Assembly: GCF_027557445.1 (NCBI RefSeq)
Contig: NZ_CP106841.1
Location: forward strand, 1,412,001-1,476,000
Direction: 5' to 3'
DNA length: 64,000 bases
Source: Paenalcaligenes faecalis
GTDB lineage: Bacteria > Pseudomonadota > Gammaproteobacteria > Burkholderiales > Burkholderiaceae_B
Below the pieces are notes generated by a model that saw only the letters and a program-made list of their open reading frames with translations, did not search any database and was not told the origin of the DNA. Made by a program: the position numbers and the translations under genes. The number at the start of each line of letters is the position of its first letter. The first letter of the stretch is position 1. Positions 1 through 64,000 of this stretch are shown here, in pieces.

Positions 1-181
1 GAATACGCGCAGTTAGAAAACTAAAACCTTCTAATAATCGCTCTACATATGGGTCAGCCACCTCTATGTCTTTCATGCCAAGACGCCCAGCTATTTTAGG
101 GTGCTGCTGGGCAAACTCTTTGCCCATTTCGCGCATAAAAGCTAATTCATTATTGTAATAATCTAAAAATGGCTTCGTCAT
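1..181 (-). CDS. tssF: TssF, T6SS baseplate subunit (N-terminus only)
   Basis: The gene runs off the left edge of the window; only about the first 60 residues are present, beginning MTKPFLDYYNNELAFMR and continuing with a GKEFAQQHPKIAGRL stretch. This opening (a YYxxEL motif followed by a FAxxxPkiAgRL segment) is characteristic of TssF/VasA/ImpG, the largest wedge subunit of the T6SS baseplate, which works with TssE, TssG and TssK in the cytoplasm. It follows the DUF3540 gene by 9 bases on the same strand and is probably the continuation of the tssA-tssB-tssC-hcp-tssE operon. Its usual partner tssG is not next to it but at 27985 on the other strand. What follows beyond the edge cannot be seen. 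Confidence 0.9.
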   Translation of the reverse strand, partial: MTKPFLDYYNNELAFMREMGKEFAQQHPKIAGRLGMKDIEVADPYVERLLEGFSFLTARI

Positions 182-190
182 AAAAACGCT

Positions 191-778
191 CTATCCCATA
201 TGGATTTGTTTACCATCCACCTTAACTAGCTCTTTGGCTGTCACGGTGGTGAAAGCGGAATGAACCCTAGCACTTTTTTCTGCTTGAATATCCACCCGAC
301 CAGCACGTGTTTTATCCACTTCCGATACCAGCTTCGTGCTGTTACGACTCATGACGGAAAGTCGCTCTACCACTAACTCATAGGCCTTGCCTAATAACTG
401 CGAGATCTTTACCCGCGCTGTTACCTTTTCACCGCTATACAGCAACTCATTGATTTGCCAATGCCCTTGCTGCGCCTGTAGATGAAGCTGTTGGCTTTCT
501 ATCGTGAGCTGGCCAGTAAAAGGCAAGATAGCTTGAGCGGGATTAGCTTGTTCAATCACAGCCAGCAAATACACCCGTTTTGGGTCTGGACCGCTAATTA
601 GGACCGTATCGCCCAGGCTAGGCTGCAACAAACAACTCGCAGCACGAGTACAACGCCATGGTTTGCCATCACACAAGACGGTATATTCAGATGAGGTTTG
701 ACCCGATATCTGTGTAATCACCCCAATTAACTGAATGGGATCATAAATAGGTAATACTTTATTCTGAGCTAACGACAT
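191..778 (-). CDS. DUF3540 family T6SS-associated protein
   Basis: A 195-residue soluble protein with no signal peptide or membrane segment. The N-terminal part (GVITQISGQ, then a cysteine-containing VLCDGKPW stretch) and the C-terminal part ending KELVKVDGKQIHMG match my recollection of the DUF3540 family. These proteins accompany DUF2169 and DUF4150 (PAAR-like) proteins in T6SS loci; their role is not established, and spike assembly or effector loading is suggested only by context. Two ATGs are adjacent; AGGAG lies 2 bases from the first and 5 from the second, so I use the second. Oddly, it lies between tssE and tssF, about 17 kb from the DUF2169/DUF4150 genes of this locus. Confidence 0.75.
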   Translation of the reverse strand: MSLAQNKVLPIYDPIQLIGVITQISGQTSSEYTVLCDGKPWRCTRAASCLLQPSLGDTVLISGPDPKRVYLLAVIEQANPAQAILPFTGQLTIESQQLHLQAQQGHWQINELLYSGEKVTARVKISQLLGKAYELVVERLSVMSRNSTKLVSEVDKTRAGRVDIQAEKSARVHSAFTTVTAKELVKVDGKQIHMG

Positions 779-818
779 CATGGCTCCTTTGTTTTATTAA
801 CAACAGGTACAAAGCACA

Positions 819-1421
819 CTAGGCATAGAAAGGGTGATCTAAAGCTTGAGAAACCTCTGCGTCGTCAATTTCGTCTAACTCTTGTAACGCAATCTGCCCG
901 CTTTCCAAATCAATCTCAGTGCGTACTAATAATTCTCTGGGGTATGGGTTTGCCCATAATTGCCCTTTAATCAACAATGCCACCACATTGTGATGCTGCA
1001 CTTGCGCTGCGTCACGTAAACAGCGCACGACCAATTGATCCGGCAAAATACGGGGTTCAAATTGAATAATCGCTTCTCGTACGGCTTGCTCTACCGTATT
1101 CCACTCTATCTCTGACACGCGCTTGCCAGCTAAAGCAGCCACACCAAAATTCAACGTGCTGTGCTTAACTTCAGGATACAAAGAGAGATCCTCATGTGAA
1201 TCTAAGCTAATCGTATTTAACAACCACGCTAAATCACGCAATACCGCTTGTTTTAATTGTGAAAAATCAAGAACCAAAGGATGTGGCTCGTGTCTTTGTA
1301 AGGGATCATCGTCTTGCAGCCGATCTAATAACGCAGGCTGTAATTGATGTTTAACGTGTGAATACATACCAGTGCGACTTTTGAACAAATACAGCAGTAA
1401 AGAACCACACCGTCGGCTCAT
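819..1421 (-). CDS. tssE: TssE, T6SS baseplate gp25-like subunit
   Basis: TssE is the gp25-like wedge component of the T6SS baseplate and initiates sheath assembly in the cytoplasm. Visible family features are LQPALLDRLQDDDP near the start, RDLAWLLNT in the first third, and VRCLRDAAQ with a hydrophobic ALLIKGQLWANP strand and acidic tail. The protein is 200 residues from the first ATG. Residues 1-18 have no equivalent in typical TssE, whose start would align with the internal ATG at 1367 (MYSHVKHQ). Neither start has a good Shine-Dalgarno sequence, so the start is uncertain and translation may depend on coupling to hcp, whose stop is about 20 bases upstream. Confidence 0.9.
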   Translation of the reverse strand: MSRRCGSLLLYLFKSRTGMYSHVKHQLQPALLDRLQDDDPLQRHEPHPLVLDFSQLKQAVLRDLAWLLNTISLDSHEDLSLYPEVKHSTLNFGVAALAGKRVSEIEWNTVEQAVREAIIQFEPRILPDQLVVRCLRDAAQVQHHNVVALLIKGQLWANPYPRELLVRTEIDLESGQIALQELDEIDDAEVSQALDHPFYA

Positions 1422-1442
1422 TACTGCTGCATCTGGGATAAA

Positions 1443-1928
1443 TTAAGCGCTTAGCTTATTTTGCTTAATGTCGTAACCAACGACCGACTCAGCACCTTTA
1501 CCGCCTTTGTCTGTTTGCTCCCAGTATTGCTGTTTCACTTTAGCTGCCTGGAATGCGTAGCTGACTTCAACGGCATCGCCTTCTTGTACACCACGGTACT
1601 GCACCGAAGTCACCAATACGTCTTCAAGAGTGATGCGTGTGTATTCCACTTGCTCACCACCCGCTTTACATACGGACACTTCAATTTTCCCTAAGTGCTT
1701 ACCTGTTGCACAGTGTTTCAATACCGCAGGTGTTGCACGGTCAATCAATGCCACCACATGCAAATCGTTGAAACTGGCCTTACCAGTACCACCGCCACCA
1801 CCGGCTGACATAGAACCAGGCTGTGTTGCGCCCCAAGAAAAGGATTGGATATTCGTCCAATCTTTATGGTTTGCATCTTTGGCCTCACCGCTGGCCCCTT
1901 CGATTTTCATAAACATATCAACTGCCAC
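1443..1928 (-). CDS. hcp: Hcp, T6SS inner tube protein
   Basis: Hcp hexamers stack into the tube that the sheath expels. The protein begins VAVDMFMKIEG (read as MAVDMF), the standard Hcp opening, followed by WTNIQSFSWGATQP, a glycine run (GGGGGTG) and SFNDLHVVALIDRATP, all typical of the Hcp1 family. The longer reading frame has an ATG nine codons upstream, but the GTG at 1928 is preceded at proper spacing by GGGAG and restores the family N-terminus, so I use it (161 residues). It lies between tssC and tssE; a hairpin at 1965-1982 separates it from tssC and may allow separate expression of this highly produced component. Confidence 0.95.
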   Translation of the reverse strand: MAVDMFMKIEGASGEAKDANHKDWTNIQSFSWGATQPGSMSAGGGGGTGKASFNDLHVVALIDRATPAVLKHCATGKHLGKIEVSVCKAGGEQVEYTRITLEDVLVTSVQYRGVQEGDAVEVSYAFQAAKVKQQYWEQTDKGGKGAESVVGYDIKQNKLSA

Positions 1929-1964
1929 AGTACTTCTCCCTATAATCAAGTACATTTAATTACA

Positions 1965-1982
1965 TAGAGGCGAATACCTCTA
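1965..1982 (-). promoter_or_regulatory. Intergenic hairpin between tssC and hcp
   Basis: TAGAGG and CCTCTA form a 6-bp stem with a 6-base loop in the 66-base gap between tssC and hcp. There is no U-run after it, so it is not a classical terminator. An mRNA-processing or stabilising element raising hcp over tssBC would fit, but this is inference. Confidence 0.4.
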
Positions 1983-1994
1983 CGACATGCCTGT

Positions 1995-3491
1995 CTAGGC
2001 CTCATTTTGCTTCAACGAAGGCAATTTAGAGACCAGACGTAAAGACACTGTTAAACCTTCGAGCTGATAATGCGGGCGCAAGAAAAAACGAGCCGCATAA
2101 TAGCCTGGATTGTCTTCAATTTCTTGCACCTGAACCTCGGCTGCCGCTAAGGGTTTGCGCGATTTGGTTTCTTGGGAAGAGTTCACTGGATCACCATCTA
2201 CATAGTTCATGATCCAGTCATTTAACCAACGTTCCATGTCATCACGTTCTTGAAAAGAACCCACCTTGTCACGCACAATGCATTTCAAATAATGAGCAAA
2301 GCGACAACACGCAAATAAATAGGGCAAACGGGCAGCCAAGCGGGCATTCGCCGTTGCATCTGGGTCATGGTATTCCGCTGGTTTTTGTAAAGACTGAGCA
2401 CCAATAAACGCTGCAAAATCTGAGTTTTTTCTATGCACCAATGGCATAAATCCGTTTTTGGCTAACTCGGCTTCACGTCTATCACTAATGGCAATTTCCG
2501 TGGGGCACTTCATATCAACGCCGCCATCATCAGTTGGAAAACTATGGGTAGGTAAATTCATTACCGCACCACCCGACTCCACACCACGGATTGAGGTACA
2601 CCAACCATACTCTTTAAATGAGCGATTGATATTGGCTGCCATTGCATAGGCTGAGTTAGCCCATGTGTATTTGCTGTGATCTGCCCCGTCCGTGCTTTCC
2701 TCAAAGTCGAACTCATCCACCGGATTTGTTCGTGCACCGTAAGGTAGACGTGCTAAAAAGCGAGGCATGGCTAAACCTATATATCGAGCGTCCTCAGACT
2801 CACGTAGACTACGCCATGCCGCATATTCTGTATTCGTAAAGATTTTGCTTAGATCTCGTGGATTAGCCAGTTCTTGCCAGCTATCCATTTGCATCACAGA
2901 GGGATCAGCCCCAGTGATGAATGGGCAGTGCGCCGCCGCACTGATTCGAGCCATCTCGCCCAGCAATTCAACATCAGGAGGACTATGATCAAAATGGTAG
3001 TCACCAACAATACAACCAATGGGTTCTCCACCAAACTGACCGTACTCAGACTCATAGACCTGTTTGAAAATAGGACTTTGATCCCACGCCACCCCTTTAT
3101 AGCGTTTTAGTGTGCGTCCCAAGTCTCGTTTGCTTAAACACATCACTCGAATCTTTAACTGCTCATCGGTCTCAGTGTTATTCACCAAGTAATGCAAACC
3201 GCGCCAAGCACCTTCCATTTGCTGGAATTCAGCATGATGTAAAACAGCATTGATCTGATCGGTTAATTTCTGATCAATTTCCGCAATAATTGCCTGAATC
3301 GTCGCATACGCATCACTGCTATGCTGCACGGTTTGTGACAAGGCTTGCTCTGCCAAAGTTTGCACAGCACTTTCTACCGCTGATTTGGCCTGTTCTGTTT
3401 TCGGCTTAAACTCTTTTTGCAAAAGCGCACTAAGCTCATCACTATTTTGGGTTAGTACGTTGTGTGCTTGGGTTTGTTGTGTAGTTAACAT
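1995..3491 (-). CDS. tssC: TssC (VipB), T6SS contractile sheath large subunit
   Basis: TssC pairs with TssB to form the contractile sheath around the Hcp tube. The 498-residue length matches the family, and conserved segments are visible: EFQQMEGAWRGLHYLV, YESEYGQFGGEPIGCIVGDY, FITGADPSVMQMDSW, LARLPYGARTNPVDEFDFEE and the C-terminal ARFFLRPHYQLEGLTVSLRLVSKLP. A Shine-Dalgarno AAGGATGG precedes the ATG. tssB lies just upstream (9-base gap), the usual tssB-tssC order, and ClpV encoded at 15106 would recycle the contracted sheath. All expected family blocks are present and I see nothing unusual. Confidence 0.97.
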   Translation of the reverse strand: MLTTQQTQAHNVLTQNSDELSALLQKEFKPKTEQAKSAVESAVQTLAEQALSQTVQHSSDAYATIQAIIAEIDQKLTDQINAVLHHAEFQQMEGAWRGLHYLVNNTETDEQLKIRVMCLSKRDLGRTLKRYKGVAWDQSPIFKQVYESEYGQFGGEPIGCIVGDYHFDHSPPDVELLGEMARISAAAHCPFITGADPSVMQMDSWQELANPRDLSKIFTNTEYAAWRSLRESEDARYIGLAMPRFLARLPYGARTNPVDEFDFEESTDGADHSKYTWANSAYAMAANINRSFKEYGWCTSIRGVESGGAVMNLPTHSFPTDDGGVDMKCPTEIAISDRREAELAKNGFMPLVHRKNSDFAAFIGAQSLQKPAEYHDPDATANARLAARLPYLFACCRFAHYLKCIVRDKVGSFQERDDMERWLNDWIMNYVDGDPVNSSQETKSRKPLAAAEVQVQEIEDNPGYYAARFFLRPHYQLEGLTVSLRLVSKLPSLKQNEA

Positions 3492-3500
3492 AGTCCATCC

Positions 3501-4037
3501 TTAGGGCTCTAGATCGTGAGCCTCATCCGTATCTACGGCTTGCTCAGCCTGCTGTTTGGCCTGAGCCGCTAAGGTATTAAGCAATGCTGGATTAGCTAAT
3601 ACTTGTTGTATTAATTCCTCCGCACCGGTTTTACCATCCATGTAGGTCAATAAATTAGCTAATTGTGTACGCGCCTCTAACAGTGCACGTAACGGTTCAA
3701 TTTTCTGTGCCACTTGAGCAGGATTAAAATCATCCATGCTCTCAAAACTCATATCCACACTTAACTGACCTTCACCCGTTAAGGTGTTTGGCACCTGAAA
3801 AGCAACGCGTGGGGAAATAGCTTTCACTCGTTCATCAAAGTTATCTATATCCACTTCCATGAACTTACGTTCGGAAACAGCAGGCTGCTCTATTTTAGAT
3901 TTGCCCGCTAAGTCGGCCATCACAGCCATGACAAAAGGCAGCTGTACCGTACGCTCGGCACCATATACCTCGACGTCATACTCAATTTGCACTCGGGGCG
4001 CTCGATTACGAGCAATAAATTTTTGTCCGCTGCTCAT
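3501..4037 (-). CDS. tssB: TssB (VipA), T6SS contractile sheath small subunit
   Basis: Small sheath subunit, partner of TssC. The N-terminus SSGQKFIARNRAPRVQIEYDVE, the LPFVMAVMADLAG segment, the KFMEVDIDNFDERVKAISPRV segment and FESMDDFNPAQVAQKI are canonical. GGAG lies 8 bases before the ATG at 4037 and only 2 bases before the ATG two codons upstream, so the shorter start (178 residues) is preferred. The gene directly precedes tssC. Confidence 0.97.
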   Translation of the reverse strand: MSSGQKFIARNRAPRVQIEYDVEVYGAERTVQLPFVMAVMADLAGKSKIEQPAVSERKFMEVDIDNFDERVKAISPRVAFQVPNTLTGEGQLSVDMSFESMDDFNPAQVAQKIEPLRALLEARTQLANLLTYMDGKTGAEELIQQVLANPALLNTLAAQAKQQAEQAVDTDEAHDLEP

Positions 4038-4099
4038 CACCATAACTCCTATTTCTTATGATTTAGCTAGTTAAACCAAACCGTTTCAACCGTAGATGG

Positions 4100-5137
4100 C
4101 TACTGATCTTTAGGCATCCACACTTCAAACTGCTCAGCACTGGAAGGGATTAAATTGTGTAGAATTTCAGGGAAACTCATGGGAATCGTTTGCTGCACAC
4201 GTCGCAACAAAAAAGGGGCTGGATGGCTAGGCTCGTGAGTTTCGAAATAACAGCAGATTTTCTCCAAAGCCTCTAAGGCTTGATCTCGACTTTGTATGGT
4301 CATCTCACTCCAACTCTGTGCCAGCGGTGCAATTGATGCTCCCTCTGTAGACGAATCCACCCTAACAGCCTCTGTCTCTACCGACTCTTGCTCGGTCGTA
4401 GCTGGTAAGCTGACCAATTGCGTCACGGTCTGAATCACCGCTAAGACTTCACTAAAATCCGGAGCCCACTCAGTCGCAAGCTGCTCTTGCACTAAAAGCT
4501 GAATGTCTTTCAATGATTGCTCAATCTGCAACAACGCCGACATCGGTGACTGAGCATCCTGCTGAGCCTGCTTTAGCAGCTCCTGTAAGCGTAATCGCCC
4601 ACCAGCAAAAAGCTCGGCCTTATTCCCCTCAATCACATGCTCGGCATCACGTAGACACAGCGAACCATGCTGTCCAGCCACTAAAGCACTATTACGGACT
4701 GCCTTAAATAGGCCTTCTTTATCCACAAAAGCACCTAATGCATTCATGCGAGGAAAGGGGTCTAACTCGCCTTCGTCTAGCAGCTGAGGATGTACCGACT
4801 CCCAATGCTCTTGAAAAAGCGCCAGCAATAGCGCTAAGCCTTCTGCATATGCCACTAAGCCAAAGCGTTCGACTCGAGCCCACGTCAGCAAAAGCAACAC
4901 TCTCAAATCTGCGGTCTCTTCTAGTAAGAGCTCTGCATTTTTTAACACCTGAGCCCAGTCTGGGCTTTGAGCTTCGATGATCGTGTCACCAAACTGTTGC
5001 TCTGGTTTTTCTGTTGCCGCTTGCTGCAAAGCTAAAAAACGAGGGTCGTATTCCAGATTCATTCCACACTGACAGTCGGACCAACGCTGCAGAAGCAATT
5101 CTTTGTCATATTTCATCATGAGCCGTATTGTAAACAT
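4100..5137 (-). CDS. tssA: TssA, T6SS assembly/cap protein
   Basis: TssA coordinates tube and sheath polymerisation at the baseplate. The N-terminal ImpA_N domain is recognisable by the WESVHPQLLDEGELDPFPRMNAL block near residues 112-134, preceded by LRVLLLLTWARVERFGLVAYAEGL. The C-terminal region has FETHEPSHPAPFLLRRVQ, typical of shorter TssA proteins (VasJ/ImpA type) that end in this interaction domain. Between them is a low-complexity Glu/Thr linker (about 245-270). Length 345 residues. The first ATG is used, with AAGAG nine bases upstream. It heads the tssA-tssB-tssC-hcp-tssE part of the block. Confidence 0.9.
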   Translation of the reverse strand: MFTIRLMMKYDKELLLQRWSDCQCGMNLEYDPRFLALQQAATEKPEQQFGDTIIEAQSPDWAQVLKNAELLLEETADLRVLLLLTWARVERFGLVAYAEGLALLLALFQEHWESVHPQLLDEGELDPFPRMNALGAFVDKEGLFKAVRNSALVAGQHGSLCLRDAEHVIEGNKAELFAGGRLRLQELLKQAQQDAQSPMSALLQIEQSLKDIQLLVQEQLATEWAPDFSEVLAVIQTVTQLVSLPATTEQESVETEAVRVDSSTEGASIAPLAQSWSEMTIQSRDQALEALEKICCYFETHEPSHPAPFLLRRVQQTIPMSFPEILHNLIPSSAEQFEVWMPKDQ

Positions 5138-5203
5138 CGATTATTACTCTTATATTTCAATTATTTGAAAATTTTAAGCGCCTGTCATAGTCGATGCACA
5201 TCA

Positions 5204-6418
5204 TTAAAATTTATGTCTAATAGTTACAGAGCTGTCTGCCTTAAGGTCAATGGATGTGTTGTAAGGAGGCAGGTCTCCATTCCGAACTTGAACCCGATAC
5301 TTGCCCGGTTTTAACTTCAATTCTTTTAAAGGCGGACTCGCACCATAACGACGTCCATTCACATACACATCCCCCCATGGCAATATGGCCAAGCGCACGG
5401 GCACCGTCCCAGCTTGCACCGCAGGCTTTGACTCCACAACAGGTGGCGCAGTCACTACGACAGCAGGCGGCTCTACAAGCGGAGGGGTATCGTCTAGAGC
5501 AAGCTCAGACGCATGTTCTTCGGTCACACTCTCTAATGACAAAGCCGCCTCACCTTCCACAGGCCTCAGTACGCTATCTAGCTCAAGAGCTGGCGCTAGC
5601 TCCACGACTTGCGGCTCTGGCTCCACAGGTAAAAAAGACGTTAATACAGGCTCACTTGGTTGGTGCTTAATCACAGGGGTCTCCACTACCTGAGCCATAT
5701 GATCTATCTGTACCTCTGAGGGTGTAGAACGCGTCAAGTATTGATACCCCCACGCCCCTGCAACAAGCGCCACGCCAAACAAAGCCAGATATAAAACCGT
5801 CGCTTTATGTCTCCCCCCCTCTGGGGGAGGAGGCGCTACGACAGGTGTATTAACGATGGTCTCAGGCTCACTGATAGTGGTGACTTGTTCGACAGGCAAA
5901 GGCGTCACACCCAAGTAAAGTAATAGTTCCTCTACCCCCGCTAAACGCAAAGCGGGGTCTTGCTCTGTTGCTAGATCAATCGCACGTAATATACGAGCAG
6001 ATATATTCGGATGAGCTCCCAGTGACAAACTAGGCATATCAATTAACCACCGGTCAGCCGCCACCGGAGGCAACTCTTTAGTGATGATGCTTCGCAACAG
6101 CATGCCTAAACCATAGACATCACTGAGTCCTGAAATAGACCAACTGGGGTCATCGGCTACGCATTCAAAAGGTAACCAAACAGAACGCGTAGCAGGCGTA
6201 GTTTCCAATAAAAATACACGTTGGTCCTGAACAAAAGTATGCTGGGGATCCCACGCCGCATAGGTCAATCCCTGCTCATGTAATCGAAGCAAGTCAGAGC
6301 CAATCTGCTGAGCAATAAGAAGTAGTGTTCTTTCTTTTATCGGTTGTTGCCACAACGAGGATTGCAAAAAAGGCACCATTTGCGGTGTAGGCTGCTGAAT
6401 CAGTGATAAATAATTCAT
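5204..6418 (-). CDS. T6SS-associated pseudokinase with TM segment and PEGA-like domain
   Basis: The first 170 residues resemble the C-lobe of a Ser/Thr protein kinase: LHEQGLTYAAWDPQHTFVQ occupies the place of the catalytic loop and GLSDVYGLGMLLRSI that of subdomain IX. The HRD motif is replaced by YAA, the catalytic Asp and following Asn are absent, no DFG is seen, and no glycine loop or N-lobe precedes, so catalysis is unlikely. Residues 206-228 form one membrane helix; a Pro/Glu/Val-rich periplasmic linker follows, and the end (about 345-404) looks PEGA-like (GDVYVNGRRYG, then LKPGKYRVQVRNG). It lies between tagF and tssA where other loci carry the PpkA kinase. A scaffold or sensor linking envelope and T6SS control is plausible but inferred. 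Confidence 0.65.
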   Translation of the reverse strand: MNYLSLIQQPTPQMVPFLQSSLWQQPIKERTLLLIAQQIGSDLLRLHEQGLTYAAWDPQHTFVQDQRVFLLETTPATRSVWLPFECVADDPSWSISGLSDVYGLGMLLRSIITKELPPVAADRWLIDMPSLSLGAHPNISARILRAIDLATEQDPALRLAGVEELLLYLGVTPLPVEQVTTISEPETIVNTPVVAPPPPEGGRHKATVLYLALFGVALVAGAWGYQYLTRSTPSEVQIDHMAQVVETPVIKHQPSEPVLTSFLPVEPEPQVVELAPALELDSVLRPVEGEAALSLESVTEEHASELALDDTPPLVEPPAVVVTAPPVVESKPAVQAGTVPVRLAILPWGDVYVNGRRYGASPPLKELKLKPGKYRVQVRNGDLPPYNTSIDLKADSSVTIRHKF

Positions 6419-6423
6419 AATAA

Positions 6424-7152
6424 TTAGGCTTGAGCCCCAAATAATCGACTAAACAAAAGCGGGGTTAATCGTCCACCATGTACTAAGGCGCGATGGGCTG
6501 CACCGGTTGCCTGATTCGTCCACCAATAACTGTTGTGCGTCTGCGGATGAAAACACTCGACGACGGCAGGCCATGAGAGCTGATCTTCCTCTATATCTGC
6601 TACAGGCGGTGACTCATGACCCATATTTAAAATAGATAAAATGGCATTATCATTCGTGGCAGAAACACTTGATGCCGTTGGCAACATCGCTGTCATCACA
6701 GGTGAAGCCTCTATCAGCGCTGCATCGAACTGAGGCACTGAGCAACCCTGCTGAGTCGCACTCTGTACTAAACGCCCTATCGTCTGTAAATAACGCGCAG
6801 CCCCCTGAAGCAATTGAGCTTGATACTGCTCTGCCGGCAGAACCAAAGACACCACTAAGGGATAGAGCCGCCCTACTCGATCCTGACTCGGCGCTATGCA
6901 GCCTAACTGTATCGTGGTGTGGTCCGAGCTTAATCCTGCAGGCAAGACAAAATTCCATATGGGAGCTCGCGCATAATACGGTTGCAAACTCCGTCCATGC
7001 TGCTTTTGCTCTACTAAACTCTGACTTAACCATTGGTGCCAAAAATTAATGGCGTCTGTTGGTATGCGCCGGTGCACGAAATCGCCTGCAGCAGGTAATT
7101 TTCCATACCAGCCCAAACCACGATATAGATCATCAATACATAATGTGGACAT
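6424..7152 (-). CDS. tagF: TagF, T6SS-associated protein (DUF2094)
   Basis: The N-terminus GLGWYGKLPAAGDFVHRRIP is the signature of TagF/ImpM proteins. In other bacteria TagF restrains T6SS activity post-translationally, apparently by binding the FHA protein. The product is 242 residues, soluble, with an internal VGRLYPLVVSLVLP segment conserved in the family. It follows tssM after 3 bases (the ATG has GGGGTGA upstream), and the FHA partner is encoded at 14555. Some TagF proteins are fused to a PppA phosphatase; this one is not, and no phosphatase gene is seen in the window. Confidence 0.9.
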   Translation of the reverse strand: MSTLCIDDLYRGLGWYGKLPAAGDFVHRRIPTDAINFWHQWLSQSLVEQKQHGRSLQPYYARAPIWNFVLPAGLSSDHTTIQLGCIAPSQDRVGRLYPLVVSLVLPAEQYQAQLLQGAARYLQTIGRLVQSATQQGCSVPQFDAALIEASPVMTAMLPTASSVSATNDNAILSILNMGHESPPVADIEEDQLSWPAVVECFHPQTHNSYWWTNQATGAAHRALVHGGRLTPLLFSRLFGAQA

Positions 7153-7155
7153 GGT

Positions 7156-10100
7156 TCACCCCTTACCCGGACAAGAAAATGCAGTGAGTTCGGGCAACTG
7201 AAAAGGACTTAACGCTGAATAGGCCCTAAACTCTACGGTCACATAACGGCCATTCAAATGAAAGGTCGCCTCTGTGATTTCAGGTGAGCGTCCCCGACGC
7301 ACAGAACTCGCTTGATCTAACAGTCTATGCAATGCCCAAGGCCCCATCGTCGACAAGCCTGAAGCTCCTTGCTGAGGCATGACACTTAACACCACTTGAT
7401 TACTACCGCGCTCGCCTGGCCACTGCACCGTCGTTGCGACCTGAGGCCCGTGGGCATAATGAATCACCTGACCATCAATATCCAAACTAATTTGGCTAAT
7501 CGACGCATCCATATCCACTATCCGCACTGCCACCCTAAATGAAGGCTCCATACGACCAGCAGCAAAAAACACATCTCGAATGATCCCCGCCTGCTCAAAG
7601 GAGCGCAGGTATCGTGCAGCCTCGCCTTGGACACCATCTATTCCTGGTTTAAAACGCATTTGCGTGCCGGACCTATCCACCAAACGACTCAGCTCCTGAT
7701 CAAAAAACTGATCCATCATTTGCTGTGGCCCAAAAAAACGAGCAAAATCATTCGGAGCCACATCCGTTTTGCTTTTACTAAATGGATAGCGCCCCGCTAT
7801 GGTGCGACGACAATAACTACCTAATACCGCATTCACGTCTTCACCCACTTGCTGTTGACGCACCCGATTGACATTCATCGCGGCTTGGCCAGCCAGTTGA
7901 TCTAACATGCCTCCTACGGCATCAGGCATTCGGCCCGACTCAGCCTGTAACTTGCTCAGCACGTCAGCTGGTGGCAACGGGTTTTGACTGCGCAAAGCAG
8001 AATCTGCTGCCGTCAAATAGGTGTAAAGCTCATTTAATAACTGTAAGGTGCTATCAATAGGGGCTGGGGTATTTGGATTCACTTGATTCGCCAATTCGTG
8101 ATAGCGCACAAAATGCCTATCTACCATCTGCTCCAAACGCGTTGGTGAACTGTCTACCCGTACTGCATTCTCTAGCCCTATAGGACCAAACATTTGCTCT
8201 AAGCTCTGACTTGAACTACTCACTCGATCTTTAGCCCGATCAATGATAGAGCGCTGGTAGTTCTGGTCCTCTCGCAACAAAGTCGTCTCAAACGCTACGT
8301 TTTTAATAAAACGACCTAAGGGTGAGTTGGTCGCTGACACACTACGGGATAACTCAATCGCATCAATTAAATTCCGGGGGGTACGTAGACGCACATCAGC
8401 TAAAAACGCATCCCAGTGTTTGACATAGTCCACAAAATACAACCGCTGAACTTCGGTAATCACAGTCAAACGGGGCTGTTGCTTACGCTGATTCACCCCC
8501 AGAATCCAGTCATCATCCATGTGTAACTGTGTAGCCACCTCTTCGACTTTTTTAGAAAAAACATTCCAATAGCCGTTGTATGAAAATAGACCCGGCACAC
8601 CCTCATTCAAGGGCTTGAGGCTATTTCGTTCAAAAATAGTGGTCGCCTCCGCCCCAGCCAAAGAGACCAGACTGCTGTCCTTGATCTCTGTGCTACCGTA
8701 TAAGCGTAATAAACGACTATATATACGCTCAGCCAATCCATATTGATCCAGTTGCTCTCTGGCTTGCTTAACCAAGGTCTCATTTTTTGCAAAAGGCGAG
8801 TGCATGACTTGCCGTGAGAGGAGACGATCTATGTGTTGCGCCAATCGTTCATATTGGGCACGCGTATAATCAGGGGGTAAGGCTTGCTGTAGCTGACGCA
8901 GCACCCATCCTTTTAAGAACACAGCGTCATAACGCTGTGCGTCATACATCATCAAATAAGCACGTAATGCCTCATAGCGCTGTTCTAGGTCATGGGCTGG
9001 AGCCTGAGCCAAAGCCGTCTCAATCACTTGAGCTACCTGCGGCCATAAACTTTGATCTAATTGCTTGTCATACACCGTTTGACTGGCAGACTGAATTTTA
9101 TTGCCCTGATACAAGCCTGCGCTATATCCCCACGGTCTCTGGGGAGGATAAAACCCATCACCAGCCGCTACGTCCCAATTCGCATTGAAAAAGGGCATTA
9201 AGGCAAGCACCTCTGTGCTTCTCTCTATCGTTGTTTGAGCCCCTATACGATCTAGCACGGGGATTTTTTCGGCGACTTGAGCAAGATACTGCTTATTATT
9301 TTGATAGCTCACCCACCACCAGCTCAACAGCACAGCCAATGCCACTGCACTTAACCCATAACCTAACCACTGCAAACGCCTATAACGCTGTTCCCATTTA
9401 ATATTTAAACCGGCCAGCCCTGCCTCTTTAAACACCACGTCTTTTAAGAGGCGATGCAAGAAATAGCTTTTCCCCTCTGTGCCACCAACGCCCGTTGTCG
9501 TAGAAGGCAAACCCAAATCCAACTCTTGCCCTAATTGAGCGGTGACGGGATCAAAGCCCATGCCGCCTTGAGTTCCACTGCTAAAATACACCCCTCTGGG
9601 TGACACGCCAGGCTCAAACTTAGAGCTAGCAAAGACTTCAGTTAAAAAATAGCCGAGTAGATCCTGAATGGACTCAAATTGCTGAGGTAGCAAAAAGGCC
9701 TTCGCTCTTTGCTCTTCAGTCGCTGTCTGTGCTAACACATCCGCCAAGCCATCATCAAGGCGCTGCTGTAATCGTGCAAACTCTTGCTGATACTGTCCTA
9801 ATAAATCAAAGCTCGCTTGCTGACTTTGCTCATAGGCAAAACTAAACCCCCAGACTTGCTCAAGCGACGACCGATCAAAAGACGAAAAATATGGCTCAAA
9901 CCCAGTTAACAAATCCATTTTTGTCACCAGCACGTACACCGGAAAATGGATGCCTAGTTGTTTTTTCAACTCGCCCAACCGTTGCCGTAATACCGCCGCA
10001 TGCTGAATACGATCGGTATCATTTGCACTTAATAAATCCGCCAAACTAATTGTTAAAATAATGCCATTAATAGGCTGACGACCTCTGTACTTACTCAATA

Positions 10101-10761
10101 AAGACAGAAACCCCGTCCACTCCTCCTCGTCACCTGTTGGGTCACTTTCATGGGTGGTGTAACGTCCAGCCGTGTCTAATAACACCGCCTCATCCGTAAA
10201 CCACCAATCACAATTCCGTGTCCCCCCCACGCCTTTTAAAGCCGTTTTACCAAAGGTATCAGCCAATGGAAACGTCAGTCCAGCATTCACCAAAGCCGTC
10301 GTTTTACCAGAGCCAGGTGCTCCTATAAACATATACCAAGGTAATTGATAGACGTGCTGCTGCGAAAATCGCCCTAGCCATGCCTTATCTTGTGACTGTG
10401 CAAACTTGGTGTTTTTCAAAAGCTCAATAGCCTCGTCAAACCGTTTATTTAATGCTTGCACCTCTACATTCTCAGGTGTTTTTTGTTGCGCTGATTCTGT
10501 ATTTTTACTTGGGCGACGTAGTTGACGTAAAAGCTGGGCATTCAACCGCCCTTCTCGCCATTTTCTCCACACAATACGTAATAAATAGAACCCCAAAATA
10601 AGCGCTATCAGCGTGATTCGAGCTTGAGCGCTCTCTAGGGGATACCATTGATTAATGGCTAAAGCGGCCCCTGCCACCCAAATCACATAGCATAGGGCTA
10701 ACAATCCAACTAGAACCCATAAGGTACGGCTCATCACCATCCCTAGTAAACGACCTATCAT
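7156..10761 (-). CDS. tssM: TssM (IcmF), T6SS membrane complex subunit
   Basis: TssM is the inner-membrane core that spans the periplasm and contacts TssL and the TssJ lipoprotein. At 1201 residues it has normal length. Two N-terminal helices (about 10-32 and 48-65) precede a cytoplasmic NTPase-like domain with an intact Walker A motif GAPGSGKTT at 147-155 and a DTAGRY segment further on; a third helix near 465-485 leads to the large periplasmic part, ending in a beta-rich C-terminal domain. The ATG overlaps the tssL stop as ATGA and has AGGAG 7 bases upstream, so the start is well supported and translation is probably coupled. Confidence 0.97.
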   Translation of the reverse strand: MIGRLLGMVMSRTLWVLVGLLALCYVIWVAGAALAINQWYPLESAQARITLIALILGFYLLRIVWRKWREGRLNAQLLRQLRRPSKNTESAQQKTPENVEVQALNKRFDEAIELLKNTKFAQSQDKAWLGRFSQQHVYQLPWYMFIGAPGSGKTTALVNAGLTFPLADTFGKTALKGVGGTRNCDWWFTDEAVLLDTAGRYTTHESDPTGDEEEWTGFLSLLSKYRGRQPINGIILTISLADLLSANDTDRIQHAAVLRQRLGELKKQLGIHFPVYVLVTKMDLLTGFEPYFSSFDRSSLEQVWGFSFAYEQSQQASFDLLGQYQQEFARLQQRLDDGLADVLAQTATEEQRAKAFLLPQQFESIQDLLGYFLTEVFASSKFEPGVSPRGVYFSSGTQGGMGFDPVTAQLGQELDLGLPSTTTGVGGTEGKSYFLHRLLKDVVFKEAGLAGLNIKWEQRYRRLQWLGYGLSAVALAVLLSWWWVSYQNNKQYLAQVAEKIPVLDRIGAQTTIERSTEVLALMPFFNANWDVAAGDGFYPPQRPWGYSAGLYQGNKIQSASQTVYDKQLDQSLWPQVAQVIETALAQAPAHDLEQRYEALRAYLMMYDAQRYDAVFLKGWVLRQLQQALPPDYTRAQYERLAQHIDRLLSRQVMHSPFAKNETLVKQAREQLDQYGLAERIYSRLLRLYGSTEIKDSSLVSLAGAEATTIFERNSLKPLNEGVPGLFSYNGYWNVFSKKVEEVATQLHMDDDWILGVNQRKQQPRLTVITEVQRLYFVDYVKHWDAFLADVRLRTPRNLIDAIELSRSVSATNSPLGRFIKNVAFETTLLREDQNYQRSIIDRAKDRVSSSSQSLEQMFGPIGLENAVRVDSSPTRLEQMVDRHFVRYHELANQVNPNTPAPIDSTLQLLNELYTYLTAADSALRSQNPLPPADVLSKLQAESGRMPDAVGGMLDQLAGQAAMNVNRVRQQQVGEDVNAVLGSYCRRTIAGRYPFSKSKTDVAPNDFARFFGPQQMMDQFFDQELSRLVDRSGTQMRFKPGIDGVQGEAARYLRSFEQAGIIRDVFFAAGRMEPSFRVAVRIVDMDASISQISLDIDGQVIHYAHGPQVATTVQWPGERGSNQVVLSVMPQQGASGLSTMGPWALHRLLDQASSVRRGRSPEITEATFHLNGRYVTVEFRAYSALSPFQLPELTAFSCPGKG

Positions 10762-11948
10762 GGCTGAGCTCCTACTTCTGGCCCAGAGGGCGGCACTAAC
10801 AACATAATTTCCACTCGACGATTTTTCGCTCTATTTTCAGCTGTGCTGTTAGGCACGAGAGGATTAGCCTCGCCTTTCCCCTCAGCCCGTACGCGCGTTT
10901 TATCCAGTAATCGTTGATCTAACAACTGCTTAACCGCATCGGCTCTGGCCTGAGAGAGCTCCCAGTTAGACGGAAAACGTAAGGTCTTAATTGGCACGTT
11001 ATCGCTATAGCCACTCACTAAAATCACACCCTCAGTGCCATTCAACGCATCTGCGACTCGACTCAGTACCGGCAAATAAGCACCACGCACACGATCAGCT
11101 CCGGACTCAAATAGCCCATCTCCACGCAACACCACCACACTTCGATCGGCCTCATCACGTACTGTCAATAAGTCCTCTCGTATTTCTGCGGCTAGGTATT
11201 GCGCCAAATGAACGCGTGCTGCCGGGGTAGGCGCAGCCACTTTTTCTGTTTTGGCTAAAGTGGGAGTACTTACAGCCACAAGTTGCTGAAAAAGAGAATT
11301 AGACTTATCACTTAAAGACCAGCTAAAGCTCACGTAAGTGCCTAGAGCTAAAGCACCTGCCACCACCCCCACAACCCACAGCGGAATAGGTAGCCGTTTT
11401 AATTGTTGCAATACTGGTTTATCTTGCCAATGCTCTGACAAAGGGGGGGCGTAACTAAGCCCAGCACTTTTGAGACTCAGCAATAAGCGCTGTTTAATTG
11501 TTTGTAATTGGGCTCTGCCATTATCAATGACACGATAACGTCCCTCAAAACCCAATGCCAAACAGTAATACAGCAACAACAACAGGTCTTTATAAACAGC
11601 AGGGTTTTGATTCAGCTTAGCCAGCAGATGAAAAAACTTTTCTCCACCCCACGTTTCATTATGAAAGGTCACTAACAAACTATTGGCAGACCACGCTCCA
11701 TTGCCTCCCCATGGGGTAAGCGCTGCGGCTTCATCCAGTACCGTACAAAGACAGTACCTAGCACCTAAAATCATTTCATTACTCACCCCCGCCTGTTGTG
11801 CTCGCAACTCAAACTGACGAATTTCATCAATTAAGCGTAAACGTAACTGCTGGGGATTAGGGTGATTTTTGCTATAACGAATCAATGAAATCAGGCCCAA
11901 CAACGGATTAGCCGCTGTAATTAGCGGGCTTTGTGCTGACTGGGTCAT
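10758..11948 (-). CDS. tssL: TssL (DotU/IcmH) with C-terminal OmpA-like peptidoglycan-binding domain
   Basis: TssL is the inner-membrane partner of TssM and docks the baseplate. The first 180 residues show the DotU fold (NPLLGLISLIRY, YCLCTVLDEAAALTPWG, WGGEKFFHLLAKL, LGFEGRYRV); one helix near 195-215 follows. The periplasmic end is an OmpA-like domain with SGYSDNVPI, WELSQARADAV and the NRAKNRRVEI peptidoglycan-binding block, making this an extended TssL that anchors itself to the cell wall. I use the ATG that overlaps the tssK stop (TAATG) rather than one 11 codons upstream. Its end overlaps tssM. Confidence 0.96.
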   Translation of the reverse strand: MTQSAQSPLITAANPLLGLISLIRYSKNHPNPQQLRLRLIDEIRQFELRAQQAGVSNEMILGARYCLCTVLDEAAALTPWGGNGAWSANSLLVTFHNETWGGEKFFHLLAKLNQNPAVYKDLLLLLYYCLALGFEGRYRVIDNGRAQLQTIKQRLLLSLKSAGLSYAPPLSEHWQDKPVLQQLKRLPIPLWVVGVVAGALALGTYVSFSWSLSDKSNSLFQQLVAVSTPTLAKTEKVAAPTPAARVHLAQYLAAEIREDLLTVRDEADRSVVVLRGDGLFESGADRVRGAYLPVLSRVADALNGTEGVILVSGYSDNVPIKTLRFPSNWELSQARADAVKQLLDQRLLDKTRVRAEGKGEANPLVPNSTAENRAKNRRVEIMLLVPPSGPEVGAQP

Positions 11949-13285
11949 TATGAACTCTGCCTTTGCTTGATAGCCCAACACTCAAGAGCTAAACCAGGAA
12001 AATCCCCAGCCAAATGCAAGGCTAAGCTGCCTTTTTGCTGTAGCTGACGCCACATATCACCTTGCTGCTCTAGCCCAAAATACACATAACCTGCATGTAA
12101 TGGCAGCTCTCTAGGTACATGACTTAAACTGCGCAATGACACGCCAGGCAGTTGCAAATGCACCAGATCACGAATTCGATCAATGGGCCCCAGCTTGGCT
12201 TGGGCAGGAAAGTATTGGCGCAGCTGATCCTCAGGTAGGTCTGCTCGTACCGCCAAAACAAACTGAGCCTGCTCAAGAAGGTACGGCTCGTGCACCACTC
12301 CCACGCGCACCCCTTGCCCTTTATCTACCAGCTCTATACGTACTGCGGCTTGATCTAGCAGCACATTCAGCGCTAAGCGCAACTGTTCAACCAAGGGCAA
12401 AAAACTTTGCTCTAAGTCTTCATGCTGGTACGCTGGCCAAACCGTAGGTAATTTTGTCGGTTGGCTAAATGTGCTCATTGCTCCCAGTAATTCTAAAAAG
12501 CATAGGTACATCTGCTCAGGGTGTTGACGCGTCAACTGGAGCATCCCCCATAATCGATTTCTATACGCGTTCAATGACTGCAGCGCCATTAACTCCGCCA
12601 TATCCCCCGTCATCAACTGTCCAATTTGGTGTAAGCGTTGTGCTAATAATTCACTACGAGCCACCACTAACCCATACACCTCTTTGGTGTAAGCATGTAA
12701 ACGCTCAGAGACGGAATAATGTAATACAGGGGCAATGTACTGCTTATCCAATACCACCGTTGTTTGCGTGTTTTTCTCAATAATGCGAGTAATCGGTAAA
12801 GCAACCCAATCACCATCTACCTGACTCTCTAGCAGTAATTGCCAACGCAATTGGCCTTGTTGGACTAATGCCGGTTCATTCTGGGGGTCACAACGATCTA
12901 GCAATTCGCTCTCTATCACTTGGTAACGAGCCGCGCTATGTTGATTCGCATCAAAACTCACCTCGGTCCCTTGCGGTTGCTGTCTGGGCAAAGCTAAGAA
13001 AACACGCTGGGCATAGGTGTTTGCTGGGATCACTAATGGACTAGGTGCTTGAGAAGCATCAAAAGAAAACACCGTGCCATCAGGCAATAAACCCGCTGCT
13101 TGTTTTACCTGTATCTGACCTAAAGCTAAGGCCGACTCTTCTATCTCTAAACGGTAAAATCCCCAATAATGACTAGAATCACCTGCTTGCTGTAATTGAG
13201 CTTGGGAATGAAAGTACTGTTCGAAATATTGAAAATGCTGGGGGCGCAAAAACATGCCCTCCGTCCAAATCATTTTTGGTGTCAT
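11948..13285 (-). CDS. tssK: TssK, T6SS baseplate-membrane adaptor
   Basis: TssK trimers link the baseplate wedges to the TssJLM membrane complex. The opening KMIWTEGMFLRPQHFQYFEQY is diagnostic of the family. Further conserved parts are YWGFYRLEIEESAL, NAYRNRLWGMLQLTRQHPEQMY and the C-terminal HAGYVYFGLEQQGDMWRQL. The length (445 residues) is typical. tssJ ends about 20 bases upstream and tssL begins inside the TssK stop codon, giving the common tssJ-tssK-tssL-tssM order. Confidence 0.97.
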   Translation of the reverse strand: MTPKMIWTEGMFLRPQHFQYFEQYFHSQAQLQQAGDSSHYWGFYRLEIEESALALGQIQVKQAAGLLPDGTVFSFDASQAPSPLVIPANTYAQRVFLALPRQQPQGTEVSFDANQHSAARYQVIESELLDRCDPQNEPALVQQGQLRWQLLLESQVDGDWVALPITRIIEKNTQTTVVLDKQYIAPVLHYSVSERLHAYTKEVYGLVVARSELLAQRLHQIGQLMTGDMAELMALQSLNAYRNRLWGMLQLTRQHPEQMYLCFLELLGAMSTFSQPTKLPTVWPAYQHEDLEQSFLPLVEQLRLALNVLLDQAAVRIELVDKGQGVRVGVVHEPYLLEQAQFVLAVRADLPEDQLRQYFPAQAKLGPIDRIRDLVHLQLPGVSLRSLSHVPRELPLHAGYVYFGLEQQGDMWRQLQQKGSLALHLAGDFPGLALECWAIKQRQSS

Positions 13286-13304
13286 GATGAAATACCACGT
13301 TGGG

Positions 13305-13820
13305 CTATAAAGAGGGCAAGATGTGCAGTTGGTTTTTTTCTACGCCTATACGTACCAACGCTTGTCGTGGGGAAAACTGCCAAAACTTATAGATATTGGT
13401 CGACTTAGCTGCAGGCAAAGGCACCGTTAAACGCCATTGGCTTTGATTTAAGTCCCTATACCCCGCCACAATTCCCAAATAACGTGCATCCACATGACCG
13501 CTAGAGGCCAACAACTGTGTCTCCTCTGGAGCAATCACCACCGCATCTTGCGCCAAAAGCTGATCGCCAAGCACTGTTGATGCCTGTTGCTGCAAACTAA
13601 AATAGTCAGCAGCCTCAAAGCGGTCTTTAGCTCGGAGTTGATACACCATGATTTGTACCGGTGCGGCCTGACCTTGAGCGGTGGGGTTTTGCTCTGCACT
13701 ACCTGCCAATTGCACGGCATAAGGAATAGCCAGTTTATTTTCAGTCGCGGCACACCCAGATAGCCACAATGCTATCGCACTGACGGATAGCGTCATAAAT
13801 TGACGTCTGTTTTTAGACAT
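13305..13820 (-). CDS. tssJ: TssJ, T6SS outer-membrane lipoprotein
   Basis: Outer-membrane lipoprotein that anchors TssM. From the ATG at 13820 the product begins MSKNRRQFMTLSVSAIALWLSGC, a basic start, hydrophobic core and lipobox LSGC, with Ala after the lipidated Cys as for outer-membrane sorting. The mature part contains VQIMVYQLRAKDRFEAADYFSL and ends LVRIGVEKNQLHI, typical of TssJ/SciN beta-sandwich proteins. A longer frame starts 11 codons upstream, but that start would bury the signal peptide. It is the first gene of the minus-strand T6SS block and is divergent from the lipoprotein gene at 14089. Confidence 0.93.
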   Translation of the reverse strand: MSKNRRQFMTLSVSAIALWLSGCAATENKLAIPYAVQLAGSAEQNPTAQGQAAPVQIMVYQLRAKDRFEAADYFSLQQQASTVLGDQLLAQDAVVIAPEETQLLASSGHVDARYLGIVAGYRDLNQSQWRLTVPLPAAKSTNIYKFWQFSPRQALVRIGVEKNQLHILPSL

Positions 13821-14088
13821 AATCACCACTTGTAAAGCCAATGTAAGAATCACATTGCTGTTATCGGGGTTCTAATCCATAGGGGCCATTATCAAGACCA
13901 TTTATTACAGAATTATGTCTAATAAAAGACTTACACTTGACACCTAAAGTTACTTATATGTCCAAATGAAAATGGATGTCTATTGTCATATTATTGTAAT
14001 AATTTAACGATATGGTGTAAGCAGGTATGCTGTAACCAAGGGGGTCTAATCCATCCATCTATTATTAACTCCCCTTTATGACCGCATT
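13821..14088. promoter_or_regulatory. Divergent intergenic region between tssJ and the tssQ-like gene
   Basis: This 268-base AT-rich gap must hold the promoters of the tssJ block (minus) and of the tssQ-like/FHA pair (plus). It includes TTGACA near 13937, TTGTCA at 13983-13988 and several short AT palindromes (for example ATTATTGTAATAAT). I cannot assign convincing -10/-35 pairs or a sigma-54 site by eye. Confidence 0.5.
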
Positions 14089-14553
14089 ATGCATAACCAT
14101 TTATTCGCAATCAGCACCCAATTAAAGACCTTATCTCGCCTAGGTGTAGCGAGTGGCGTACTTGTTTTAGCCGCATGTGTGCATCAGCCCACCGTCGTTG
14201 ATCCAGAGCCATACCAGCCTTATACGGCAGAGGAAAAAGAACGACTCAGCCAACTAGAGCAGCTTTATATAGAGGGAGATTATGACGGTTTATTACAAAG
14301 CCTAAATCAAGAGCCATTATTAGAACAAGGCGGCACGCCATTCAAAACGGATGCTTATAAATATCAAGCCTTTAGCTATTGCACACTTGGTAATAAAACA
14401 GCCTGTCGCACGAGTTTTCAGAAGCTACTTGAGGCCAACCCGGGGTATTTATTAACCAAGGCAGAAAATACACATCCTGTCTGGGGGCCTATTTTTTCGG
14501 TAGAAAGTCGCAAAATGCGCTCCTCGCGTGTTTGGGTGAAACAGGACTATTAG
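14089..14553 (+). CDS. tssQ: TssQ-like T6SS-associated lipoprotein
   Basis: A 154-residue lipoprotein: a basic and hydrophobic leader ends in the lipobox LAAC near residue 30, followed by HQPTVVDPEPYQPYT. The mature part is helical and TPR-like (RLSQLEQLYIEGDYDGLL, YQAFSYCTLGNKTACRTSF, LLEANPGYLLTKAE), ending with a HPVWGPIF segment. Such a lipoprotein upstream of tssJ and beside an FHA gene is the pattern annotated as TssQ-family T6SS-associated lipoprotein in Burkholderiales; the molecular role is not settled. It is divergent from tssJ and one base from the next gene. The symbol is by context and general resemblance. Confidence 0.65.
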   Translation: MHNHLFAISTQLKTLSRLGVASGVLVLAACVHQPTVVDPEPYQPYTAEEKERLSQLEQLYIEGDYDGLLQSLNQEPLLEQGGTPFKTDAYKYQAFSYCTLGNKTACRTSFQKLLEANPGYLLTKAENTHPVWGPIFSVESRKMRSSRVWVKQDY

Positions 14554-14554
14554 T

Positions 14555-15130
14555 ATGGAACTACTCCTAACACATCAGCAACAGGTAGAGCGATTTACTC
14601 TATCTGAGCCAGGGGCGCTTATTGGCTCTGAAGTAAGTAACGCCATTCATTTGCCTGCAGAAATGGGGGCCTTTTCGCCCTATCATTTAGCCATACGCAT
14701 CGACAACGGTCAGCCTACTATCACAGCACTGAGCCTACACCCCAGCTGCTATCTGGACGATCAACTACTCCCATTAAAACAATCCGTAATCTGGCCTCAA
14801 GGGACAGTCGTCACAGCAGGCCATGTTTCCCTACAGTGGGATGAAAAAGCGGAAACACCCATAGCAACTCCTGAGCCGGTAATCGCTGTGACAACAAGCG
14901 TAGAGCCCAATGCCTTAGAGACTGAGGATATAGACTCTATAAAAGAAGACCCTTTTTCAGACTTGCTCAGTAGCCCAGGGGTAGTACCCGTAGGGGGCGA
15001 ACCGCTTGCAGATACGCACCCCTTTGCCATAGATAATGCCTTGCAGCGCAATAGCGCAGACCCCTTAGGGCAACTTAACCCTAAGGGACTAACGCAAAAT
15101 AACGATCAACTGTTGTCCTTACTAAAGTGA
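14555..15130 (+). CDS. FHA-domain protein of the T6SS (TagH/Fha-like, short form)
   Basis: Residues 1-95 form a forkhead-associated domain: LSEPGALIGSEVSNAIHLP corresponds to the beta strands around the first loop, HLAIRIDNGQPTI to the middle strands and LKQSVIWPQGTVV to the late strands. The canonical phosphothreonine-binding RSxxN pattern is not obvious, so phosphopeptide binding is uncertain. The rest is an acidic, proline-rich tail (about 100-190). In other T6SS loci Fha proteins are controlled by the PpkA kinase or bound by TagF; here the kinase-like protein is probably inactive, leaving TagF (6424) as the likely partner. The gene overlaps the convergent clpV end by 25 bases. Confidence 0.75.
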   Translation: MELLLTHQQQVERFTLSEPGALIGSEVSNAIHLPAEMGAFSPYHLAIRIDNGQPTITALSLHPSCYLDDQLLPLKQSVIWPQGTVVTAGHVSLQWDEKAETPIATPEPVIAVTTSVEPNALETEDIDSIKEDPFSDLLSSPGVVPVGGEPLADTHPFAIDNALQRNSADPLGQLNPKGLTQNNDQLLSLLK

Positions 15131-17724
15131 AAAGTAAACTGATGATCAGCAGCGGAGACATAAATTTCCGCAGCTAGATCATCATTTAACGTAGCGGTCA
15201 ATAAATACTGACTCAAGACCGGCAAAATATGCTGATTTATCACGGCCTCAATCATACGTCCGCCCGACTCTTCATAAGCACAACGCTGTAGCAACAAAGC
15301 CAAGCCAACATCCTCTAAGAACAAGCGGGTTGCGTAATTTGCCTCGACTCGATGTGCCAAACGCTGCCAATGAAGCTGAGCAATCCGCCCTAACCGGTTT
15401 TGATCTAAGGGATAATAAGGAATAACAGCCATCCGCCCTAACAAAGCAGGAGGAAAAACCTGCAACAAAGCAGGACGTAACTGATCTGCTAAGGCTTCCA
15501 CCGCTATCTCTGGGTTTTTCGTATAGTGATGGGTGATTTCGTCTGTACCTACATTCGAGGTCAATAAAATCACCGTATTACGAAAATCCACACGGCGCCC
15601 CTCTCCGTCTTCCATCCATCCTTTATCAAACACCTGAAAAAATAACTCGTGTACGTCTGGATGCGCTTTTTCTATTTCATCTAATAGCACAACGCTATAG
15701 GGTTTTCTGCGTACAGCCTCTGTCAGACGGCCTCCCTCACCATAGCCCACATAACCTGGGGGCGCCCCTTTCAATCCGGACACGGTATGGGCTTCTTGGA
15801 ACTCACTCATGTTAATTGTGATCACATTATGCTCACCGCCATACAAACTATCGGCAAGCGCTAAGGCTGTTTCCGTTTTTCCAACGCCGCTTGGCCCACA
15901 CAGCATGAACACCCCAATGGGCTTATTAGGATCTAAAACACGTGCTCTGGCACTTTGAATTCGTTGAGCTATTTGCGTTAAAGCATGATCTTGACCAATT
16001 ACTCGCTGCCCCAAATGATTAGACAACTGCAATACATGATCTAACTCATCTTTCAACATTCTCCCAACAGGGATACCAGTCCAATCAGCTACTACCGATG
16101 CAACCGCTGCCGCATCCACAACAGAGAACAATAACGGCTGCTCGTTTTGCAAAACAAAAAGCTCATCTTGTAAGGCAAAAAGCGTATTTTGCAGTGCGGG
16201 AGCCGCCTCCTCATCGTGGGAATGACATAACTGCTGTTGTGTTGCAACAATCTTATGGATTAGTGCATGCTCTTGTTGCCAGCGCGTTTCCCATACAAGA
16301 CGCTCACTATCTACCTCAGACAAACGCTGACGCAGATCCATAAGACGCTGCTCACTTCCTAGCCCTAAACGCCATTCTTTTTCAGCTAAATGCAGCTCCA
16401 CTTGCAACTGTTGTCGCTTACGCTCTACTTGCTCTAATGGAGCTGGTTTAGCATGCTGACTAATAGCAACTCGTGCCGCCGCTGTATCGAGCAAAGCCAC
16501 GGCTTTATCAGGTAACTGACGTGCAGGTATATACCGTTGCGAGAGCTGAACAGCACTTTGTATGGCTTCATCTAGAATCAATACTCCATGATGATCCCGT
16601 AATTGCTCAGCGACTCCTCGCAGCATCATTTGTGCTTTTTCTGCACTGGGCTCATCAATTTGTACGAGCTGGAATCGTCTGGTTAAGGCTGGGTCTTTTT
16701 CTATATGTTTTTTATATTCAGACCAGGTCGTGGCGCCAATCGTGCGCAACTGCCCTCTCGCTAATGCCGGTTTTAATAAATTGGCAGCATCTCCGGTTCC
16801 CTCCGTACCCCCTGCCCCGATAAGGGTATGAATCTCATCAATAAATAAAATAATAGGGACGGGACTTTTTTGAACCTCATCAATTAACTGAACTAAGCGC
16901 TTTTCAAACTCCCCTTTTACACTAGCACCAGCCTGTAGCAAGCCTATATCCAATAAATGCAGCTCCACCTGCTGCAATACAGGAGGCACATCCCCAGAAG
17001 CCAACCGTTGCGCTAAACCTTCGACCACGGCTGTTTTTCCTACTCCAGCCTCGCCTGTCAAAAGGGGATTATTTTGCCGCCTACGTAATAACACATCAAT
17101 TAATTGACGAATCTCATCGTCTCGACCAATCACGAGGTCTAGCTCTCCCGCTTTTGCTTTTTGAGTTAAATTTTGGCCATACGCGGCTAATGCACTCTGA
17201 GGCTGTCCCGAGAGAGAAGGCAGCGCAGTGGGGTTTGAGGCTGTATTTTCTAAAGAACCTTCTGTGAGGCGTGCAAAATCACTAACAACGGCCTCCAAAT
17301 GAATGCGTTTAAACTGAGACGAGATGCCATACAACACCGAGCGTAAACTCGCATCAGTGAGAACGGCGATCAGTACATGCCCACTGCGTATTTGCGTCGC
17401 ATTCATTTTCAATGAGCCATATACCCAGGCCCCTTGAGCCGCTGCATCAATATGGCTCGACAAGTCAGAAATAGCACTCGCCCCCTTGGGCAAGCGGTCC
17501 AAAGACATGACTATGTCAGCTTGTAACACCTCATTATCTAATCCCATTTTTTCTGCAATCAGTGACCAGTCACTGTTTGAGCTATGCAGTAAATGATAGA
17601 CCCAATGGACAAGCTCCACATAGGCATGGCTACGTAGTTTACAAAAAGCCGTGGCAGCCTCTAAGGCTTGGTAGCTCGTTGGATTGAGCTTAGAAAAAAG
17701 CTCTGCTCTATTTAATTCAGACAT
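15106..17724 (-). CDS. clpV: ClpV (TssH), T6SS sheath-recycling AAA+ ATPase
   Basis: ClpV disassembles contracted TssBC sheaths. The product (872 residues from MSELNRAELFSKLNPTSYQAL) has a Clp-N domain, a first AAA+ module with Walker A GEAGVGKT at 224-231 and IILFIDEIHTLIGAG as Walker B, a coiled middle domain, and a second module with GPSGVGKTETALAL, SVVLLDEIEKAHPDV and a sensor region. The GAPPGYVGYGEGG pore-loop segment is intact. I chose the ATG five codons inside the longest frame because the family N-terminus begins there. It is the last gene of the vgrG-to-clpV block, and its 3' end overlaps the FHA gene. Confidence 0.96.
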   Translation of the reverse strand: MSELNRAELFSKLNPTSYQALEAATAFCKLRSHAYVELVHWVYHLLHSSNSDWSLIAEKMGLDNEVLQADIVMSLDRLPKGASAISDLSSHIDAAAQGAWVYGSLKMNATQIRSGHVLIAVLTDASLRSVLYGISSQFKRIHLEAVVSDFARLTEGSLENTASNPTALPSLSGQPQSALAAYGQNLTQKAKAGELDLVIGRDDEIRQLIDVLLRRRQNNPLLTGEAGVGKTAVVEGLAQRLASGDVPPVLQQVELHLLDIGLLQAGASVKGEFEKRLVQLIDEVQKSPVPIILFIDEIHTLIGAGGTEGTGDAANLLKPALARGQLRTIGATTWSEYKKHIEKDPALTRRFQLVQIDEPSAEKAQMMLRGVAEQLRDHHGVLILDEAIQSAVQLSQRYIPARQLPDKAVALLDTAAARVAISQHAKPAPLEQVERKRQQLQVELHLAEKEWRLGLGSEQRLMDLRQRLSEVDSERLVWETRWQQEHALIHKIVATQQQLCHSHDEEAAPALQNTLFALQDELFVLQNEQPLLFSVVDAAAVASVVADWTGIPVGRMLKDELDHVLQLSNHLGQRVIGQDHALTQIAQRIQSARARVLDPNKPIGVFMLCGPSGVGKTETALALADSLYGGEHNVITINMSEFQEAHTVSGLKGAPPGYVGYGEGGRLTEAVRRKPYSVVLLDEIEKAHPDVHELFFQVFDKGWMEDGEGRRVDFRNTVILLTSNVGTDEITHHYTKNPEIAVEALADQLRPALLQVFPPALLGRMAVIPYYPLDQNRLGRIAQLHWQRLAHRVEANYATRLFLEDVGLALLLQRCAYEESGGRMIEAVINQHILPVLSQYLLTATLNDDLAAEIYVSAADHQFTFHFSKDNS

Positions 17725-17746
17725 AATGATCACAAACAAAAATTCA

Positions 17747-18136
17747 TCAAGGAGCCAACACTAATACCTTGGGCTGACTAGGAACTACACGCATCCCTAT
17801 CGTGTTAATCGCATTTTGCGTATTAATCGACGTTAAACGAGTGGTAGGGGCAAAACGATTCAAACACGTAAATGAGCCAGTCCGAGGAAAAGAAGGCCCC
17901 ATCACAGTATGTGATATGACGCCAGTCGCAATACCTGGGTTGTCTCCATTCGTAATCGGTGTGATTGTCATTAAGTTATGAACCGGCGCAAAACAATGCA
18001 AAATATTGAAGCAAACCGGAATAGCTGTTGGCCCTAAAGCGATATCAGGATAAGGAATAGGGACTAGCGCGGGAGGGGTCAAACACACATCAGGAAAACC
18101 AATATCCAAACCCATCATTTGTGTATTGCTAAACAT
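17747..18136 (-). CDS. DUF4150 PAAR-like T6SS tip protein
   Basis: A 129-residue protein rich in Pro, Ile, Val and Cys, with a DVCLTPPALVPIPYPDIA segment near the start and TNGDNPGIATGVISHTVMGP in the middle. These are the hallmarks of DUF4150, a PAAR-like family that caps the VgrG spike. A strong AAGGAG precedes the ATG. It follows the DUF2169 and pentapeptide genes, its regular companions, and precedes clpV. Unlike many DUF4150 proteins it carries no C-terminal toxin extension, and no toxin gene adjoins it. Confidence 0.85.
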   Translation of the reverse strand: MFSNTQMMGLDIGFPDVCLTPPALVPIPYPDIALGPTAIPVCFNILHCFAPVHNLMTITPITNGDNPGIATGVISHTVMGPSFPRTGSFTCLNRFAPTTRLTSINTQNAINTIGMRVVPSQPKVLVLAP

Positions 18137-18145
18137 ATTTACTCC

Positions 18146-19204
18146 TTAGTCTCGGTATTGCTGCGTCCATAGCTCAGCCTCAAACAACGCAGGGTCATTA
18201 GCCAGAACATGGGGTTGTTTTTTAATCAGGGGATCATCCGTCATCACGGCATGAAACTTAGTGCGTTGAAACTGAGCCGCCGAAAAGTCCACGCCTAACA
18301 AAATGGCATACGAGAAATCAGCGGCATCTAACTGAGCTTGCTTAAATCGGCTATCCGTCAAATCAGCCCGATGAAATACGGCCTGTAATAACTGGGCAGA
18401 CTGCCAAGAAGCATGTTGCGCCTTGGTTTCGACCCATATGGTACTTTCTAGGTGTGCGTGACTAAAATCAGCATGCGCTAACTGCGTATACGGAAATAAG
18501 GCATATGTGCCTTGTGCGTAACAAAAGGAGCTGTATTGCAAATCACAGCCCTTAAAACTGCACTGCGTGATAGTGGCATAATCCAATTGCATTTGCCTCA
18601 TTGAGCAATCAATAAACTGCGACATGTGTAGATCATGATGACTCAAGTCCAACTCAGTTAATTCACTTTCTAAAAAAACCGTTTTTTCAAATCTGGTTTC
18701 ATTGAAAATCGTGCTTTTCAAATCCACTGCGTAAAAAGTAAATTGATCAAAATGTATGTGCTGAAAAACTGTCTCGAAGAGAGTCGATTTAAACATCACT
18801 GCATGCACCACATCACAGTGCTCAAACTGCGCTGCCGATAGCTTCGACTCTTTAAATGTGACATGTTGCATAACACAGGATTGGTAACGGGTACGCGTCG
18901 CATTACAGCTTTGAAAGATAGACTGAGTGAAGTCGCAATTCAAAAACTCCATCCCGTCTAACGAGGACTCATGCCACACACATTCTTTGATCTCACACTG
19001 CTCTACAGGAGCTAAGTCGTTAAACTGACAATGTAAAAATGTGCTTTCCGATAAACGCGTCTGATGAAATCGGCAATTCTGAAAGATGACATGCTCAAAC
19101 GTCATCGCTGTTAAATCACAGCCTGTTAAATCCAAATCCACCAATGTGCAGTCATTAACAGCACCCCCTACTTGCGCCAAGGCTAATAGTTCGTCTTTAG
19201 TCAT
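18146..19204 (-). CDS. Pentapeptide-repeat protein of the T6SS tip module
   Basis: Most of the 352 residues are pentapeptide repeats of A(D/N)LXX and CXF type (DLTGCDLTAMTFEHVIFQNC, ADFSHAHLESTIWVE, AQLDAADFSYAILLGVDFS), expected to fold as a right-handed quadrilateral beta-helix. No signal peptide or membrane helix is seen. The start is the ATG overlapping the stop of the upstream gene (ATGACTAA), which implies translational coupling. It resembles the repeat half of that upstream protein, so the pair probably arose by duplication or splitting. Its role is unknown; a structural or adaptor function for the DUF4150 tip is inferred from context. Confidence 0.75.
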   Translation of the reverse strand: MTKDELLALAQVGGAVNDCTLVDLDLTGCDLTAMTFEHVIFQNCRFHQTRLSESTFLHCQFNDLAPVEQCEIKECVWHESSLDGMEFLNCDFTQSIFQSCNATRTRYQSCVMQHVTFKESKLSAAQFEHCDVVHAVMFKSTLFETVFQHIHFDQFTFYAVDLKSTIFNETRFEKTVFLESELTELDLSHHDLHMSQFIDCSMRQMQLDYATITQCSFKGCDLQYSSFCYAQGTYALFPYTQLAHADFSHAHLESTIWVETKAQHASWQSAQLLQAVFHRADLTDSRFKQAQLDAADFSYAILLGVDFSAAQFQRTKFHAVMTDDPLIKKQPHVLANDPALFEAELWTQQYRD

Positions 19205-21986
19205 GCTCAACCTCTGCCACACGCTGTGGATAGACATTCGCCTCTTTTAAATAAGCGCCATGTAATATCGTGCTGTCATCCATATGTGCGAGCGCTACCT
19301 CGGCTCTAAACAAGTTCGCCTGAGTAAAATTGGCCCATCGCAGATCAGCCCCTTTGAACTGAGCATCCACTAAATGAGCCTGTGTAAAGTTAGTACGAGT
19401 TAACTGAGTACGAGAAAAGTTCGCATTAGGTGCATCACAACGGACAAACTGCGCATCAGTTAGGTCACACAATGAAAAATCACACATTTCCAAACGACTA
19501 TCTGAGAAATCAATGGCTTGCATTTCCATTTCTCTAAAAAAACATTGATAAAGGGAAGATTGACTAAACCGCACCTTTTCTACCGTTGACTCATAGTGAA
19601 TGGCAGAGTTTTTCAAGTCAGACTCAATAAACAGAACGAGCGTTAACTGGGTGATAAAAAACCCACAGCTATCTAACTCTGTATTTAAAAAATTAGTCTC
19701 TCTGAGGGTGGATTGCTGAAAGGTGACTTTTTTAATCGTTGATTGATTGATCTGGCAATGAGAAAACTCGACCTCATCCATCATGCACAAATGAAATGTC
19801 GTTTTTTCTATGACACACCGATCAAAATGGAGCTGATTAAAAAACATTTCCTCAAAGGTGCTGCGATGAAAATAACTTTCAGATAGATTGAGTTTTTCCA
19901 TCTCAACCTGCTCGAAATGGCAGGATTCAAACACCGTATTTTTCATTGTCGCTAAAGAAAAATTGGTTTTGATAAAGCGACAATCAATAAACCGCGCATT
20001 TTCTAAATTAGCTCTAGCTAAAACCGCCTCATCAAAACAGCAGCCCGTAAAAACACTACGGCTCAGGTCAACCCCTTCTAACCACGACTGACTCAGGTTA
20101 GCCTCTGTCAGAGTCAAATCTGTTAATAATGCGCCTGTTAAATCAATACGTTTTAAACACTGTCCGGCAGCATGTTGCTCAAGCAGTTTTTCACGTAAGG
20201 CTTGGCTTTGCTCCGTACTCAAGGTATCTACGGGCCGCTGAGTCTGCACAGCCAGTAAATACATCTGCCGTTGCAACTCATCTAAACGTTGCATTTGCTG
20301 TATGACCTCAGGCTCCTGCATCCAGGCCATAGCAGGGGCTTGCTGGCTCTGACGAGCATGCTCAGGAATAGAAAATGCTGCAATTTGTTGCTGCATTTCA
20401 TCATCCATCTCATAACCAGGCACAAGTTGGGCTAAAGCATCCACATCAAGGCGGCCCTCCTGCTTCATCGCCTGCTCCATATCCTGAGCCGCTTGGATTT
20501 TCAACAACAGGCTTTGTGGTGGCCCTTTCTCATTAGACTGGCTGCCTGCTTTTTCCATATCAGCGACTACGGTGCTGGGCTTAGCACGTAGCAATTGTTT
20601 TTTTTGTACCTCTGGTATTTTTTGCTCAAGCAATTCTTTATCAAAGCTGGCATCCATTTCTGCCAACATTTTCTCCCGCTCTTGCTCTATGGTGCGCTGA
20701 CTCCAACTTTGATCGGATAAATCCAGCTCGCTATATTGCCTAGGTGGCCCCATGATATCTAGCCTATATTCATCGGGGTTTTTGCCCTGAGCAATCAAAT
20801 GCTCACTTAGTTCAGCATGGATTTGTTGTTGTCGTTGCTGAGCTTTGAGCCATGAGGCCGTTTTAAATACATCCAACCCCTCTATCCCTAATGGGGCATG
20901 CAATATAGCTGGGATCAATTGCTCGTCCGCATCCACATAAATACCACCTAACTGCGGATCAATACGTTTTTCCAATACATCGAAATAATAAGACGTGGCC
21001 AATGGAGATTGCTCTACAGGCTCTAGGGCTGGCATCAAAACGCGAACATCACTGCCATCCTCTGTTGCAATAGGCAAATTACCGTGAAAAATAAGTAATA
21101 CCCGTTCTTGATGTGGTAAGAACCAAGCCGTCGTGGCTCTCATGGCAATTTCCACTTCCTCTAGCTGCTCTTTTTTTTGCTGTTTGGCAAAGCAACGAAC
21201 ACGCCAGTTTGGTATCTGCCCTTGCCAACACGGTTTGTCTGGATGCATATTCCAAAAGGAAAATGCCTCTCCCAGCGGTACCGTTTCATGCTTTTCCCAT
21301 TGCTGATCTACTGGGGCTGCATTAAAAAACAACGGGTTCATATCAGCAAAAAAACCGGGAAACTCATGCTGTCGCCACTGTTCGCTATAACTCCCTATAT
21401 GTTGATATCGCTGTGGCCACAATAAATTAATCGGACTAAAGCCAACAGCGACCCCTTGATCTTTTTTCGCGTGTACCCGCTGACTTAATCCTTCTATGTT
21501 AGCTAAGGGAGTCAGCTCATCCTCAGGAGCCACCCTTGTCCTACCTTTACCCAAGGGATTCAATGCGAAGTCACTCCCCCCGTAGGTATTTGACCAGCAC
21601 AAAGCCATCTGCTCAAAGTCTTGCGGCTCAGAGGCCGTTTGATTATCTAACCAATGCCTATCTCCAAATACCACTAGCTCTTTTTCTAAACCCGCGACCT
21701 GAGCCTTGACCATCACCTGATTTTTTTGGTCTTGGTGTGCTGTATAAGCCTGACCCGCCACTAAAAACTCAGGAACTTGTTTAGGTAACACTGGGTCAAT
21801 CAAGCCTTCGCAATCCATATCGGGTAAACACTCTCGCCATAGCTCTATATCCGATAAGAGCTTGGCTTGTTTACCGGATAAGTCTGCTAAAGCAAAAACA
21901 GTAACGCATAAATGATCTTTAGCATGCCAACGATAGGGTCTGTATAACAAAGACAAGCGAAATGGCTTTACAACTTTAATGGACAT
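19197..21986 (-). CDS. DUF2169 / pentapeptide-repeat fusion protein (T6SS adaptor-like)
   Basis: A 929-residue two-part protein. Residues 1 to about 340 match DUF2169: VVKPFRLSLLYRPYRW, FLVAGQAYTAHQDQKN, VFGDRHWL, ALCWSNTYGGSDFALNPLGKG and a WFLPHQERVLLIFHGNLP strand. After a Gln/Glu-rich helical middle (about 380-590) the last 300 residues are pentapeptide repeats. DUF2169 proteins are found with DUF4150 tips and are considered adaptors for effector loading onto VgrG. The gene follows a small membrane-protein gene after 2 bases and overlaps the next pentapeptide gene. No toxin domain is visible. Confidence 0.85.
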   Translation of the reverse strand: MSIKVVKPFRLSLLYRPYRWHAKDHLCVTVFALADLSGKQAKLLSDIELWRECLPDMDCEGLIDPVLPKQVPEFLVAGQAYTAHQDQKNQVMVKAQVAGLEKELVVFGDRHWLDNQTASEPQDFEQMALCWSNTYGGSDFALNPLGKGRTRVAPEDELTPLANIEGLSQRVHAKKDQGVAVGFSPINLLWPQRYQHIGSYSEQWRQHEFPGFFADMNPLFFNAAPVDQQWEKHETVPLGEAFSFWNMHPDKPCWQGQIPNWRVRCFAKQQKKEQLEEVEIAMRATTAWFLPHQERVLLIFHGNLPIATEDGSDVRVLMPALEPVEQSPLATSYYFDVLEKRIDPQLGGIYVDADEQLIPAILHAPLGIEGLDVFKTASWLKAQQRQQQIHAELSEHLIAQGKNPDEYRLDIMGPPRQYSELDLSDQSWSQRTIEQEREKMLAEMDASFDKELLEQKIPEVQKKQLLRAKPSTVVADMEKAGSQSNEKGPPQSLLLKIQAAQDMEQAMKQEGRLDVDALAQLVPGYEMDDEMQQQIAAFSIPEHARQSQQAPAMAWMQEPEVIQQMQRLDELQRQMYLLAVQTQRPVDTLSTEQSQALREKLLEQHAAGQCLKRIDLTGALLTDLTLTEANLSQSWLEGVDLSRSVFTGCCFDEAVLARANLENARFIDCRFIKTNFSLATMKNTVFESCHFEQVEMEKLNLSESYFHRSTFEEMFFNQLHFDRCVIEKTTFHLCMMDEVEFSHCQINQSTIKKVTFQQSTLRETNFLNTELDSCGFFITQLTLVLFIESDLKNSAIHYESTVEKVRFSQSSLYQCFFREMEMQAIDFSDSRLEMCDFSLCDLTDAQFVRCDAPNANFSRTQLTRTNFTQAHLVDAQFKGADLRWANFTQANLFRAEVALAHMDDSTILHGAYLKEANVYPQRVAEVEHD

Positions 21987-21988
21987 AC

Positions 21989-22435
21989 TTATTTCAGTAC
22001 AAAAATAGACGGATTGTTTTTATCAATCCACGCCCCTTTTCGGGCCCCTTTTTGCAAGCTAGATAGCTCAGTAAAACTGGCTACATGCTTGATTTTTTTA
22101 CGATACGATTGTTTGTTGTATTCGTAATGCACCTCAATCTCTAGAATAGGCATTTCATTTAGATAAGTATTGGTTTGCTTCACAGAGGTTAAAACCACAG
22201 AGACCTGCCCACCTTCACGACTTAAGCGTTTAGCCAAACGCTCATTCTGATAGGCCGGCCCATAAAAACGAGTGTGCGCATGGTAAAAGCCAAAAATCAT
22301 CGCCATACTTATTACAGCAATAATGCCATTTTGCACGCTCAGTCCATCGTGATAAAAACCCATCGCAACGGCAATCAACACACAAAGAATTAAAAAAAGA
22401 AAGATATGCTCAAACAACCAATCCACCATTTTCAT
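21989..22435 (-). CDS. VgrG-linked two-helix membrane protein, copy 1
   Basis: Two hydrophobic helices (about 8-27 and 38-54) are followed by a soluble domain of about 90 residues containing SVKQTNTYLNEMPILEIEVHYEYN and a C-terminal KGAWIDKNNPSIF strand. AGGAG lies 6 bases before the ATG used. The soluble domain is clearly related to the product of 24909-25388 (shared QTN-YLN-MPI-E core, IK-x2-SF-x2-L block, AW-D ending), and both genes directly follow a vgrG. The domain vaguely resembles DUF3592-type beta domains. Function unknown; immunity protein, VgrG chaperone or membrane adaptor are all possible. Confidence 0.7.
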   Translation of the reverse strand: MKMVDWLFEHIFLFLILCVLIAVAMGFYHDGLSVQNGIIAVISMAMIFGFYHAHTRFYGPAYQNERLAKRLSREGGQVSVVLTSVKQTNTYLNEMPILEIEVHYEYNKQSYRKKIKHVASFTELSSLQKGARKGAWIDKNNPSIFVLK

Positions 22436-22445
22436 CACCCTCTCC

Positions 22446-24815
22446 TTATGTCACAGAGGTCAGCGCATTAACTCGCGTATCTAATGCACCTATCTGTTTT
22501 TTCATACCCACCATTTTGGAGTCCATCGCCACCTTCTGCTGTTTCATGGCAATCATGCTTCGCGTAACCACATTGGCTTTGGCTTTCACCATGGCGAACT
22601 CTTTTTTAGTAATCGAGGCTGTCTCGCTTTGCGCCGCTGTTTTAAGCGTTTTCATTGCATTTTTAAACTCAACAAAACCAATATCACTCTTAAAGCCATA
22701 GTGGTTCACCATCGCAGCTAAGTTTGTAATCTTGACGCCACCCACCCAGATCACCTGTAAAAGAGGAGCAAAGCTAAAATCAGTGACGTTATAGGTAGAG
22801 GAACAAGGGCCGTTGTAAATCCGGATTGAATCTGATTTATATTCAACCTCATTTTTACCTGTTACGCGACGTGTGTAATTTCCCTTGTACTCATTGAGGC
22901 TATCACCCTCGACTTTCTTATTTTCAGTGCCTTGAACCGTACTGGTTTTATTCCCTGTCAACTCAAAATGATAGTTTTCTCGGTAATCTTCATGCACATT
23001 GCCCAACGCCACCACATCCACCTTTTGCTCATAACTGTGAATGGCATCGCCTTGCACGTGGGTTGTTAATCGATCCTTATAGAGCTGGGTTGCCATTGAG
23101 CCAACTTGTAGATGCTGCTCTGCCCCCACTGTGCGGTGCTCATTGTTATCAATCTCTGTTCTCAGGTTGTTACCTATGGTCACGAAACTGTCATTTCCTA
23201 CGGTTAACTGCTTCGTGTTGCCCACCGTCACATCATAGTTATTACCGACTGAGTGCTGATGATTCACCCCAACCGTCTGCTCCGTATTCATTTCTACACT
23301 ATGAATAAAGTCACGCTCGGCATGCAGTTGTATTTGTTCACTTCCTGCGGCGTCCTCAAAAATCAAATGATTCGCATTTGCTGCACTACCACCGCCAAAA
23401 GAGCGGCTGACAAATCCCGATTGAGTTGGCGACGGCGAAAAGGCAGGCATTTGCTTATCGTTATACACACGCCCCGTCACCACAGGTCGATCTGGATTAC
23501 CACCTATAAAATCCACAATGACCTCTTGACCGACGCGGGGAGGTACTACAGAACCAAAGCCAGCACCCGCCGAATCGTTTGACACCCGTATCCAACAAGA
23601 CGAGTGTTGATCCTCTACCCCATAACGATCCCAACGAAAATGCACCTTAATACGCTGAAACTCATCGGTGTAAACCTCTGCCCCCGCAGGCCCGGTCACA
23701 ATCGCTGTTTGCGGGCCACTGGTTTTGGGCTTAGGAGTCACCAAAGGTGCTCTATACACGAGCTGAGCATCCTGAGCGATAAAATCAAATCGATACTCGC
23801 CTGGCCCGATTGCATCTGCGCTGTAGTAACCGGCCTCTGTTAGGTAATAACGTACCGAGACAATTAAGTAGTCTTTTAAATCAATGCGTCTAGGACTATC
23901 TATAAGCGTAAATACATAACCGGGCGCCAACGCCCTCGTGTTGGCTTGCCCCTCAATACGACTCGCAGCCGCCTGAGCTTGCTCGACTCGAACACGTACA
24001 TAATGCTCGCCCTGATCTGGATCGGCATACCCTGTTTGCCAATCATAGACCTCTCGATTCGCCTGCTCTACACTATATGGAACACGTCGTTGCTGACGCA
24101 ATGAGGCCGTTGATTTTTTAAAGTCGTAATCATCCACCACGTACTCCACCCCTTGTAACTGCTGATGGGTACGCCACGCGTAAATGGTTTGCTCCTGAGC
24201 CAATGCATTCGCATCACTAGGAAAATAACGGATCAATGGTTGGTGGGGTAAGGGATCATGAGCACTGACCTCATCACATAACACGAGAATGTGCTTATCC
24301 TTAGCATGCTCAAAATAGTAATAAACCCCCTCTTGCTCCATCAGCCTGTGCACAAAGTCCAAATCACTTTCTTCGTACTGCACACAGAACTCATAAGGCT
24401 CATAGGAACCACTTAATCGCTTGTTATAGTCATACTGCGGATAGGAGCCTAAGACCTCATCTAAAATATCAACTACCGTCATATTTTGATAAATCTTACA
24501 ATCCTGATTCCGACCTAAATACCATAACCAAGGCCGCACCTGAGCACGATAACGAGCTAAGCGGCGGCCTCCCAACTCTTGACCAATATAGCTAAAGCTC
24601 ACCACGTCTCCGTTTAAGTAACGGGTGCTGATCTCGTCGACTTGAATTTCAAGGCCTATGCCTTTACCCAATAACTGTGCGGCATCAATAGATGCATTTT
24701 CACTCAACAGCTCTAACTCAAACTCAAAGACACAAGACAAGCCCTCTGTACCAACCAACTGCTTAAAAAGCAAATCAGTACCTAAAGGACTATGAGCAAT
24801 AACTACTCGGTTCAT
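22446..24815 (-). CDS. vgrG: VgrG (TssI) spike protein, copy 1
   Basis: VgrG trimers form the T6SS puncturing spike. The N-terminal gp27-like part has the family blocks FLHRLMEQEGVYYYFEH-like (here DFVHRLMEQEGVYYYFEH), CVQYEESDL and RYRAQVRPWLWYLG; the gp5-like OB part shows QRIKVHFRWDRYG, CWIRVSNDSAGAGFGSVVPPR and VGQEVIVDFIGGNPDRP. A long stretch of short beta-helix repeats (VGNNYDVTVGNTKQLTVGND) follows, then a unique C-terminal region from about residue 640 that ends in a helical GALDTRVNALTSVT tail. The start is the ATG with GGAGA upstream (789 residues). The region before the helical tail is unrelated to VgrG copy 2, and no known toxin motif is recognised. Confidence 0.95.
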   Translation of the reverse strand: MNRVVIAHSPLGTDLLFKQLVGTEGLSCVFEFELELLSENASIDAAQLLGKGIGLEIQVDEISTRYLNGDVVSFSYIGQELGGRRLARYRAQVRPWLWYLGRNQDCKIYQNMTVVDILDEVLGSYPQYDYNKRLSGSYEPYEFCVQYEESDLDFVHRLMEQEGVYYYFEHAKDKHILVLCDEVSAHDPLPHQPLIRYFPSDANALAQEQTIYAWRTHQQLQGVEYVVDDYDFKKSTASLRQQRRVPYSVEQANREVYDWQTGYADPDQGEHYVRVRVEQAQAAASRIEGQANTRALAPGYVFTLIDSPRRIDLKDYLIVSVRYYLTEAGYYSADAIGPGEYRFDFIAQDAQLVYRAPLVTPKPKTSGPQTAIVTGPAGAEVYTDEFQRIKVHFRWDRYGVEDQHSSCWIRVSNDSAGAGFGSVVPPRVGQEVIVDFIGGNPDRPVVTGRVYNDKQMPAFSPSPTQSGFVSRSFGGGSAANANHLIFEDAAGSEQIQLHAERDFIHSVEMNTEQTVGVNHQHSVGNNYDVTVGNTKQLTVGNDSFVTIGNNLRTEIDNNEHRTVGAEQHLQVGSMATQLYKDRLTTHVQGDAIHSYEQKVDVVALGNVHEDYRENYHFELTGNKTSTVQGTENKKVEGDSLNEYKGNYTRRVTGKNEVEYKSDSIRIYNGPCSSTYNVTDFSFAPLLQVIWVGGVKITNLAAMVNHYGFKSDIGFVEFKNAMKTLKTAAQSETASITKKEFAMVKAKANVVTRSMIAMKQQKVAMDSKMVGMKKQIGALDTRVNALTSVT

Positions 24816-24908
24816 GTTGTTCTCCATTTACGTAGATCAAAACATTGTAGAGAGACCGCATGACAATCACGTGAAAGCGACGCAACATGTCAAGTTATTG
24901 CTTTATCT

Positions 24909-25388
24909 TTAATCCACTTCTTGTAAACGTATACATGACACTTTCATCGGGTCAACCCAAGCTTTATGGCGTCTACCCACCTGAACATCAGCCAACTGCA
25001 CAAAAGACACAGGCTGTTTTATACGAGTTTCGTGTGCCTTCCCATCCAAAACATAACGCAGCCCATACTCCATAATCGGCATATGGTTTAAATAAGAATT
25101 GGTCTGGCGCACACTGATTATTTCAGCCATAACCTCTACACCCGATTTAAGTAGCCGTTTTTGAATTTTTTTCTCATCAATCAGCATGGGCTTAAAGATG
25201 AAAAAATGGATTAAGAAAAAGACCAGTGCCAGGCCAAGGAACAAACCATGTAACAACCAATAGGACGGGGGAATACTGTGATTTTGAATCTGCACAGACC
25301 ACAGCCATAGCACGTAGAATGCAGCAAATAAAAAAGCCCGCTGCAGTACCCAGTCCAAACCTTGTTTTAAAATATGAAGAACGTGCAT
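24909..25388 (-). CDS. VgrG-linked two-helix membrane protein, copy 2
   Basis: 159 residues: two hydrophobic segments (about 17-35 and 43-68) and a soluble C-terminal domain with SVRQTNSYLNHMPIMEYGLRY, TRIKQPVSFVQLADVQVG and HKAWVDPMKVSC. It is a divergent paralogue of 21989-22435; the N-terminal helices have diverged much more than the soluble domain. It begins 9 bases after vgrG copy 2, behind GGGGTAACT. The pairing of each copy with its own vgrG suggests a functional partnership with the spike or its cargo. No function can be assigned from sequence. Confidence 0.7.
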   Translation of the reverse strand: MHVLHILKQGLDWVLQRAFLFAAFYVLWLWSVQIQNHSIPPSYWLLHGLFLGLALVFFLIHFFIFKPMLIDEKKIQKRLLKSGVEVMAEIISVRQTNSYLNHMPIMEYGLRYVLDGKAHETRIKQPVSFVQLADVQVGRRHKAWVDPMKVSCIRLQEVD

Positions 25389-25397
25389 AGTTACCCC

Positions 25398-27752
25398 TTA
25401 GACCACACTGGTTAAGCCATTCACTCGATTATCTAGTGCGCTTATACTGCTTTTCATGCCATTCATTTCTTGCTTCATTCCATGATGTTTACGGTATATA
25501 CCACCCAAACCAACAGAAACCGAATCAATTCGTACAGAAGAAGCCGCTAAACTGCTCTCAATGCCTACTAATCGAGCCTCTGCTGCAATGGCTTTATTTC
25601 TCGTTTTTGTCGCCTTGAACTCATACCCAGTCACCGAGGCAGAGGCACCCGTCGCCGAAACGGAAACCCCAGTTGCACTGGCTGATAGCGTAGTCGCACT
25701 CGCACTCAAATGCGTTATACCCATACTGTACGAAACATGAGTGAAATCAGTACCCTCTACATTTTTAAAGTGATTGGCCAGTCGCTCTATAAGACTCCCC
25801 TTGACCTCACTGCTTTTATTTCCGGACACCTCTTCTACCGAGTCCGTATCCACCACGCGTTTTAACGAGTGCAGCTTATTTAAGGTAGAGCCTAAAACAG
25901 TGAGCACCTGATTAGCATTTACCGTTTTTGTGTCCTCACCGGTCACCTCTTGTGATAAATTACCCTGATACTTATGTAAAGCATCGCTATTAACTTGGAT
26001 ATTCTGCTCAGCCTCCGTCACCCGATGTTCTACGCCCTTAATACGCTGCTCGAAATTACTGTCATAACGGTGCAAAGCGTGGCTATTGACCTGAATACGT
26101 TGCTCGGCCTGCACCAAGCGCTCTTCAATCGCTTTGATCACTGTGCTTAGGTTATTACCGACTTGAATCTGATGATCGTTACCAATTTCAACCCGATGAT
26201 TTACCCCTACGCCTTGGAAATAGTCCATTTCCGTGGTGTTTTTTGCATTACGCTCCGCATGCAAATGCACTAACTCACCGCCTGCGGCATCATCAAAAAT
26301 TAAATGATTCGCATTATCCGCACTCCCCCCAAAGGAGCGACTCACAAAACCGGACTGTGTGGGCGAAGGCGAAAAGGCGGGCATTTGTTTATCGTTATAA
26401 ACCCGCCCAATCACAACAGGGCGATCGGGGTCACCACCAATAAAATCCACAACCACTTCCTGCCCTACGCGAGGTGGCACAATAGACCCAAACCCAGATC
26501 CGGCGGAATCATTGGACACTCGAATCCAACACGATGCATTTTCATTTAATGGCCCATATCGATCCCAACGAAAATGCACCTTAATACGTTGATATTCATC
26601 GGTAAAAACCTCACTACCAGCAGGCCCCACCACCACAGCGGTTTGAGGTCCCCGAGTACGAGGCTTTGGGGCAAGCAAGGGGCTGCGATAAGGAATTTGC
26701 GCTAATTGGGCTAAAAATCGACTGTTATAATGGCCAGCCCCATCTCCTGAGGCATACCCCGACTCTTGCCAGTCATACTCCACGGCAACCAATAAATACG
26801 CATCCAAATCCACTCGTCGCGGACTCGATGTTAAATTAAAGATATAACCGGGAGCCAACGAGCGTAAAGTGGCCGCGCCCTCAATACTTTCAGCCGCAGC
26901 CTGTGCCGCTTCGGTTCGAATCCGTACATAATGATCGCCTTGATCCGCATCTAAATAGCCAACCTGCCAATCATAAATTTCTCGATTAGCCTGCTCGATG
27001 GAATAAGAGACGCGTCGCTGTTGACGCAAGCTAGTGGCTGATTTTTTAAAATCATAGTCATCAACCACATAGCTACTGGTTTGTAACTGGCTCTGGCGCT
27101 GCCACTGGTAAATACAAGGCGCATCGGGCAATGCATTTTCATTTTGAGGGTAATAAGCTAACTGCGCACAGGGAGATAAATCCTCATGCGCACTATTATC
27201 ATCACACAACACCATCACATGACGATCGGCATGATGCTCAAAGTAATAATAAATACCCTCTTTCTCCATTAAGCGCTGAATGAAGTTCAGGTCACTTTCT
27301 TCATACTGGACACAGTACTCATAAGGTGCATAGGCAGCACATAAGCGCTTTTCGTAATGAAATTTTGGATAAGACCCAAGTACCTCATCCAAAATATCCA
27401 CTACTGTCATATTTTGATAGATTTTGCAATCTTGATTTTGGCCCAAATACCAAAGCCAAGGACGCATTTGTAATTCATAACGAGCTAAACGAACACCACT
27501 ACTTTCTTGCCCTATATAGCTAAACTGAATCACTTCACCATGTAAATAACGGGGGGGCGTTAAGGGGCTATCTGCCGTTTGTACCTCAATGCATAGCGGC
27601 TGCCCTAATAACTCTGATGCCTCTATGCTAGCGTCAGGGCTTAATAGCTCTACGTTAAAATCAAAGACCGTAGATAACTGCTCTACGCCTTGTAAACGCT
27701 TAAATAATAACTTTTCACCCAATACACTGCGGGCACTAATTATCCGATTCAT
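25398..27752 (-). CDS. vgrG: VgrG (TssI) spike protein, copy 2
   Basis: Same architecture as copy 1: gp27-like blocks (NFIQRLMEKEGIYYYFEH, CVQYEESDL, LQMRPWLWYLGQ), OB domain (YQRIKVHFRWDRYGP, CWIRVSNDSAGSGFGSIVPPR) and beta-helix repeats. The distal part has HxxxD-spaced repeats (EQRIQVNSHALHRYDSNFEQR and EQNIQVNSDALHKYQGNLSQ), then a Ser/Ala/Thr-rich repeat of ATGxSxS type, and a helical tail SALDNRVNGLTSVV almost identical to that of copy 1. The start (784 residues) is the ATG behind AGGTG. It is the first gene of the vgrG-to-clpV block. Confidence 0.95.
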   Translation of the reverse strand: MNRIISARSVLGEKLLFKRLQGVEQLSTVFDFNVELLSPDASIEASELLGQPLCIEVQTADSPLTPPRYLHGEVIQFSYIGQESSGVRLARYELQMRPWLWYLGQNQDCKIYQNMTVVDILDEVLGSYPKFHYEKRLCAAYAPYEYCVQYEESDLNFIQRLMEKEGIYYYFEHHADRHVMVLCDDNSAHEDLSPCAQLAYYPQNENALPDAPCIYQWQRQSQLQTSSYVVDDYDFKKSATSLRQQRRVSYSIEQANREIYDWQVGYLDADQGDHYVRIRTEAAQAAAESIEGAATLRSLAPGYIFNLTSSPRRVDLDAYLLVAVEYDWQESGYASGDGAGHYNSRFLAQLAQIPYRSPLLAPKPRTRGPQTAVVVGPAGSEVFTDEYQRIKVHFRWDRYGPLNENASCWIRVSNDSAGSGFGSIVPPRVGQEVVVDFIGGDPDRPVVIGRVYNDKQMPAFSPSPTQSGFVSRSFGGSADNANHLIFDDAAGGELVHLHAERNAKNTTEMDYFQGVGVNHRVEIGNDHQIQVGNNLSTVIKAIEERLVQAEQRIQVNSHALHRYDSNFEQRIKGVEHRVTEAEQNIQVNSDALHKYQGNLSQEVTGEDTKTVNANQVLTVLGSTLNKLHSLKRVVDTDSVEEVSGNKSSEVKGSLIERLANHFKNVEGTDFTHVSYSMGITHLSASATTLSASATGVSVSATGASASVTGYEFKATKTRNKAIAAEARLVGIESSLAASSVRIDSVSVGLGGIYRKHHGMKQEMNGMKSSISALDNRVNGLTSVV

Positions 27753-27984
27753 ACAACACCTATATGTTCTATACCGCCATAGCAACTAGGGCGGCATCAT
27801 CGTTCGAGTATTCAAGTGAGATACCTAAAAGTCATCTAAATAAAAAAATAAAAAAGCGATCTTGGTATTATGCAAACCGGATTTTATGAATGCTTTATGA
27901 CAATTATGTTAATAACATATGAATTTACAATCTTCTACATATTGTCAAATTACTTTCATAAATGACAAGTACACTTAGCCGTCT
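27753..27984. promoter_or_regulatory. Divergent promoter region between vgrG copy 2 and tssG
   Basis: A very AT-rich gap of 232 bases that must drive vgrG-to-clpV (minus) and tssG (plus). It carries TGACAA at 27898-27903, TTGTCA at 27942-27947 and TGACAA at 27963-27968, the last two as inverted half-sites 21 bases apart. A TTGTCA also occurs in the tssJ/tssQ gap (13983), so a shared regulator is conceivable. Confidence 0.4.
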
Positions 27985-28983
27985 ATGAAAACTCACAGCC
28001 AATTAGCCCAATTTTGGCAAACGCTTGAACAGCGGCCTTATGATTATGATTTTTATGCGCTGCTACGACGTATAGAAAACAACTATGATTTAGCCCGCCC
28101 TTTAGGACGAAATGCCTTACCACGTCACGAGCCCGTGCGTTTAGGCCAGCTGCCGTCCCTAGCCTTTGCTCCTGCCCCGCTGCAAGCCATTACCCATACC
28201 CAGCAAAAACCGCAGGTTCATTTAGCTAGTTTCGGCCTATTTGGTCCAAATGGGGCATTACCCCTGCACCTGACCGAGCACGCTCATGAGCGACTGCATC
28301 AGCACAGGGACCCTAGTTTCACTGCCTTTGCAAATCTGTTTCACCATCGCCTGATCAGTTTATTTTATAGAGCGTGGGCCGATAACCAGAGCGCCGTAAG
28401 CCTTGATACCTCTGTTGAATCATTCAGTCGATATGTGGGCAGTCTGAGTCAACAAGACCCAGTTCAACCACCACCCAATACCGATCCATTAATCGCACCA
28501 CACAGTCAATTATATTTTGCGGGTTTTCTGGCTGACTCTAGACGGTGCGCCAGTGGTTTGGAGCAGTTGTTGGGTGATTTTTTTAATGTGCCTGTACGTA
28601 TAGTCCATCACATTCCACAATGGATTACATTAAGCTCTGGACAGCAGTGGCGCCTAGGGCAGCTTCAACCTCTAGGTAAAGGGGTGATCTTAGGTAAAAA
28701 AATCTATGACGCACAATATAAATTCAGGCTGCAACTAGGCCCGTTACGTCTAGATCAATTCACCTACTTTTTACCTAAACAACGGGGGGCTCTGCAACTA
28801 CAGCACTGGGTACAACGTTACTTAGGTATAGAGCTTGAGTGGGATACTCAACTAATTTTAGAAAAAAAAGAAGTCCAAGGTGTGCGCTTAGGTACAGCAC
28901 ATAGCCTTGGACTTAGTAGCTGGCTTGGTCATCGCCCAAACCGTCTATCCGATGCGGACGATGTCATTATTTCTTATTCCTGA
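27985..28983 (+). CDS. tssG: TssG, T6SS baseplate subunit
   Basis: TssG (VasB/ImpH) pairs with TssF in the baseplate wedge. The N-terminus FWQTLEQRPYDYDFYALLRRIE, the RHEPVRLGQLPSLAFAPAP block and ASFGLFGPNGALPLHLTEHAHER are diagnostic, followed by FANLFHHRLISLFYRAWAD and a C-terminal half with LGDFFNVPVRI and LGLSSWLGH. 332 residues, full length. It stands alone on the plus strand, divergent from vgrG and convergent with the NlpD-like gene, whereas in most loci it directly follows tssF. Since tssF lies at the other end of the cluster, this is a clear displacement. Confidence 0.93.
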   Translation: MKTHSQLAQFWQTLEQRPYDYDFYALLRRIENNYDLARPLGRNALPRHEPVRLGQLPSLAFAPAPLQAITHTQQKPQVHLASFGLFGPNGALPLHLTEHAHERLHQHRDPSFTAFANLFHHRLISLFYRAWADNQSAVSLDTSVESFSRYVGSLSQQDPVQPPPNTDPLIAPHSQLYFAGFLADSRRCASGLEQLLGDFFNVPVRIVHHIPQWITLSSGQQWRLGQLQPLGKGVILGKKIYDAQYKFRLQLGPLRLDQFTYFLPKQRGALQLQHWVQRYLGIELEWDTQLILEKKEVQGVRLGTAHSLGLSSWLGHRPNRLSDADDVIISYS

Positions 28984-29013
28984 TTGACCCCTCTCTATCA
29001 GCCCACACTCCTT

Positions 29014-29706
29014 TTATTTATTAGGTAAATGGCGCGTTGCGTCCACTGCCTTACCGTTATAACGTAACTCAAAATACAGCTGTACGGTATTGGTATCTGA
29101 ACTGCCCATCTGAGCAATGGTTTGCCCCTGTTTTACGGCTTGATTTTCTTTCACGCTAATCGACTCATTATGTGCATAAACACTAATAAAGTTCGCATCA
29201 TGGCTAATAATGACCATATTGCCGTAGCCCCGTAAACCATTGCCAGCGTACATGACTTTGCCCGCTGCTGCTGCCTTAATGGCTGCCCCTCGTGAACCCG
29301 TAATAAACACGCCTTGGGACTGAGTACCAGTTCCTCGACGGTGCGACCCCGCAGCAGGCCAAATAAGCTTAATACTACGAGGTGCCGCAACTGACGCTCC
29401 GGTAGTCGCTCTAGGTGGCTGTACTGTAGAACTACCGGCTGAGCCCATTGGCGGCAGAGGCGTAGATGAGCCGCCTTGGACTCGCAACGTCTGTCCCACT
29501 TGCAAATGATTCGGATTACGAATCTTATTTGCTCGCATTAACGAATCCACGCTCTGACCATGTTGACGCGCAATTTTAGAGAGGGTATCGCCTTTCACCA
29601 CTCGATAATAACCGGCCGCAGCCCCAGAGCCACCCCCTGTATTTTTAGGGCTAGAACCACACGCTGCCAACAGCAGTGTCATAAGGAGCACCATCAATAA
29701 ACGCAT
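29014..29706 (-). CDS. NlpD-like lipoprotein (LysM + degenerate LytM/M23 domain)
   Basis: Signal peptide with lipobox LAAC near residue 16, then a LysM domain (YRVVKGDTLSKIARQHGQ to HLQVGQTLRV, about 33-76), a Ser/Thr/Pro linker and a LytM domain (about 112-230). In the LytM part the zinc ligands are lost: the HxxxD site reads GVFITG and the HLH of the last motif reads VQLYF. This matches EnvC/NlpD-type proteins, which activate cell-wall amidases instead of cutting peptidoglycan. It is probably an outer-membrane regulator of daughter-cell separation. It is not in the usual rpoS-linked nlpD context, so it may be a second paralogue. Confidence 0.8.
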   Translation of the reverse strand: MRLLMVLLMTLLLAACGSSPKNTGGGSGAAAGYYRVVKGDTLSKIARQHGQSVDSLMRANKIRNPNHLQVGQTLRVQGGSSTPLPPMGSAGSSTVQPPRATTGASVAAPRSIKLIWPAAGSHRRGTGTQSQGVFITGSRGAAIKAAAAGKVMYAGNGLRGYGNMVIISHDANFISVYAHNESISVKENQAVKQGQTIAQMGSSDTNTVQLYFELRYNGKAVDATRHLPNK

Positions 29707-29754
29707 CTTTTTTACCTTCGCTTTTTCTGCAAATAACGCCCACTAAAACATAAA

Positions 29755-29774
29755 GCCCTCGGCTTGCCAAGGGC
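29755..29774 (-). terminator. Probable rho-independent terminator
   Basis: GCCCTTGGC and GCCGAGGGC pair across a 2-base loop (read on the minus strand), followed by a TTTATGTTTT tract. It lies downstream of the GH3 remnant and upstream of the NlpD-like gene, so it would separate the two. Confidence 0.6.
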
Positions 29775-29801
29775 ATTTTACTAATTATTAACCTTTTACT
29801 C

Positions 29802-30830
29802 TTAGGATTGAGGGCCAATCAAATCCTGAAAATCAAGTTTTTCAACAAATGCGTTTTTGACTTGCTCTACAAGTAAGAGCTCATCCAAACAAAAGCCTAT
29901 CCGCAAGGGCAGATCACGTGAGGATCGTCCGATGATCACCTCGTAGTCACCCGCCTCTGCTAGCCACTGAGCCCGATCGGTATAAAAAGAAGCTAAGTCC
30001 TTAGGCTCAATATTTAACGTCAGCGTTTCCGATTGCCCTGGTAACAACATGCCGGTTTTAGCAAAGTCAGCCAACACTTTACGCGGTTTATCGATGGTTT
30101 GATTAGGCGCAGCAACATATAACTGCACAATTTCTCGACCTGCGACTTTGCCGGTGTTTTTAATCTTTACTGATACCTGATACATTCCGTCTTGTTGCAA
30201 AGCATGAATCTGTATGTCTGAGTAATCGAAATTTGTATATGACAAACCATACCCAAATGGGTAAGCCACCTCTTTGGCAAACGCATCATAATAACGATAG
30301 CCCACATACACACCTTCGGTATAGCGAATATCGGTAGGATTGTCTGCCGGCACACCAAAAAAGCTTTTTGCAGAAGGCACATCATTATATTGCACAGATT
30401 CGTGCTGGTAACGGCTGTATCGACCGCTTGCATAGATAACGCTCCGGATTCGATATCTGCGAGCACGGCGGCCTGCTGCTTATCCATCCTCTAATGACTC
30501 ATTACCCATGGCTTGCCCCATCTTAAAGGCCAAGTCACGATCCCAAGTGCTAGCTAATGCACTCTCACAGGGAAAAGCAGTGGTATAGAACGTCTTATCC
30601 GTATCAGGCCGTGTGGCATCAATACGCACGCCTGCTGGACCATCACATAAAATAGTAGCTGGAACACCTAAACGATCTATAGCAAATGTCTCGCCTCCAG
30701 CCCCCGGAACCCTACCCTTAATCGATCCTATATTGACGGCAATATCCATACCTGTACCGTGCAGCAACGCCACCTTTTCTTCGGTGCTAAGCTGCGCCAA
30801 AATAGCCTGAACATCAACCTCTTTCATCAT
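29802..30830 (-). pseudogene. Decayed GH3 family beta-glucosidase
   Basis: Three pieces of one glycoside hydrolase family 3 gene remain in different frames. 30830-30480 encodes the N-terminus (LSTEEKVALLHGTG, RLGVPATILCDGPAGVR, TAFPCESALASTWDRDLA) and then stops. A short piece from 30487 reads DKQQAAVLADIESGALSMQAVD. 30395-29802 encodes the C-terminal fibronectin-III part (VGYRYYDAF, YPFGYGLSYTNF, VQLYVAAP). The catalytic centre and several hundred residues between them are absent; family members are about 700-800 residues. It is therefore a pseudogene with a large internal deletion plus frameshifts. Function before decay: cytoplasmic hydrolysis of beta-glucosides. Confidence 0.85.
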
Positions 30831-30866
30831 CTAAACGACCTCCAGTAAGGAACCTAAAAACGCACA

Positions 30867-33293
30867 TTACGAGCTCTCTGCTTTTGTAGCAGTCGAGCCT
30901 ACTGACGAAGCCGTCGTTTCGATCAACTCCATCCGCTGCGTTGGATGTAAAGCAAGACTTATTTTTTCAAAATTTTCTAATACTTTAAAAAACACCTGAC
31001 TACGAATACCATTGACCAGCCGAGGGGATGCCACAAAAAAGTACAAACTAAATGCAATACCACCAGACTCAAAGCCATCAATAATCACACTGGGACTGGG
31101 CTCTGTCAGCACCTCTTCGGTACTCTCCACCGCATCCAATAAACATTGACGCACCACGCTCGCATTGGTATTTACTGGCATGACTACTGTGATACGCCCC
31201 CGTCCCAACGGGTCACTGAGCGTAACATTGCGAACCGTCTTCGTAATGAACTCGGAATTTGGCACAATGACAGTTGAACGATCAAACATTTCAATTTCTG
31301 TTGCCCGTGCGTTAATACGACGTACATTGCCCTCTACCGTGCCTAAACTAACCCAATCCCCCACTTTGATGGGACGTTCAGCTAAGAGCAGCAAACCCGA
31401 AACAAAGTTCTGCACCACGGCCTGCAAGCCAAAACCTATACCCACAGATAACGCACTGACAATCCAAGCCATGCGGTCAAACCCAATGCCTGCTGCTGAT
31501 AGTGCCATGACCCCTGCCACCACATAACCCACGTAACTGACCAGTCGAGCTGCGGATGAGCGCATCCCGGGGTCAAGTCGCGTATGGGGCAAATAACGCT
31601 CAGCCAGCCAACTTTGTAAGCTTTGTACCACCCACGTCCCCACAACTAAAACGATGGCACCGTATAAAAAAGCCGCCGGTTTTAGCGTGACCTCTCCGAA
31701 AGTAAAACCTTGGAATAAAAAAGCTAAGCGACGGTGCAACCACACCATCGGGTCCTCACCAAACGGCAGAAAGAATAAAGTTAAGGCCACAAGCAATAAT
31801 AGAATTTTAACTGCACCAGCCAATAACAAAGCCATTTGGCTACGTATGCGCCCCTGACTTTCTGTAAGCTGCTGAGCCCCTTGATCCTCTTTAAACCTAT
31901 TTAAGGCTGCATTGGCTACGTCCCCAATTAGACAAAACAAAAGATAGGTCGTAAATACCACCAATGCCAACCAGATAACCTCTTGAATGATCAGATTACT
32001 CAGAGCGGTATACCCAATGGCCAACATAAACAAACTTAATACCACTGCAACCAATACCAGCTTTAATGCCAATCCATGTAGGCTTGTTGCAAGTGGAGTG
32101 GCAAGAGTTAGCTGCCCTTCTGAGGCATAATACCGTTGCGCTCTCCAGGCCCCCAGCCCAACCACCACATTGAGCCCCACTGCAAATAAGCCATTAGTCA
32201 GTAAGACCGTACTGATACTGGAGCTCACCACATGTGTTAGTTGCTGCAAAGTCCAAAGTGTCACGATGACTACACCCAACACCACCGGTAACCACTGCAG
32301 CGACTTAGCGACAGAATTAGGCAGGTTTGGTAAACGCCAACTTGGTTTAGTAGGAGCTAATAAAGCTCGGCCTAATCCTGCCATAAAAGAAGCCAAAGCC
32401 ACCACACCTACAAATTGCTGTAAAAATACCTCTAGCTCTTGGCTTAGTCCCTGCGCCCTATTCATAATAGAAAAGAGAATCAATAACGTTCCGGTAGGGA
32501 TAGATACATACACACCTACTAACATCGTTGCCAATAAACTACGCCGTAACCGAGTAGACTGACTACGCGTTAACAAAAATCGGATAAATAATTTCCATAC
32601 GTAAAGGCAGCTAAGCACCCAAACTAAGGCCATTATGATAAAAAAGGATTTGGCTCCGGCAGAGACCTCGGTAAGACTATCTCTAAACGTGCTAAAGCTC
32701 AGCTTTAACGCAATCAAATCCTCAGGGAGTTTATGCCTTAATTGCGACCATAACGAAGGTGAAAACGGTGATAAACCGCGTTGGCTAATCACCGCCTGAA
32801 ATTGCTGCCTACGCCTATTACCTAAGTCCTCTAGGGCTTGCTCTGCCTCTACAGCGATCAAGCGGGTTATTTTTAATTGACTACTGATGCTAGTGGCTTC
32901 GCTGGTGAGGTTTTCTCTCTGCTTTTTAACGTCCTCGTCCTCAGCCACCTCTGGATCCGATTGCCCCAACTCCGCTAATCGAGCCTGCACCCCCACTAAA
33001 GCAGGAGACAAAGACTCATCAATAGATCCCGCTTGAGACTGAATAGAAAATAAGCGATTACGTAAATCAAGTAACTGCTGATCACTTAGGCTACGCTCTG
33101 GCTCATTTAGTGTATTTTGAATCACTTTTAAATCGAGCTGAGCCTGCTCCAACCCTACAGATATCCCACTCAGCGCATCCACATCCTGAGCTTTGGCTGA
33201 AAGACTTACGACATGAATCAATATAATCAAAAACAAAAGACTGCTTTTGATTAGTGTATTGATTTTATTTTTATACCTGTTTATTTGATACAT
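30867..33293 (-). CDS. MscS-family mechanosensitive channel with DUF3772-type N-terminal region
   Basis: A signal peptide (KSSLLFLIILIHVVSLSAKAQ) leads to a periplasmic coiled-coil region (about residues 37-200, DUF3772-like), many membrane helices, and a C-terminal MscS core: the pore helix region AWIVSALSVGIGFGLQAVVQNFVSG, then LLLAERPIKVGDWVSLGTVEG, the beta domain RSTVIVPNSEFI and an alpha/beta end. Such large channels release osmolytes on hypo-osmotic shock. I use the ATG at 33293 because it gives a normal signal peptide; another in-frame ATG lies 12 codons upstream. No operon partner; the decayed GH3 gene follows. Confidence 0.85.
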   Translation of the reverse strand: MYQINRYKNKINTLIKSSLLFLIILIHVVSLSAKAQDVDALSGISVGLEQAQLDLKVIQNTLNEPERSLSDQQLLDLRNRLFSIQSQAGSIDESLSPALVGVQARLAELGQSDPEVAEDEDVKKQRENLTSEATSISSQLKITRLIAVEAEQALEDLGNRRRQQFQAVISQRGLSPFSPSLWSQLRHKLPEDLIALKLSFSTFRDSLTEVSAGAKSFFIIMALVWVLSCLYVWKLFIRFLLTRSQSTRLRRSLLATMLVGVYVSIPTGTLLILFSIMNRAQGLSQELEVFLQQFVGVVALASFMAGLGRALLAPTKPSWRLPNLPNSVAKSLQWLPVVLGVVIVTLWTLQQLTHVVSSSISTVLLTNGLFAVGLNVVVGLGAWRAQRYYASEGQLTLATPLATSLHGLALKLVLVAVVLSLFMLAIGYTALSNLIIQEVIWLALVVFTTYLLFCLIGDVANAALNRFKEDQGAQQLTESQGRIRSQMALLLAGAVKILLLLVALTLFFLPFGEDPMVWLHRRLAFLFQGFTFGEVTLKPAAFLYGAIVLVVGTWVVQSLQSWLAERYLPHTRLDPGMRSSAARLVSYVGYVVAGVMALSAAGIGFDRMAWIVSALSVGIGFGLQAVVQNFVSGLLLLAERPIKVGDWVSLGTVEGNVRRINARATEIEMFDRSTVIVPNSEFITKTVRNVTLSDPLGRGRITVVMPVNTNASVVRQCLLDAVESTEEVLTEPSPSVIIDGFESGGIAFSLYFFVASPRLVNGIRSQVFFKVLENFEKISLALHPTQRMELIETTASSVGSTATKAESS

Positions 33294-33434
33294 GATATCA
33301 ACCAAAATAAATAAGAAGAGCGAATGCAAACTCTTTGAATCACCAATATACTAAAGCCCAGATCTGAATCCAACTGATTTAAAACATCATCTCATTAGCT
33401 ATGAAAAACACAAAAAATTAAAAATGAAAACAAA

Positions 33435-34382
33435 ATGAAACAAACATTAAAAAAGCGACTTGCCTTAACTCTTTTACTTATAGCTTATACCGTTTATTTA
33501 CCGGCCAACGCAGCGGAAAATGGTAATGGAACCTATTTAATGGGCTCCAAAGGCAGTACCGCTGGGGTTATAGGGCCACCTGGATGGTACTTTCAAAATG
33601 ACACCTATATGTATAGAGCCAAAAGCCAAAGTAGTGCTCTTTTACCTATAGATGGAGAAATTGTGGCTAATGTGCGTGCTACCGCCATGGTTAACCTACC
33701 TACCATCATTTGGATCAGTGACAAATCCATAGCACAACAAAAATTTGGTTTACTGGCCACCTTTCCTATCGGGTATAAAAACACGCGAGCTCAGGTAGAC
33801 CTAAATTGGCAAGAAGGCCCATTGGAACTCTTGGCTTTACGTGATAAAAAGCTATCCATTGGTGATCCTGTGTTGGGCGCCTTTATAGGTAATCAAATTA
33901 ATAACTGGCACTGGCAATGGTCTAGCTCAGTCAATATACCCATTGGCCAATACAAAGTCGGCAACCTATCCAATATGGGTTATAAGCATTGGTCTTGGGA
34001 TAATAGTCTGGCCCTTAGTTGGTTCTCTACGACCCAGCAATGGGAGATCACTCAAATTGTGGGCCATACGCTCAATAATAAAAATCAAAAAACACACTAC
34101 AAAAGCGGTCAAGAAATACATTGGGATGGTGTGATTTCTCGCTATTTAAGCAATCGCTGGCAAGTCGGGATCAATGCCTACCACTACCAACAAATCAGTG
34201 CCGACTCAGGCGCTGGAGCCGTACTGGGGGCCTATAAAGGGCGCAGTTCTGCGGCAGGCTTTCATGTTGGTTACACGACGCCCCAAGGCACCACCTTTCG
34301 CCTTAAATCCATGCATGAATTTAATGTAAAAAATCGAGTTAAAGGCAATGCGTTATTGCTGACTCTAGCGATGCCTCTTTAA
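33435..34382 (+). CDS. Outer-membrane protein, phenol-degradation MetA-pathway family
   Basis: A cleavable signal peptide (LALTLLLIAYTVYLPANA) precedes AENGNGTYLMGSKGSTAGVIGPPGWYF, the conserved start of this channel-like family (Pfam MetA-pathway of phenol degradation). The remaining sequence alternates in beta-strand fashion and ends ALLLTLAMPL, with a terminal aromatic-poor strand. 315 residues, typical. Homologues sit in aromatic catabolism clusters, but no catabolic genes are near, so the substrate is unknown. Its downstream terminator is split by the IS element starting at 34406. Confidence 0.75.
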   Translation: MKQTLKKRLALTLLLIAYTVYLPANAAENGNGTYLMGSKGSTAGVIGPPGWYFQNDTYMYRAKSQSSALLPIDGEIVANVRATAMVNLPTIIWISDKSIAQQKFGLLATFPIGYKNTRAQVDLNWQEGPLELLALRDKKLSIGDPVLGAFIGNQINNWHWQWSSSVNIPIGQYKVGNLSNMGYKHWSWDNSLALSWFSTTQQWEITQIVGHTLNNKNQKTHYKSGQEIHWDGVISRYLSNRWQVGINAYHYQQISADSGAGAVLGAYKGRSSAAGFHVGYTTPQGTTFRLKSMHEFNVKNRVKGNALLLTLAMPL

Positions 34383-34385
34383 ATC

Positions 34386-34395
34386 AAAAAGCCCC
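34386..34395. repeat. Left arm of a terminator split by the IS
   Basis: AAAAAGCCCC here is the perfect reverse complement of GGGGCTTTTT at 35890-35899. Removing the IS and one TAA duplication leaves a loop of about 26 bases, giving a 10-bp hairpin with A/T tracts on both sides between the convergent outer-membrane-protein and selD genes. Confidence 0.7.
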
Positions 34396-34456
34396 GAACA
34401 AATAATGAACTGACCCCAAGAAGTTGGACACCCTTCCAACCTTTTGGGGTTTTTCT

Positions 34457-34999
34457 ATGGCTAAATATAGTGCAGAACTTAAGCTCTATCTTGTAAAAAG
34501 TTATGCGTCAGGGCAGCTTGGTCTCTCTGAAATACATGAAGAGTTTGGCGTACCAAATCGAATGCTCTTAAACTGGTACCAACGCTTTAAGTATCATGGG
34601 ATCGAGGCATTTTCTAAGAAACATAGTCACTATGATGCAGATTTCAAACTTCGTGTGTTAAATCACCAGCAAACTCATCAGTTGAGTGCGCATGAAACGG
34701 TTGCTTTTTTTAATATTCGAGGTGGCTCAGGGGTAGTCAGTCGGTGGCGTCGGCAGTATGATTTAGGTGGAATCAGAGCGCTTGAGCCTAAGCCTAAAGG
34801 ACGCAAATCAACGATGAATCAACCCAATAAAAAAGACCGGACGGCGGGAACGCCCGAACAAAAACGCATTAAAGAGCTTGAGGAAAAGCTTTTGTATTTA
34901 GAAGCGGAGAATGCCTACTTAAAAAAGCTCGATGCCTTACTTCAGAAAAAAGAACAAGCAAAAAAAGCAAATCTCTTACCCAAGAAAAAGCGCGTGTAG
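34457..34999 (+). CDS. IS3-family transposase OrfA
   Basis: 180 residues from MAKYSAELKLYLVKSY. Two helix-turn-helix segments (about 5-55 with FGVPNRMLLNWYQRFKYHG, and 60-115 with a VVSRWRRQY recognition helix) are followed by a lysine-rich stretch and a leucine-zipper-like coiled coil (RIKELEEKLLYLEAENAYLKKL). This is the IS150-group OrfA that binds the terminal repeats. A longer frame begins 11 codons upstream inside the terminal repeat, which is less likely. A-rich runs near 34943-34962 could serve for the -1 frameshift that makes the OrfAB transposase. Confidence 0.9.
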   Translation: MAKYSAELKLYLVKSYASGQLGLSEIHEEFGVPNRMLLNWYQRFKYHGIEAFSKKHSHYDADFKLRVLNHQQTHQLSAHETVAFFNIRGGSGVVSRWRRQYDLGGIRALEPKPKGRKSTMNQPNKKDRTAGTPEQKRIKELEEKLLYLEAENAYLKKLDALLQKKEQAKKANLLPKKKRV

Positions 35000-35838
35000 T
35001 GGCTGAATTAAGGCAAAAACATAGTTTAAATTTACTGCTAGGTATTGCACAATTATCTCGCAGTACCTTTTATTACTACTTAGCTAAACAGCGGGTGGTG
35101 GACCCGCTCACAACCTTAAAAGCGAAGATTCAAGCGCTTTACCACCGTCATAAAGGGCGCTACGGCTATCGCCGTATTACGGCGGCATTACGTCATTTAG
35201 GTGAAGTGGTAAATCATAAAAAGGTGCAACGCTTGATGCAGCAACTCGGCTTAAAGTCGATTGTTCGGGTGAAGAAATACCGCTCGTATCGCGGCCAAGA
35301 AGGACGCATTGCGCCCCATTTGTTACAGCGTCAATTTGATGCCTCTGGGCCCAATCAAAAATGGGTAACAGATGTGACCGAGTTTAAGGTAGCAGGAGAA
35401 AAGCTGTACCTATCCCCGATGATGGATTTATATAATGGGGAAATTGTTGCGCATGAAATGAGTCTGCGCCCCGCTCTTCGGTTCGTGACTCAAATGGTGG
35501 AAAAAGCAAAGAAAGGACTTAAAAAAGAAGATAAGCCACTGGTTCATAGTGATCAAGGTTGGCACTATCAAAACCGTGCGTATCAGACACTGTTAATCGA
35601 ACGGGGACTGACACAGAGCATGTCTCGCCGAGGAAACTGCTTGGATAATGCCGTCATAGAAAGCTTCTTTGGTACCTTAAAATCCGAATTATTCCATCTG
35701 CAAAAATGGCAATAGATAGAGCAGCTTAAAAAAGCAATTGATGAGTATATTTACTATTACAATCACGAACGGATTAAACTAAAACTAAAAGGACTGAGTC
35801 CGGTGCAATACCGAATTCAGTCCTTAACTACCCAGTAA
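34999..35838 (+). pseudogene. IS3-family transposase OrfB, interrupted by an in-frame TAG
   Basis: A GTG start overlaps the orfA stop. The product contains the HTH_21 region (HRHKGRYGYRRITAALRHLG) and the integrase core with WVTDVTEFKVAGEKLYLSP (first Asp), VHSDQGWHYQN (second Asp) and SRRGNCLDNAVIESFFGTLKSE (catalytic Glu). After LQKWQ a TAG occurs at 35713-35715; in the same frame the normal tail (IEQLKKAIDEYIYYYNHERI to SPVQYRIQSL) continues to the TAA at 35836-35838. All three catalytic acids precede the stop, but about 41 terminal residues are lost, so activity is doubtful. Confidence 0.88.
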
Positions 35839-35889
35839 ATTAAACCGTTCAACTATTGGGGGTCAGTTCATAAATACGTCTATGATCCT

Positions 35890-35899
35890 GGGGCTTTTT
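35890..35899. repeat. Right arm of the terminator split by the IS
   Basis: GGGGCTTTTT, exact inverted complement of 34386-34395 on the other side of the IS. It lies 25 bases after the selD stop and would have formed part of the bidirectional terminator between selD and the outer-membrane-protein gene. Confidence 0.7.
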
Positions 35900-35924
35900 G
35901 TGTGCAGCGTATAATCCGTGTTTC

Positions 35925-36983
35925 TTATCTGACGTGAACCCCGGGGGCCCCACGCTGGGCCTCACCAATAACACACGCATACTCAAAACCTTGGTCATGG
36001 AATAAGGCGACAACCTGATCAGCGACATCAGGGCGACATGAAACCAATAACCCACCCGAGGTCTGAGGATCTGTCAGCATACCGCGCTGTGTCTCTGTCA
36101 AAGAAGCACATAAATCAATATGCTCACCATACGCTTGCCAGTTACGGCCAGAAGCGCCGGTAATAAAACCCTGCGCCGCTAATTCAGGCACATTAGGTAA
36201 CCAAGGCAATTGAGCAAAATCTATCATTAACTGCAGCTCAGAACCCCGCGCAATCTCCCACGCATGCCCCAACAAACCAAAACCGGTCACATCGGTTAAC
36301 GCGTGCACCCCATCTAAAGAGGCCAAAGCAATGCCTGGTTTATTTAATTGGGTTGTACTTTGAATCATGACGGCATAATCGGCGTCTGAGAGCTGATTTT
36401 TCTTAAAGGCAGCTGACATAACACCCACACCTAGGCCTTTACCTAAAATCAATACATCACCGGCTTGGGCTGACGCATTTTTACGCACCTGTTTAGGATG
36501 TACTAACCCCATCGCCGCCAAACCATAAATCGGCTCAACCGAATCAATGGAATGCCCACCCGCAACAGGAATGCCAGCGGCCTGACAGACATCAGCCCCC
36601 CCTTTTAGGATTAAGCCAATATCAGTTTTACTCATGGTATTTATGGGCATCCCCACAATCGCTAACGCCATAATAGGCGTACCACCCATTGCATACACAT
36701 CCGACAAGGCATTCGTTGCGGCAATACGTCCAAAATCATACGGATCATCCACAATAGGCATAAAAAAATCGGTCGTTGCGATTAAGGCCTGCTGTTCATT
36801 TAGCTGATAGACTGCCGCATCATCAGAGGTATCTGTACCCACCAATAAATTGGTATACCCTTGCATAGAGGGCATAGAAGACAACAGCTCAGACAACACA
36901 CCGGGGGCGATTTTGCAACCACAACCGCCACCATGGGCAAGCGAAGTCAGACGCACAGCGTCAGTAGAAAGGGGATTTGACAT
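35925..36983 (-). CDS. selD: SelD, selenide, water dikinase
   Basis: SelD makes selenophosphate, the selenium donor for SelA, from selenide and ATP. The start region MSNPLSTDAVRLTSLAHGGGCGCKIAP contains the catalytic motif with Cys (not Sec) and the adjacent Lys. Further on are ATTDFFMPIVDDPYDFGRIAATNALSDVYAMGG-type signatures of the AIRS/SelD fold (DFFMPIVDDPYDFG, NALSDVYAMGG), GGHSID and LTDVTGFGLLGH. The ATG used has GGAG 8 bases upstream; a longer frame begins 18 codons earlier. 352 residues. It closes the sel cluster downstream of the tRNA-Sec gene. Confidence 0.96.
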   Translation of the reverse strand: MSNPLSTDAVRLTSLAHGGGCGCKIAPGVLSELLSSMPSMQGYTNLLVGTDTSDDAAVYQLNEQQALIATTDFFMPIVDDPYDFGRIAATNALSDVYAMGGTPIMALAIVGMPINTMSKTDIGLILKGGADVCQAAGIPVAGGHSIDSVEPIYGLAAMGLVHPKQVRKNASAQAGDVLILGKGLGVGVMSAAFKKNQLSDADYAVMIQSTTQLNKPGIALASLDGVHALTDVTGFGLLGHAWEIARGSELQLMIDFAQLPWLPNVPELAAQGFITGASGRNWQAYGEHIDLCASLTETQRGMLTDPQTSGGLLVSCRPDVADQVVALFHDQGFEYACVIGEAQRGAPGVHVR

Positions 36984-37045
36984 GAGATTGGCTCCGAAAC
37001 TCGAAAGATTGGCAAAACACGTTGCACTAATGGCCAAATAAAAGA

Positions 37046-37141
37046 TGGCGGAAGGTAGCAGGAGTCGAACCTACCTAGGAGTGTCTAACACCCCCAACTG
37101 GGTTTGAAGCCCAGCCGCATCACCAGACACGAATACCTTCC
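37046..37141 (-). tRNA. selC: tRNA-Sec (UGA anticodon TCA)
   Basis: Read on the minus strand, the 96-base gene starts GGAAGGTA and ends TACCTTCC-G-CCA, an 8-bp acceptor stem as in bacterial tRNA-Sec. The anticodon stem CTGGG/CCCAG frames CTTCAAA with anticodon TCA at 37107-37105. A long variable arm (GGGTGTT-AG-ACACTCC region) and a 5-bp T stem with loop TTCGACT follow; CCA is encoded. It lies between selB and selD on the same strand and is probably processed from their transcript. Confidence 0.97.
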
Positions 37142-37160
37142 GTTTAGATAGGCAAATCAC

Positions 37161-39080
37161 TTAAGTGGATGATTTGCTAAAAACAGTATTATCAGGACGA
37201 ATTAAATGACGATCCCTTAATCGACGAGTATAGCCAATACGCTCAAAGAATTCGAGGATTTGAATCGTTCTTTTTCGCCCTAAGGACAAATGATCCCTAA
37301 AATCAGCGGCTTTAAGCCCTTTTTCAGCGGAAAGCTCCGAGAAATGATTTGCTAAAGCAACAACATGATCTCGATGATAGTATAGATCACGCACGACCTG
37401 AAACAACACCCCTTGGCGAACTAATTTACGCCCTAGCGCACGTAACTGGTCCTCTGGAACCTCTAAAGTGGCCGCCATATCCCGTACCCACGGCGGATTA
37501 TACTGGCCCGCATAAGATAGCCCTATCAACTGGTGCGCAATAGACTCCTCTTCGGGGCTAAAGCTCACGGTATGGGCCGTCAAGTGATACCACGGCCCAT
37601 TTAGTGCAACCCGATGACGCTCTGTTAAAGTCTGCAATACAGCAAACCATAAGGCATCAGACGCTTTGGGAGCCACCATACGGCGTAATCGAGCCGCCTC
37701 TACCCCCGGTTCATCAGGGTAACGTTCATGAGCCTCTGCCAATACTGTTTCAACCCGCGCTAATAAATACTCCCATGCATTGTTATGGATGAGAACCTGT
37801 GAGCTATGACGAGACGATTTTACCCATAGGGCTGACTCTGGAATCCGTAAATCATGGACCTCGCCCCCAATTAAACGCTGCAAAAACAGGACACTTAAAC
37901 CATAAGGAGCCTGACGCAACAACGACTCCAACCCCCTGCCGTCTAAATAGCTCTCTACCCCATCTAACCAAGCTAGACGCGCCAACGCCCTACGTTTTCG
38001 ATCTGGGGCATTCGGATCCAGAACAACCCCTCCCCCTACGGTGAGTTTCGCCTGAGCGTTACGCAAAATAAAACGGTCACTGGGCATAGCGCAAATTGGT
38101 GTATCAAATACCAATTGAGCCAACGCTGTTTGTCCTGGTTGGATTAGATCTTGGCTAAGAGGCACCACATGCGCCAAATAATGGGCTGCACCGATATGTA
38201 CATGCAGAGGAGACCACGTTTTAATCGCCGCATCAGCACTAGACAATAAATTTAAACGTACATCCACACGTACAGAAGGTTCAAAACACCGTGCATCCGC
38301 AATCCAATCGCCACGCTCTATTTGGTCTTTGGCAATACCTGCCAAATTAAGCGCACAACGCTGTCCGGCTAAAGCCGTAGCACTGGGCGTATTTTGAGCA
38401 TGAATACTGCGCAGACGTACCGTTTTTTTTGCTGGCATCAATTGAATATCAGCATGCGCATCATTAGCATGAGCTAAACCTGCATACACAGTTCCTGTAA
38501 CGACCGTACCCTGCCCTTCTAGGGTAAATACACGATCCACGGCTAGTCTAAACAAACCATCTGCAGCTCGTCTCTCTATGCGCTGGGCCTGATCATGTAA
38601 ATGTTGATTTAGTTCGGCAATACCAACAGTAGACAAACTATCCACAACAAAACAAGGGGCAGTAGCCAAAAACGTGTTTTGCAACAATGCCGTTAGGTCA
38701 TTTTGCAATGTGCTAATACGCGATGAATCTGCACGATCTTTTTTTGTAATAACAACACAGCCTCGCTGCAGACCAAGCAAAGATAAAATAGCAATGTGTT
38801 CCTGAGTTTGTGGCATGATCCCATCATCAGCCGCTACGACTAACATGGCATAGTCAATGCCAGACGCCCCAGCAACCATCGTATGCACCAGACTCTCATG
38901 CCCCGGCACATCCACAAAGCCCAAAATATCACCATTACCCAAAGGGCTATAGGCATACCCCAAAGCAATCGTAATACCTCGTTTTTGCTCATCAACTAAG
39001 CGATCGGTATTCACACCCGTTAAGGCACGAATCAGTGCCGTTTTTCCATGGTCAATATGACCGGCTGTGCCAACAATCAT
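37161..39080 (-). CDS. selB: SelB, selenocysteine-specific elongation factor
   Basis: SelB is the EF-Tu-like GTPase that carries Sec-tRNA to UGA codons marked by a SECIS hairpin. The N-terminus MIVGTAGHIDHGKTALIRALTG has the P-loop; GFVDVPGHESLVHTMVAGA is the G3 region and ITKKDRAD the G4 motif. Domains II-III follow, and the C-terminal winged helices that bind the SECIS are present (RRLRDRHLIRPDNTVF near the end). 639 residues. The ATG used overlaps the selA stop (ATGA), implying coupled translation; a longer frame starts 6 codons earlier inside selA. Confidence 0.97.
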   Translation of the reverse strand: MIVGTAGHIDHGKTALIRALTGVNTDRLVDEQKRGITIALGYAYSPLGNGDILGFVDVPGHESLVHTMVAGASGIDYAMLVVAADDGIMPQTQEHIAILSLLGLQRGCVVITKKDRADSSRISTLQNDLTALLQNTFLATAPCFVVDSLSTVGIAELNQHLHDQAQRIERRAADGLFRLAVDRVFTLEGQGTVVTGTVYAGLAHANDAHADIQLMPAKKTVRLRSIHAQNTPSATALAGQRCALNLAGIAKDQIERGDWIADARCFEPSVRVDVRLNLLSSADAAIKTWSPLHVHIGAAHYLAHVVPLSQDLIQPGQTALAQLVFDTPICAMPSDRFILRNAQAKLTVGGGVVLDPNAPDRKRRALARLAWLDGVESYLDGRGLESLLRQAPYGLSVLFLQRLIGGEVHDLRIPESALWVKSSRHSSQVLIHNNAWEYLLARVETVLAEAHERYPDEPGVEAARLRRMVAPKASDALWFAVLQTLTERHRVALNGPWYHLTAHTVSFSPEEESIAHQLIGLSYAGQYNPPWVRDMAATLEVPEDQLRALGRKLVRQGVLFQVVRDLYYHRDHVVALANHFSELSAEKGLKAADFRDHLSLGRKRTIQILEFFERIGYTRRLRDRHLIRPDNTVFSKSST

Positions 39081-40510
39081 GCTAAGGGAGTACTCCATAA
39101 AAGCGGTAACTGCGTTAGGTCTTCGTCACTCAGGCAACGTAAATCCAAATACAACGTATCGTGGTGTATACGACCAATAACCGGACGATCTAAACCGCGT
39201 AACCACTGCTCTACTTGCATAATAGGACGTCCAGCACGACCTGAACCCACATAACGAACGGCTAAGCCGTAGCTAGGTAGCACATCTACAGGCATAGCGC
39301 CGCTACCAATTTGACTAAACATAGGTTCAGCCTCAACACAATAATCAGCCCCTAAGGTCTGCTGCAATAAAGGCTGTAAGAAATTTGCCTGCTGTTGCAT
39401 CTCTGCCTGAGGTCGAGTCAACAAACGTAACGTCGTCAAGCGTTCAGATAAAAGTTCGGGACTACGATAAAGAGATAAGACTGGCTCTAAAGCGGCCAAT
39501 GTCAATTTCCCTACACGTAATGCTCTTTTTAGCGGATTTTTTTTAATGGCCTGTATCAAGTCTTTGCGACCCACAATCAACCCAGCTTGCGGCCCACCTA
39601 ATAGTTTATCACCGCTAAAAGTCACCACATCGGCCCCTGCCTCGATGGTTTGTTTCACGGTTGGCTCTTGAGGCAAGCCCCATTGTGCCAAATCCACTAA
39701 GGTGCCACTGCCTAAATCCACTGTCGTAGGAATGCCGTGCCGACGACCGATTGCTACCATTTCATCCAAAGGTACCTCTTTGGTAAAACCGACCACTGCA
39801 TAATTACTGCAGTGGACCTTCATGAGCATACCCGTATTCGTTGTAATCGCACTTTCGTAATCATAAGCATGTGTACGATTGGTTGTGCCCACCTCAACCA
39901 ACTGCGCGCCCGCACGTTTCATAATATCAGGAATGCGAAAAGCGCCCCCGATTTCGACGAGCTCGCCACGCGACACAATGACCTCTTTATCTGTAGCCAT
40001 TGTTCCTAGCATCAATAAAACCGCTGCGGCATTGTTATTTACCACCGTAGCGGCCTCTGCGCCGGTTAGCTCACAAATTAGGTCTTCGATTAGATCATCT
40101 CTGTCGCCCCGTTTACCGGTGGCCACATCAAACTCTAAATTAGAGGGCGTTTTCAATGCCGTCACTACCGATTGAATCGCCTCGTCAGGTAATAAAGCTC
40201 GCCCTAAGTTCGTATGCAATACCGTCCCCGTCAAATTAATCATTGGACGTAACTTAGGCTGTAAATAACGTTTAAGGTGCTCATTAAAACGTAGCAGCAA
40301 TGTGCCAGGCTCTAATTGATGCATGGGCAAAGCATTTGCTAGCGCCTGTTGACGCAATTCATTTAGCACATAGCGTAACTGCTGAGTCACCAACTGATGA
40401 CCATGCTGCTGTACTAAGGCAATAATACCTGCCTGTTTTAATAAACGATCCACAGCAGGAATATCTGCTGCACAAGCTAAACGATCAGTAGACTGACAAG
40501 GCGATGACAT
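39077..40510 (-). CDS. selA: SelA, L-seryl-tRNA(Sec) selenium transferase
   Basis: SelA converts Ser-tRNA(Sec) to Sec-tRNA(Sec) with selenophosphate and pyridoxal phosphate. Family features: LRPMINLTGTVLHTNLGRALLP, VNNNAAAVLLML, ELVEIGGAFRIPDIM, and the PLP lysine in TFSGDKLLGGPQAG. 477 residues, the usual length. It begins 2 bases after the fdhE stop and overlaps selB, so fdhE-selA-selB form one translational unit. Confidence 0.97.
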   Translation of the reverse strand: MSSPCQSTDRLACAADIPAVDRLLKQAGIIALVQQHGHQLVTQQLRYVLNELRQQALANALPMHQLEPGTLLLRFNEHLKRYLQPKLRPMINLTGTVLHTNLGRALLPDEAIQSVVTALKTPSNLEFDVATGKRGDRDDLIEDLICELTGAEAATVVNNNAAAVLLMLGTMATDKEVIVSRGELVEIGGAFRIPDIMKRAGAQLVEVGTTNRTHAYDYESAITTNTGMLMKVHCSNYAVVGFTKEVPLDEMVAIGRRHGIPTTVDLGSGTLVDLAQWGLPQEPTVKQTIEAGADVVTFSGDKLLGGPQAGLIVGRKDLIQAIKKNPLKRALRVGKLTLAALEPVLSLYRSPELLSERLTTLRLLTRPQAEMQQQANFLQPLLQQTLGADYCVEAEPMFSQIGSGAMPVDVLPSYGLAVRYVGSGRAGRPIMQVEQWLRGLDRPVIGRIHHDTLYLDLRCLSDEDLTQLPLLWSTPLA

Positions 40511-40512
40511 AA

Positions 40513-41454
40513 TTACTCTTCAGACGACGACTGTTGCCATAACAATGGATTATCGTTGATACGGAAAAAGCCCTCATCCCCCATCAACATATCTAACTCT
40601 AGACTGGCTAAATCATCCGCTACGGCCTCTACCATCTGATCTTTCTCTTGGTAAAAGATTTTACGGTAGGTATTACATGAACCACAGGCCTCAGCTTTAA
40701 TTGCATCAGAGCCCTCTTCGATTGCATGGAAGGAAACCTTTTGTGTATCCTCGCAATGTGTACAGGTCACTCGTACGATATGCCACTCGGTAGAGCAAAG
40801 AGAACAGGTCGCATAACGCATTCCCTCTCTGGAGCCACCTATACGCACCACAGTAGATACAGGCAAGCTACCACAACAAGGACAAACACCAAATGGAGTA
40901 ATAACAGGCAGCTGATCTTTATCAAAATCAATGGCTAATCGTGTCCAATATACCTGTAAGGCCGCCATAACAAACGGCGCACGAGCCGCATCAATCCCCT
41001 CATCAAACCGAGCAAGTAAAGCATCAGCTAATGATTCGATAATTTCAGGCTGATCAGCGATGTCTGTGGCAATGCCTTGCATAATACCTTTAGCAGCATC
41101 AGACACGTCACTCTGTTTTTGCACATAATCAAGGATTTCGGTCAGAATAACCAACCACTGTGGATCACGCGGCCAGCCTGTTGCTTGAAGTGGTGGCATA
41201 CCATGGGCCTGTGCCCGATCAATCACCTCTGAAGAGGCACTAGGAAAAGATCGAGGTATAGACAACGCCTCATGCTGGGCATCAACCACATGCGCCATCA
41301 ATAACAAATAGCCACCTATTGCACTGTCTGCCGCTAATTGACGCAGACGATTGGCGCGCTCTTGGAACACAAAACGTTCTTGTGCTTGGAATATACGGGG
41401 GATATGGGTGTGATCCAAACTCTCGATCTCACCACGGGGCAGAATGCGTTGCAT
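40513..41454 (-). CDS. fdhE: FdhE, formate dehydrogenase accessory protein
   Basis: FdhE is a rubredoxin-like iron protein needed for activity of membrane formate dehydrogenases. The C-terminal half contains four metal-binding cysteine pairs: CPCCG, CSLC, CTHCED and CGSCNTY. 313 residues, as in the family. It begins after an apparent terminator hairpin (41467-41507), and GGAG precedes the ATG. The neighbours are the gamma subunit upstream and selA downstream, so it bridges the structural genes and the Sec machinery. FdhD, the sulfurtransferase also needed, is not in this window. Confidence 0.95.
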   Translation of the reverse strand: MQRILPRGEIESLDHTHIPRIFQAQERFVFQERANRLRQLAADSAIGGYLLLMAHVVDAQHEALSIPRSFPSASSEVIDRAQAHGMPPLQATGWPRDPQWLVILTEILDYVQKQSDVSDAAKGIMQGIATDIADQPEIIESLADALLARFDEGIDAARAPFVMAALQVYWTRLAIDFDKDQLPVITPFGVCPCCGSLPVSTVVRIGGSREGMRYATCSLCSTEWHIVRVTCTHCEDTQKVSFHAIEEGSDAIKAEACGSCNTYRKIFYQEKDQMVEAVADDLASLELDMLMGDEGFFRINDNPLLWQQSSSEE

Positions 41455-41466
41455 CTGGACTCCTAG

Positions 41467-41507
41467 AAAAATACGGCTGCTATCGCCTATAGATGACGAT
41501 AGCAGCC
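41467..41507 (-). terminator. Terminator/attenuator between the gamma subunit gene and fdhE
   Basis: On the minus strand GGCTGCTATCG pairs with CGATAGCAGCC (11 bp, 11-base loop), followed by GTATTTTTC. It would end most transcripts after the fdnG-fdxH-gamma operon, leaving fdhE-selA-selB-selC-selD to read-through or their own promoter. Confidence 0.75.
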
Positions 41508-41532
41508 ATTTTAGCCTTAAGGCAGAAAAAAC

Positions 41533-42174
41533 TTATTCTGCGTCAGGATTACGTACGATACGTCTGTACCAATCGCGGTGGTTTTTCCATGCCCAACCTG
41601 GGGTAACCGTGCCACGTGTCATGGCACGAACAGAACCTTTTACCCAGATACCTGCATAAATGTGAATAATAATCGCACAAATTAGCAAAAAGGCAAAGAA
41701 AGCATGCAGCAATGACGCCAACCGCACCATTTCTATACCGAATAGATGCGAGAAGTATTCACGCCACATCACTACGCCCGAAGCCATAAGCCCTAGCATT
41801 AATAGAATTAATACATAGAACAAGAGCTTTTGGCCACCGTTATAGCGATCGGTGTCTGGCACGCCAGCCGTTTCGTTTTTCAATACCTTAGGCATAGCGG
41901 CTAACCACTCGCGGTCTTTTTTCGTTATTTTGTTAAAACGCCATAAACGAATAGCAAACGCAAAGAAGCTAACGAACATCACCACCCCAATAAAGGGATG
42001 CAGAATACGCGTCCAAGGACCACCACCTAGCAGGTTTGTCATCCAAAACATCGACGGATGAAACAAAGCCAAGCCAGAAACTGCTAAAAGCACAAAGCTT
42101 AAAGCAATGATCCAGTGATTGATACGCTGGCCCGGTGTGTACCGAACAATAGAGTATTTTTTAGGATCAGACAT
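41533..42174 (-). CDS. fdoI: Formate dehydrogenase gamma subunit, cytochrome b556
   Basis: Membrane subunit that accepts electrons from the beta subunit and reduces quinone. The N-terminal [28 protein letters not shown] and the later [22 protein letters not shown] helix carry the heme b histidines; four helices are visible in 213 residues. AGGAGG precedes the ATG, which overlaps the fdxH stop by 8 bases (ATGTCTGA). Matches FdnI/FdoI of the nitrate-inducible and aerobic enzymes; which type cannot be decided from sequence. Confidence 0.93.
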
Positions 42175-43069
42175 GAGTTTCCTCCTTGGCTGCGCGTTCG
42201 TCCTCTTCGGTAACCTCTACTGGACCAGTGCGCATGTAGTGAATGAACCCTACCAAAGCAGTAATAGCCATAGTTGCTACACCAAATGGTTTCGCCAAAC
42301 CCTTCCAAACAGAAACCATCGGGCTGATTTGCGGATCTTTAGGCAAGTTGCTGTAAAGCTCCGGTTTATCAGCATGGTGCAACACATACATAACGTGTGT
42401 ACCACCAACACCTTGTGGGTCATACAAACCTGCATTGTCGTAACCACGAGATTGCAAGTCTACGATACGGCCCTCGGCATGATGCTTCATTTCCTCTTTG
42501 GTACCAAAAACGATCGCACCAGTAGGACATGTTTTTACACAAGCCGGCTCTTGACCTACGGCAACACGGTCAGAACACAACGTACATTTATAGGCTTTAT
42601 TGTCTGTTTTTGAAATACGAGGTACATCAAAAGGACAGCCTGTTACACAGTAACCACAACCAATACAGTTTTCTTGGTTGAAGTCCACAATGCCGTTTGT
42701 GTGCTGAACAATAGCACCCGGTGAGGGACATGCTTTTAAACAGCCCGGGTCTTCGCAATGCATACAGCCATCTTTGCGAATTAACCACTCTAGATCACCA
42801 TCGTCTTTCTCGTGTTCCGCAAAACGCATCAAGGTCCATGTGTTTTCGGTTAAATCCGCCGGATTATCGTAAACACCCACGTTATGACCAATTTCATCAC
42901 GCAGATCGTTCCACTCCATACAGGCTACCTGACATGCCTTACAACCAATACATTTTGATGTATCGATTAGTTTGGCAACACCTTCTGTAGCCGGTATCGG
43001 ATGACGAACGCCAGGTGAAGGAGTCGTCGTTGCGGAACGACGTTTAATATCCATTGCTTTTAATGCCAT
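42167..43069 (-). CDS. fdxH: Formate dehydrogenase beta subunit, iron-sulfur
   Basis: Carries electrons from the catalytic subunit to the cytochrome. Four [4Fe-4S] cluster motifs are intact: [50 protein letters not shown] and CTLCSDR...[14 protein letters not shown]. One C-terminal helix ([17 protein letters not shown]) anchors it to the inner membrane, and the mature part faces the periplasm with the alpha subunit. 300 residues. AAGGAG lies 6 bases upstream of the ATG, 10 bases after the fdnG stop. Confidence 0.96.
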
Positions 43070-43079
43070 GATTATCTCC

Positions 43080-46000
43080 TTATACCTTTTCCACGTTGAC
43101 TAAGAAGGACTTAAATTCTGGTGTCTGTGAATTACCATCACCCACAAAAGGTGTCAGCGTATTCGCCAAGAAACCAGGTTTAGTCACCCCAGAGAAGCCC
43201 CAGTGAATCGGGATCCCAATATGATGCACACGTTTGCCATCGATATCCAAGCCACGAATACGTTTAGTTACCACTGCCTTGGCTTTGATGTAGCCACGGT
43301 TAGAGGATACTTTTACTGTATCGCCTTCTTTGATACCGAGCTCGCCCGCTAATTCCGCACCGATCTCCACAAACTGCTGTGGTTGCACGATGGCGTTTAG
43401 TTGAACGTGTTTAGTCCAGTAATGGAAATGCTCCGTTAAGCGGTAAGTGGTTGCCGCATAAGGGAATTTATCCGAAGTGCCGAACTGCTCCCAGTCACCG
43501 TCAAACACGCGCGCTGCAGGGTTACTTGTGGCGTTTTTGTTTTCTTTAAACAAAGGGTTGTAACCAAGCGGTGTTTCGAAAGGCTCATAGTGAACAGGGA
43601 ATGGGCCTTCAGCCATACCTTTACGTGCAAAGAAACGTGCTACGCCCTCGGGGTTCATAATGAATGGCCCCATACCATCGCGCGGCTGCTCATCTGCCTT
43701 AAAGTCAGGAACGTCTGCCCCGCCCCACTTTTTGCCATCCCAGTGGACGAGCGAGCGAGTTGGGTCAAATGGATTCCCATCTAAGTCACAGGAAGCACGG
43801 TTATATAGCACACGGCGGTTTGCTGGCCATGCCCATGCCCACTTTAAGGTTTGACCTACACCAGTAGGATCACTGTTATCACGGCGAGCCATCATATTTC
43901 CGGCCTCAGTCCATGATCCAGCATAAATCCAACAGCCACCTAAGGTCGTACCGTCATCACGCATTTCTGCAAAGCTAGCAAGCTGTTCTCCGGCTTTACG
44001 GATCACATCCCCATTCGCATTACGTAAATCAACCAATGCTCTACCGTTTAACTCTTTAGCCAATTCCTCGGCAGTTGGGTCATTCGGATTGAAGTATGGC
44101 CAATGTAAATTGACGATAGGATCTGGGTACGCACCACCTTCTTCTTTGTAAAGAGTCGCGATGGCTTGATACAGGCGAGCCATAATCTCGATGTCAGTTT
44201 TAGCCTCTCCTGGTGGTTCGGCGGCTTTCCAGTGCCACTGTAACCAGCGCCCTGAGTTCACTAGCGCACCCTCTTCTTCGGCAAAACAAGAAGTGGGTAA
44301 GCGGAAGACCTCAGTTTGGATATCAGCAGTATTAACGTCGTTGTACTCACCCACATTACGCCAGAACTCAGAGGTTTCCGTTACCAATGGATCCATGATG
44401 ACCATGAATTTCAGCTTGGAGAAGCCTTTAAGTAATTTCGCTTTGTTGGGGGCCGCAGCCAAGGGGTTAAAGCCCTGACAGATATAACCGTTAACCTTAC
44501 CCTGATTCATGAGCTCGTAGGTCTGCAACATATCGTACAGTTTGTCGAGCTTAGGCAAGTAATCAAACGCATAATTGTTTGACTCTGTGGCATGGTCGCC
44601 CCACCACGCTTTCATCAAGCTTACGTGGAACTTTTTGTAATTGCTCCAGTAACTAAGCTGATTAGGACGTAGCTGTTTAGGTGCACGTGCTGCGATATAA
44701 GCATCAAAGTCTTGCTCAGCCTCGTTGGCCAATGTCATGTAACCAGGCAATAGGTTAGACATTAAGCCCAAGTCAGTTAGACCCTGAATGTTGGAGTGTC
44801 CACGCAGTGCATTCATACCGCCACCAGCGATACCAATGTTACCTAAGAGCAACTGCATCATCGCCCCAGTACGAATAATCTGGGATCCGATAGAGTGCTG
44901 AGTCCAACCCAATGCGTACAAAATCGTGCCAGCACGATCAGGAGTAGAGGTTGAAGCCAATAATTCACACACCTGATTGAATTTATCAATCGGCGTACCA
45001 CAAACACGATTCACCATTTCAGGTGTATAGCGTTCGTAGTGTTTTTTCAATAACTGATAGACACAACGAGGATTTTGCAGCGTACGGTCTACCACCACCA
45101 TGCCATCTGCGTCTCGTTCGTAATCCCATGAGTCTTTATTGTAGGTACGTTTTTCTTCGTCGTAACCGGAGAAAATTCCGTCGTCGAAATCAAAGTCTTC
45201 ACGCACAACAAATGAGAAGTCCGTGTAATTACGTACGTACTCGTGTTGGATTTTGTCGTTATCTAGTAAGTATTTGATCACACCACCCAGGAACACAATA
45301 TCGGTTCCAGTACGGATAGGCGCGTATAAGTCCGACACGGAGGCCGAACGGGTAAAGCGAGGATCAACTACGATTAATTTTGCATTGTTATGAGCTTTGG
45401 CTTCAGTAACCCATTTAAAACCACACGGGTGAGCTTCTGCCGCATTACCGCCCATAATTAAGACCACATCGGCGTTTTTGATGTCGACCCAATGGTTCGT
45501 CATCGCACCTCGGCCAAACGTCGGGGCAAGACCTGCCACCGTCGGACCGTGTCAAACGCGTGCTTGGTTATCGAATGCAAGCATTCCTAAGGTACGAGCA
45601 ACCTTGTGGGTGATATAGCCCACCTCGTTACTACTGGCAGATGCCGCCAACATACCTGTTGTAGTCCAACGGTTAACTGTTTTACCGTCATCCGTTTGCT
45701 GGACAAAGTTTGCATCGCGGTCTTCTTTCATGAGTTTCGCGATACGCGTCAAAGCCTCATCCCAAGAGATACGTTTCCACGTATCGGAACCGGGCGCGCG
45801 GTACTCGGGGTATTTTAGGCGATTTGGACTGTGGATGAAATCAACCAAGCCTGCACCTTTAGGACAAAGTGTCCCACGGTTCACAGGGTGATCATGGTCA
45901 CCTTCGATGTGTACAACGCTAGGTTTGGCATTCATGCCACCATCACCTAAGCTATACAGTAAAATACCACAGGCCACAGAGCAATAAGGACAGGTACTGC

Positions 46001-46142
46001 GGGTTTCGACCATACGCGTCAACTTATATTGACGCGCGGCTGCCACCGCAGGTGTAGGTGCAACACCCAGCAAAGCCATACTAGACCCTGCGAGTGTCCC
46101 CCCTGTCACCTTAAAAAACTGGCGCCGACTCATGTTATTCAT
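43080..46142 (-). CDS. fdnG: Formate dehydrogenase alpha subunit, selenocysteine- and molybdopterin-containing
   Basis: One gene of 1020 residues read through an in-frame UGA at 45554-45552 (residue 197). The flanks [23 protein letters not shown] correspond to the FdnG/FdoG active site, where Sec binds the Mo or W of bis-MGD. A twin-arginine signal [11 protein letters not shown] (5-15) sends it to the periplasm, and a [4Fe-4S] motif CPYCSVACG with a further Cys follows (about 50). It oxidises formate to CO2. GGAGAG precedes the ATG. A SECIS hairpin directly follows the UGA. First gene of the fdnG-fdxH-gamma operon. Confidence 0.97.
45519..45554 (-). promoter_or_regulatory. UGA selenocysteine codon and bacterial SECIS element in fdnG
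   Basis: Immediately 3' of the UGA the mRNA folds as CGG-[U]-GGCA, loop GGUCU, UGCC-CCG, with a lower GC-A/A-CG extension. A GGUCU apical loop and a single bulged U below four base pairs are the features recognised by SelB in the E. coli fdhF/fdnG elements. Confidence 0.93.
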
Positions 46143-46275
46143 GGACGCTCTCCAATAGAGGTAATCAGTTATGCATTAAGATCAGACCGTACTCATTAAC
46201 CATTAGTACATCTGCATCATGTGTTTTATTGTACCCTTATTGTTAATAAGTCCATATAAACCAAGGTATATAGCG

Positions 46276-46716
46276 ATGATTTGTCTATTGCAACGAGTAA
46301 AAAAAGCAAAAGTTGTCATAAGTGAACAAACCGTAGGACAAATAGAAACGGGCCTGCTCGTTTTCGTTTGTGCGGAGTCATCAGACTCCCCACAAACAAT
46401 TGATAAAGCCTTACAAAAAATGACCTCACTACGCATATTTAGTGATGAAGAAAACAAAATGAACCTGAGCTTAGAGCAAGTTAACGGGGGTTTACTCTTA
46501 GTTAGTCAGTTTACGCTTGCCGCAGATACGCGTCGTGGTAATCGCCCAGGCTTTAGTCAAGCAGCCCCGCCAGCACAAGCCAAAGCGCTCTTTGACCTGA
46601 TGGTTCAACGTGCAAAAAGCACATACCCTAAAGTAGAAACGGGAGAGTTTGGCGCAGATATGCAAGTCCATTTAATCAACGATGGCCCAGTGACTATCCC
46701 CATGCAATTCGACTGA
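46276..46716 (+). CDS. dtd: D-aminoacyl-tRNA deacylase
   Basis: Dtd removes D-amino acids (and glycine from tRNA-Ala) wrongly attached to tRNA. From the ATG at 46276 the protein is 146 residues and begins MICLLQRVKKAKVVI. Both active-site motifs are present: SQFTLAADTRRGNRPGF and the late NDGPVTIPMQFD containing the Gly-cisPro segment. A longer frame starts 19 codons earlier, but the family starts at MICLLQRV; AAGG lies 9 bases upstream. It is divergent from fdnG, with a 133-base shared promoter region, and no functional link to the Sec genes is implied. Confidence 0.95.
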   Translation: MICLLQRVKKAKVVISEQTVGQIETGLLVFVCAESSDSPQTIDKALQKMTSLRIFSDEENKMNLSLEQVNGGLLLVSQFTLAADTRRGNRPGFSQAAPPAQAKALFDLMVQRAKSTYPKVETGEFGADMQVHLINDGPVTIPMQFD

Positions 46717-46813
46717 TTGACTCTTTTATTAAACTCTACTAACGCTAATTAGCATTTACTTGCAGCCTTGCCATCTATACTTAAATCACCACGGATTTAA
46801 TTAAAGGAATACC

Positions 46814-47251
46814 ATGTTGAAAACAAAAGCACGCTCTATTGTGATCAGTACCGCGTTATGTTTGGGTTTAGGCGGTGGCTTAGCCCAGGCTCAGCTATTG
46901 GATAATGTAAAAAATGCATTAGGCTCAGGCCCAACCCCGGCTGCATCCACAGCTATCCCCGGGATGCCAGCCTTAAGCTCCGTAGGCATAGAAAACATCA
47001 GCGGAGTGCTTCAATACTGCATTAAAAACAACTATGTCGATAACAATGTGGCTGGCATCAAAGATAAGCTGCTTGGCCAGCTAGGAGGCGAGGAACAAGC
47101 CAAAGCAAATCCTAGTTATCAAGAAGGACTAAATGGTATTTTAGGCGGCAAGAGTGGGCAAAAAATGGAGTTATCAGGTGGTGGTTTAAAACAACAGTTA
47201 ACCACTCAAGTCTGCGATCAAGTCCTAAAATATGGTGAGTCATTGATTTAA
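46814..47251 (+). CDS. DUF2501 (YjjA-like) exported protein
   Basis: 145 residues with a cleavable signal peptide (SIVISTALCLGLGGGLAQAQ). The mature part has LLDNVKNALGSG, ISGVLQYCIKNNYV, GVKDKLLGQLGGE-like and a C-terminal LTTQVCDQVLKYGESL; the two cysteines could form a disulfide. This is the pattern of DUF2501 proteins such as E. coli YjjA, whose function is unknown. AAAGGA precedes the ATG. It is a single-gene unit ended by the hairpin at 47252. Confidence 0.85.
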   Translation: MLKTKARSIVISTALCLGLGGGLAQAQLLDNVKNALGSGPTPAASTAIPGMPALSSVGIENISGVLQYCIKNNYVDNNVAGIKDKLLGQLGGEEQAKANPSYQEGLNGILGGKSGQKMELSGGGLKQQLTTQVCDQVLKYGESLI

Positions 47252-47283
47252 AAAGGCTTATCCAAGAAAATGGATAAGCCTTT
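47252..47283. terminator. Bidirectional rho-independent terminator
   Basis: AAAGGCTTATCCA and TGGATAAGCCTTT form a 13-bp stem with a 6-base loop, flanked by A and T tracts, between the convergent DUF2501 and M48 protease genes. Confidence 0.85.
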
Positions 47284-47329
47284 ACCATAAGCGAAAGGGC
47301 TACGTTTTATAAGAAACAGCAGCTATTAT

Positions 47330-48727
47330 TTACTTAATTGAACGATAAAGTGGAGCCCAATTTCCTCTTAGACCTACCTGAGTTTTTGCCGCATCCTCTG
47401 CATATTTACATCTTATGGTAATGGCTGGATCTTTAATCTGATTTAACGAGCACCCTGATTGTGATAGCAACATGGGGCCTAAGCTCAGGTTATGTCGTCT
47501 GCCTAAATAGTACTCTACTGGCAATAACTCATCTGTTGGGCCTAAGTCTTGGTGCACTCTTTCAATGCCTTTTTCAATAGCTGCTTTATCCCCCTGTTGA
47601 TCTAAATGGGCATAGAGAATCTTTGCCGCTGACAGAGTTAGCTGATCACTTTGTATCACCAGTTGCTTATAGTGCTGCTTTTTCTTAGCATCTCCCAAAA
47701 GGTCATACACTACAAACAAGCGACTATTTATTGCGGCATCAAACTGCAAACCAGCTGGACGAGACTTACGCTCAAACTTACGCAAGGCATCTCGAAGCTG
47801 CTTAATATTCGGATTAACCAACTCATTCATAGCAAATAAGTACTGAATAACATCGAATCGATGCCGTAGAGGCCCTGCTGGAGCATAGATTTCATTAATA
47901 TCCATGTCATTTTTCTCAGCCTCCTCTAAGGTTAGACTCACCCTATCATCCGCACTTAAATACGTCATAGGTAGGCCACCTATCAAATTTTTACCACATG
48001 CTATAAAGTTAACATAAGTCATATCACCTTTTTTCTGATAGCACTGTGGCTCATCTTCAGGGTTCGTTTTATTTGCTGCCGATAAGTATTGGCTATACTG
48101 CCCTATTTTTTGTAGGGCCATACGCAAACCCTCTTGAGAAAAGCCTGCTTTGCTTAGTACATTCACAGCAAAAGAATCTGCTTTTATCTCATGTTCTGCA
48201 TTCCACTTCCCATAAATCAACTGATGTGCGCTTTTATCTAATGTGCCATCAAAGTCAGTTAATAAATACCCATAACCTGTCAGATTGCCCGCCATACGCC
48301 CTAAGGTAATAGATACCCCTTGCGCTAAGGTTTTTGCGCTGTCTCTGTTATATACATGACTCATTTCATGTGCAATCAGAGCTGCCACCTCATCATCTGA
48401 GCTAGCTTGAGCTAAGACTCCTGTGCTTAGTACTATAGTGCTATGAGAAACAGTGTAAGCTTCGTAACCACTAAATGAGTCCACAACCACCACACAATTA
48501 CAGGGTTTACCATGAGCTTGCTCTAGCTTTTCTCTCAACCCATTAACATAAAGCGCAACCTCTTCATCTTGAACGACTGTGCGATTTATTTTTAATAAAG
48601 CTTGCACATCAGACTTGTAAATCTCAGCATCATACGCTGTCAGTGTCACTCGTTCTCCCGTGCCCGGTAGTACAGCACAGCCTGTAAAAGAAAGAGCTAA
48701 TAAAACAATACTAATTAATCGTTTCAT
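47330..48727 (-). CDS. M48-family metalloprotease lipoprotein
   Basis: The leader MKRLISIVLLALSFTGC ends in a lipobox (Cys17, Ala at +2, outer-membrane sorting). The zinc motif HEMSH is at 120-124, preceded by AALIA, and the third ligand is in EIKADSFAV about 65 residues later, so the catalytic site is intact. The C-terminal half is helical without obvious TPR repeats and has extra cysteines near the end. The ATG used overlaps the stop of the upstream small gene (ATGA). It is the last gene of the CHASE2/small-protein/M48 operon. Role: probably periplasmic proteolysis or outer-membrane quality control, inferred. Confidence 0.85.
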   Translation of the reverse strand: MKRLISIVLLALSFTGCAVLPGTGERVTLTAYDAEIYKSDVQALLKINRTVVQDEEVALYVNGLREKLEQAHGKPCNCVVVVDSFSGYEAYTVSHSTIVLSTGVLAQASSDDEVAALIAHEMSHVYNRDSAKTLAQGVSITLGRMAGNLTGYGYLLTDFDGTLDKSAHQLIYGKWNAEHEIKADSFAVNVLSKAGFSQEGLRMALQKIGQYSQYLSAANKTNPEDEPQCYQKKGDMTYVNFIACGKNLIGGLPMTYLSADDRVSLTLEEAEKNDMDINEIYAPAGPLRHRFDVIQYLFAMNELVNPNIKQLRDALRKFERKSRPAGLQFDAAINSRLFVVYDLLGDAKKKQHYKQLVIQSDQLTLSAAKILYAHLDQQGDKAAIEKGIERVHQDLGPTDELLPVEYYLGRRHNLSLGPMLLSQSGCSLNQIKDPAITIRCKYAEDAAKTQVGLRGNWAPLYRSIK

Positions 48728-49107
48728 TTTGCGCATACCTCACCTACACCACGAACCGCTTTAGATGTTGACTCATTTGCTAATGTTGTAGGTAAATCGG
48801 AAGGCAATGTTTTACACGCATCCACTACATGCCTCTGATTTGTTTTAACAAAACTAGGTCTAATTAAATAGCTTTTTCCTTGATGACGAAAAATATACCC
48901 CTGCTCTTTTTTACTCAGCTGCGCTTTTAATGGTAGCTTTACCTCTCCTAGATCAAGCATTTTTATCATGTTTTTTGAGGACATATCTTGTACATATGCC
49001 CTCTCCATATTTGGAATTTCAATAATGGTGTGATTTTGAGCCCAAGCAACCCCGCTAAAAAACAAATTCAAAAAAGCAATACAGACTATCTTTTTCATAT
49101 AAACCAT
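48724..49107 (-). CDS. Small secreted protein of unknown function
   Basis: 127 residues. A signal peptide (KKIVCIAFLNLFFSGVAWA) precedes a mature domain of about 100 residues, with IEIPNMERAYVQDM, LDLGEVKLPLKAQL, a GYIFRHQGKSYLIRPSF strand pair and two late cysteines (ACKTL and GEVCAK) that may pair. AAGGAG lies 8 bases before the ATG at 49107, which overlaps the upstream stop (TGATG). I do not recognise the family. Tight coupling to the CHASE2-like gene and the M48 lipoprotein suggests that they act together in the periplasm. Confidence 0.75.
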   Translation of the reverse strand: MVYMKKIVCIAFLNLFFSGVAWAQNHTIIEIPNMERAYVQDMSSKNMIKMLDLGEVKLPLKAQLSKKEQGYIFRHQGKSYLIRPSFVKTNQRHVVDACKTLPSDLPTTLANESTSKAVRGVGEVCAK

Positions 49108-50633
49108 CACTTTCTCTCCTTAGATAATATGAGAATATGCTCCTTACGTATTTTTACGATATTTGGTAGCAAAGGTATTAACGCAATCATTGATAGCCAG
49201 CCCTCTAATGCAGCATTTAAAAAATGATAGAAAAAAGCATAAAAAATTAAAATCACACTCAAATAAAATATGAACCAAACCAGCTGTCTTACCAACTTAT
49301 AACGAAGAAAATGAATAACAACGAAATTTTCTTTACTTAAATAGTGCTCGCTACGCTGAATTAAAATCAAGATCCAACCACGCTCTAAACAAAATAATCG
49401 ACTAGAGAGTATCCAAACACTCCATAACCAAAAGCCCCACATAGCCGCTACCATCAAGCGGATTTCTTTTTCATAAATATAAGAATTTTGCCTATCCATT
49501 AAATTAACTAATGCCATAGCATGATGTAATACTCCTGCAATCTTTCCATAATTTGGAGTACTGTGAAAATCATTTAAACTAGGGATATCAGAACCAAATA
49601 GCACCACATATGGCTCACCCTCCGCTAAATACGGGGGAGCTAGTGGTATATGGGTGGTATAAATATCCGCAGCATTCACAACATAAAAAGGCAGGCAATT
49701 CATATCTAATTGGGCTGGGTTTGATTGAATGCCTAATGCTCGCCAAAATGTACTGCCTATTGTTTTCAACAGCAGACTAAAAGTAGAAGATTGACAATCC
49801 AATACGAGAGGATCAGTATTTCTTTCCAACGCCAAATTTGCTGGGCTGCTTGTAGGATTAGACAGAGAAGCTGGTAAAACTTGTCTTTCCCACTGGATAC
49901 TTAAGGCATTCTCACCTTGATTTGTTTCCAGAGGGACGCATACGCCTGATTTTTGGACACGACACCATGCGTCATATAACTGAGTAGCAGGGAGCCTAGT
50001 AAAATGAGGTTGATCTCCTCCTCGCCCATCAGGTAGTAAAAACTCTTTATAGAGAGGATATGAGCCCTCTGGACCCTCCCAGGCAGTCGGTACCCAGTTC
50101 GCTTCAGGTAGCTCTCGATATATATCCTGAGACAGGATCAAATCTTTTAGTCCCCCTGCCGCCATATATACAGGAGGTCCTTGATCTACTTTTATGGATC
50201 TAAATGCATCATTTAAGCCGTAAATATCTTGTATTTCGCCCCGAAGGTTTTCTAAAAAAACATCATAAAAAATGGCCTCAGGAGGGTAAGAAAAATGATG
50301 CCCCCCTCCTTGTGATAAGGCTTGTATTAACGTGGCGTGCTCATCATAAGAAATTGGCCAATCATTAGAGAAAACCCAATCAACATTAGCCTCATGTAAC
50401 CTTTCTAGTGTTTTTTTATTAAATAAGACTACAGTTATGGGCTGTCTTTCAATAGGATATAAAATAGAGCGATAACGACTTATCTCCTTTGCCAATGCTT
50501 GATCCGCGGCAACTGAAATACCAAAAGGATTTCCCAACGTTAACCATAAGCCCAGAAAAAAATAAAAAAAAAGCACGCCAATTTGGTATTTTTTATAAAA
50601 TCCAGCGCAATTTATAAATAAAAGACTAAACAC
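49107..50633 (-). CDS. CHASE2-like membrane protein without an output domain
   Basis: An N-terminal helix (about 18-38) is followed by a long periplasmic region with CHASE2-like landmarks: ITVVLFNKKTLERL near the start, PISYDEHATLIQALSQ, PEAIFYDVFLENLRG, PYVVLFGSDIP, and NYGKIAGVLHHAMALVNLM before the membrane. Several helices follow (about 395-430 and 450-495), then a short basic tail. CHASE2 is normally fused to a kinase, cyclase or GGDEF domain; none is here. The DNA is AT-richer than the surroundings. First gene of a three-gene operon. Function unknown; a stand-alone envelope sensor or scaffold is inferred. Confidence 0.65.
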   Translation of the reverse strand: MFSLLFINCAGFYKKYQIGVLFFYFFLGLWLTLGNPFGISVAADQALAKEISRYRSILYPIERQPITVVLFNKKTLERLHEANVDWVFSNDWPISYDEHATLIQALSQGGGHHFSYPPEAIFYDVFLENLRGEIQDIYGLNDAFRSIKVDQGPPVYMAAGGLKDLILSQDIYRELPEANWVPTAWEGPEGSYPLYKEFLLPDGRGGDQPHFTRLPATQLYDAWCRVQKSGVCVPLETNQGENALSIQWERQVLPASLSNPTSSPANLALERNTDPLVLDCQSSTFSLLLKTIGSTFWRALGIQSNPAQLDMNCLPFYVVNAADIYTTHIPLAPPYLAEGEPYVVLFGSDIPSLNDFHSTPNYGKIAGVLHHAMALVNLMDRQNSYIYEKEIRLMVAAMWGFWLWSVWILSSRLFCLERGWILILIQRSEHYLSKENFVVIHFLRYKLVRQLVWFIFYLSVILIFYAFFYHFLNAALEGWLSMIALIPLLPNIVKIRKEHILILSKERK

Positions 50634-50743
50634 TTAGATTAGTAAAAATATATAAAATTAATGATACATTTTTTACTTTTATTAACATATAGCCTATTAT
50701 GGTTATCACCTATTTCTATTTTCAATAAAATATGAATTATCCA

Positions 50744-51721
50744 TCACCTAATAATAAAAGCCTCGCTATGGACTCGAAGGCGCTTCCCTAAGCGCTGTTC
50801 TAGTCCGGTCTGCAGATGATTCAATAGCCCAGAAGGCCCACAAAACCAAAGCTCACAGCACATCTCTGGATCAGAAGATAAGTGTATGTTCTCTATGTGC
50901 AAGCGCTGATTTTGAGCACTGTCATGCACAAACAATTGAATGTTCGGCAGGTGTTGAATACGCTGTTGCAGTTGAACTAAAGCATGACTGTGTTCTGCGT
51001 GATGCAAGCAATAATGTAGTTGTGCCTGCAATGGGCGAGGATTAGCTACTAATGCATCTAACCACGCAAGAAATGGCGTAATTCCTATGCCACCCGCCAC
51101 CCATAACTGTTGGCACTGTTCATCTACACGTGACAGGTCAAAACAGCCATAAGGACCTTCGATTTGAAAAAACTGTCGAGGTTTTAACGTCTGTGCTAAG
51201 TGCCGGGTGTGATCTCCTAAGGCCTTAATATGAAAATCAATATAACCATCTGGATTGGGAGCACTTGCAATAGTGAAAGGGTGCCCTCCTTCTGTTTTAT
51301 CAAAACATAAAGTGAGGACCAACATGACTAATGCTGCATATATAGCCCATTCTCCTAGTGACTTAGCTAATGAGACATAATCAGAGAATATCTGCATGGT
51401 TGGAACTTTAGCGGCCCGATTAGCATTACCTATCAAGGCCACAATCAGCGGTTTAGAAAGCTTAATCAACCAATGCAGGGCCCCAAACACCACGGCCCAG
51501 ATACCCGCCCATTTATGAAGCTGATACACCTGATCCATACCGTTGACAATGCGTTCAGCCCAAACAGGACGACTTGAGACAATCATCACCAAGCCCATTA
51601 AGGCCATAGCGATGACGCCCGTGTAATACAGCAAATAGCTACGTAGCTGCCATAAAAAATCGCCACTTTCGATAGGATTTACCAAATGCAAAATGAATGA
51701 ATAATGAACCCAATCAAACAT
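50744..51721 (-). pseudogene. Ferric-reductase-like flavocytochrome with apparent in-frame internal deletion
   Basis: Residues 1-138 are the first half of a ferric-reductase transmembrane domain, with the helix carrying one heme pair H69 and H83 (LHKWAGIWAVVFGALH). At about 139-141 the helix VMLVLTLC runs directly into FDKTEGGHPFTIASAP, the FAD-binding motif that normally lies some 150 residues further on. The second heme-histidine helix and the first flavin-domain strands are missing. The NAD(P)H part (WVAGGIGITPFLAWL, LWFCGPSGL) is complete. 325 residues against about 440 usually. Reading frame is kept, so it may be expressed, but electron transfer is unlikely. Confidence 0.7.
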
Positions 51722-51831
51722 AAATAAAAACGATTCTTATTCGTATTTTTTCAATTTAGGCTTGGCTCTTGTGCTGCCCCCCTTCTGGCTTAGGCTTGAC
51801 CTATAGCCTTATTTACTTTTATCATTAGCTT

Positions 51832-51951
51832 ATACATTACGAGTTGAGGCGATGCCTCATGCCAACCTGTAGCCCATACAAGGTGGACAAATAATGTGGC
51901 TTTATGCAATCAATGGGTCATCACACAGCCCGCTTATTGCGGGTTTTTTTT
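51832..51951 (+). ncRNA. Candidate small RNA (about 120 nt) with intrinsic terminator
   Basis: TTGACC (51796-51801) and TATCAT (51820-51825), spaced by 18 bases, resemble a sigma-70 promoter. A GAGGCGATGCCTC hairpin follows, and CCCGC-TTATT-GCGGG plus eight T (51929-51951) is a strong terminator. No plus-strand gene lies upstream, so the terminator needs a transcript starting in this gap. I recognise no known RNA family; a leader for the gene at 52016 is the alternative. Confidence 0.5.
51929..51951 (+). terminator. Rho-independent terminator of the candidate small RNA
   Basis: CCCGC and GCGGG with loop TTATT, followed by TTTTTTTT. It lies 65 bases before the start of the next gene. Confidence 0.85.
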
Positions 51952-52015
51952 ATGGGGTTTTTTATCCGACTTGCTCGCCCCCGGCATGGTGCCAAAGAGC
52001 TAAAAAGGACTTGCT

Positions 52016-52273
52016 ATGACATACGAATTTATTGTGGATGGAGAAACATTTAACGGCAGAACCCATGTTGGGTCAGCACGGGTTCATGTTTACCAACCTG
52101 CCCAAAACCGAGTAATTGCCTGGTTTGATCCCATCCATTCCTCACTATTCAGTAAGCGCCCTAATGGGGCATGGGCGTATATTCACGAGGACATTAGTTT
52201 AAGCTTTTTAGAAAAGCTGCAGCCCCATCTAGTTAATGTCTGCAGACAACGAATTATTAACCACTATAGTTAA
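52016..52273 (+). CDS. Small protein of unknown function
   Basis: 85 residues, soluble, no signal peptide. It begins MTYEFIVDGETFNGRTHVGS and has a beta-rich front half (ARVHVYQPAQNRVIAWFDP) and a helical end (SFLEKLQPHLVNVCRQRII). AAAAAGGA lies 8 bases upstream of the ATG, and a strong terminator follows directly, which supports a real gene. I do not recognise the family. The upstream terminator at 51929 means it either has its own promoter in 51952-52015 or is controlled by attenuation. Confidence 0.65.
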   Translation: MTYEFIVDGETFNGRTHVGSARVHVYQPAQNRVIAWFDPIHSSLFSKRPNGAWAYIHEDISLSFLEKLQPHLVNVCRQRIINHYS

Positions 52274-52275
52274 AA

Positions 52276-52313
52276 AAAATCCCCGCTGTGGTGATCCTAC
52301 AGCGGGGATTTTT
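52276..52313. terminator. Bidirectional rho-independent terminator
   Basis: AAAATCCCCGCTGT pairs with ACAGCGGGGATTTT (loop of about 9 bases), with A and T tracts on both sides, between the small gene and the convergent AGCS symporter gene. Confidence 0.9.
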
Positions 52314-52327
52314 ACGATTACATCAAA

Positions 52328-53683
52328 CTAATTAAAATTATTTTTATTAGCAAAATAAGTTTTTGTGAGCTTAAACACCACGGGACTAAGCAACAACAAA
52401 GCAATCAAGTTAGGTATGGCCATTAAGGCATTTAAGGTGTCAGCAACTAACCACAAGCTGCCTAAATCAATACCTGGCCATGTTCCCAAAGGAATCACCA
52501 CGACCCAAATTAAGCGAAAAGGTAAATTCGATTTTTCACCAAATAAGAATTGCGCACACTTTTCACTGTAAAAACTCCAACCAATAATCGTAGTAAAAGC
52601 AAACAGCGCAACCCCAATACTGACAATATATTGCCCTATTACGCCTAAGCCCTGAGAAAAAGCATGGGCTGACAAGGTCGCCCCATTTTCACCACTTTGC
52701 CATGCACCCGTCACCATAATTACTAAAGCGGTAATCGTACACACTACAATGGTGTCTAAAAATGTGCCCAGCATAGCTACGGTCCCTTGGCGAATAGGAT
52801 TATCCGTTTGCGCTGTAGCATGCGCGATAGGAGCACTACCCAAACCAGCCTCGTTTGAAAAAATACCACGAGCTACCCCAAAACGAATCGCAGCCCACAC
52901 CGTTGCACCAGCAAAACCACCTGCCGCAGCAGTTGGGTTAAACGCATGATATAAAATTAAACTAATGGCCTCGGGGATACGATCAATGTGCAGGGCCAAA
53001 ACAAGCAAGCCACCCCCCACATAAAAAACAGCCATCATTGGGACCAGTTTACCCGCCACTTCGCCAATGCGTTTAATGCCACCTAAAAGCACCAAGCCTA
53101 CGAGCACAGCAATGGTAAAACCACTGACCAGAGGAGGCACATTAAAAGCAGAGCTCATCACATCAGCCACTGAATTCGCCTGAATGCTATTGCCAATACC
53201 AAAGCCTGCTAGCATACCAAATACGGCAAAAATCACCCCTAACCATTTCCAGTTTTTGCCCAAGCCATTGCGGATGTAATACATGGGGCCACCTACATAA
53301 TGCCCTTTGGCATCAACCTCACGGAAATGCACCGCTAAAGTGGCCTCGCTGAATTTAGTCGCCATTCCAATTAACGCAATCAGCCACATCCAGAAAATAG
53401 CTCCTGGCCCACCATAGAAAATAGCGGTGGCTACCCCTGCGATATTCCCTGTTCCTATAGTTGCAGACAGTGCCGTCATCAACGCATTAAATGGGCTAAT
53501 ATCGCCTTTTTCTGTGCTACTACGGCCTTGCCACAACATCTTGAAGCCATAGAACAGTTTACGTTGAGGTATAAAGCGCAAACCTAGGGTTAAAAACAAC
53601 CCCGTCCCAGCTAAGAGCATTAGCATCCACGGCCCCCACGCTACCGCATTCACCTGCTCAATAAATCGTAGTATCTTTTCCAC
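52328..53683 (-). CDS. AGCS-family sodium:alanine/glycine symporter
   Basis: Inner-membrane carrier that takes up alanine or glycine with sodium. Family blocks are clear: ISPFNALMTALSATIGTGNIAGVATAI, GGPGAIFWMWLIALIGMATKFSEATLAVHFRE, GGPMYYIRNGLG, FGVARGIFSNEAGLGSAPIAHA and TTIIGWSFYSEKCAQFLFG. About 10-11 helices in 451 residues, the standard size. It is a single-gene unit with terminators on both sides. Whether alanine or glycine is preferred cannot be read from the sequence. Confidence 0.95.
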   Translation of the reverse strand: MEKILRFIEQVNAVAWGPWMLMLLAGTGLFLTLGLRFIPQRKLFYGFKMLWQGRSSTEKGDISPFNALMTALSATIGTGNIAGVATAIFYGGPGAIFWMWLIALIGMATKFSEATLAVHFREVDAKGHYVGGPMYYIRNGLGKNWKWLGVIFAVFGMLAGFGIGNSIQANSVADVMSSAFNVPPLVSGFTIAVLVGLVLLGGIKRIGEVAGKLVPMMAVFYVGGGLLVLALHIDRIPEAISLILYHAFNPTAAAGGFAGATVWAAIRFGVARGIFSNEAGLGSAPIAHATAQTDNPIRQGTVAMLGTFLDTIVVCTITALVIMVTGAWQSGENGATLSAHAFSQGLGVIGQYIVSIGVALFAFTTIIGWSFYSEKCAQFLFGEKSNLPFRLIWVVVIPLGTWPGIDLGSLWLVADTLNALMAIPNLIALLLLSPVVFKLTKTYFANKNNFN

Positions 53684-53757
53684 GGCAGAACTCCCTACGG
53701 GCTAGATTCACCCTGTTTTAATGACATAAGCCGCAATACTACCCCTTATAGAATCAG

Positions 53758-53784
53758 AAAAAAAGACCACATATAGGTGGTCTT
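53758..53784 (-). terminator. Rho-independent terminator after the DUF2892 gene
   Basis: On the minus strand AAGACCAC-CTATAT-GTGGTCTT is followed by seven T. It ends transcription of the DUF2892 gene before the symporter gene. Confidence 0.85.
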
Positions 53785-53810
53785 GGTATAAACACTGATA
53801 AAAAAATGCC

Positions 53811-54011
53811 CTATTTAGCTTGGTTTTTTACTCGGCATGTATTTAATCCAATTAATGGGTATAACGGGCAGTAACCGACTAAACCGGCAACCAAAGGCAC
53901 TACCCCAATCCAGCCCCATACCCCAATCGTGCCAGTCACAGCCAATACAATAAGAAGCGCCCCCACCACAATTCGTAAGATTTTATCTATGCCGCCGACG
54001 TTCTTTTTCAT
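53811..54011 (-). CDS. DUF2892 small membrane protein
   Basis: 66 residues: KKNVGGIDKILRIVVGALLIVLAVTG, a second helix, and the ending GYCPLYPLIGLNTCRVK. This is the DUF2892 pattern, also found fused to rhodanese in YgaP. The CPLY and NTC cysteines are conserved. The domain often accompanies sulfide and sulfane-sulfur genes, which fits its divergent position 141 bases from a sulfide:quinone oxidoreductase gene. The exact role is unknown. Confidence 0.85.
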   Translation of the reverse strand: MKKNVGGIDKILRIVVGALLIVLAVTGTIGVWGWIGVVPLVAGLVGYCPLYPLIGLNTCRVKNQAK

Positions 54012-54077
54012 GCTAATCCCCTAATAAGTGAATGACTATCTAATTTTTTGATGCGATCATTATACGTTATCATATAA

Positions 54078-54096
54078 TATATATAAATTATATATA
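54078..54096. promoter_or_regulatory. AT-rich near-palindrome in the DUF2892/SQR divergent promoter
   Basis: TATATATAAATTATATATA is palindromic except at its centre and lies about 57 bases before the SQR start. Sulfide-responsive ArsR-type repressors of the BigR/SqrR group bind AT-rich inverted repeats in such positions. No regulator gene of that type is in the window. Confidence 0.35.
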
Positions 54097-54152
54097 AACT
54101 TACTAATTATTGTTACTTCTCTGTTATTTGCTACGCTCGAAAAGGAGCACCC

Positions 54153-55505
54153 ATGACAACAAAAAAACGGCTCGACACGTCTACTCCCGCCCTGCCTATT
54201 GATAGACGAACTTTTTTACAACTAGGAGCGGCTACCGCTGCCGGTACGGCTCTTACCTTGAAAAGCCCATCTGCTCAGGCCGCAGCCAAAACTAAAACCA
54301 CCGCACGCATCGTCATTGCCGGTGCTGGTGCGGCAGGATTAGCCGCTGCTAACCACCTTGCTACACAGCTTGATGGAGCCTCCATTAGCCTTATTGATGC
54401 ACGTAAAGCACACTACTACCAACCCGGCTTCACCTTAGTAGCTGCAGGTATTAAAACAGCCCCTTATGTAGAAAGCACCACTGCTGAATACGTTCCTAAA
54501 GGGGTTAATCTCATCACTGAAAAAATTATTGAATTCGATCCAGATGCCAATCAAGTCGTGACGGAAAACGGCACTCGGATTGCCTATGATTATTTAATTT
54601 TGGCAACAGGGTTAGTCCTCGACTATGCCGCTATTGAAGGCATGGATGAAAGTCGAATCGGCACGAAGGGATTAGGCAGTATGTATCACAGCCCCGAAAA
54701 AGCCCATGCTACCTGGCAACTCCTTGATCGATTTGCCGACACGGGCGGCAACGGTGTTTTTTTACGCCCTAATACAGAAATGAAATGTGCTGGAGCCCCC
54801 TTAAAGTACACCTTTATTGTAGAAGACCACTTGGTGCGTAGAGGCAATAGAAACAAAGCCAATTTGATTTATAACTCGAATAACAATGCTCTTTTTAGTG
54901 TTCCCATAGTGCATGAAAAAGTTCGTATGTTATTTGAGGAACGGGACATAGCTATCAATTACAACCGTGTTTTATCCGCCATAGATATCGATCGACAAAT
55001 TGCCACTTTTTCTACTCCTGATGGGACCATTGATTTAGATTACGACTTTATCAATGTTATTCCACCCATGCGTGCCGCTGAGGCGATTCGCAATAGCCCT
55101 TTGCCTTGGCAATCAGGCCCATGGGCTGCTGATGGCTGGGCAGAAGTAAACAAAAACAACTTACGCCATGTGCGATACCCGAATGTGTTTGCGGTGGGAG
55201 ACAGTGCTGGCGTCCCAAAAGGGAAAACAGCAGCAAGCGTAAAATGGCAAGTGCCTGTAGCCGTTGATCACCTTATTGCTGATATCAAAGGCACAACATC
55301 AGAGGCTTTTTATGATGGTTACACCTCTTGCCCTATGATCACTCGATTAGGGCGAGCCATGTTAGTTGAATTTGACTATCACAATAATCTCACGCCCTCT
55401 TTCCCAGGTATCATCGCCCCCTTAGAAGAACTCTGGATTAGTTGGGTGATGAAAACAATGGCACTCAAACCAACCTACATCAGCATGCTACGCGGTCGCG
55501 CTTAA
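54153..55505 (+). CDS. Sulfide:quinone oxidoreductase-like flavoprotein with TAT signal
   Basis: Probably oxidises sulfide to sulfane sulfur and passes electrons to the quinone pool. A twin-arginine signal (DRRTFLQLGAATAAG, 17-31) exports it. The FAD Rossmann motif VIAGAGAAG is at 54-62; YQPGFTLVAAG, YDYLILATG, EMKCAGAPLKYTF (redox Cys) and NVFAVGDSAGVPKGKTAASVKWQ follow. SCPMITRLG near the end holds a further Cys. 450 residues. GGAG precedes the ATG. It begins a three-gene operon with a membrane protein and a DsrE-like protein, which supports a role in sulfide detoxification. Flavocytochrome-c-like use is less likely, since no cytochrome gene is present. Confidence 0.85.
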   Translation: MTTKKRLDTSTPALPIDRRTFLQLGAATAAGTALTLKSPSAQAAAKTKTTARIVIAGAGAAGLAAANHLATQLDGASISLIDARKAHYYQPGFTLVAAGIKTAPYVESTTAEYVPKGVNLITEKIIEFDPDANQVVTENGTRIAYDYLILATGLVLDYAAIEGMDESRIGTKGLGSMYHSPEKAHATWQLLDRFADTGGNGVFLRPNTEMKCAGAPLKYTFIVEDHLVRRGNRNKANLIYNSNNNALFSVPIVHEKVRMLFEERDIAINYNRVLSAIDIDRQIATFSTPDGTIDLDYDFINVIPPMRAAEAIRNSPLPWQSGPWAADGWAEVNKNNLRHVRYPNVFAVGDSAGVPKGKTAASVKWQVPVAVDHLIADIKGTTSEAFYDGYTSCPMITRLGRAMLVEFDYHNNLTPSFPGIIAPLEELWISWVMKTMALKPTYISMLRGRA

Positions 55506-55516
55506 GGAGATTCTCA

Positions 55517-55876
55517 ATGCAATCACTCGATCCTCTTGTATTTATTGCCGTATTTCAAGAAATGCTAGGACCCATGTTATGGGCACTTATAGCCGTAATT
55601 ATCGGTGGCACTACTGCTTTCATTGCCCTATTACTAAAGGAAAAACACATTATTTCACAGCGCCTAGTCCGCTCGCAGTTAGTCGGCGTGATAGGGGGTG
55701 TATTAGCCTTAGTCCTAATGGCAAAAGTATCGTCCTCAGGCTTTACTGACGCTGCTGGACCCATAGACTGGTTAGTTATCGCCTGCGTCTTTGGTCTGGG
55801 TCTAATCGGCACGACTATTTTAAGCTACACCACCATCGGCTGGTTAGTGCAACGCAATGCATCTACATCCATTTAA
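55517..55876 (+). CDS. Small membrane protein of the SQR operon (possibly DUF5368)
   Basis: 119 residues with three hydrophobic helices (about 18-40, 55-70 and 83-105): MLWALIAVIIGGTTAFIALLL, VGVIGGVLALVLMAK and WLVIACVFGLGLIGTTILSY. AAGGAG lies 7 bases before the ATG, 11 bases after the SQR stop. From memory it resembles DUF5368 proteins found next to SQR-like genes, but I cannot confirm this. Perhaps it anchors or supports the exported SQR in the inner membrane. Confidence 0.7.
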   Translation: MQSLDPLVFIAVFQEMLGPMLWALIAVIIGGTTAFIALLLKEKHIISQRLVRSQLVGVIGGVLALVLMAKVSSSGFTDAAGPIDWLVIACVFGLGLIGTTILSYTTIGWLVQRNASTSI

Positions 55877-55895
55877 TTTTTTATAGAGAATGACT

Positions 55896-56270
55896 ATGCA
55901 AATGACTGATTTCGTCGCCACACTATTTGATGGCCCTAAAGGGAACCTAAGTAAAATCACGATCGGTTTAACCATGGCGGTTAATGCTGCACGTAAAGGC
56001 CATAGCTGCACCCTTATTCTCATGGCAGATGCTGTTCTATTAGGCACACCCAATGCCACAGAGGGCATTGACATTGGCCCTGCTTTTAAACCGGCCTCTG
56101 AACTACTGAACGAGTACCTAGATCTGGGCGGTCATGTAGCCGTATGCGGCTCTTGCATGAAGCACAACCATTTAACAGAGTCAGACCTAGATCCACGCTA
56201 TTTATTGATTACTGGTGGCGATGTGATTGACTTAACCATGAATGCCAAAGGCACATTGCAAATTGCCTAA
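55896..56270 (+). CDS. DsrE/DsrF-like sulfur-relay family protein
   Basis: 124 residues with the DsrE fold: KITIGLTMAVNAARKGHSCTLILMADAVLLG, a middle helix, and LGGHVAVCGSCMKHNHL, where the cysteine pair sits in the position used to carry sulfane sulfur. AGAGA lies 6 bases upstream of the ATG used; another ATG is two codons earlier. It is the third gene of the SQR operon and probably takes over or traffics the sulfur formed by SQR in the cytoplasm, though SQR itself appears to be exported. Confidence 0.85.
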   Translation: MQMTDFVATLFDGPKGNLSKITIGLTMAVNAARKGHSCTLILMADAVLLGTPNATEGIDIGPAFKPASELLNEYLDLGGHVAVCGSCMKHNHLTESDLDPRYLLITGGDVIDLTMNAKGTLQIA

Positions 56271-56286
56271 CCACTGATATAGAAAA

Positions 56287-56314
56287 AAAAGACTAGGGGG
56301 CTCTCTAGTCTTTT
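56287..56314. terminator. Bidirectional terminator between the DsrE-like and LysR genes
   Basis: AAAAGACTAG pairs with CTAGTCTTTT across an 8-base loop, with A-run upstream, between the convergent genes. Confidence 0.8.
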
Positions 56315-56340
56315 CTCATCATTGTCCCTACATCAACGCA

Positions 56341-57246
56341 TTATTCAGAGCTAATCTCTAACATAGCAGCCGCAACCACCTCGTTGACCTCAGACAACAA
56401 TCCTTTTTGTGGCCCAGAGGCGACCAACGCTTCACGGCTATACACCAAATACGGATAGCCTGTCACCATTAAACCATGCCGTAATGTGGTTAACTCCCCT
56501 GCATCGCGCTGCTCTAGTTGCAATAAAGGTTCTGGCACGTAGCCCCAGCCTAAACCATCTCGGATAGCATCGCGAACTAACTCAAAACTACTTAGAGCAA
56601 TGCGTTCACTGCCTACGTGCTCCATATGAAAGCGTTCTTGATTGGAACTATCCATATATGTGATTTGGGCCAGTGTCCGCAAATCCGTATCCGTCACATG
56701 CTGCAAACGGCTCAAGGGGTGATTCTGTGCAATCATCATTCGCATGACCACACGGCCTAAGACTCGCCTATGTAGACCTTCTGCTGGATCATAGAGATTT
56801 TCTGATACCCCATAAGCAATATCTAATTGCTGCTGTCGCACCAAATCAGGTAGTTCATCGGAGGAGGCGAAACGCATACTCAAACTTAAATGAGGGTAGC
56901 GTTGCCGTAATTGCAAAATAATGTGTCGCCAAAAAGACTCAGATAATGCATCGTCTCGGCCTATTCTCAATTCTTGACGTTGTGTTTGATCCCCCATTAA
57001 GCAGCGTTGCTTAATGCTTAAATTCAAGCTTAAAAGTCGATGGCAATCATCCAAAATACTCTCACCTATCGCAGACAAAGCCAAGCTGTTCCCAGTGCGC
57101 TCAAACAGCCTGACTCCCAGCTCGTCCTCGAGGGTAGAAATGGCCATACTTACCGTACTGCGTTGACGCCCTAAGGAGCTAGCAGCCTTTGCTATAGAGC
57201 CCAATCGAGCAGTAGCTACAAAGTACTCAATATGTTCAACTCGCAT
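56341..57246 (-). CDS. LysR-family transcriptional regulator
   Basis: 301 residues. The N-terminal winged HTH (HIEYFVATARLGSIAKAASSLGRQRSTVSMAISTLEDELGVRLFERTG) is standard, followed by the effector-binding domain (LRIGRDDALSESFW to the end). It is divergently transcribed from the SMR pair, with a shared 120-base promoter region holding the palindrome CATAGATCTATG (57318-57329). LysR genes usually control the divergent neighbour, so regulation of the SMR exporter is likely. Inducer unknown. Confidence 0.9.
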   Translation of the reverse strand: MRVEHIEYFVATARLGSIAKAASSLGRQRSTVSMAISTLEDELGVRLFERTGNSLALSAIGESILDDCHRLLSLNLSIKQRCLMGDQTQRQELRIGRDDALSESFWRHIILQLRQRYPHLSLSMRFASSDELPDLVRQQQLDIAYGVSENLYDPAEGLHRRVLGRVVMRMMIAQNHPLSRLQHVTDTDLRTLAQITYMDSSNQERFHMEHVGSERIALSSFELVRDAIRDGLGWGYVPEPLLQLEQRDAGELTTLRHGLMVTGYPYLVYSREALVASGPQKGLLSEVNEVVAAAMLEISSE

Positions 57247-57317
57247 GACACTATTATGACCTCACCATCATTTTTCTTGACGCTCAGAGATTTTACCAAA
57301 TTATCCATATCTTATAG

Positions 57318-57329
57318 CATAGATCTATG
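57318..57329. promoter_or_regulatory. Candidate LysR operator palindrome
   Basis: CATAGATCTATG, a perfect 12-base palindrome, lies midway between the divergent LysR and SMR genes, 38 bases before the SMR start. It is a reasonable LysR binding half-site pair, but no T-N11-A box was convincingly placed. Confidence 0.4.
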
Positions 57330-57366
57330 TTCATTATATGGAGCGTTCTTAAACCGGACGGTTTTT

Positions 57367-57717
57367 ATGCATTGGGTCTTTTTGACGCTAGCAATTCTAG
57401 GTGAAGTCGCAGGGACTTCGTTAATGAAAGTTTTTATCAGTGAAGGTTATTTGATCGCTGGTACCGCCATTGCAATGATGGCAGTAGGATTATCCTATCT
57501 TTTCTTAAGCCGAGCCACCATTCGTATACCCGTTACTTTCGCTAACGCAGCCTGGGAAGGTATAGGTATGGTGTTGATCGCTTTTATTTCTTATCTGTGG
57601 CTACAAGAACAAATCTCCATGGTGCAAGCCGCTGGTATTGTTCTGTCCCTAGTCGGTATTGCTGTTATCCATCACGGCTATCAACAAGAAGAAACGGAAG
57701 CTCAGGAGGCAGTGTGA
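57367..57717 (+). CDS. SMR-family multidrug/polyamine exporter subunit (MdtJ-like)
   Basis: From the ATG at 57367 the protein is 116 residues with four helices: MHWVFLTLAILGEVAGTSLMK with the essential membrane Glu, then GLSYLFLSRATIRIPVTFANAAWEGIG and LSLVGIAVIHHG. The family pattern and its pairing with a second SMR gene resemble MdtJ of the spermidine exporter MdtJI. An upstream extension of 45 codons is not SMR-like and overlaps the promoter region. The next gene overlaps its stop. Confidence 0.85.
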   Translation: MHWVFLTLAILGEVAGTSLMKVFISEGYLIAGTAIAMMAVGLSYLFLSRATIRIPVTFANAAWEGIGMVLIAFISYLWLQEQISMVQAAGIVLSLVGIAVIHHGYQQEETEAQEAV

Positions 57718-58034
57718 GCATTCACCTGGCACTGCTTTTAAGCTCTGTGGTGTTGGATATATTAGCCAACTTAGCACTCACTATATCCAACGGCTTTAAA
57801 AAGAAATTATGGGGACTGACGGCTATTGCCCTGATCATGTCCGCCTTTGCACTATTAGCCTTTGCGGTTCAAGGTATGCCTTTATTTTTGGCCTATACCG
57901 CATGGGGTGTCTTATCTATTGCAGGAACCGCCATTACAACTTGGTGGTTTCTAGATCAACCCATGAACCGTACCATTGTCATTGGCATTGCGATTTTAAT
58001 CCTTGCCATTATGTTAATGCAGGTAGAAAGCTGA
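57714..58034 (+). CDS. SMR-family exporter subunit (MdtI-like)
   Basis: 106 residues from a GTG that overlaps the previous stop (GTGA); AGGAGG lies 4 bases upstream. LDILANLALTISNGFKKKLWGL and FAVQGMPLFLAYTAWGVLSIAGTAITTWW match the MdtI pattern (EIVANVFLKxSDGFRRK; YALWGGFGIAAT). The membrane Glu usual in helix 1 is Asp here (VVLDILAN). With the preceding gene it should form a heteromeric exporter; polyamines or cationic drugs are possible substrates. Confidence 0.85.
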   Translation: MSIHLALLLSSVVLDILANLALTISNGFKKKLWGLTAIALIMSAFALLAFAVQGMPLFLAYTAWGVLSIAGTAITTWWFLDQPMNRTIVIGIAILILAIMLMQVES

Positions 58035-58054
58035 CCGTGCAAAAAACACAATTG

Positions 58055-58089
58055 AAAAAGCCGCTTGAAATTCATCAAGCGGCTTTTTT
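58055..58089 (+). terminator. Rho-independent terminator of the SMR operon
   Basis: AAAAAGCCGCTTGA pairs with TCAAGCGGCTTTTTT around a 6-base loop, 21 bases after the second SMR gene. Confidence 0.9.
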
Positions 58090-58133
58090 CGTTTATTATA
58101 CAAAGAGACTACTTTTGAATTGGCTTGATCTAC

Positions 58134-59711
58134 ATGTTCTTAAAATGCTTTGCTCGTTTACCTAGCTCTGCCTACCGACTGGTGGGGGTCTGCACGTTTT
58201 TTACGTTAATCACTGGATGCAGCCTACCACCTCTCGCAGAACGCAACGATAGTTTAAGCATCACCCTATCTGAAGCCAATCAAACCAAACTCGGGCAGGC
58301 CCTTAGCCCTATCACCCAACAGCACCCAGGTCTTAGTGGTATTCGCTCATTGCCTGATGCTCATGACGCCTTTGCAGCTAGAGTACTTTTGATCCATGCG
58401 GCCGAAAAATCCATTGATGTGCAATATTATATCTGGCGCGCCGACACCACTGGCATGATGCTGCTGCAACATCTACAAAATGCCGCTGACCGAGGCGTCA
58501 GAGTACGATTGCTGTTAGATGATAATGGCATCGCTAAACTAGATAAAGAGTTAGCTCTACTCAATACGCATCCAAATATAGAAGTACGCCTATTTAATCC
58601 ATTTGTTTTACGCCGCCCCAAAGCGCTGGGGTACTTAACCGATTTCCATCGATTGAATCACCGTATGCATAACAAGTCCTTTACGGTCGATAATATGGTG
58701 ACGGTCGTAGGCGGAAGAAATATCGGTGATGAATACTTTGGAGCTACAGATCAAATCCTTTTTGCTGACCTAGATGTATTAGCCGTAGGCGATGTTGTTC
58801 AGCACGTATCCAATGACTTCGACAAGTACTGGGCGAGTCCACTGGCCTACCCCATTGATCAAATTGTCAGTCTCTTTAAAAATGATAGCCTTGAGGACTT
58901 ACATTTAGGGCAAACACTAAAAGAAAATGCAGACCGTACTCAAACCTATATAGAAATAATACGTAAAACTGCTCTCATTCAAGATCTACTAGACCAGCGC
59001 CTAGATGTGGAATGGGTTAAAACAGAAATGGTCAGTGACGACCCTGTCAAAGCCGAAGGTAAGGCCTCGGACGAGCAACTATTATCTTATCAACTGCACT
59101 ATGCAATTGGGTCACCGCTTCATCAAGTTGATCTTATATCACCTTATTTTGTTCCAACCAAAACCGGAGTCATTGGTTTTGAGCGCTTACTACAACAACC
59201 ACAGATGCAAGTACGAGTGTTAACAAACTCCTACGAAGCCACGGATGTAGCTGCTGTGCATGCAGGATATATGAAACGGCGCAAAGCCCTTTTAAAGGCA
59301 GGCGTAGAGGTTTATGAATTAAAAAGGTTATCCTCAGGGCACTTAAATAAAATAGGTAAAAATCCATTTGGTAGCTCTGGCTCTAGCCTACATGCGAAAA
59401 CCTTTGCTATTGATAAAAAACGTGTTTTTATTGGCTCGTTTAACTTTGACCCCCGCTCTGCTAATCTCAATACAGAACTCGGCTTTGTCATACATAGCCC
59501 CGAGCTTGCTCAACAAATTTCCAACATGTTTAACGAGCAAATTCTCTACTCTAGCTATCAATTACAACTCAATGAGCAACGCAAATTAATTTGGCTTGAG
59601 CATGAAGAGGATGGATCAATTATCACCCATACCACCGAACCCGGCACCAGCCTATTTAGTCGATGGTGGGTGATCTTTATGTCTAAACTGCCTATAGAAT
59701 GGATGCTTTAA
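58134..59711 (+). CDS. Phospholipase-D family protein, cardiolipin synthase C-like
   Basis: 525 residues. The leader ends in LITGC, a likely lipobox, though the leader is long (about 28 residues). Two HKD motifs are intact: HRMHNKSFTVDNMVTVVGGRNIG and SSLHAKTFAIDKKRVFIGSFNFDPRS, the latter with the NLNTELG segment typical of ClsC/YmdC. ClsC-type enzymes make cardiolipin from phosphatidylglycerol and phosphatidylethanolamine. ClsC works with the YmdB protein in E. coli; no such gene is adjacent here. A TTG three codons upstream is an alternative start. Single-gene unit. Confidence 0.85.
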   Translation: MFLKCFARLPSSAYRLVGVCTFFTLITGCSLPPLAERNDSLSITLSEANQTKLGQALSPITQQHPGLSGIRSLPDAHDAFAARVLLIHAAEKSIDVQYYIWRADTTGMMLLQHLQNAADRGVRVRLLLDDNGIAKLDKELALLNTHPNIEVRLFNPFVLRRPKALGYLTDFHRLNHRMHNKSFTVDNMVTVVGGRNIGDEYFGATDQILFADLDVLAVGDVVQHVSNDFDKYWASPLAYPIDQIVSLFKNDSLEDLHLGQTLKENADRTQTYIEIIRKTALIQDLLDQRLDVEWVKTEMVSDDPVKAEGKASDEQLLSYQLHYAIGSPLHQVDLISPYFVPTKTGVIGFERLLQQPQMQVRVLTNSYEATDVAAVHAGYMKRRKALLKAGVEVYELKRLSSGHLNKIGKNPFGSSGSSLHAKTFAIDKKRVFIGSFNFDPRSANLNTELGFVIHSPELAQQISNMFNEQILYSSYQLQLNEQRKLIWLEHEEDGSIITHTTEPGTSLFSRWWVIFMSKLPIEWML

Positions 59712-59826
59712 ATAGACAACAGCCAAATGGCATAGAATAAACTACGTATAAGCCATTCAGGACGGCGAGTTAATTTCATCAAAAAACCTAATCGATTCAC
59801 TAAAATAAAGATCCAGTCCTTACTTT

Positions 59827-60153
59827 ATGTCATTTCAACTACGTCCTAAAGTCGATAATATGACAAGCTATAGCGATAATCAGACAAATCAGTGGGCACA
59901 ATATGCTGCTGCTCCTTTCGATCCAGATCAGCAGCTAGGTCCTATCCATGTCATCAGTAGCCATATAGGGAATCAACGTGCAGAGCTACCCACGCACACT
60001 CATCGCAATGGGCAGTTTGTTTTTGTACATAAAGGATTTGTTACTTGTTTTGGCTACGAATCACCTAGCCCCTTTATTGCACTGTTTAAAGCTATTGTGG
60101 GAATGACCCCTGGGCAGTTTAGCCAACAACACCTACACCGCCCAATCAATTAA
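59827..60153 (+). pseudogene. Remnant of an AraC-family regulator (internal deletion)
   Basis: 108 codons join two ends of an AraC-type regulator. Residues 36-72 look like the cupin-type sensor (GPIHVISSH, LPTHTHRNGQFVFVHKGFVTC), and residues 75-103 like the last HTH helix region (FGYESPSPFIALFKAIVGMTPGQF). About 170 residues between them, including most of the DNA-binding domain, are missing. The frame is intact, so a small protein could be made, but it cannot be a working regulator. It overlaps the convergent methyltransferase gene by 21 bases. Confidence 0.75.
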
Positions 60154-60810
60154 CGCCCATCGCGAATCACTGTTCCGACCTGTGCTGCATTGATTACTGC
60201 CAATAAATCGCAACTGGGCCTGTATGCCCTGCTGCAACAAAATTGCCAAAATATACAGATAACTGGGTGTGACTAGCTCTGGGTTTTGCGCTGGATCTAT
60301 GGCTGGGTCCGTGCCAAAAGCTGTAGTAGCAGGATAGGTTATATACACATGTCGCCTTGCTTGAGCACTTAGTTTTGTTAATGCCATATGCATGTCTTCG
60401 ACCAAAGTAGAACGTGAAGCGACTACCACATCACAAATCGGGACATCTGACCAACTGTCCTCCCATGATTTACATAATGTACTAATATTATGCGTATCAT
60501 AATGAAGGGCATTGGCCTGTAATTTATCTAACATCCCTTGACTGTAATCCAAGGCGTAAACATGTTTTGCTTTAGCTGCGGCTAAAACAGCAATCGCCCC
60601 AGCCCCACACCCTACATCTAAGAGCGTATCCGTTTTACCTATATCCATTGCGGATAAAAAAGCCTGTGTGTAACTATTTTCCAAATGGCCTACTGCAATT
60701 TGCTGTGCTTTTTGATCCCACGTTGAGGCCTCTGACCGAGGTCTAGCTGCCCGCTGTTTGTGACGAATATATAGCTGAGAAAAATCAATATCATGAATAC
60801 TTTGCATCAT
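60133..60810 (-). CDS. Class I SAM-dependent methyltransferase
   Basis: 225 residues with a Rossmann-type methyltransferase core: LLDVGCGAGAIAVLAA (motif I, about 63-78), VYALDYSQGMLDKL (motif II acidic residue) and a later CDVVVASRSTLVEDM (motif IV region). No membrane segments. The N-terminal region (SQLYIRHKQRAARPRSEASTWDQKA) is shared with a group of uncharacterised methyltransferases. Substrate unknown. It is divergent from the glutamate-synthase-like gene and its end overlaps the AraC remnant. Confidence 0.8.
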   Translation of the reverse strand: MMQSIHDIDFSQLYIRHKQRAARPRSEASTWDQKAQQIAVGHLENSYTQAFLSAMDIGKTDTLLDVGCGAGAIAVLAAAKAKHVYALDYSQGMLDKLQANALHYDTHNISTLCKSWEDSWSDVPICDVVVASRSTLVEDMHMALTKLSAQARRHVYITYPATTAFGTDPAIDPAQNPELVTPSYLYILAILLQQGIQAQLRFIGSNQCSTGRNSDSRWALIDWAV

Positions 60811-60926
60811 TTAACGTCTTTAAAAATTTAGCGTCTATTTACGCATGTTTCTATCGCCTACAATAGATTATGATAGACCCACTACTATAATAAGCCATTT
60901 ATTCGACACATCAGGAGCCATCATTT

Positions 60927-62618
60927 ATGTATCGTTTGCTAACCCGCTATACTGCTTTTTATGCTGTGCTAGTCGCAGCTATTGTATTTAGCTTACTTGC
61001 CTTATTTAGCGGTGTTGGCTGGTGGCTACTGGCGCTACCTTTTATTGCCCTGAGTGCTTTAGGCATGGTGGATCTTACCCAAACCCGTCACGCCATACGT
61101 CGCAACTACCCCGTTATTGGTAATTTACGCTTTTTATTCGAGTTCATTCGCCCTGAAATTCGTCAATATTTCATGGAAAGTGATGATCAACAATTGCCTT
61201 TTTCACGGGCAGATCGATCATTGGTGTACCAACGCGCTAAACAACAAGAAGACAAACAACCCTTTGGTACACAAGAAGACGTTTATAGTCCTGGCTACGA
61301 ATGGATCAATCACTCCATGATCCCAAGCACAATTAAAGACATTAACTTTCGTGTACAGGTCGGTGGCCCTGACTGTAAAAAACCTTACTCTCTGTCTGCG
61401 TTTAATATCTCAGCCATGAGCTTTGGAGCCTTATCTGCTAATGCCGTCATGGCCTTAAATCGAGGCGCTGTATTAGGAAACTTTGCCCATGACACTGGCG
61501 AAGGCGGAATCAGTCGATACCATAGCAAATACGGCGGAGACTTAATCTGGAATATAGGCTCTGGTTATTTTGGCTGTAGGGATGAAAACGGCCAGTTTTC
61601 CCCAGAACGATTTGCTGAGCGCGCCCAGCAAGAGCAAGTCAAAATGATTGAAATCAAACTATCTCAAGGTGCTAAACCGGGGCAAGGCGGAATTTTGCCT
61701 GGGGCTAAGGTCACACCGGAAATTGCTGCGGCTCGTGATGTACCCGTTTGGCAGGACTGTATTTCCCCCCCACAACACAGTGCCTTTAAGACACCGGTAG
61801 AGCTACTTGAGTTCGTAGCTCAATTACGCGAGCTATCTGGTGGTAAGCCCGTCGGCTTTAAACTCACTATAGGACACCCTTGGGAATGGTTTGCTATTGC
61901 TAAAGCCATGGTAAAAACCAACATCACTCCCGACTTTATTGTGGTGGATGGTGCCGAAGGCGGCACGGGGGCCTCTCCCGTCGAATTTATGAACCACGTA
62001 GGAGTTCCCTTAGTGGAAGCCTTGCGTCTGGTACACAATACTCTAGTAGGTATTGGTCTACGAGAACAAGTAAAAATAGGCGCCTCAGGAAAAATCATCA
62101 GTGCCTTTGATATGGCTAGAATCATGGCATTAGGGGCTGATTGGTGTAACAGCGCCCGAGGCTTCATGTTTGCCATTGGCTGCATTCAAGCCTTAACGTG
62201 CCACACAGGCAAGTGCCCAACCGGGGTAACAACCCAAGATCCTATTCGACAAAAAGCCTTAGTTGTCTCGGACAAATCACTGCGTGTGGCGAGCTACCAC
62301 AACAACACACTCAAAGCTCTAGCCGAACTATTACGCGCGGCAGGCCTAGAGCGCCCCTCTGATCTACGTCCTCACCATGTGGCTAGACGTATAGCCAATG
62401 GCGAAGTACGCGTTTTATCTGCTATTTTCCCTGATTTAGAAAAAGGCGACTTACTACGCGGAGAGTTCCGCCATACGGTATTCAGACTAGGCTGGCCCAT
62501 GGCAAACCCTGACTCATTCGAGCCTGAGTACAGCCTTAGTGCAGCCATGTCAGGCTTAGGTCAAGTCAAACCTCCCACCAAAGACAGCTCAGAGCAATCC
62601 GAAAACCGTAGCATTTAA
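60927..62618 (+). CDS. FMN-binding glutamate-synthase-family membrane protein
   Basis: 563 residues. Two N-terminal helices (about 10-30 and 31-48) precede a glutamate-synthase central/FMN domain: ISAMSFGALSANAVMALNRGA, DTGEGGISRYH, IKLSQGAKPGQGGILPGAKV, VDGAEGGTGASPVEFMNHVG, and GADWCNSARGFMFAIGCIQALTCHTGKCPTGVTTQDP with the 3Fe-4S cysteines. It lacks the glutaminase and C-terminal structural domains of GltB, so it is not a normal glutamate synthase. These proteins are common in proteobacteria with unproven function. AGGAG lies 9 bases upstream of the ATG. Confidence 0.88.
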   Translation: MYRLLTRYTAFYAVLVAAIVFSLLALFSGVGWWLLALPFIALSALGMVDLTQTRHAIRRNYPVIGNLRFLFEFIRPEIRQYFMESDDQQLPFSRADRSLVYQRAKQQEDKQPFGTQEDVYSPGYEWINHSMIPSTIKDINFRVQVGGPDCKKPYSLSAFNISAMSFGALSANAVMALNRGAVLGNFAHDTGEGGISRYHSKYGGDLIWNIGSGYFGCRDENGQFSPERFAERAQQEQVKMIEIKLSQGAKPGQGGILPGAKVTPEIAAARDVPVWQDCISPPQHSAFKTPVELLEFVAQLRELSGGKPVGFKLTIGHPWEWFAIAKAMVKTNITPDFIVVDGAEGGTGASPVEFMNHVGVPLVEALRLVHNTLVGIGLREQVKIGASGKIISAFDMARIMALGADWCNSARGFMFAIGCIQALTCHTGKCPTGVTTQDPIRQKALVVSDKSLRVASYHNNTLKALAELLRAAGLERPSDLRPHHVARRIANGEVRVLSAIFPDLEKGDLLRGEFRHTVFRLGWPMANPDSFEPEYSLSAAMSGLGQVKPPTKDSSEQSENRSI

Positions 62619-62647
62619 TCCAAAAAACACATAAACCGTCATATCGT

Positions 62648-62678
62648 AACAAGGCCCCTACATCATAGGGGCCTTGTT
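62648..62678. terminator. Bidirectional rho-independent terminator
   Basis: AACAAGGCCCCTA and TAGGGGCCTTGTT form a 13-bp stem with a 5-base loop between the convergent glutamate-synthase-like and gabD genes. Confidence 0.88.
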
Positions 62679-62700
62679 CTATCAAGTCTCAAGCAAAAAA

Positions 62701-64000
62701 CTAAATTCCACCCATCAGCATATATTTAGTTTCCATGTAATCCTCAAGGCCGTACTTAGCGCCCTCTCGACCCATCCCGGATTGTTTAATACCACCAAAA
62801 GGTGCTGCCTCGTTAGATAACAGCCCACTATTAATGGCAACCATTCCGTACTCTAAGGACTCGGCGACTCGCCATACCCGCCCTATATCACGGCTATAGA
62901 AATAAGCAGCTAAACCATACTCTGTGTCATTTGCCAGTTGAATGACTTGTTCCTCGGTGCTAAAGCGAAATAAAGGCGCTAAGGGCCCAAACGTTTCCTC
63001 TTTAGCGACTTTCATATCAGCAGTTGCATCTGCCACAACGGTAGGTTCAAAAAACAAACCGCCTAAAGCATGAGGTTTACCACCAGTTAAGACACGCCCC
63101 CCTTTGCTAAGGGCGTCCTCAATGTGTTCTTGAACTTTAGTAACCGCCGAAGCCTCAATCAACGGCCCTTGGGTTACGCCCTCAGACGTACCGTCTCCAA
63201 CCTGTAGGGACTGTGTCGCAGCAACAAATTTTGCAGCAAAAGCCTCATAAATTCCGTCCTGAACATAAATGCGATTCGCACAAACACAGGTCTGTCCCAT
63301 ATTACGAAACTTACTGACCATCGCCCCCTCTACGGCAGCGTCCAGATCGGCATCATCAAATACTATAAAAGGCGCATTTCCACCTAGTTCTAAAGAGATT
63401 TTTTTGACCTGGCCTGCGCACTGCGCCATTAGTAAACGCCCTACTGCAGTAGACCCCGTAAAGCTAAATTTACGCACGGTTTCATTAGAGGTCATCTCTT
63501 GACCAATTTCAGCTGCATCTCCCGTCACTATAGACACTAGCCCCGCTGGTACGCCCGCCTCTTCGGCCAAGACCATCAAAGCAAAAGCAGAATAAGGAGT
63601 CTGTGCTGCTGGCTTAATAACAATGGAACATCCAGCCCCTAATGCCGCACCTACTTTTCGGGTAATCATGGAGGAGGGGAAGTTCCACGGTGTAATCGCT
63701 GCACACACACCTACAGGCTCTTTAGTCACAACAATGCGACGATCTGCCGCTGGTCCGGGAATAACATCGCCATAAGCCCTTTTTCCCTCTTCGGCATACC
63801 ACTCAAAATAAGAGGCTCCATAGGCAATCTCGCCTTTGGCCTCGGCTAATGGCTTGCCTTGCTCTAGGGTCATAATACGAGCTAAATCATCCTGATTTTC
63901 CATGATCAGCTCAAACCAACGACGTAAAACCACAGCGCGTTGTTTAGCACTAAGCACCCGCCATTTTTTTTGTGCTATCGCAGCAGCATCAATGGCACGA
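62701..64000 (-). CDS. gabD: Succinate-semialdehyde dehydrogenase (NADP+) (5' end beyond the window)
   Basis: The frame is open to the right edge (residues ...RAIDAAAIAQKKWRVLSAKQR continue upstream of the first visible start), so the N-terminus is missing. About 432 residues are present. The aldehyde dehydrogenase motifs are intact: PWNFPSSMITRKVGAALGAGC, FTGSTAVGRLLM, ELGGNAPFIVFDDADLD (general base Glu), and FRNMGQTCVCANRIYV (catalytic Cys). The sequence is closest to GabD, which oxidises succinate semialdehyde to succinate in GABA catabolism; glutarate-semialdehyde dehydrogenase (DavD) is an alternative. The C-terminal PFGGIKQSGMGREG block and the stop are normal. Confidence 0.88.
   Translation of the reverse strand, partial: RAIDAAAIAQKKWRVLSAKQRAVVLRRWFELIMENQDDLARIMTLEQGKPLAEAKGEIAYGASYFEWYAEEGKRAYGDVIPGPAADRRIVVTKEPVGVCAAITPWNFPSSMITRKVGAALGAGCSIVIKPAAQTPYSAFALMVLAEEAGVPAGLVSIVTGDAAEIGQEMTSNETVRKFSFTGSTAVGRLLMAQCAGQVKKISLELGGNAPFIVFDDADLDAAVEGAMVSKFRNMGQTCVCANRIYVQDGIYEAFAAKFVAATQSLQVGDGTSEGVTQGPLIEASAVTKVQEHIEDALSKGGRVLTGGKPHALGGLFFEPTVVADATADMKVAKEETFGPLAPLFRFSTEEQVIQLANDTEYGLAAYFYSRDIGRVWRVAESLEYGMVAINSGLLSNEAAPFGGIKQSGMGREGAKYGLEDYMETKYMLMGGI

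Follow-up and report, generated by a model that had tools for sequence, protein, structure and literature searches.

A stand-alone CHASE2 membrane protein, a small exported SH3-like protein and an M48 zinc metallopeptidase form a conserved unit that occurs in many unrelated bacteria, and three minus-strand genes of Paenalcaligenes faecalis (CHASE2, small exported protein and M48 protease, at 47330-50633 of the window, that is, of the whole 64,000-nucleotide stretch of DNA analysed) are one instance of it. Our tentative reading, in which we place somewhat less than even confidence, is that the operon may encode a sensor-adaptor-protease switch confined to the cell envelope. The module is apparently undescribed so far, our search having found no published description of a CHASE2-SH3-M48 set. 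The translational coupling proposed in an earlier note on this DNA is borne out by both overlaps in the sequence: TGATG, preceded by AAGGAG, is common to the CHASE2 stop and the small-gene start, and ATGA joins the small-gene stop to one M48 start, an in-frame ATG nine bases upstream being the alternative. The features are as follows.

49107..50633, minus strand: 508-aa CHASE2 membrane protein lacking a cytoplasmic output domain (PF05226, E=1.7e-12; the GTG start is uncertain)
50532..50588, minus strand: predicted first membrane helix, residues 16-34 (AlphaFold helix H16-34; hydropathy peak 16-36)
49464..50531, minus strand: predicted periplasmic CHASE2 domain, residues 35-390 (AlphaFold)
49137..49463, minus strand: three predicted C-terminal membrane helices, residues 391-499, with 9 residues after them (AlphaFold and hydropathy)
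48724..49107, minus strand: small exported SH3-like protein, 127 aa when translated from the ATG within TGATG (signal-peptide-like N-terminus in the sequence; family present in 80/80 loci, the best 80 of 101 confirmed)
48838..49032, minus strand: predicted SH3-like barrel, residues 26-90 (pLDDT about 84-95)
48733..48735, minus strand: Cys125, near the C-terminus, invariant with Cys98 at 48814-48816 (both in 68/68)
47330..48736, minus strand: M48 zinc-metallopeptidase lipoprotein, 468 aa (PF01435, E=3.2e-15)
48677..48679, minus strand: lipobox cysteine Cys20 (Cys in 48/53 relatives)
48356..48370, minus strand: HEMSH zinc site (His123, Glu124, His127), with the third ligand Glu183 at 48188-48190
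47960..47962, minus strand: Tyr259, at the plug-histidine position of HPx4R (among 53 relatives His in 49, Tyr in 3)
46717..51811, no strand: block of ~5 kb absent at the orthologous site in three congeners (edges approximate)

The CHASE2 assignment made in the earlier note is sound, the protein scoring 47.9 bits against PF05226 (gathering cut-off 26.3). No second Pfam domain is found in the window protein and CHASE2 is the sole Pfam domain in 66/66 relatives tested, which, with the 9 residues that follow the last helix, confirms the claimed lack of an output domain; the stand-alone CHASE2 therefore has no enzyme on the inner side, and it differs from a CHASE2 signalling receptor that carries its output domain within the same protein. 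The AlphaFold model of the whole protein (mean pLDDT 80, pTM 0.84), used together with a hydropathy scan, predicts helices at residues 16-34, 391-417, 437-472 and 479-499. What had been described as extra C-terminal helices is the ordinary topology of CHASE2 proteins, one N-terminal and three C-terminal membrane helices according to the available parts of two papers (PMC3501461, PMC5192318), and the part that is missing is the cytoplasmic enzyme. Four cysteines of the CHASE2 protein, Cys224, Cys232, Cys280 and Cys313, are conserved in 56, 56, 61 and 61 of the 66 relatives, respectively. No PDB fold resembles the model to a meaningful degree (best Z 4.0; Foldseek E 0.06 at best) and phmmer found nothing among PDB sequences, so that, no solved CHASE2 relative having been found, the ligand is not inferable from structure. 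NCBIfam held no useful family for either the CHASE2 or the small protein.

The small protein had been called an exported protein of unknown family; its predicted export stands, but the family is less obscure than that: the model and its fold matches predict an SH3-like protein, and its cysteine pair is invariant. The best fold matches of the barrel include bacterial SH3 domains, at a modest Z of about 5; the window protein has no match to Pfam SH3_3 (PF08239) above the gathering score, 2/68 family members match it with E up to 0.1, and the family model matches the Pfam-confirmed SH3 protein of locus L154. From residue 91 onward the model is loose (pLDDT about 52-62), and a G-x-G-x-x-C-like tail ends the protein in most members.

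The third protein is an M48 peptidase with the PF01435 match, the HExxH motif and the downstream Glu ligand; its HEMSH site is intact as claimed, the zinc ligands His123, His127 and Glu183 and the residue Glu124 being invariant in 53/53 relatives. The M48 family carries an HPx4R plug motif whose histidine is regulatory, not catalytic (PMC7950410), and this plug histidine is replaced by Tyr259 in the window copy, which also has a conserved C-terminal Cys pair, Cys429 and Cys443. A lipobox-like FTGC ends at Cys20 and is followed by Ala at +2. A sorting rule links the +2 residue of lipoproteins to the outer membrane, and by this rule the protease is probably sorted there.

The co-occurrence of the three families was followed by scanning ~85,000 species genomes for one peptide pattern, HAMAL[DVE]NL, CHASE2 being the sole query protein. 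In the best 80 of 101 confirmed loci, a set rich in Pseudomonas, the small exported protein adjoins CHASE2 in 80/80 and M48 is also present in 75/80, versus an M48 gene nearby in 5/60 loci of ordinary CHASE2 proteins, these controls being hand-picked and non-random (20 with short frames and 40 others). The co-occurrence check of the earlier note thus came out in favour of a set. When run on the complete set of 7,700 ORFs from these loci, the small-protein model, refined on ORFs adjoining CHASE2, gave 84 matches, each at the operon position. A possible small-gene start lies at most 60 nt from the CHASE2 stop in 77/78 loci, and a possible M48 start at most 60 nt from the small-gene stop in 69/73. 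Pairwise distances were also compared among the three proteins over 68 loci: they correlate at 0.95-0.96, partly through shared ancestry, a value reached in 0/1000 permutations; the calculation omits L015, L017, L058, L070, L092, L093, L099, L100, L102, L103 and the five loci without M48. The large alignments likewise leave out near-identical rows, L015 and L017; that of CHASE2 also omits L092 and L093, and that of M48 additionally L058, L070, L099, L100, L102 and L103. Six of twelve Vibrionaceae stretches duplicate earlier loci (L128=L040, L129=L076, L130=L015, L132=L105, L133=L056, L138=L083), hence that set is independent only in part. The module is found in Gammaproteobacteria, Alphaproteobacteria and one Desulfovibrio genome. 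Since the trio travels together across so many unrelated bacteria, the three proteins very probably function as a single device of the cell envelope. Clustering of the neighbours across loci revealed no common gene beyond the three. Porin- or receptor-like genes, named by eye, recur in the Pseudomonas loci.

The earlier suggestion that AT-rich composition hints at transfer agrees with the third-position GC of CHASE2 (0.303) and M48 (0.341), the two lowest among the 35 window ORFs of at least 200 aa (median 0.419), and with the empty site in three congeners; acquisition of the operon by transfer is supported by these sequence features. The absent block holds a DUF2501 gene, the three-gene operon and a ferric-reductase-like gene. 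The distribution is patchy (2/101 relatives). A search of the plasmid collection placed the CHASE2 protein in a single record, a Photobacterium replicon of 2.1 Mb; carriage of the module on plasmids is therefore not the rule.

Two variants of the set bear on its logic. Parallel trios of CHASE2-cyclase, SH3 and M48 (L139, L143, L154, L159, L160, L161, L234, L239) have the same three kinds of parts in the same order as the window operon, and differ by the presence of the cyclase, a shorter M48 protein (about 280-320 aa) and, in most, a longer middle protein; no published description of this trio was found either. The small-protein model retrieves such trios in three genomes without CHASE2 in the query, one of them already among the control loci. 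At L236 a CHASE2-cyclase adjoins an SH3-like protein without M48, hence the protease is not obligatory. The second variant is a clade of 6 loci in which M48 is absent and caspase-family genes lie beside the CHASE2-SH3 pair. These loci form one branch (SH-aLRT 99) in a quick tree of CHASE2, in which long branches are flagged; the pair was thus kept while the linked protease differs. The caspase genes were found by proximity only and may not be functional replacements of M48.

We propose that all parts of the module would act outside the cytoplasm. The inner-membrane CHASE2 receptor would pair with the soluble periplasmic SH3-like protein, a ligand or adaptor docking on the CHASE2 domain, and this pair would control the periplasm-facing, lipoprotein-anchored zinc protease. 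A change in the envelope, either in the state of the cell wall or outer membrane or in redox conditions via the conserved cysteine pairs, would alter the complex and thereby free or recruit the M48 protease, so that the response would be proteolysis in the envelope in place of a cytoplasmic second messenger. The physical complex, the direction of control, the trigger and the substrate are all inferred. For the small protein, the role of substrate agrees with the CHASE2-cyclase/SH3/M48 loci no better than that of adaptor or ligand.

The pairing in the operon is also compatible with the reverse direction, in which the protease processes its partners: M48 would activate or quality-control the receptor and set its state by trimming either the CHASE2 domain or the SH3-like protein. 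The cyclase trios have a clear cytoplasmic output, for which an inward flow of information is simplest, and the loose C-terminal part and conserved tail of the small protein would suit such trimming; however, the stand-alone CHASE2 has nothing on its cytoplasmic side to receive the signal, and we consider this direction unlikely. A shade less probable is a route in which the membrane helices of the stand-alone CHASE2 pass a signal to products of genes elsewhere, either a cytoplasmic enzyme or an ECF sigma/anti-sigma pair. Three M48-type loci (L045, which is from Methylotuvimicrobium buryatense 5G, L063 and L084) do have, in the fetched stretch, a caspase gene and one for an ECF-type sigma factor, and the caspase-type locus L029 has a gene with a sub-threshold match to sigma-70 region 4, but no such genes lie near most loci, the cluster of sigma factors covers 5/80 loci, and the neighbour clustering showed no cytoplasmic partner that recurs.

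More doubtful still is the reading of M48 as a dedicated protease of outer-membrane quality control, akin to BepA and LoiP, the M48 envelope proteases of Escherichia coli; CHASE2 and the SH3-like protein would then serve as a scaffold and not as a sensor. The window enzyme shares with them the M48 domain, HExxH and the third Glu ligand, LoiP is lipoprotein-anchored as well, the solved sequence relatives are M48 peptidase 3c37 and BepA, and C-terminal TPR matches occur in some family members (up to 9/53 for one model), the window protein itself giving no TPR match. It differs from both in the plug tyrosine and the C-terminal Cys pair. Against this reading, it lies far below the NCBIfam cut-offs (35 of 570 bits for BepA, 35.2 of 365 for LoiP), and two further M48 matches occur in its own genome, while the CHASE2-SH3 pair persists in the 5/80 loci without M48.

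A defence or programmed-death system is very improbable. Caspase-family genes lie beside 8/80 loci versus 0/60 ordinary CHASE2 loci, a comparison biased by a model built from these same loci, and caspase-CHASE2 fusion proteins are described in Trichodesmium and in EACC2 systems, in the available parts of the sources (PMC3501461, PMC8195603). However, none of the three window proteins matches a listed defence protein in a PADLOC search, and the caspase matches there show only that the PADLOC library includes caspases. Chance neighbourhood, for which the patchy distribution alone could be cited, is refuted by conservation across Gammaproteobacteria, Alphaproteobacteria and Desulfovibrio.

Among known systems, the caspase-CHASE2 fusions, as described in those parts, resemble the proposed switch in combining CHASE2 with a protease, and differ in being one protein with a caspase where the window has separate genes and a metalloprotease. 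The CHASE2-domain adenylate/guanylate cyclases CyaD1, CyaD2 and CyaK of Sinorhizobium meliloti, which act with the outer-membrane protein NsrA, likewise have a CHASE2 receptor whose sensing involves an envelope partner (PMC13001267); they make cAMP, whereas the window CHASE2 has no enzyme, and their partner is an outer-membrane barrel instead of an SH3-like protein and a protease. The BiofilmReg operon of Burkholderia contaminans encodes a response regulator, a LysM-FecR exported protein, a CHASE2 histidine kinase and a DUF4136 protein (PMC5192318); in it, too, a CHASE2 receptor gene is accompanied by genes for two exported proteins, one of which has a cell-wall-type domain. As far as the available part of that paper describes it, BiofilmReg has a kinase and response regulator and no protease, with LysM-FecR where the window has the SH3-like protein; BiofilmReg-type genes (CHASE2 histidine kinase, response regulator, LysM-FecR) were not found adjoining the window operon.

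A wider and distinctly speculative extension of the switch is that CHASE2 and its SH3-like partner could be a general controller of envelope proteases, working with a cyclase and its second messenger, with M48 alone and no cytoplasmic output, or with caspases and ECF sigma/anti-sigma factors; the window receptor would then have been turned from a transmitter into a periplasm-confined proteolytic switch, its protease being exchangeable. CHASE2 domains are widespread, with matches in 151/274 sampled genomes of the class, and the signals that CHASE2 recognises were largely unknown according to the available part of a 2016 paper (PMC5192318). A family in which CHASE2 lacks cytoplasmic output while retaining a protease and an exported partner suggests that this partner is what CHASE2 binds. 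If this is true, regulated M48 envelope proteases would gain a dedicated membrane controller.

The operon under study lies on the minus strand and comprises three genes:

49107-50633, minus strand, CHASE2 protein gene (Pfam CHASE2, 47.9 bits versus a cut-off of 26.3)
48724-49107, minus strand, small exported protein gene (no significant Pfam match)
47330-48736, minus strand, M48 lipoprotein peptidase gene (Pfam Peptidase_M48, 56.9 bits versus a cut-off of 20.3)

Both stop/start overlaps reported in the earlier note (TGATG and ATGA) are present in the window sequence, and the proposed CHASE2 relation of the first gene is borne out by its Pfam score. In the whole genome, a Pfam search yielded no second CHASE2 match at E up to 1e-8; M48 matches besides the operon copy number two. 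No Pfam domain other than CHASE2 was found in 66 of 66 relatives of the CHASE2 protein, in agreement with the claim that it lacks an output domain. In the structure model, an alpha/beta domain in the periplasm is preceded by a single N-terminal membrane helix and followed by three C-terminal ones, the last of which ends 9 residues before the C-terminus. These C-terminal helices had been taken as extra, a description that does not hold, as the excerpts of PMC3501461 and PMC5192318 describe the same topology (one N-terminal and three C-terminal helices) for published CHASE2 proteins. Cys224, Cys232, Cys280 and Cys313 are conserved in 56, 56, 61 and 61 of the 66 relatives, respectively; structure and sequence searches found no solved structure akin to this protein.

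The three families co-occur well beyond the window. When 84,980 species genomes were scanned with the CHASE2 alignment alone as query and the best 80 of 101 loci were retained, all 80 had, next to CHASE2, a member of the small exported protein's family, and 75 also had an M48 gene, 74 of these with HExxH. The exception is L100, a locus of Candidatus Burkholderia verschuerenii with a disrupted M48 gene (L100:6225-7532). The small-protein model, run against all 7,700 ORFs of the locus sources, gave 84 matches, each at the operon position. The unit is most closely matched in an Alcaligenaceae bacterium (L016/L026), where the three genes keep their order at identities of 34%, 33% and 37%; two Thalassospira loci (L090 and L097) show the rotated order SH3-like, M48, CHASE2 with the genes still adjacent. 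Distribution is patchy: matches occur in 2/101 genomes of a set made up of the window genome and its relatives, in 14/149 Pseudomonas genomes, in 13/150 Vibrionaceae genomes and, with a profile, in 7/369 genomes of a class survey. Four of these seven carry the full trio (the window genome, G349, G413 and G467); one match is interrupted by a contig end (G183), one belongs to a divergent, trio-like set of genes in which the small-protein model misses the middle protein (G151/L142), and one is of the cyclase form (G187/L143). The 12 fetched Vibrionaceae stretches, six of which duplicate loci already collected, comprise 10 M48 trios, one caspase type and one cyclase form.

As a control, 60 ordinary CHASE2 loci were picked from a Pfam search matching 151/274 genomes. 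M48 lay within about 5 kb in 5/60, all five being CHASE2-cyclases, with an SH3 protein in between in four; M48 adjacency is therefore no general property of CHASE2 proteins.

The small protein had been assigned to an unknown family, which stands insofar as the window protein has no significant Pfam match, but fold and family model lead us to call it SH3-like, though not to place it in SH3_3. AlphaFold predicts a six-strand barrel (residues 26-82, pLDDT around 90) with a loose C-terminal part. Its best fold matches feature bacterial SH3 domains prominently, though only at Z about 5, within the noise range of the tool. Cys98 and Cys125 are invariant in 68 aligned members. The family model matches (2.9e-6) the middle protein of a CHASE2-cyclase trio, L154, itself a Pfam SH3_3 protein (29.0 versus a cut-off of 27). 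In 369 genomes it gave 11 matches: four strong, every one in a stand-alone trio, and seven weak, of which three lie inside CHASE2-cyclase/SH3/M48 trios (G345, G418, G435), three are SH3-like by eye (G336, G221, G375) and one looks spurious (G359). One of those judged by eye adjoins a CHASE2-cyclase without M48 (L236:6053-9758), a CHASE2-SH3 pair lacking the protease and preceded by a FecR-like gene (by eye).

The zinc site of the peptidase, described earlier as intact, is indeed so: His123, Glu124 and His127, together with Glu183 and Asp187, are invariant in 53/53 family members. The lipobox cysteine is found in 48/53, Cys429 in 53/53 and Cys443 in 52/53, the last two being C-terminal. According to the excerpt of PMC7950410, the active-site plug His of BepA is part of an HPx4R motif that is conserved across the M48 enzymes of E. 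coli, and data on loss of this His suggest deregulation of BepA. The plug His is kept in 49/53 members; Tyr replaces it in the window protein, in the nearest relative of the latter and in L098, which still have the Arg six residues downstream. Because of this replacement, control of the window enzyme may differ.

Two other forms of CHASE2 locus were met. In the cyclase form (L139, L143, L154, L159, L160, L161, L234, L239) a CHASE2-guanylate/adenylate cyclase accompanies the SH3 protein and M48. In the caspase form (L027, L028, L029, L030, L031 and L131) M48 is absent and caspase (Peptidase_C14) genes are nearby, among them one for a protein of 1384-1713 aa that shows WD40-type matches in both Pfam-scanned examples. 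A quick tree of 80 rows has a branch with support 100 that sets all stand-alone CHASE2 proteins apart; its six caspase-type rows fall into one group (support 99) and its six cyclase-trio rows into another (support 95). Rooted on the cyclases, a root of our choice on a weak backbone, the caspase type nests within the M48 type, which suggests a single replacement. Three M48-type loci (L045, L063, L084) additionally encode a caspase and an ECF-type sigma factor; at L045:3824-6434 and L084:5856-8576 these make up a compact cassette beside the module, together with a further gene that is anti-sigma-like by eye and has no Pfam match in L045. Directly downstream of one caspase-type module lies an alpha-2-macroglobulin-type gene (L029:9909-15215), and L031 has a gene of equal length there.

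A block of about 5 kb (DUF2501 gene, operon, ferric-reductase-like gene) is absent in three congeners (G002, G004, G005), in which the gene to its left (window 46.7 kb) is followed, after about 142-356 bp, by sequence starting at window 51.8 kb. The AT-rich composition had been read as a hint of transfer; the low GC3 of the CHASE2 and M48 genes (0.30 and 0.34 versus a window median of 0.42) and the empty site fit acquisition of the block in the window lineage, but loss in the three congeners is an alternative. The DUF2501 and M48 genes converge on an inverted repeat seen by eye (47252-47283), which a terminator scan did not report. Further along the window, two ORFs of a formate dehydrogenase alpha subunit (45552-46142 and 43080-45539, together 43080-46142, minus strand) belong to a single reading frame that an in-frame TGA (45552-45554) breaks in two; with a tRNA-Sec gene near by (37046-37141, minus strand), the subunit is, as judged from sequence, a selenoprotein.

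A full-text search of one literature collection found, among the matches listed, no description of a CHASE2/SH3-like/M48 operon and no paper combining CHASE2 and M48. In the published CHASE2 systems, as far as the excerpts describe them, an envelope partner goes with an enzyme: the S. meliloti CHASE2 cyclases are tied to the envelope partner NsrA (PMC13001267) and a LysM-FecR protein adjoins a CHASE2 kinase (PMC5192318). The stand-alone module, in contrast, joins an exported partner and a protease without the enzyme. In the simplest reading, the CHASE2-SH3 pair would govern envelope proteolysis or be governed by it; direction, trigger and substrate are what we infer. The reverse direction, in which proteolysis would act on the pair, is less favoured. 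Since the stand-alone CHASE2 protein has no signal receiver on the cytoplasmic side, and since loci without M48 retain the pair, we propose that the CHASE2-SH3 pair would govern envelope proteolysis.
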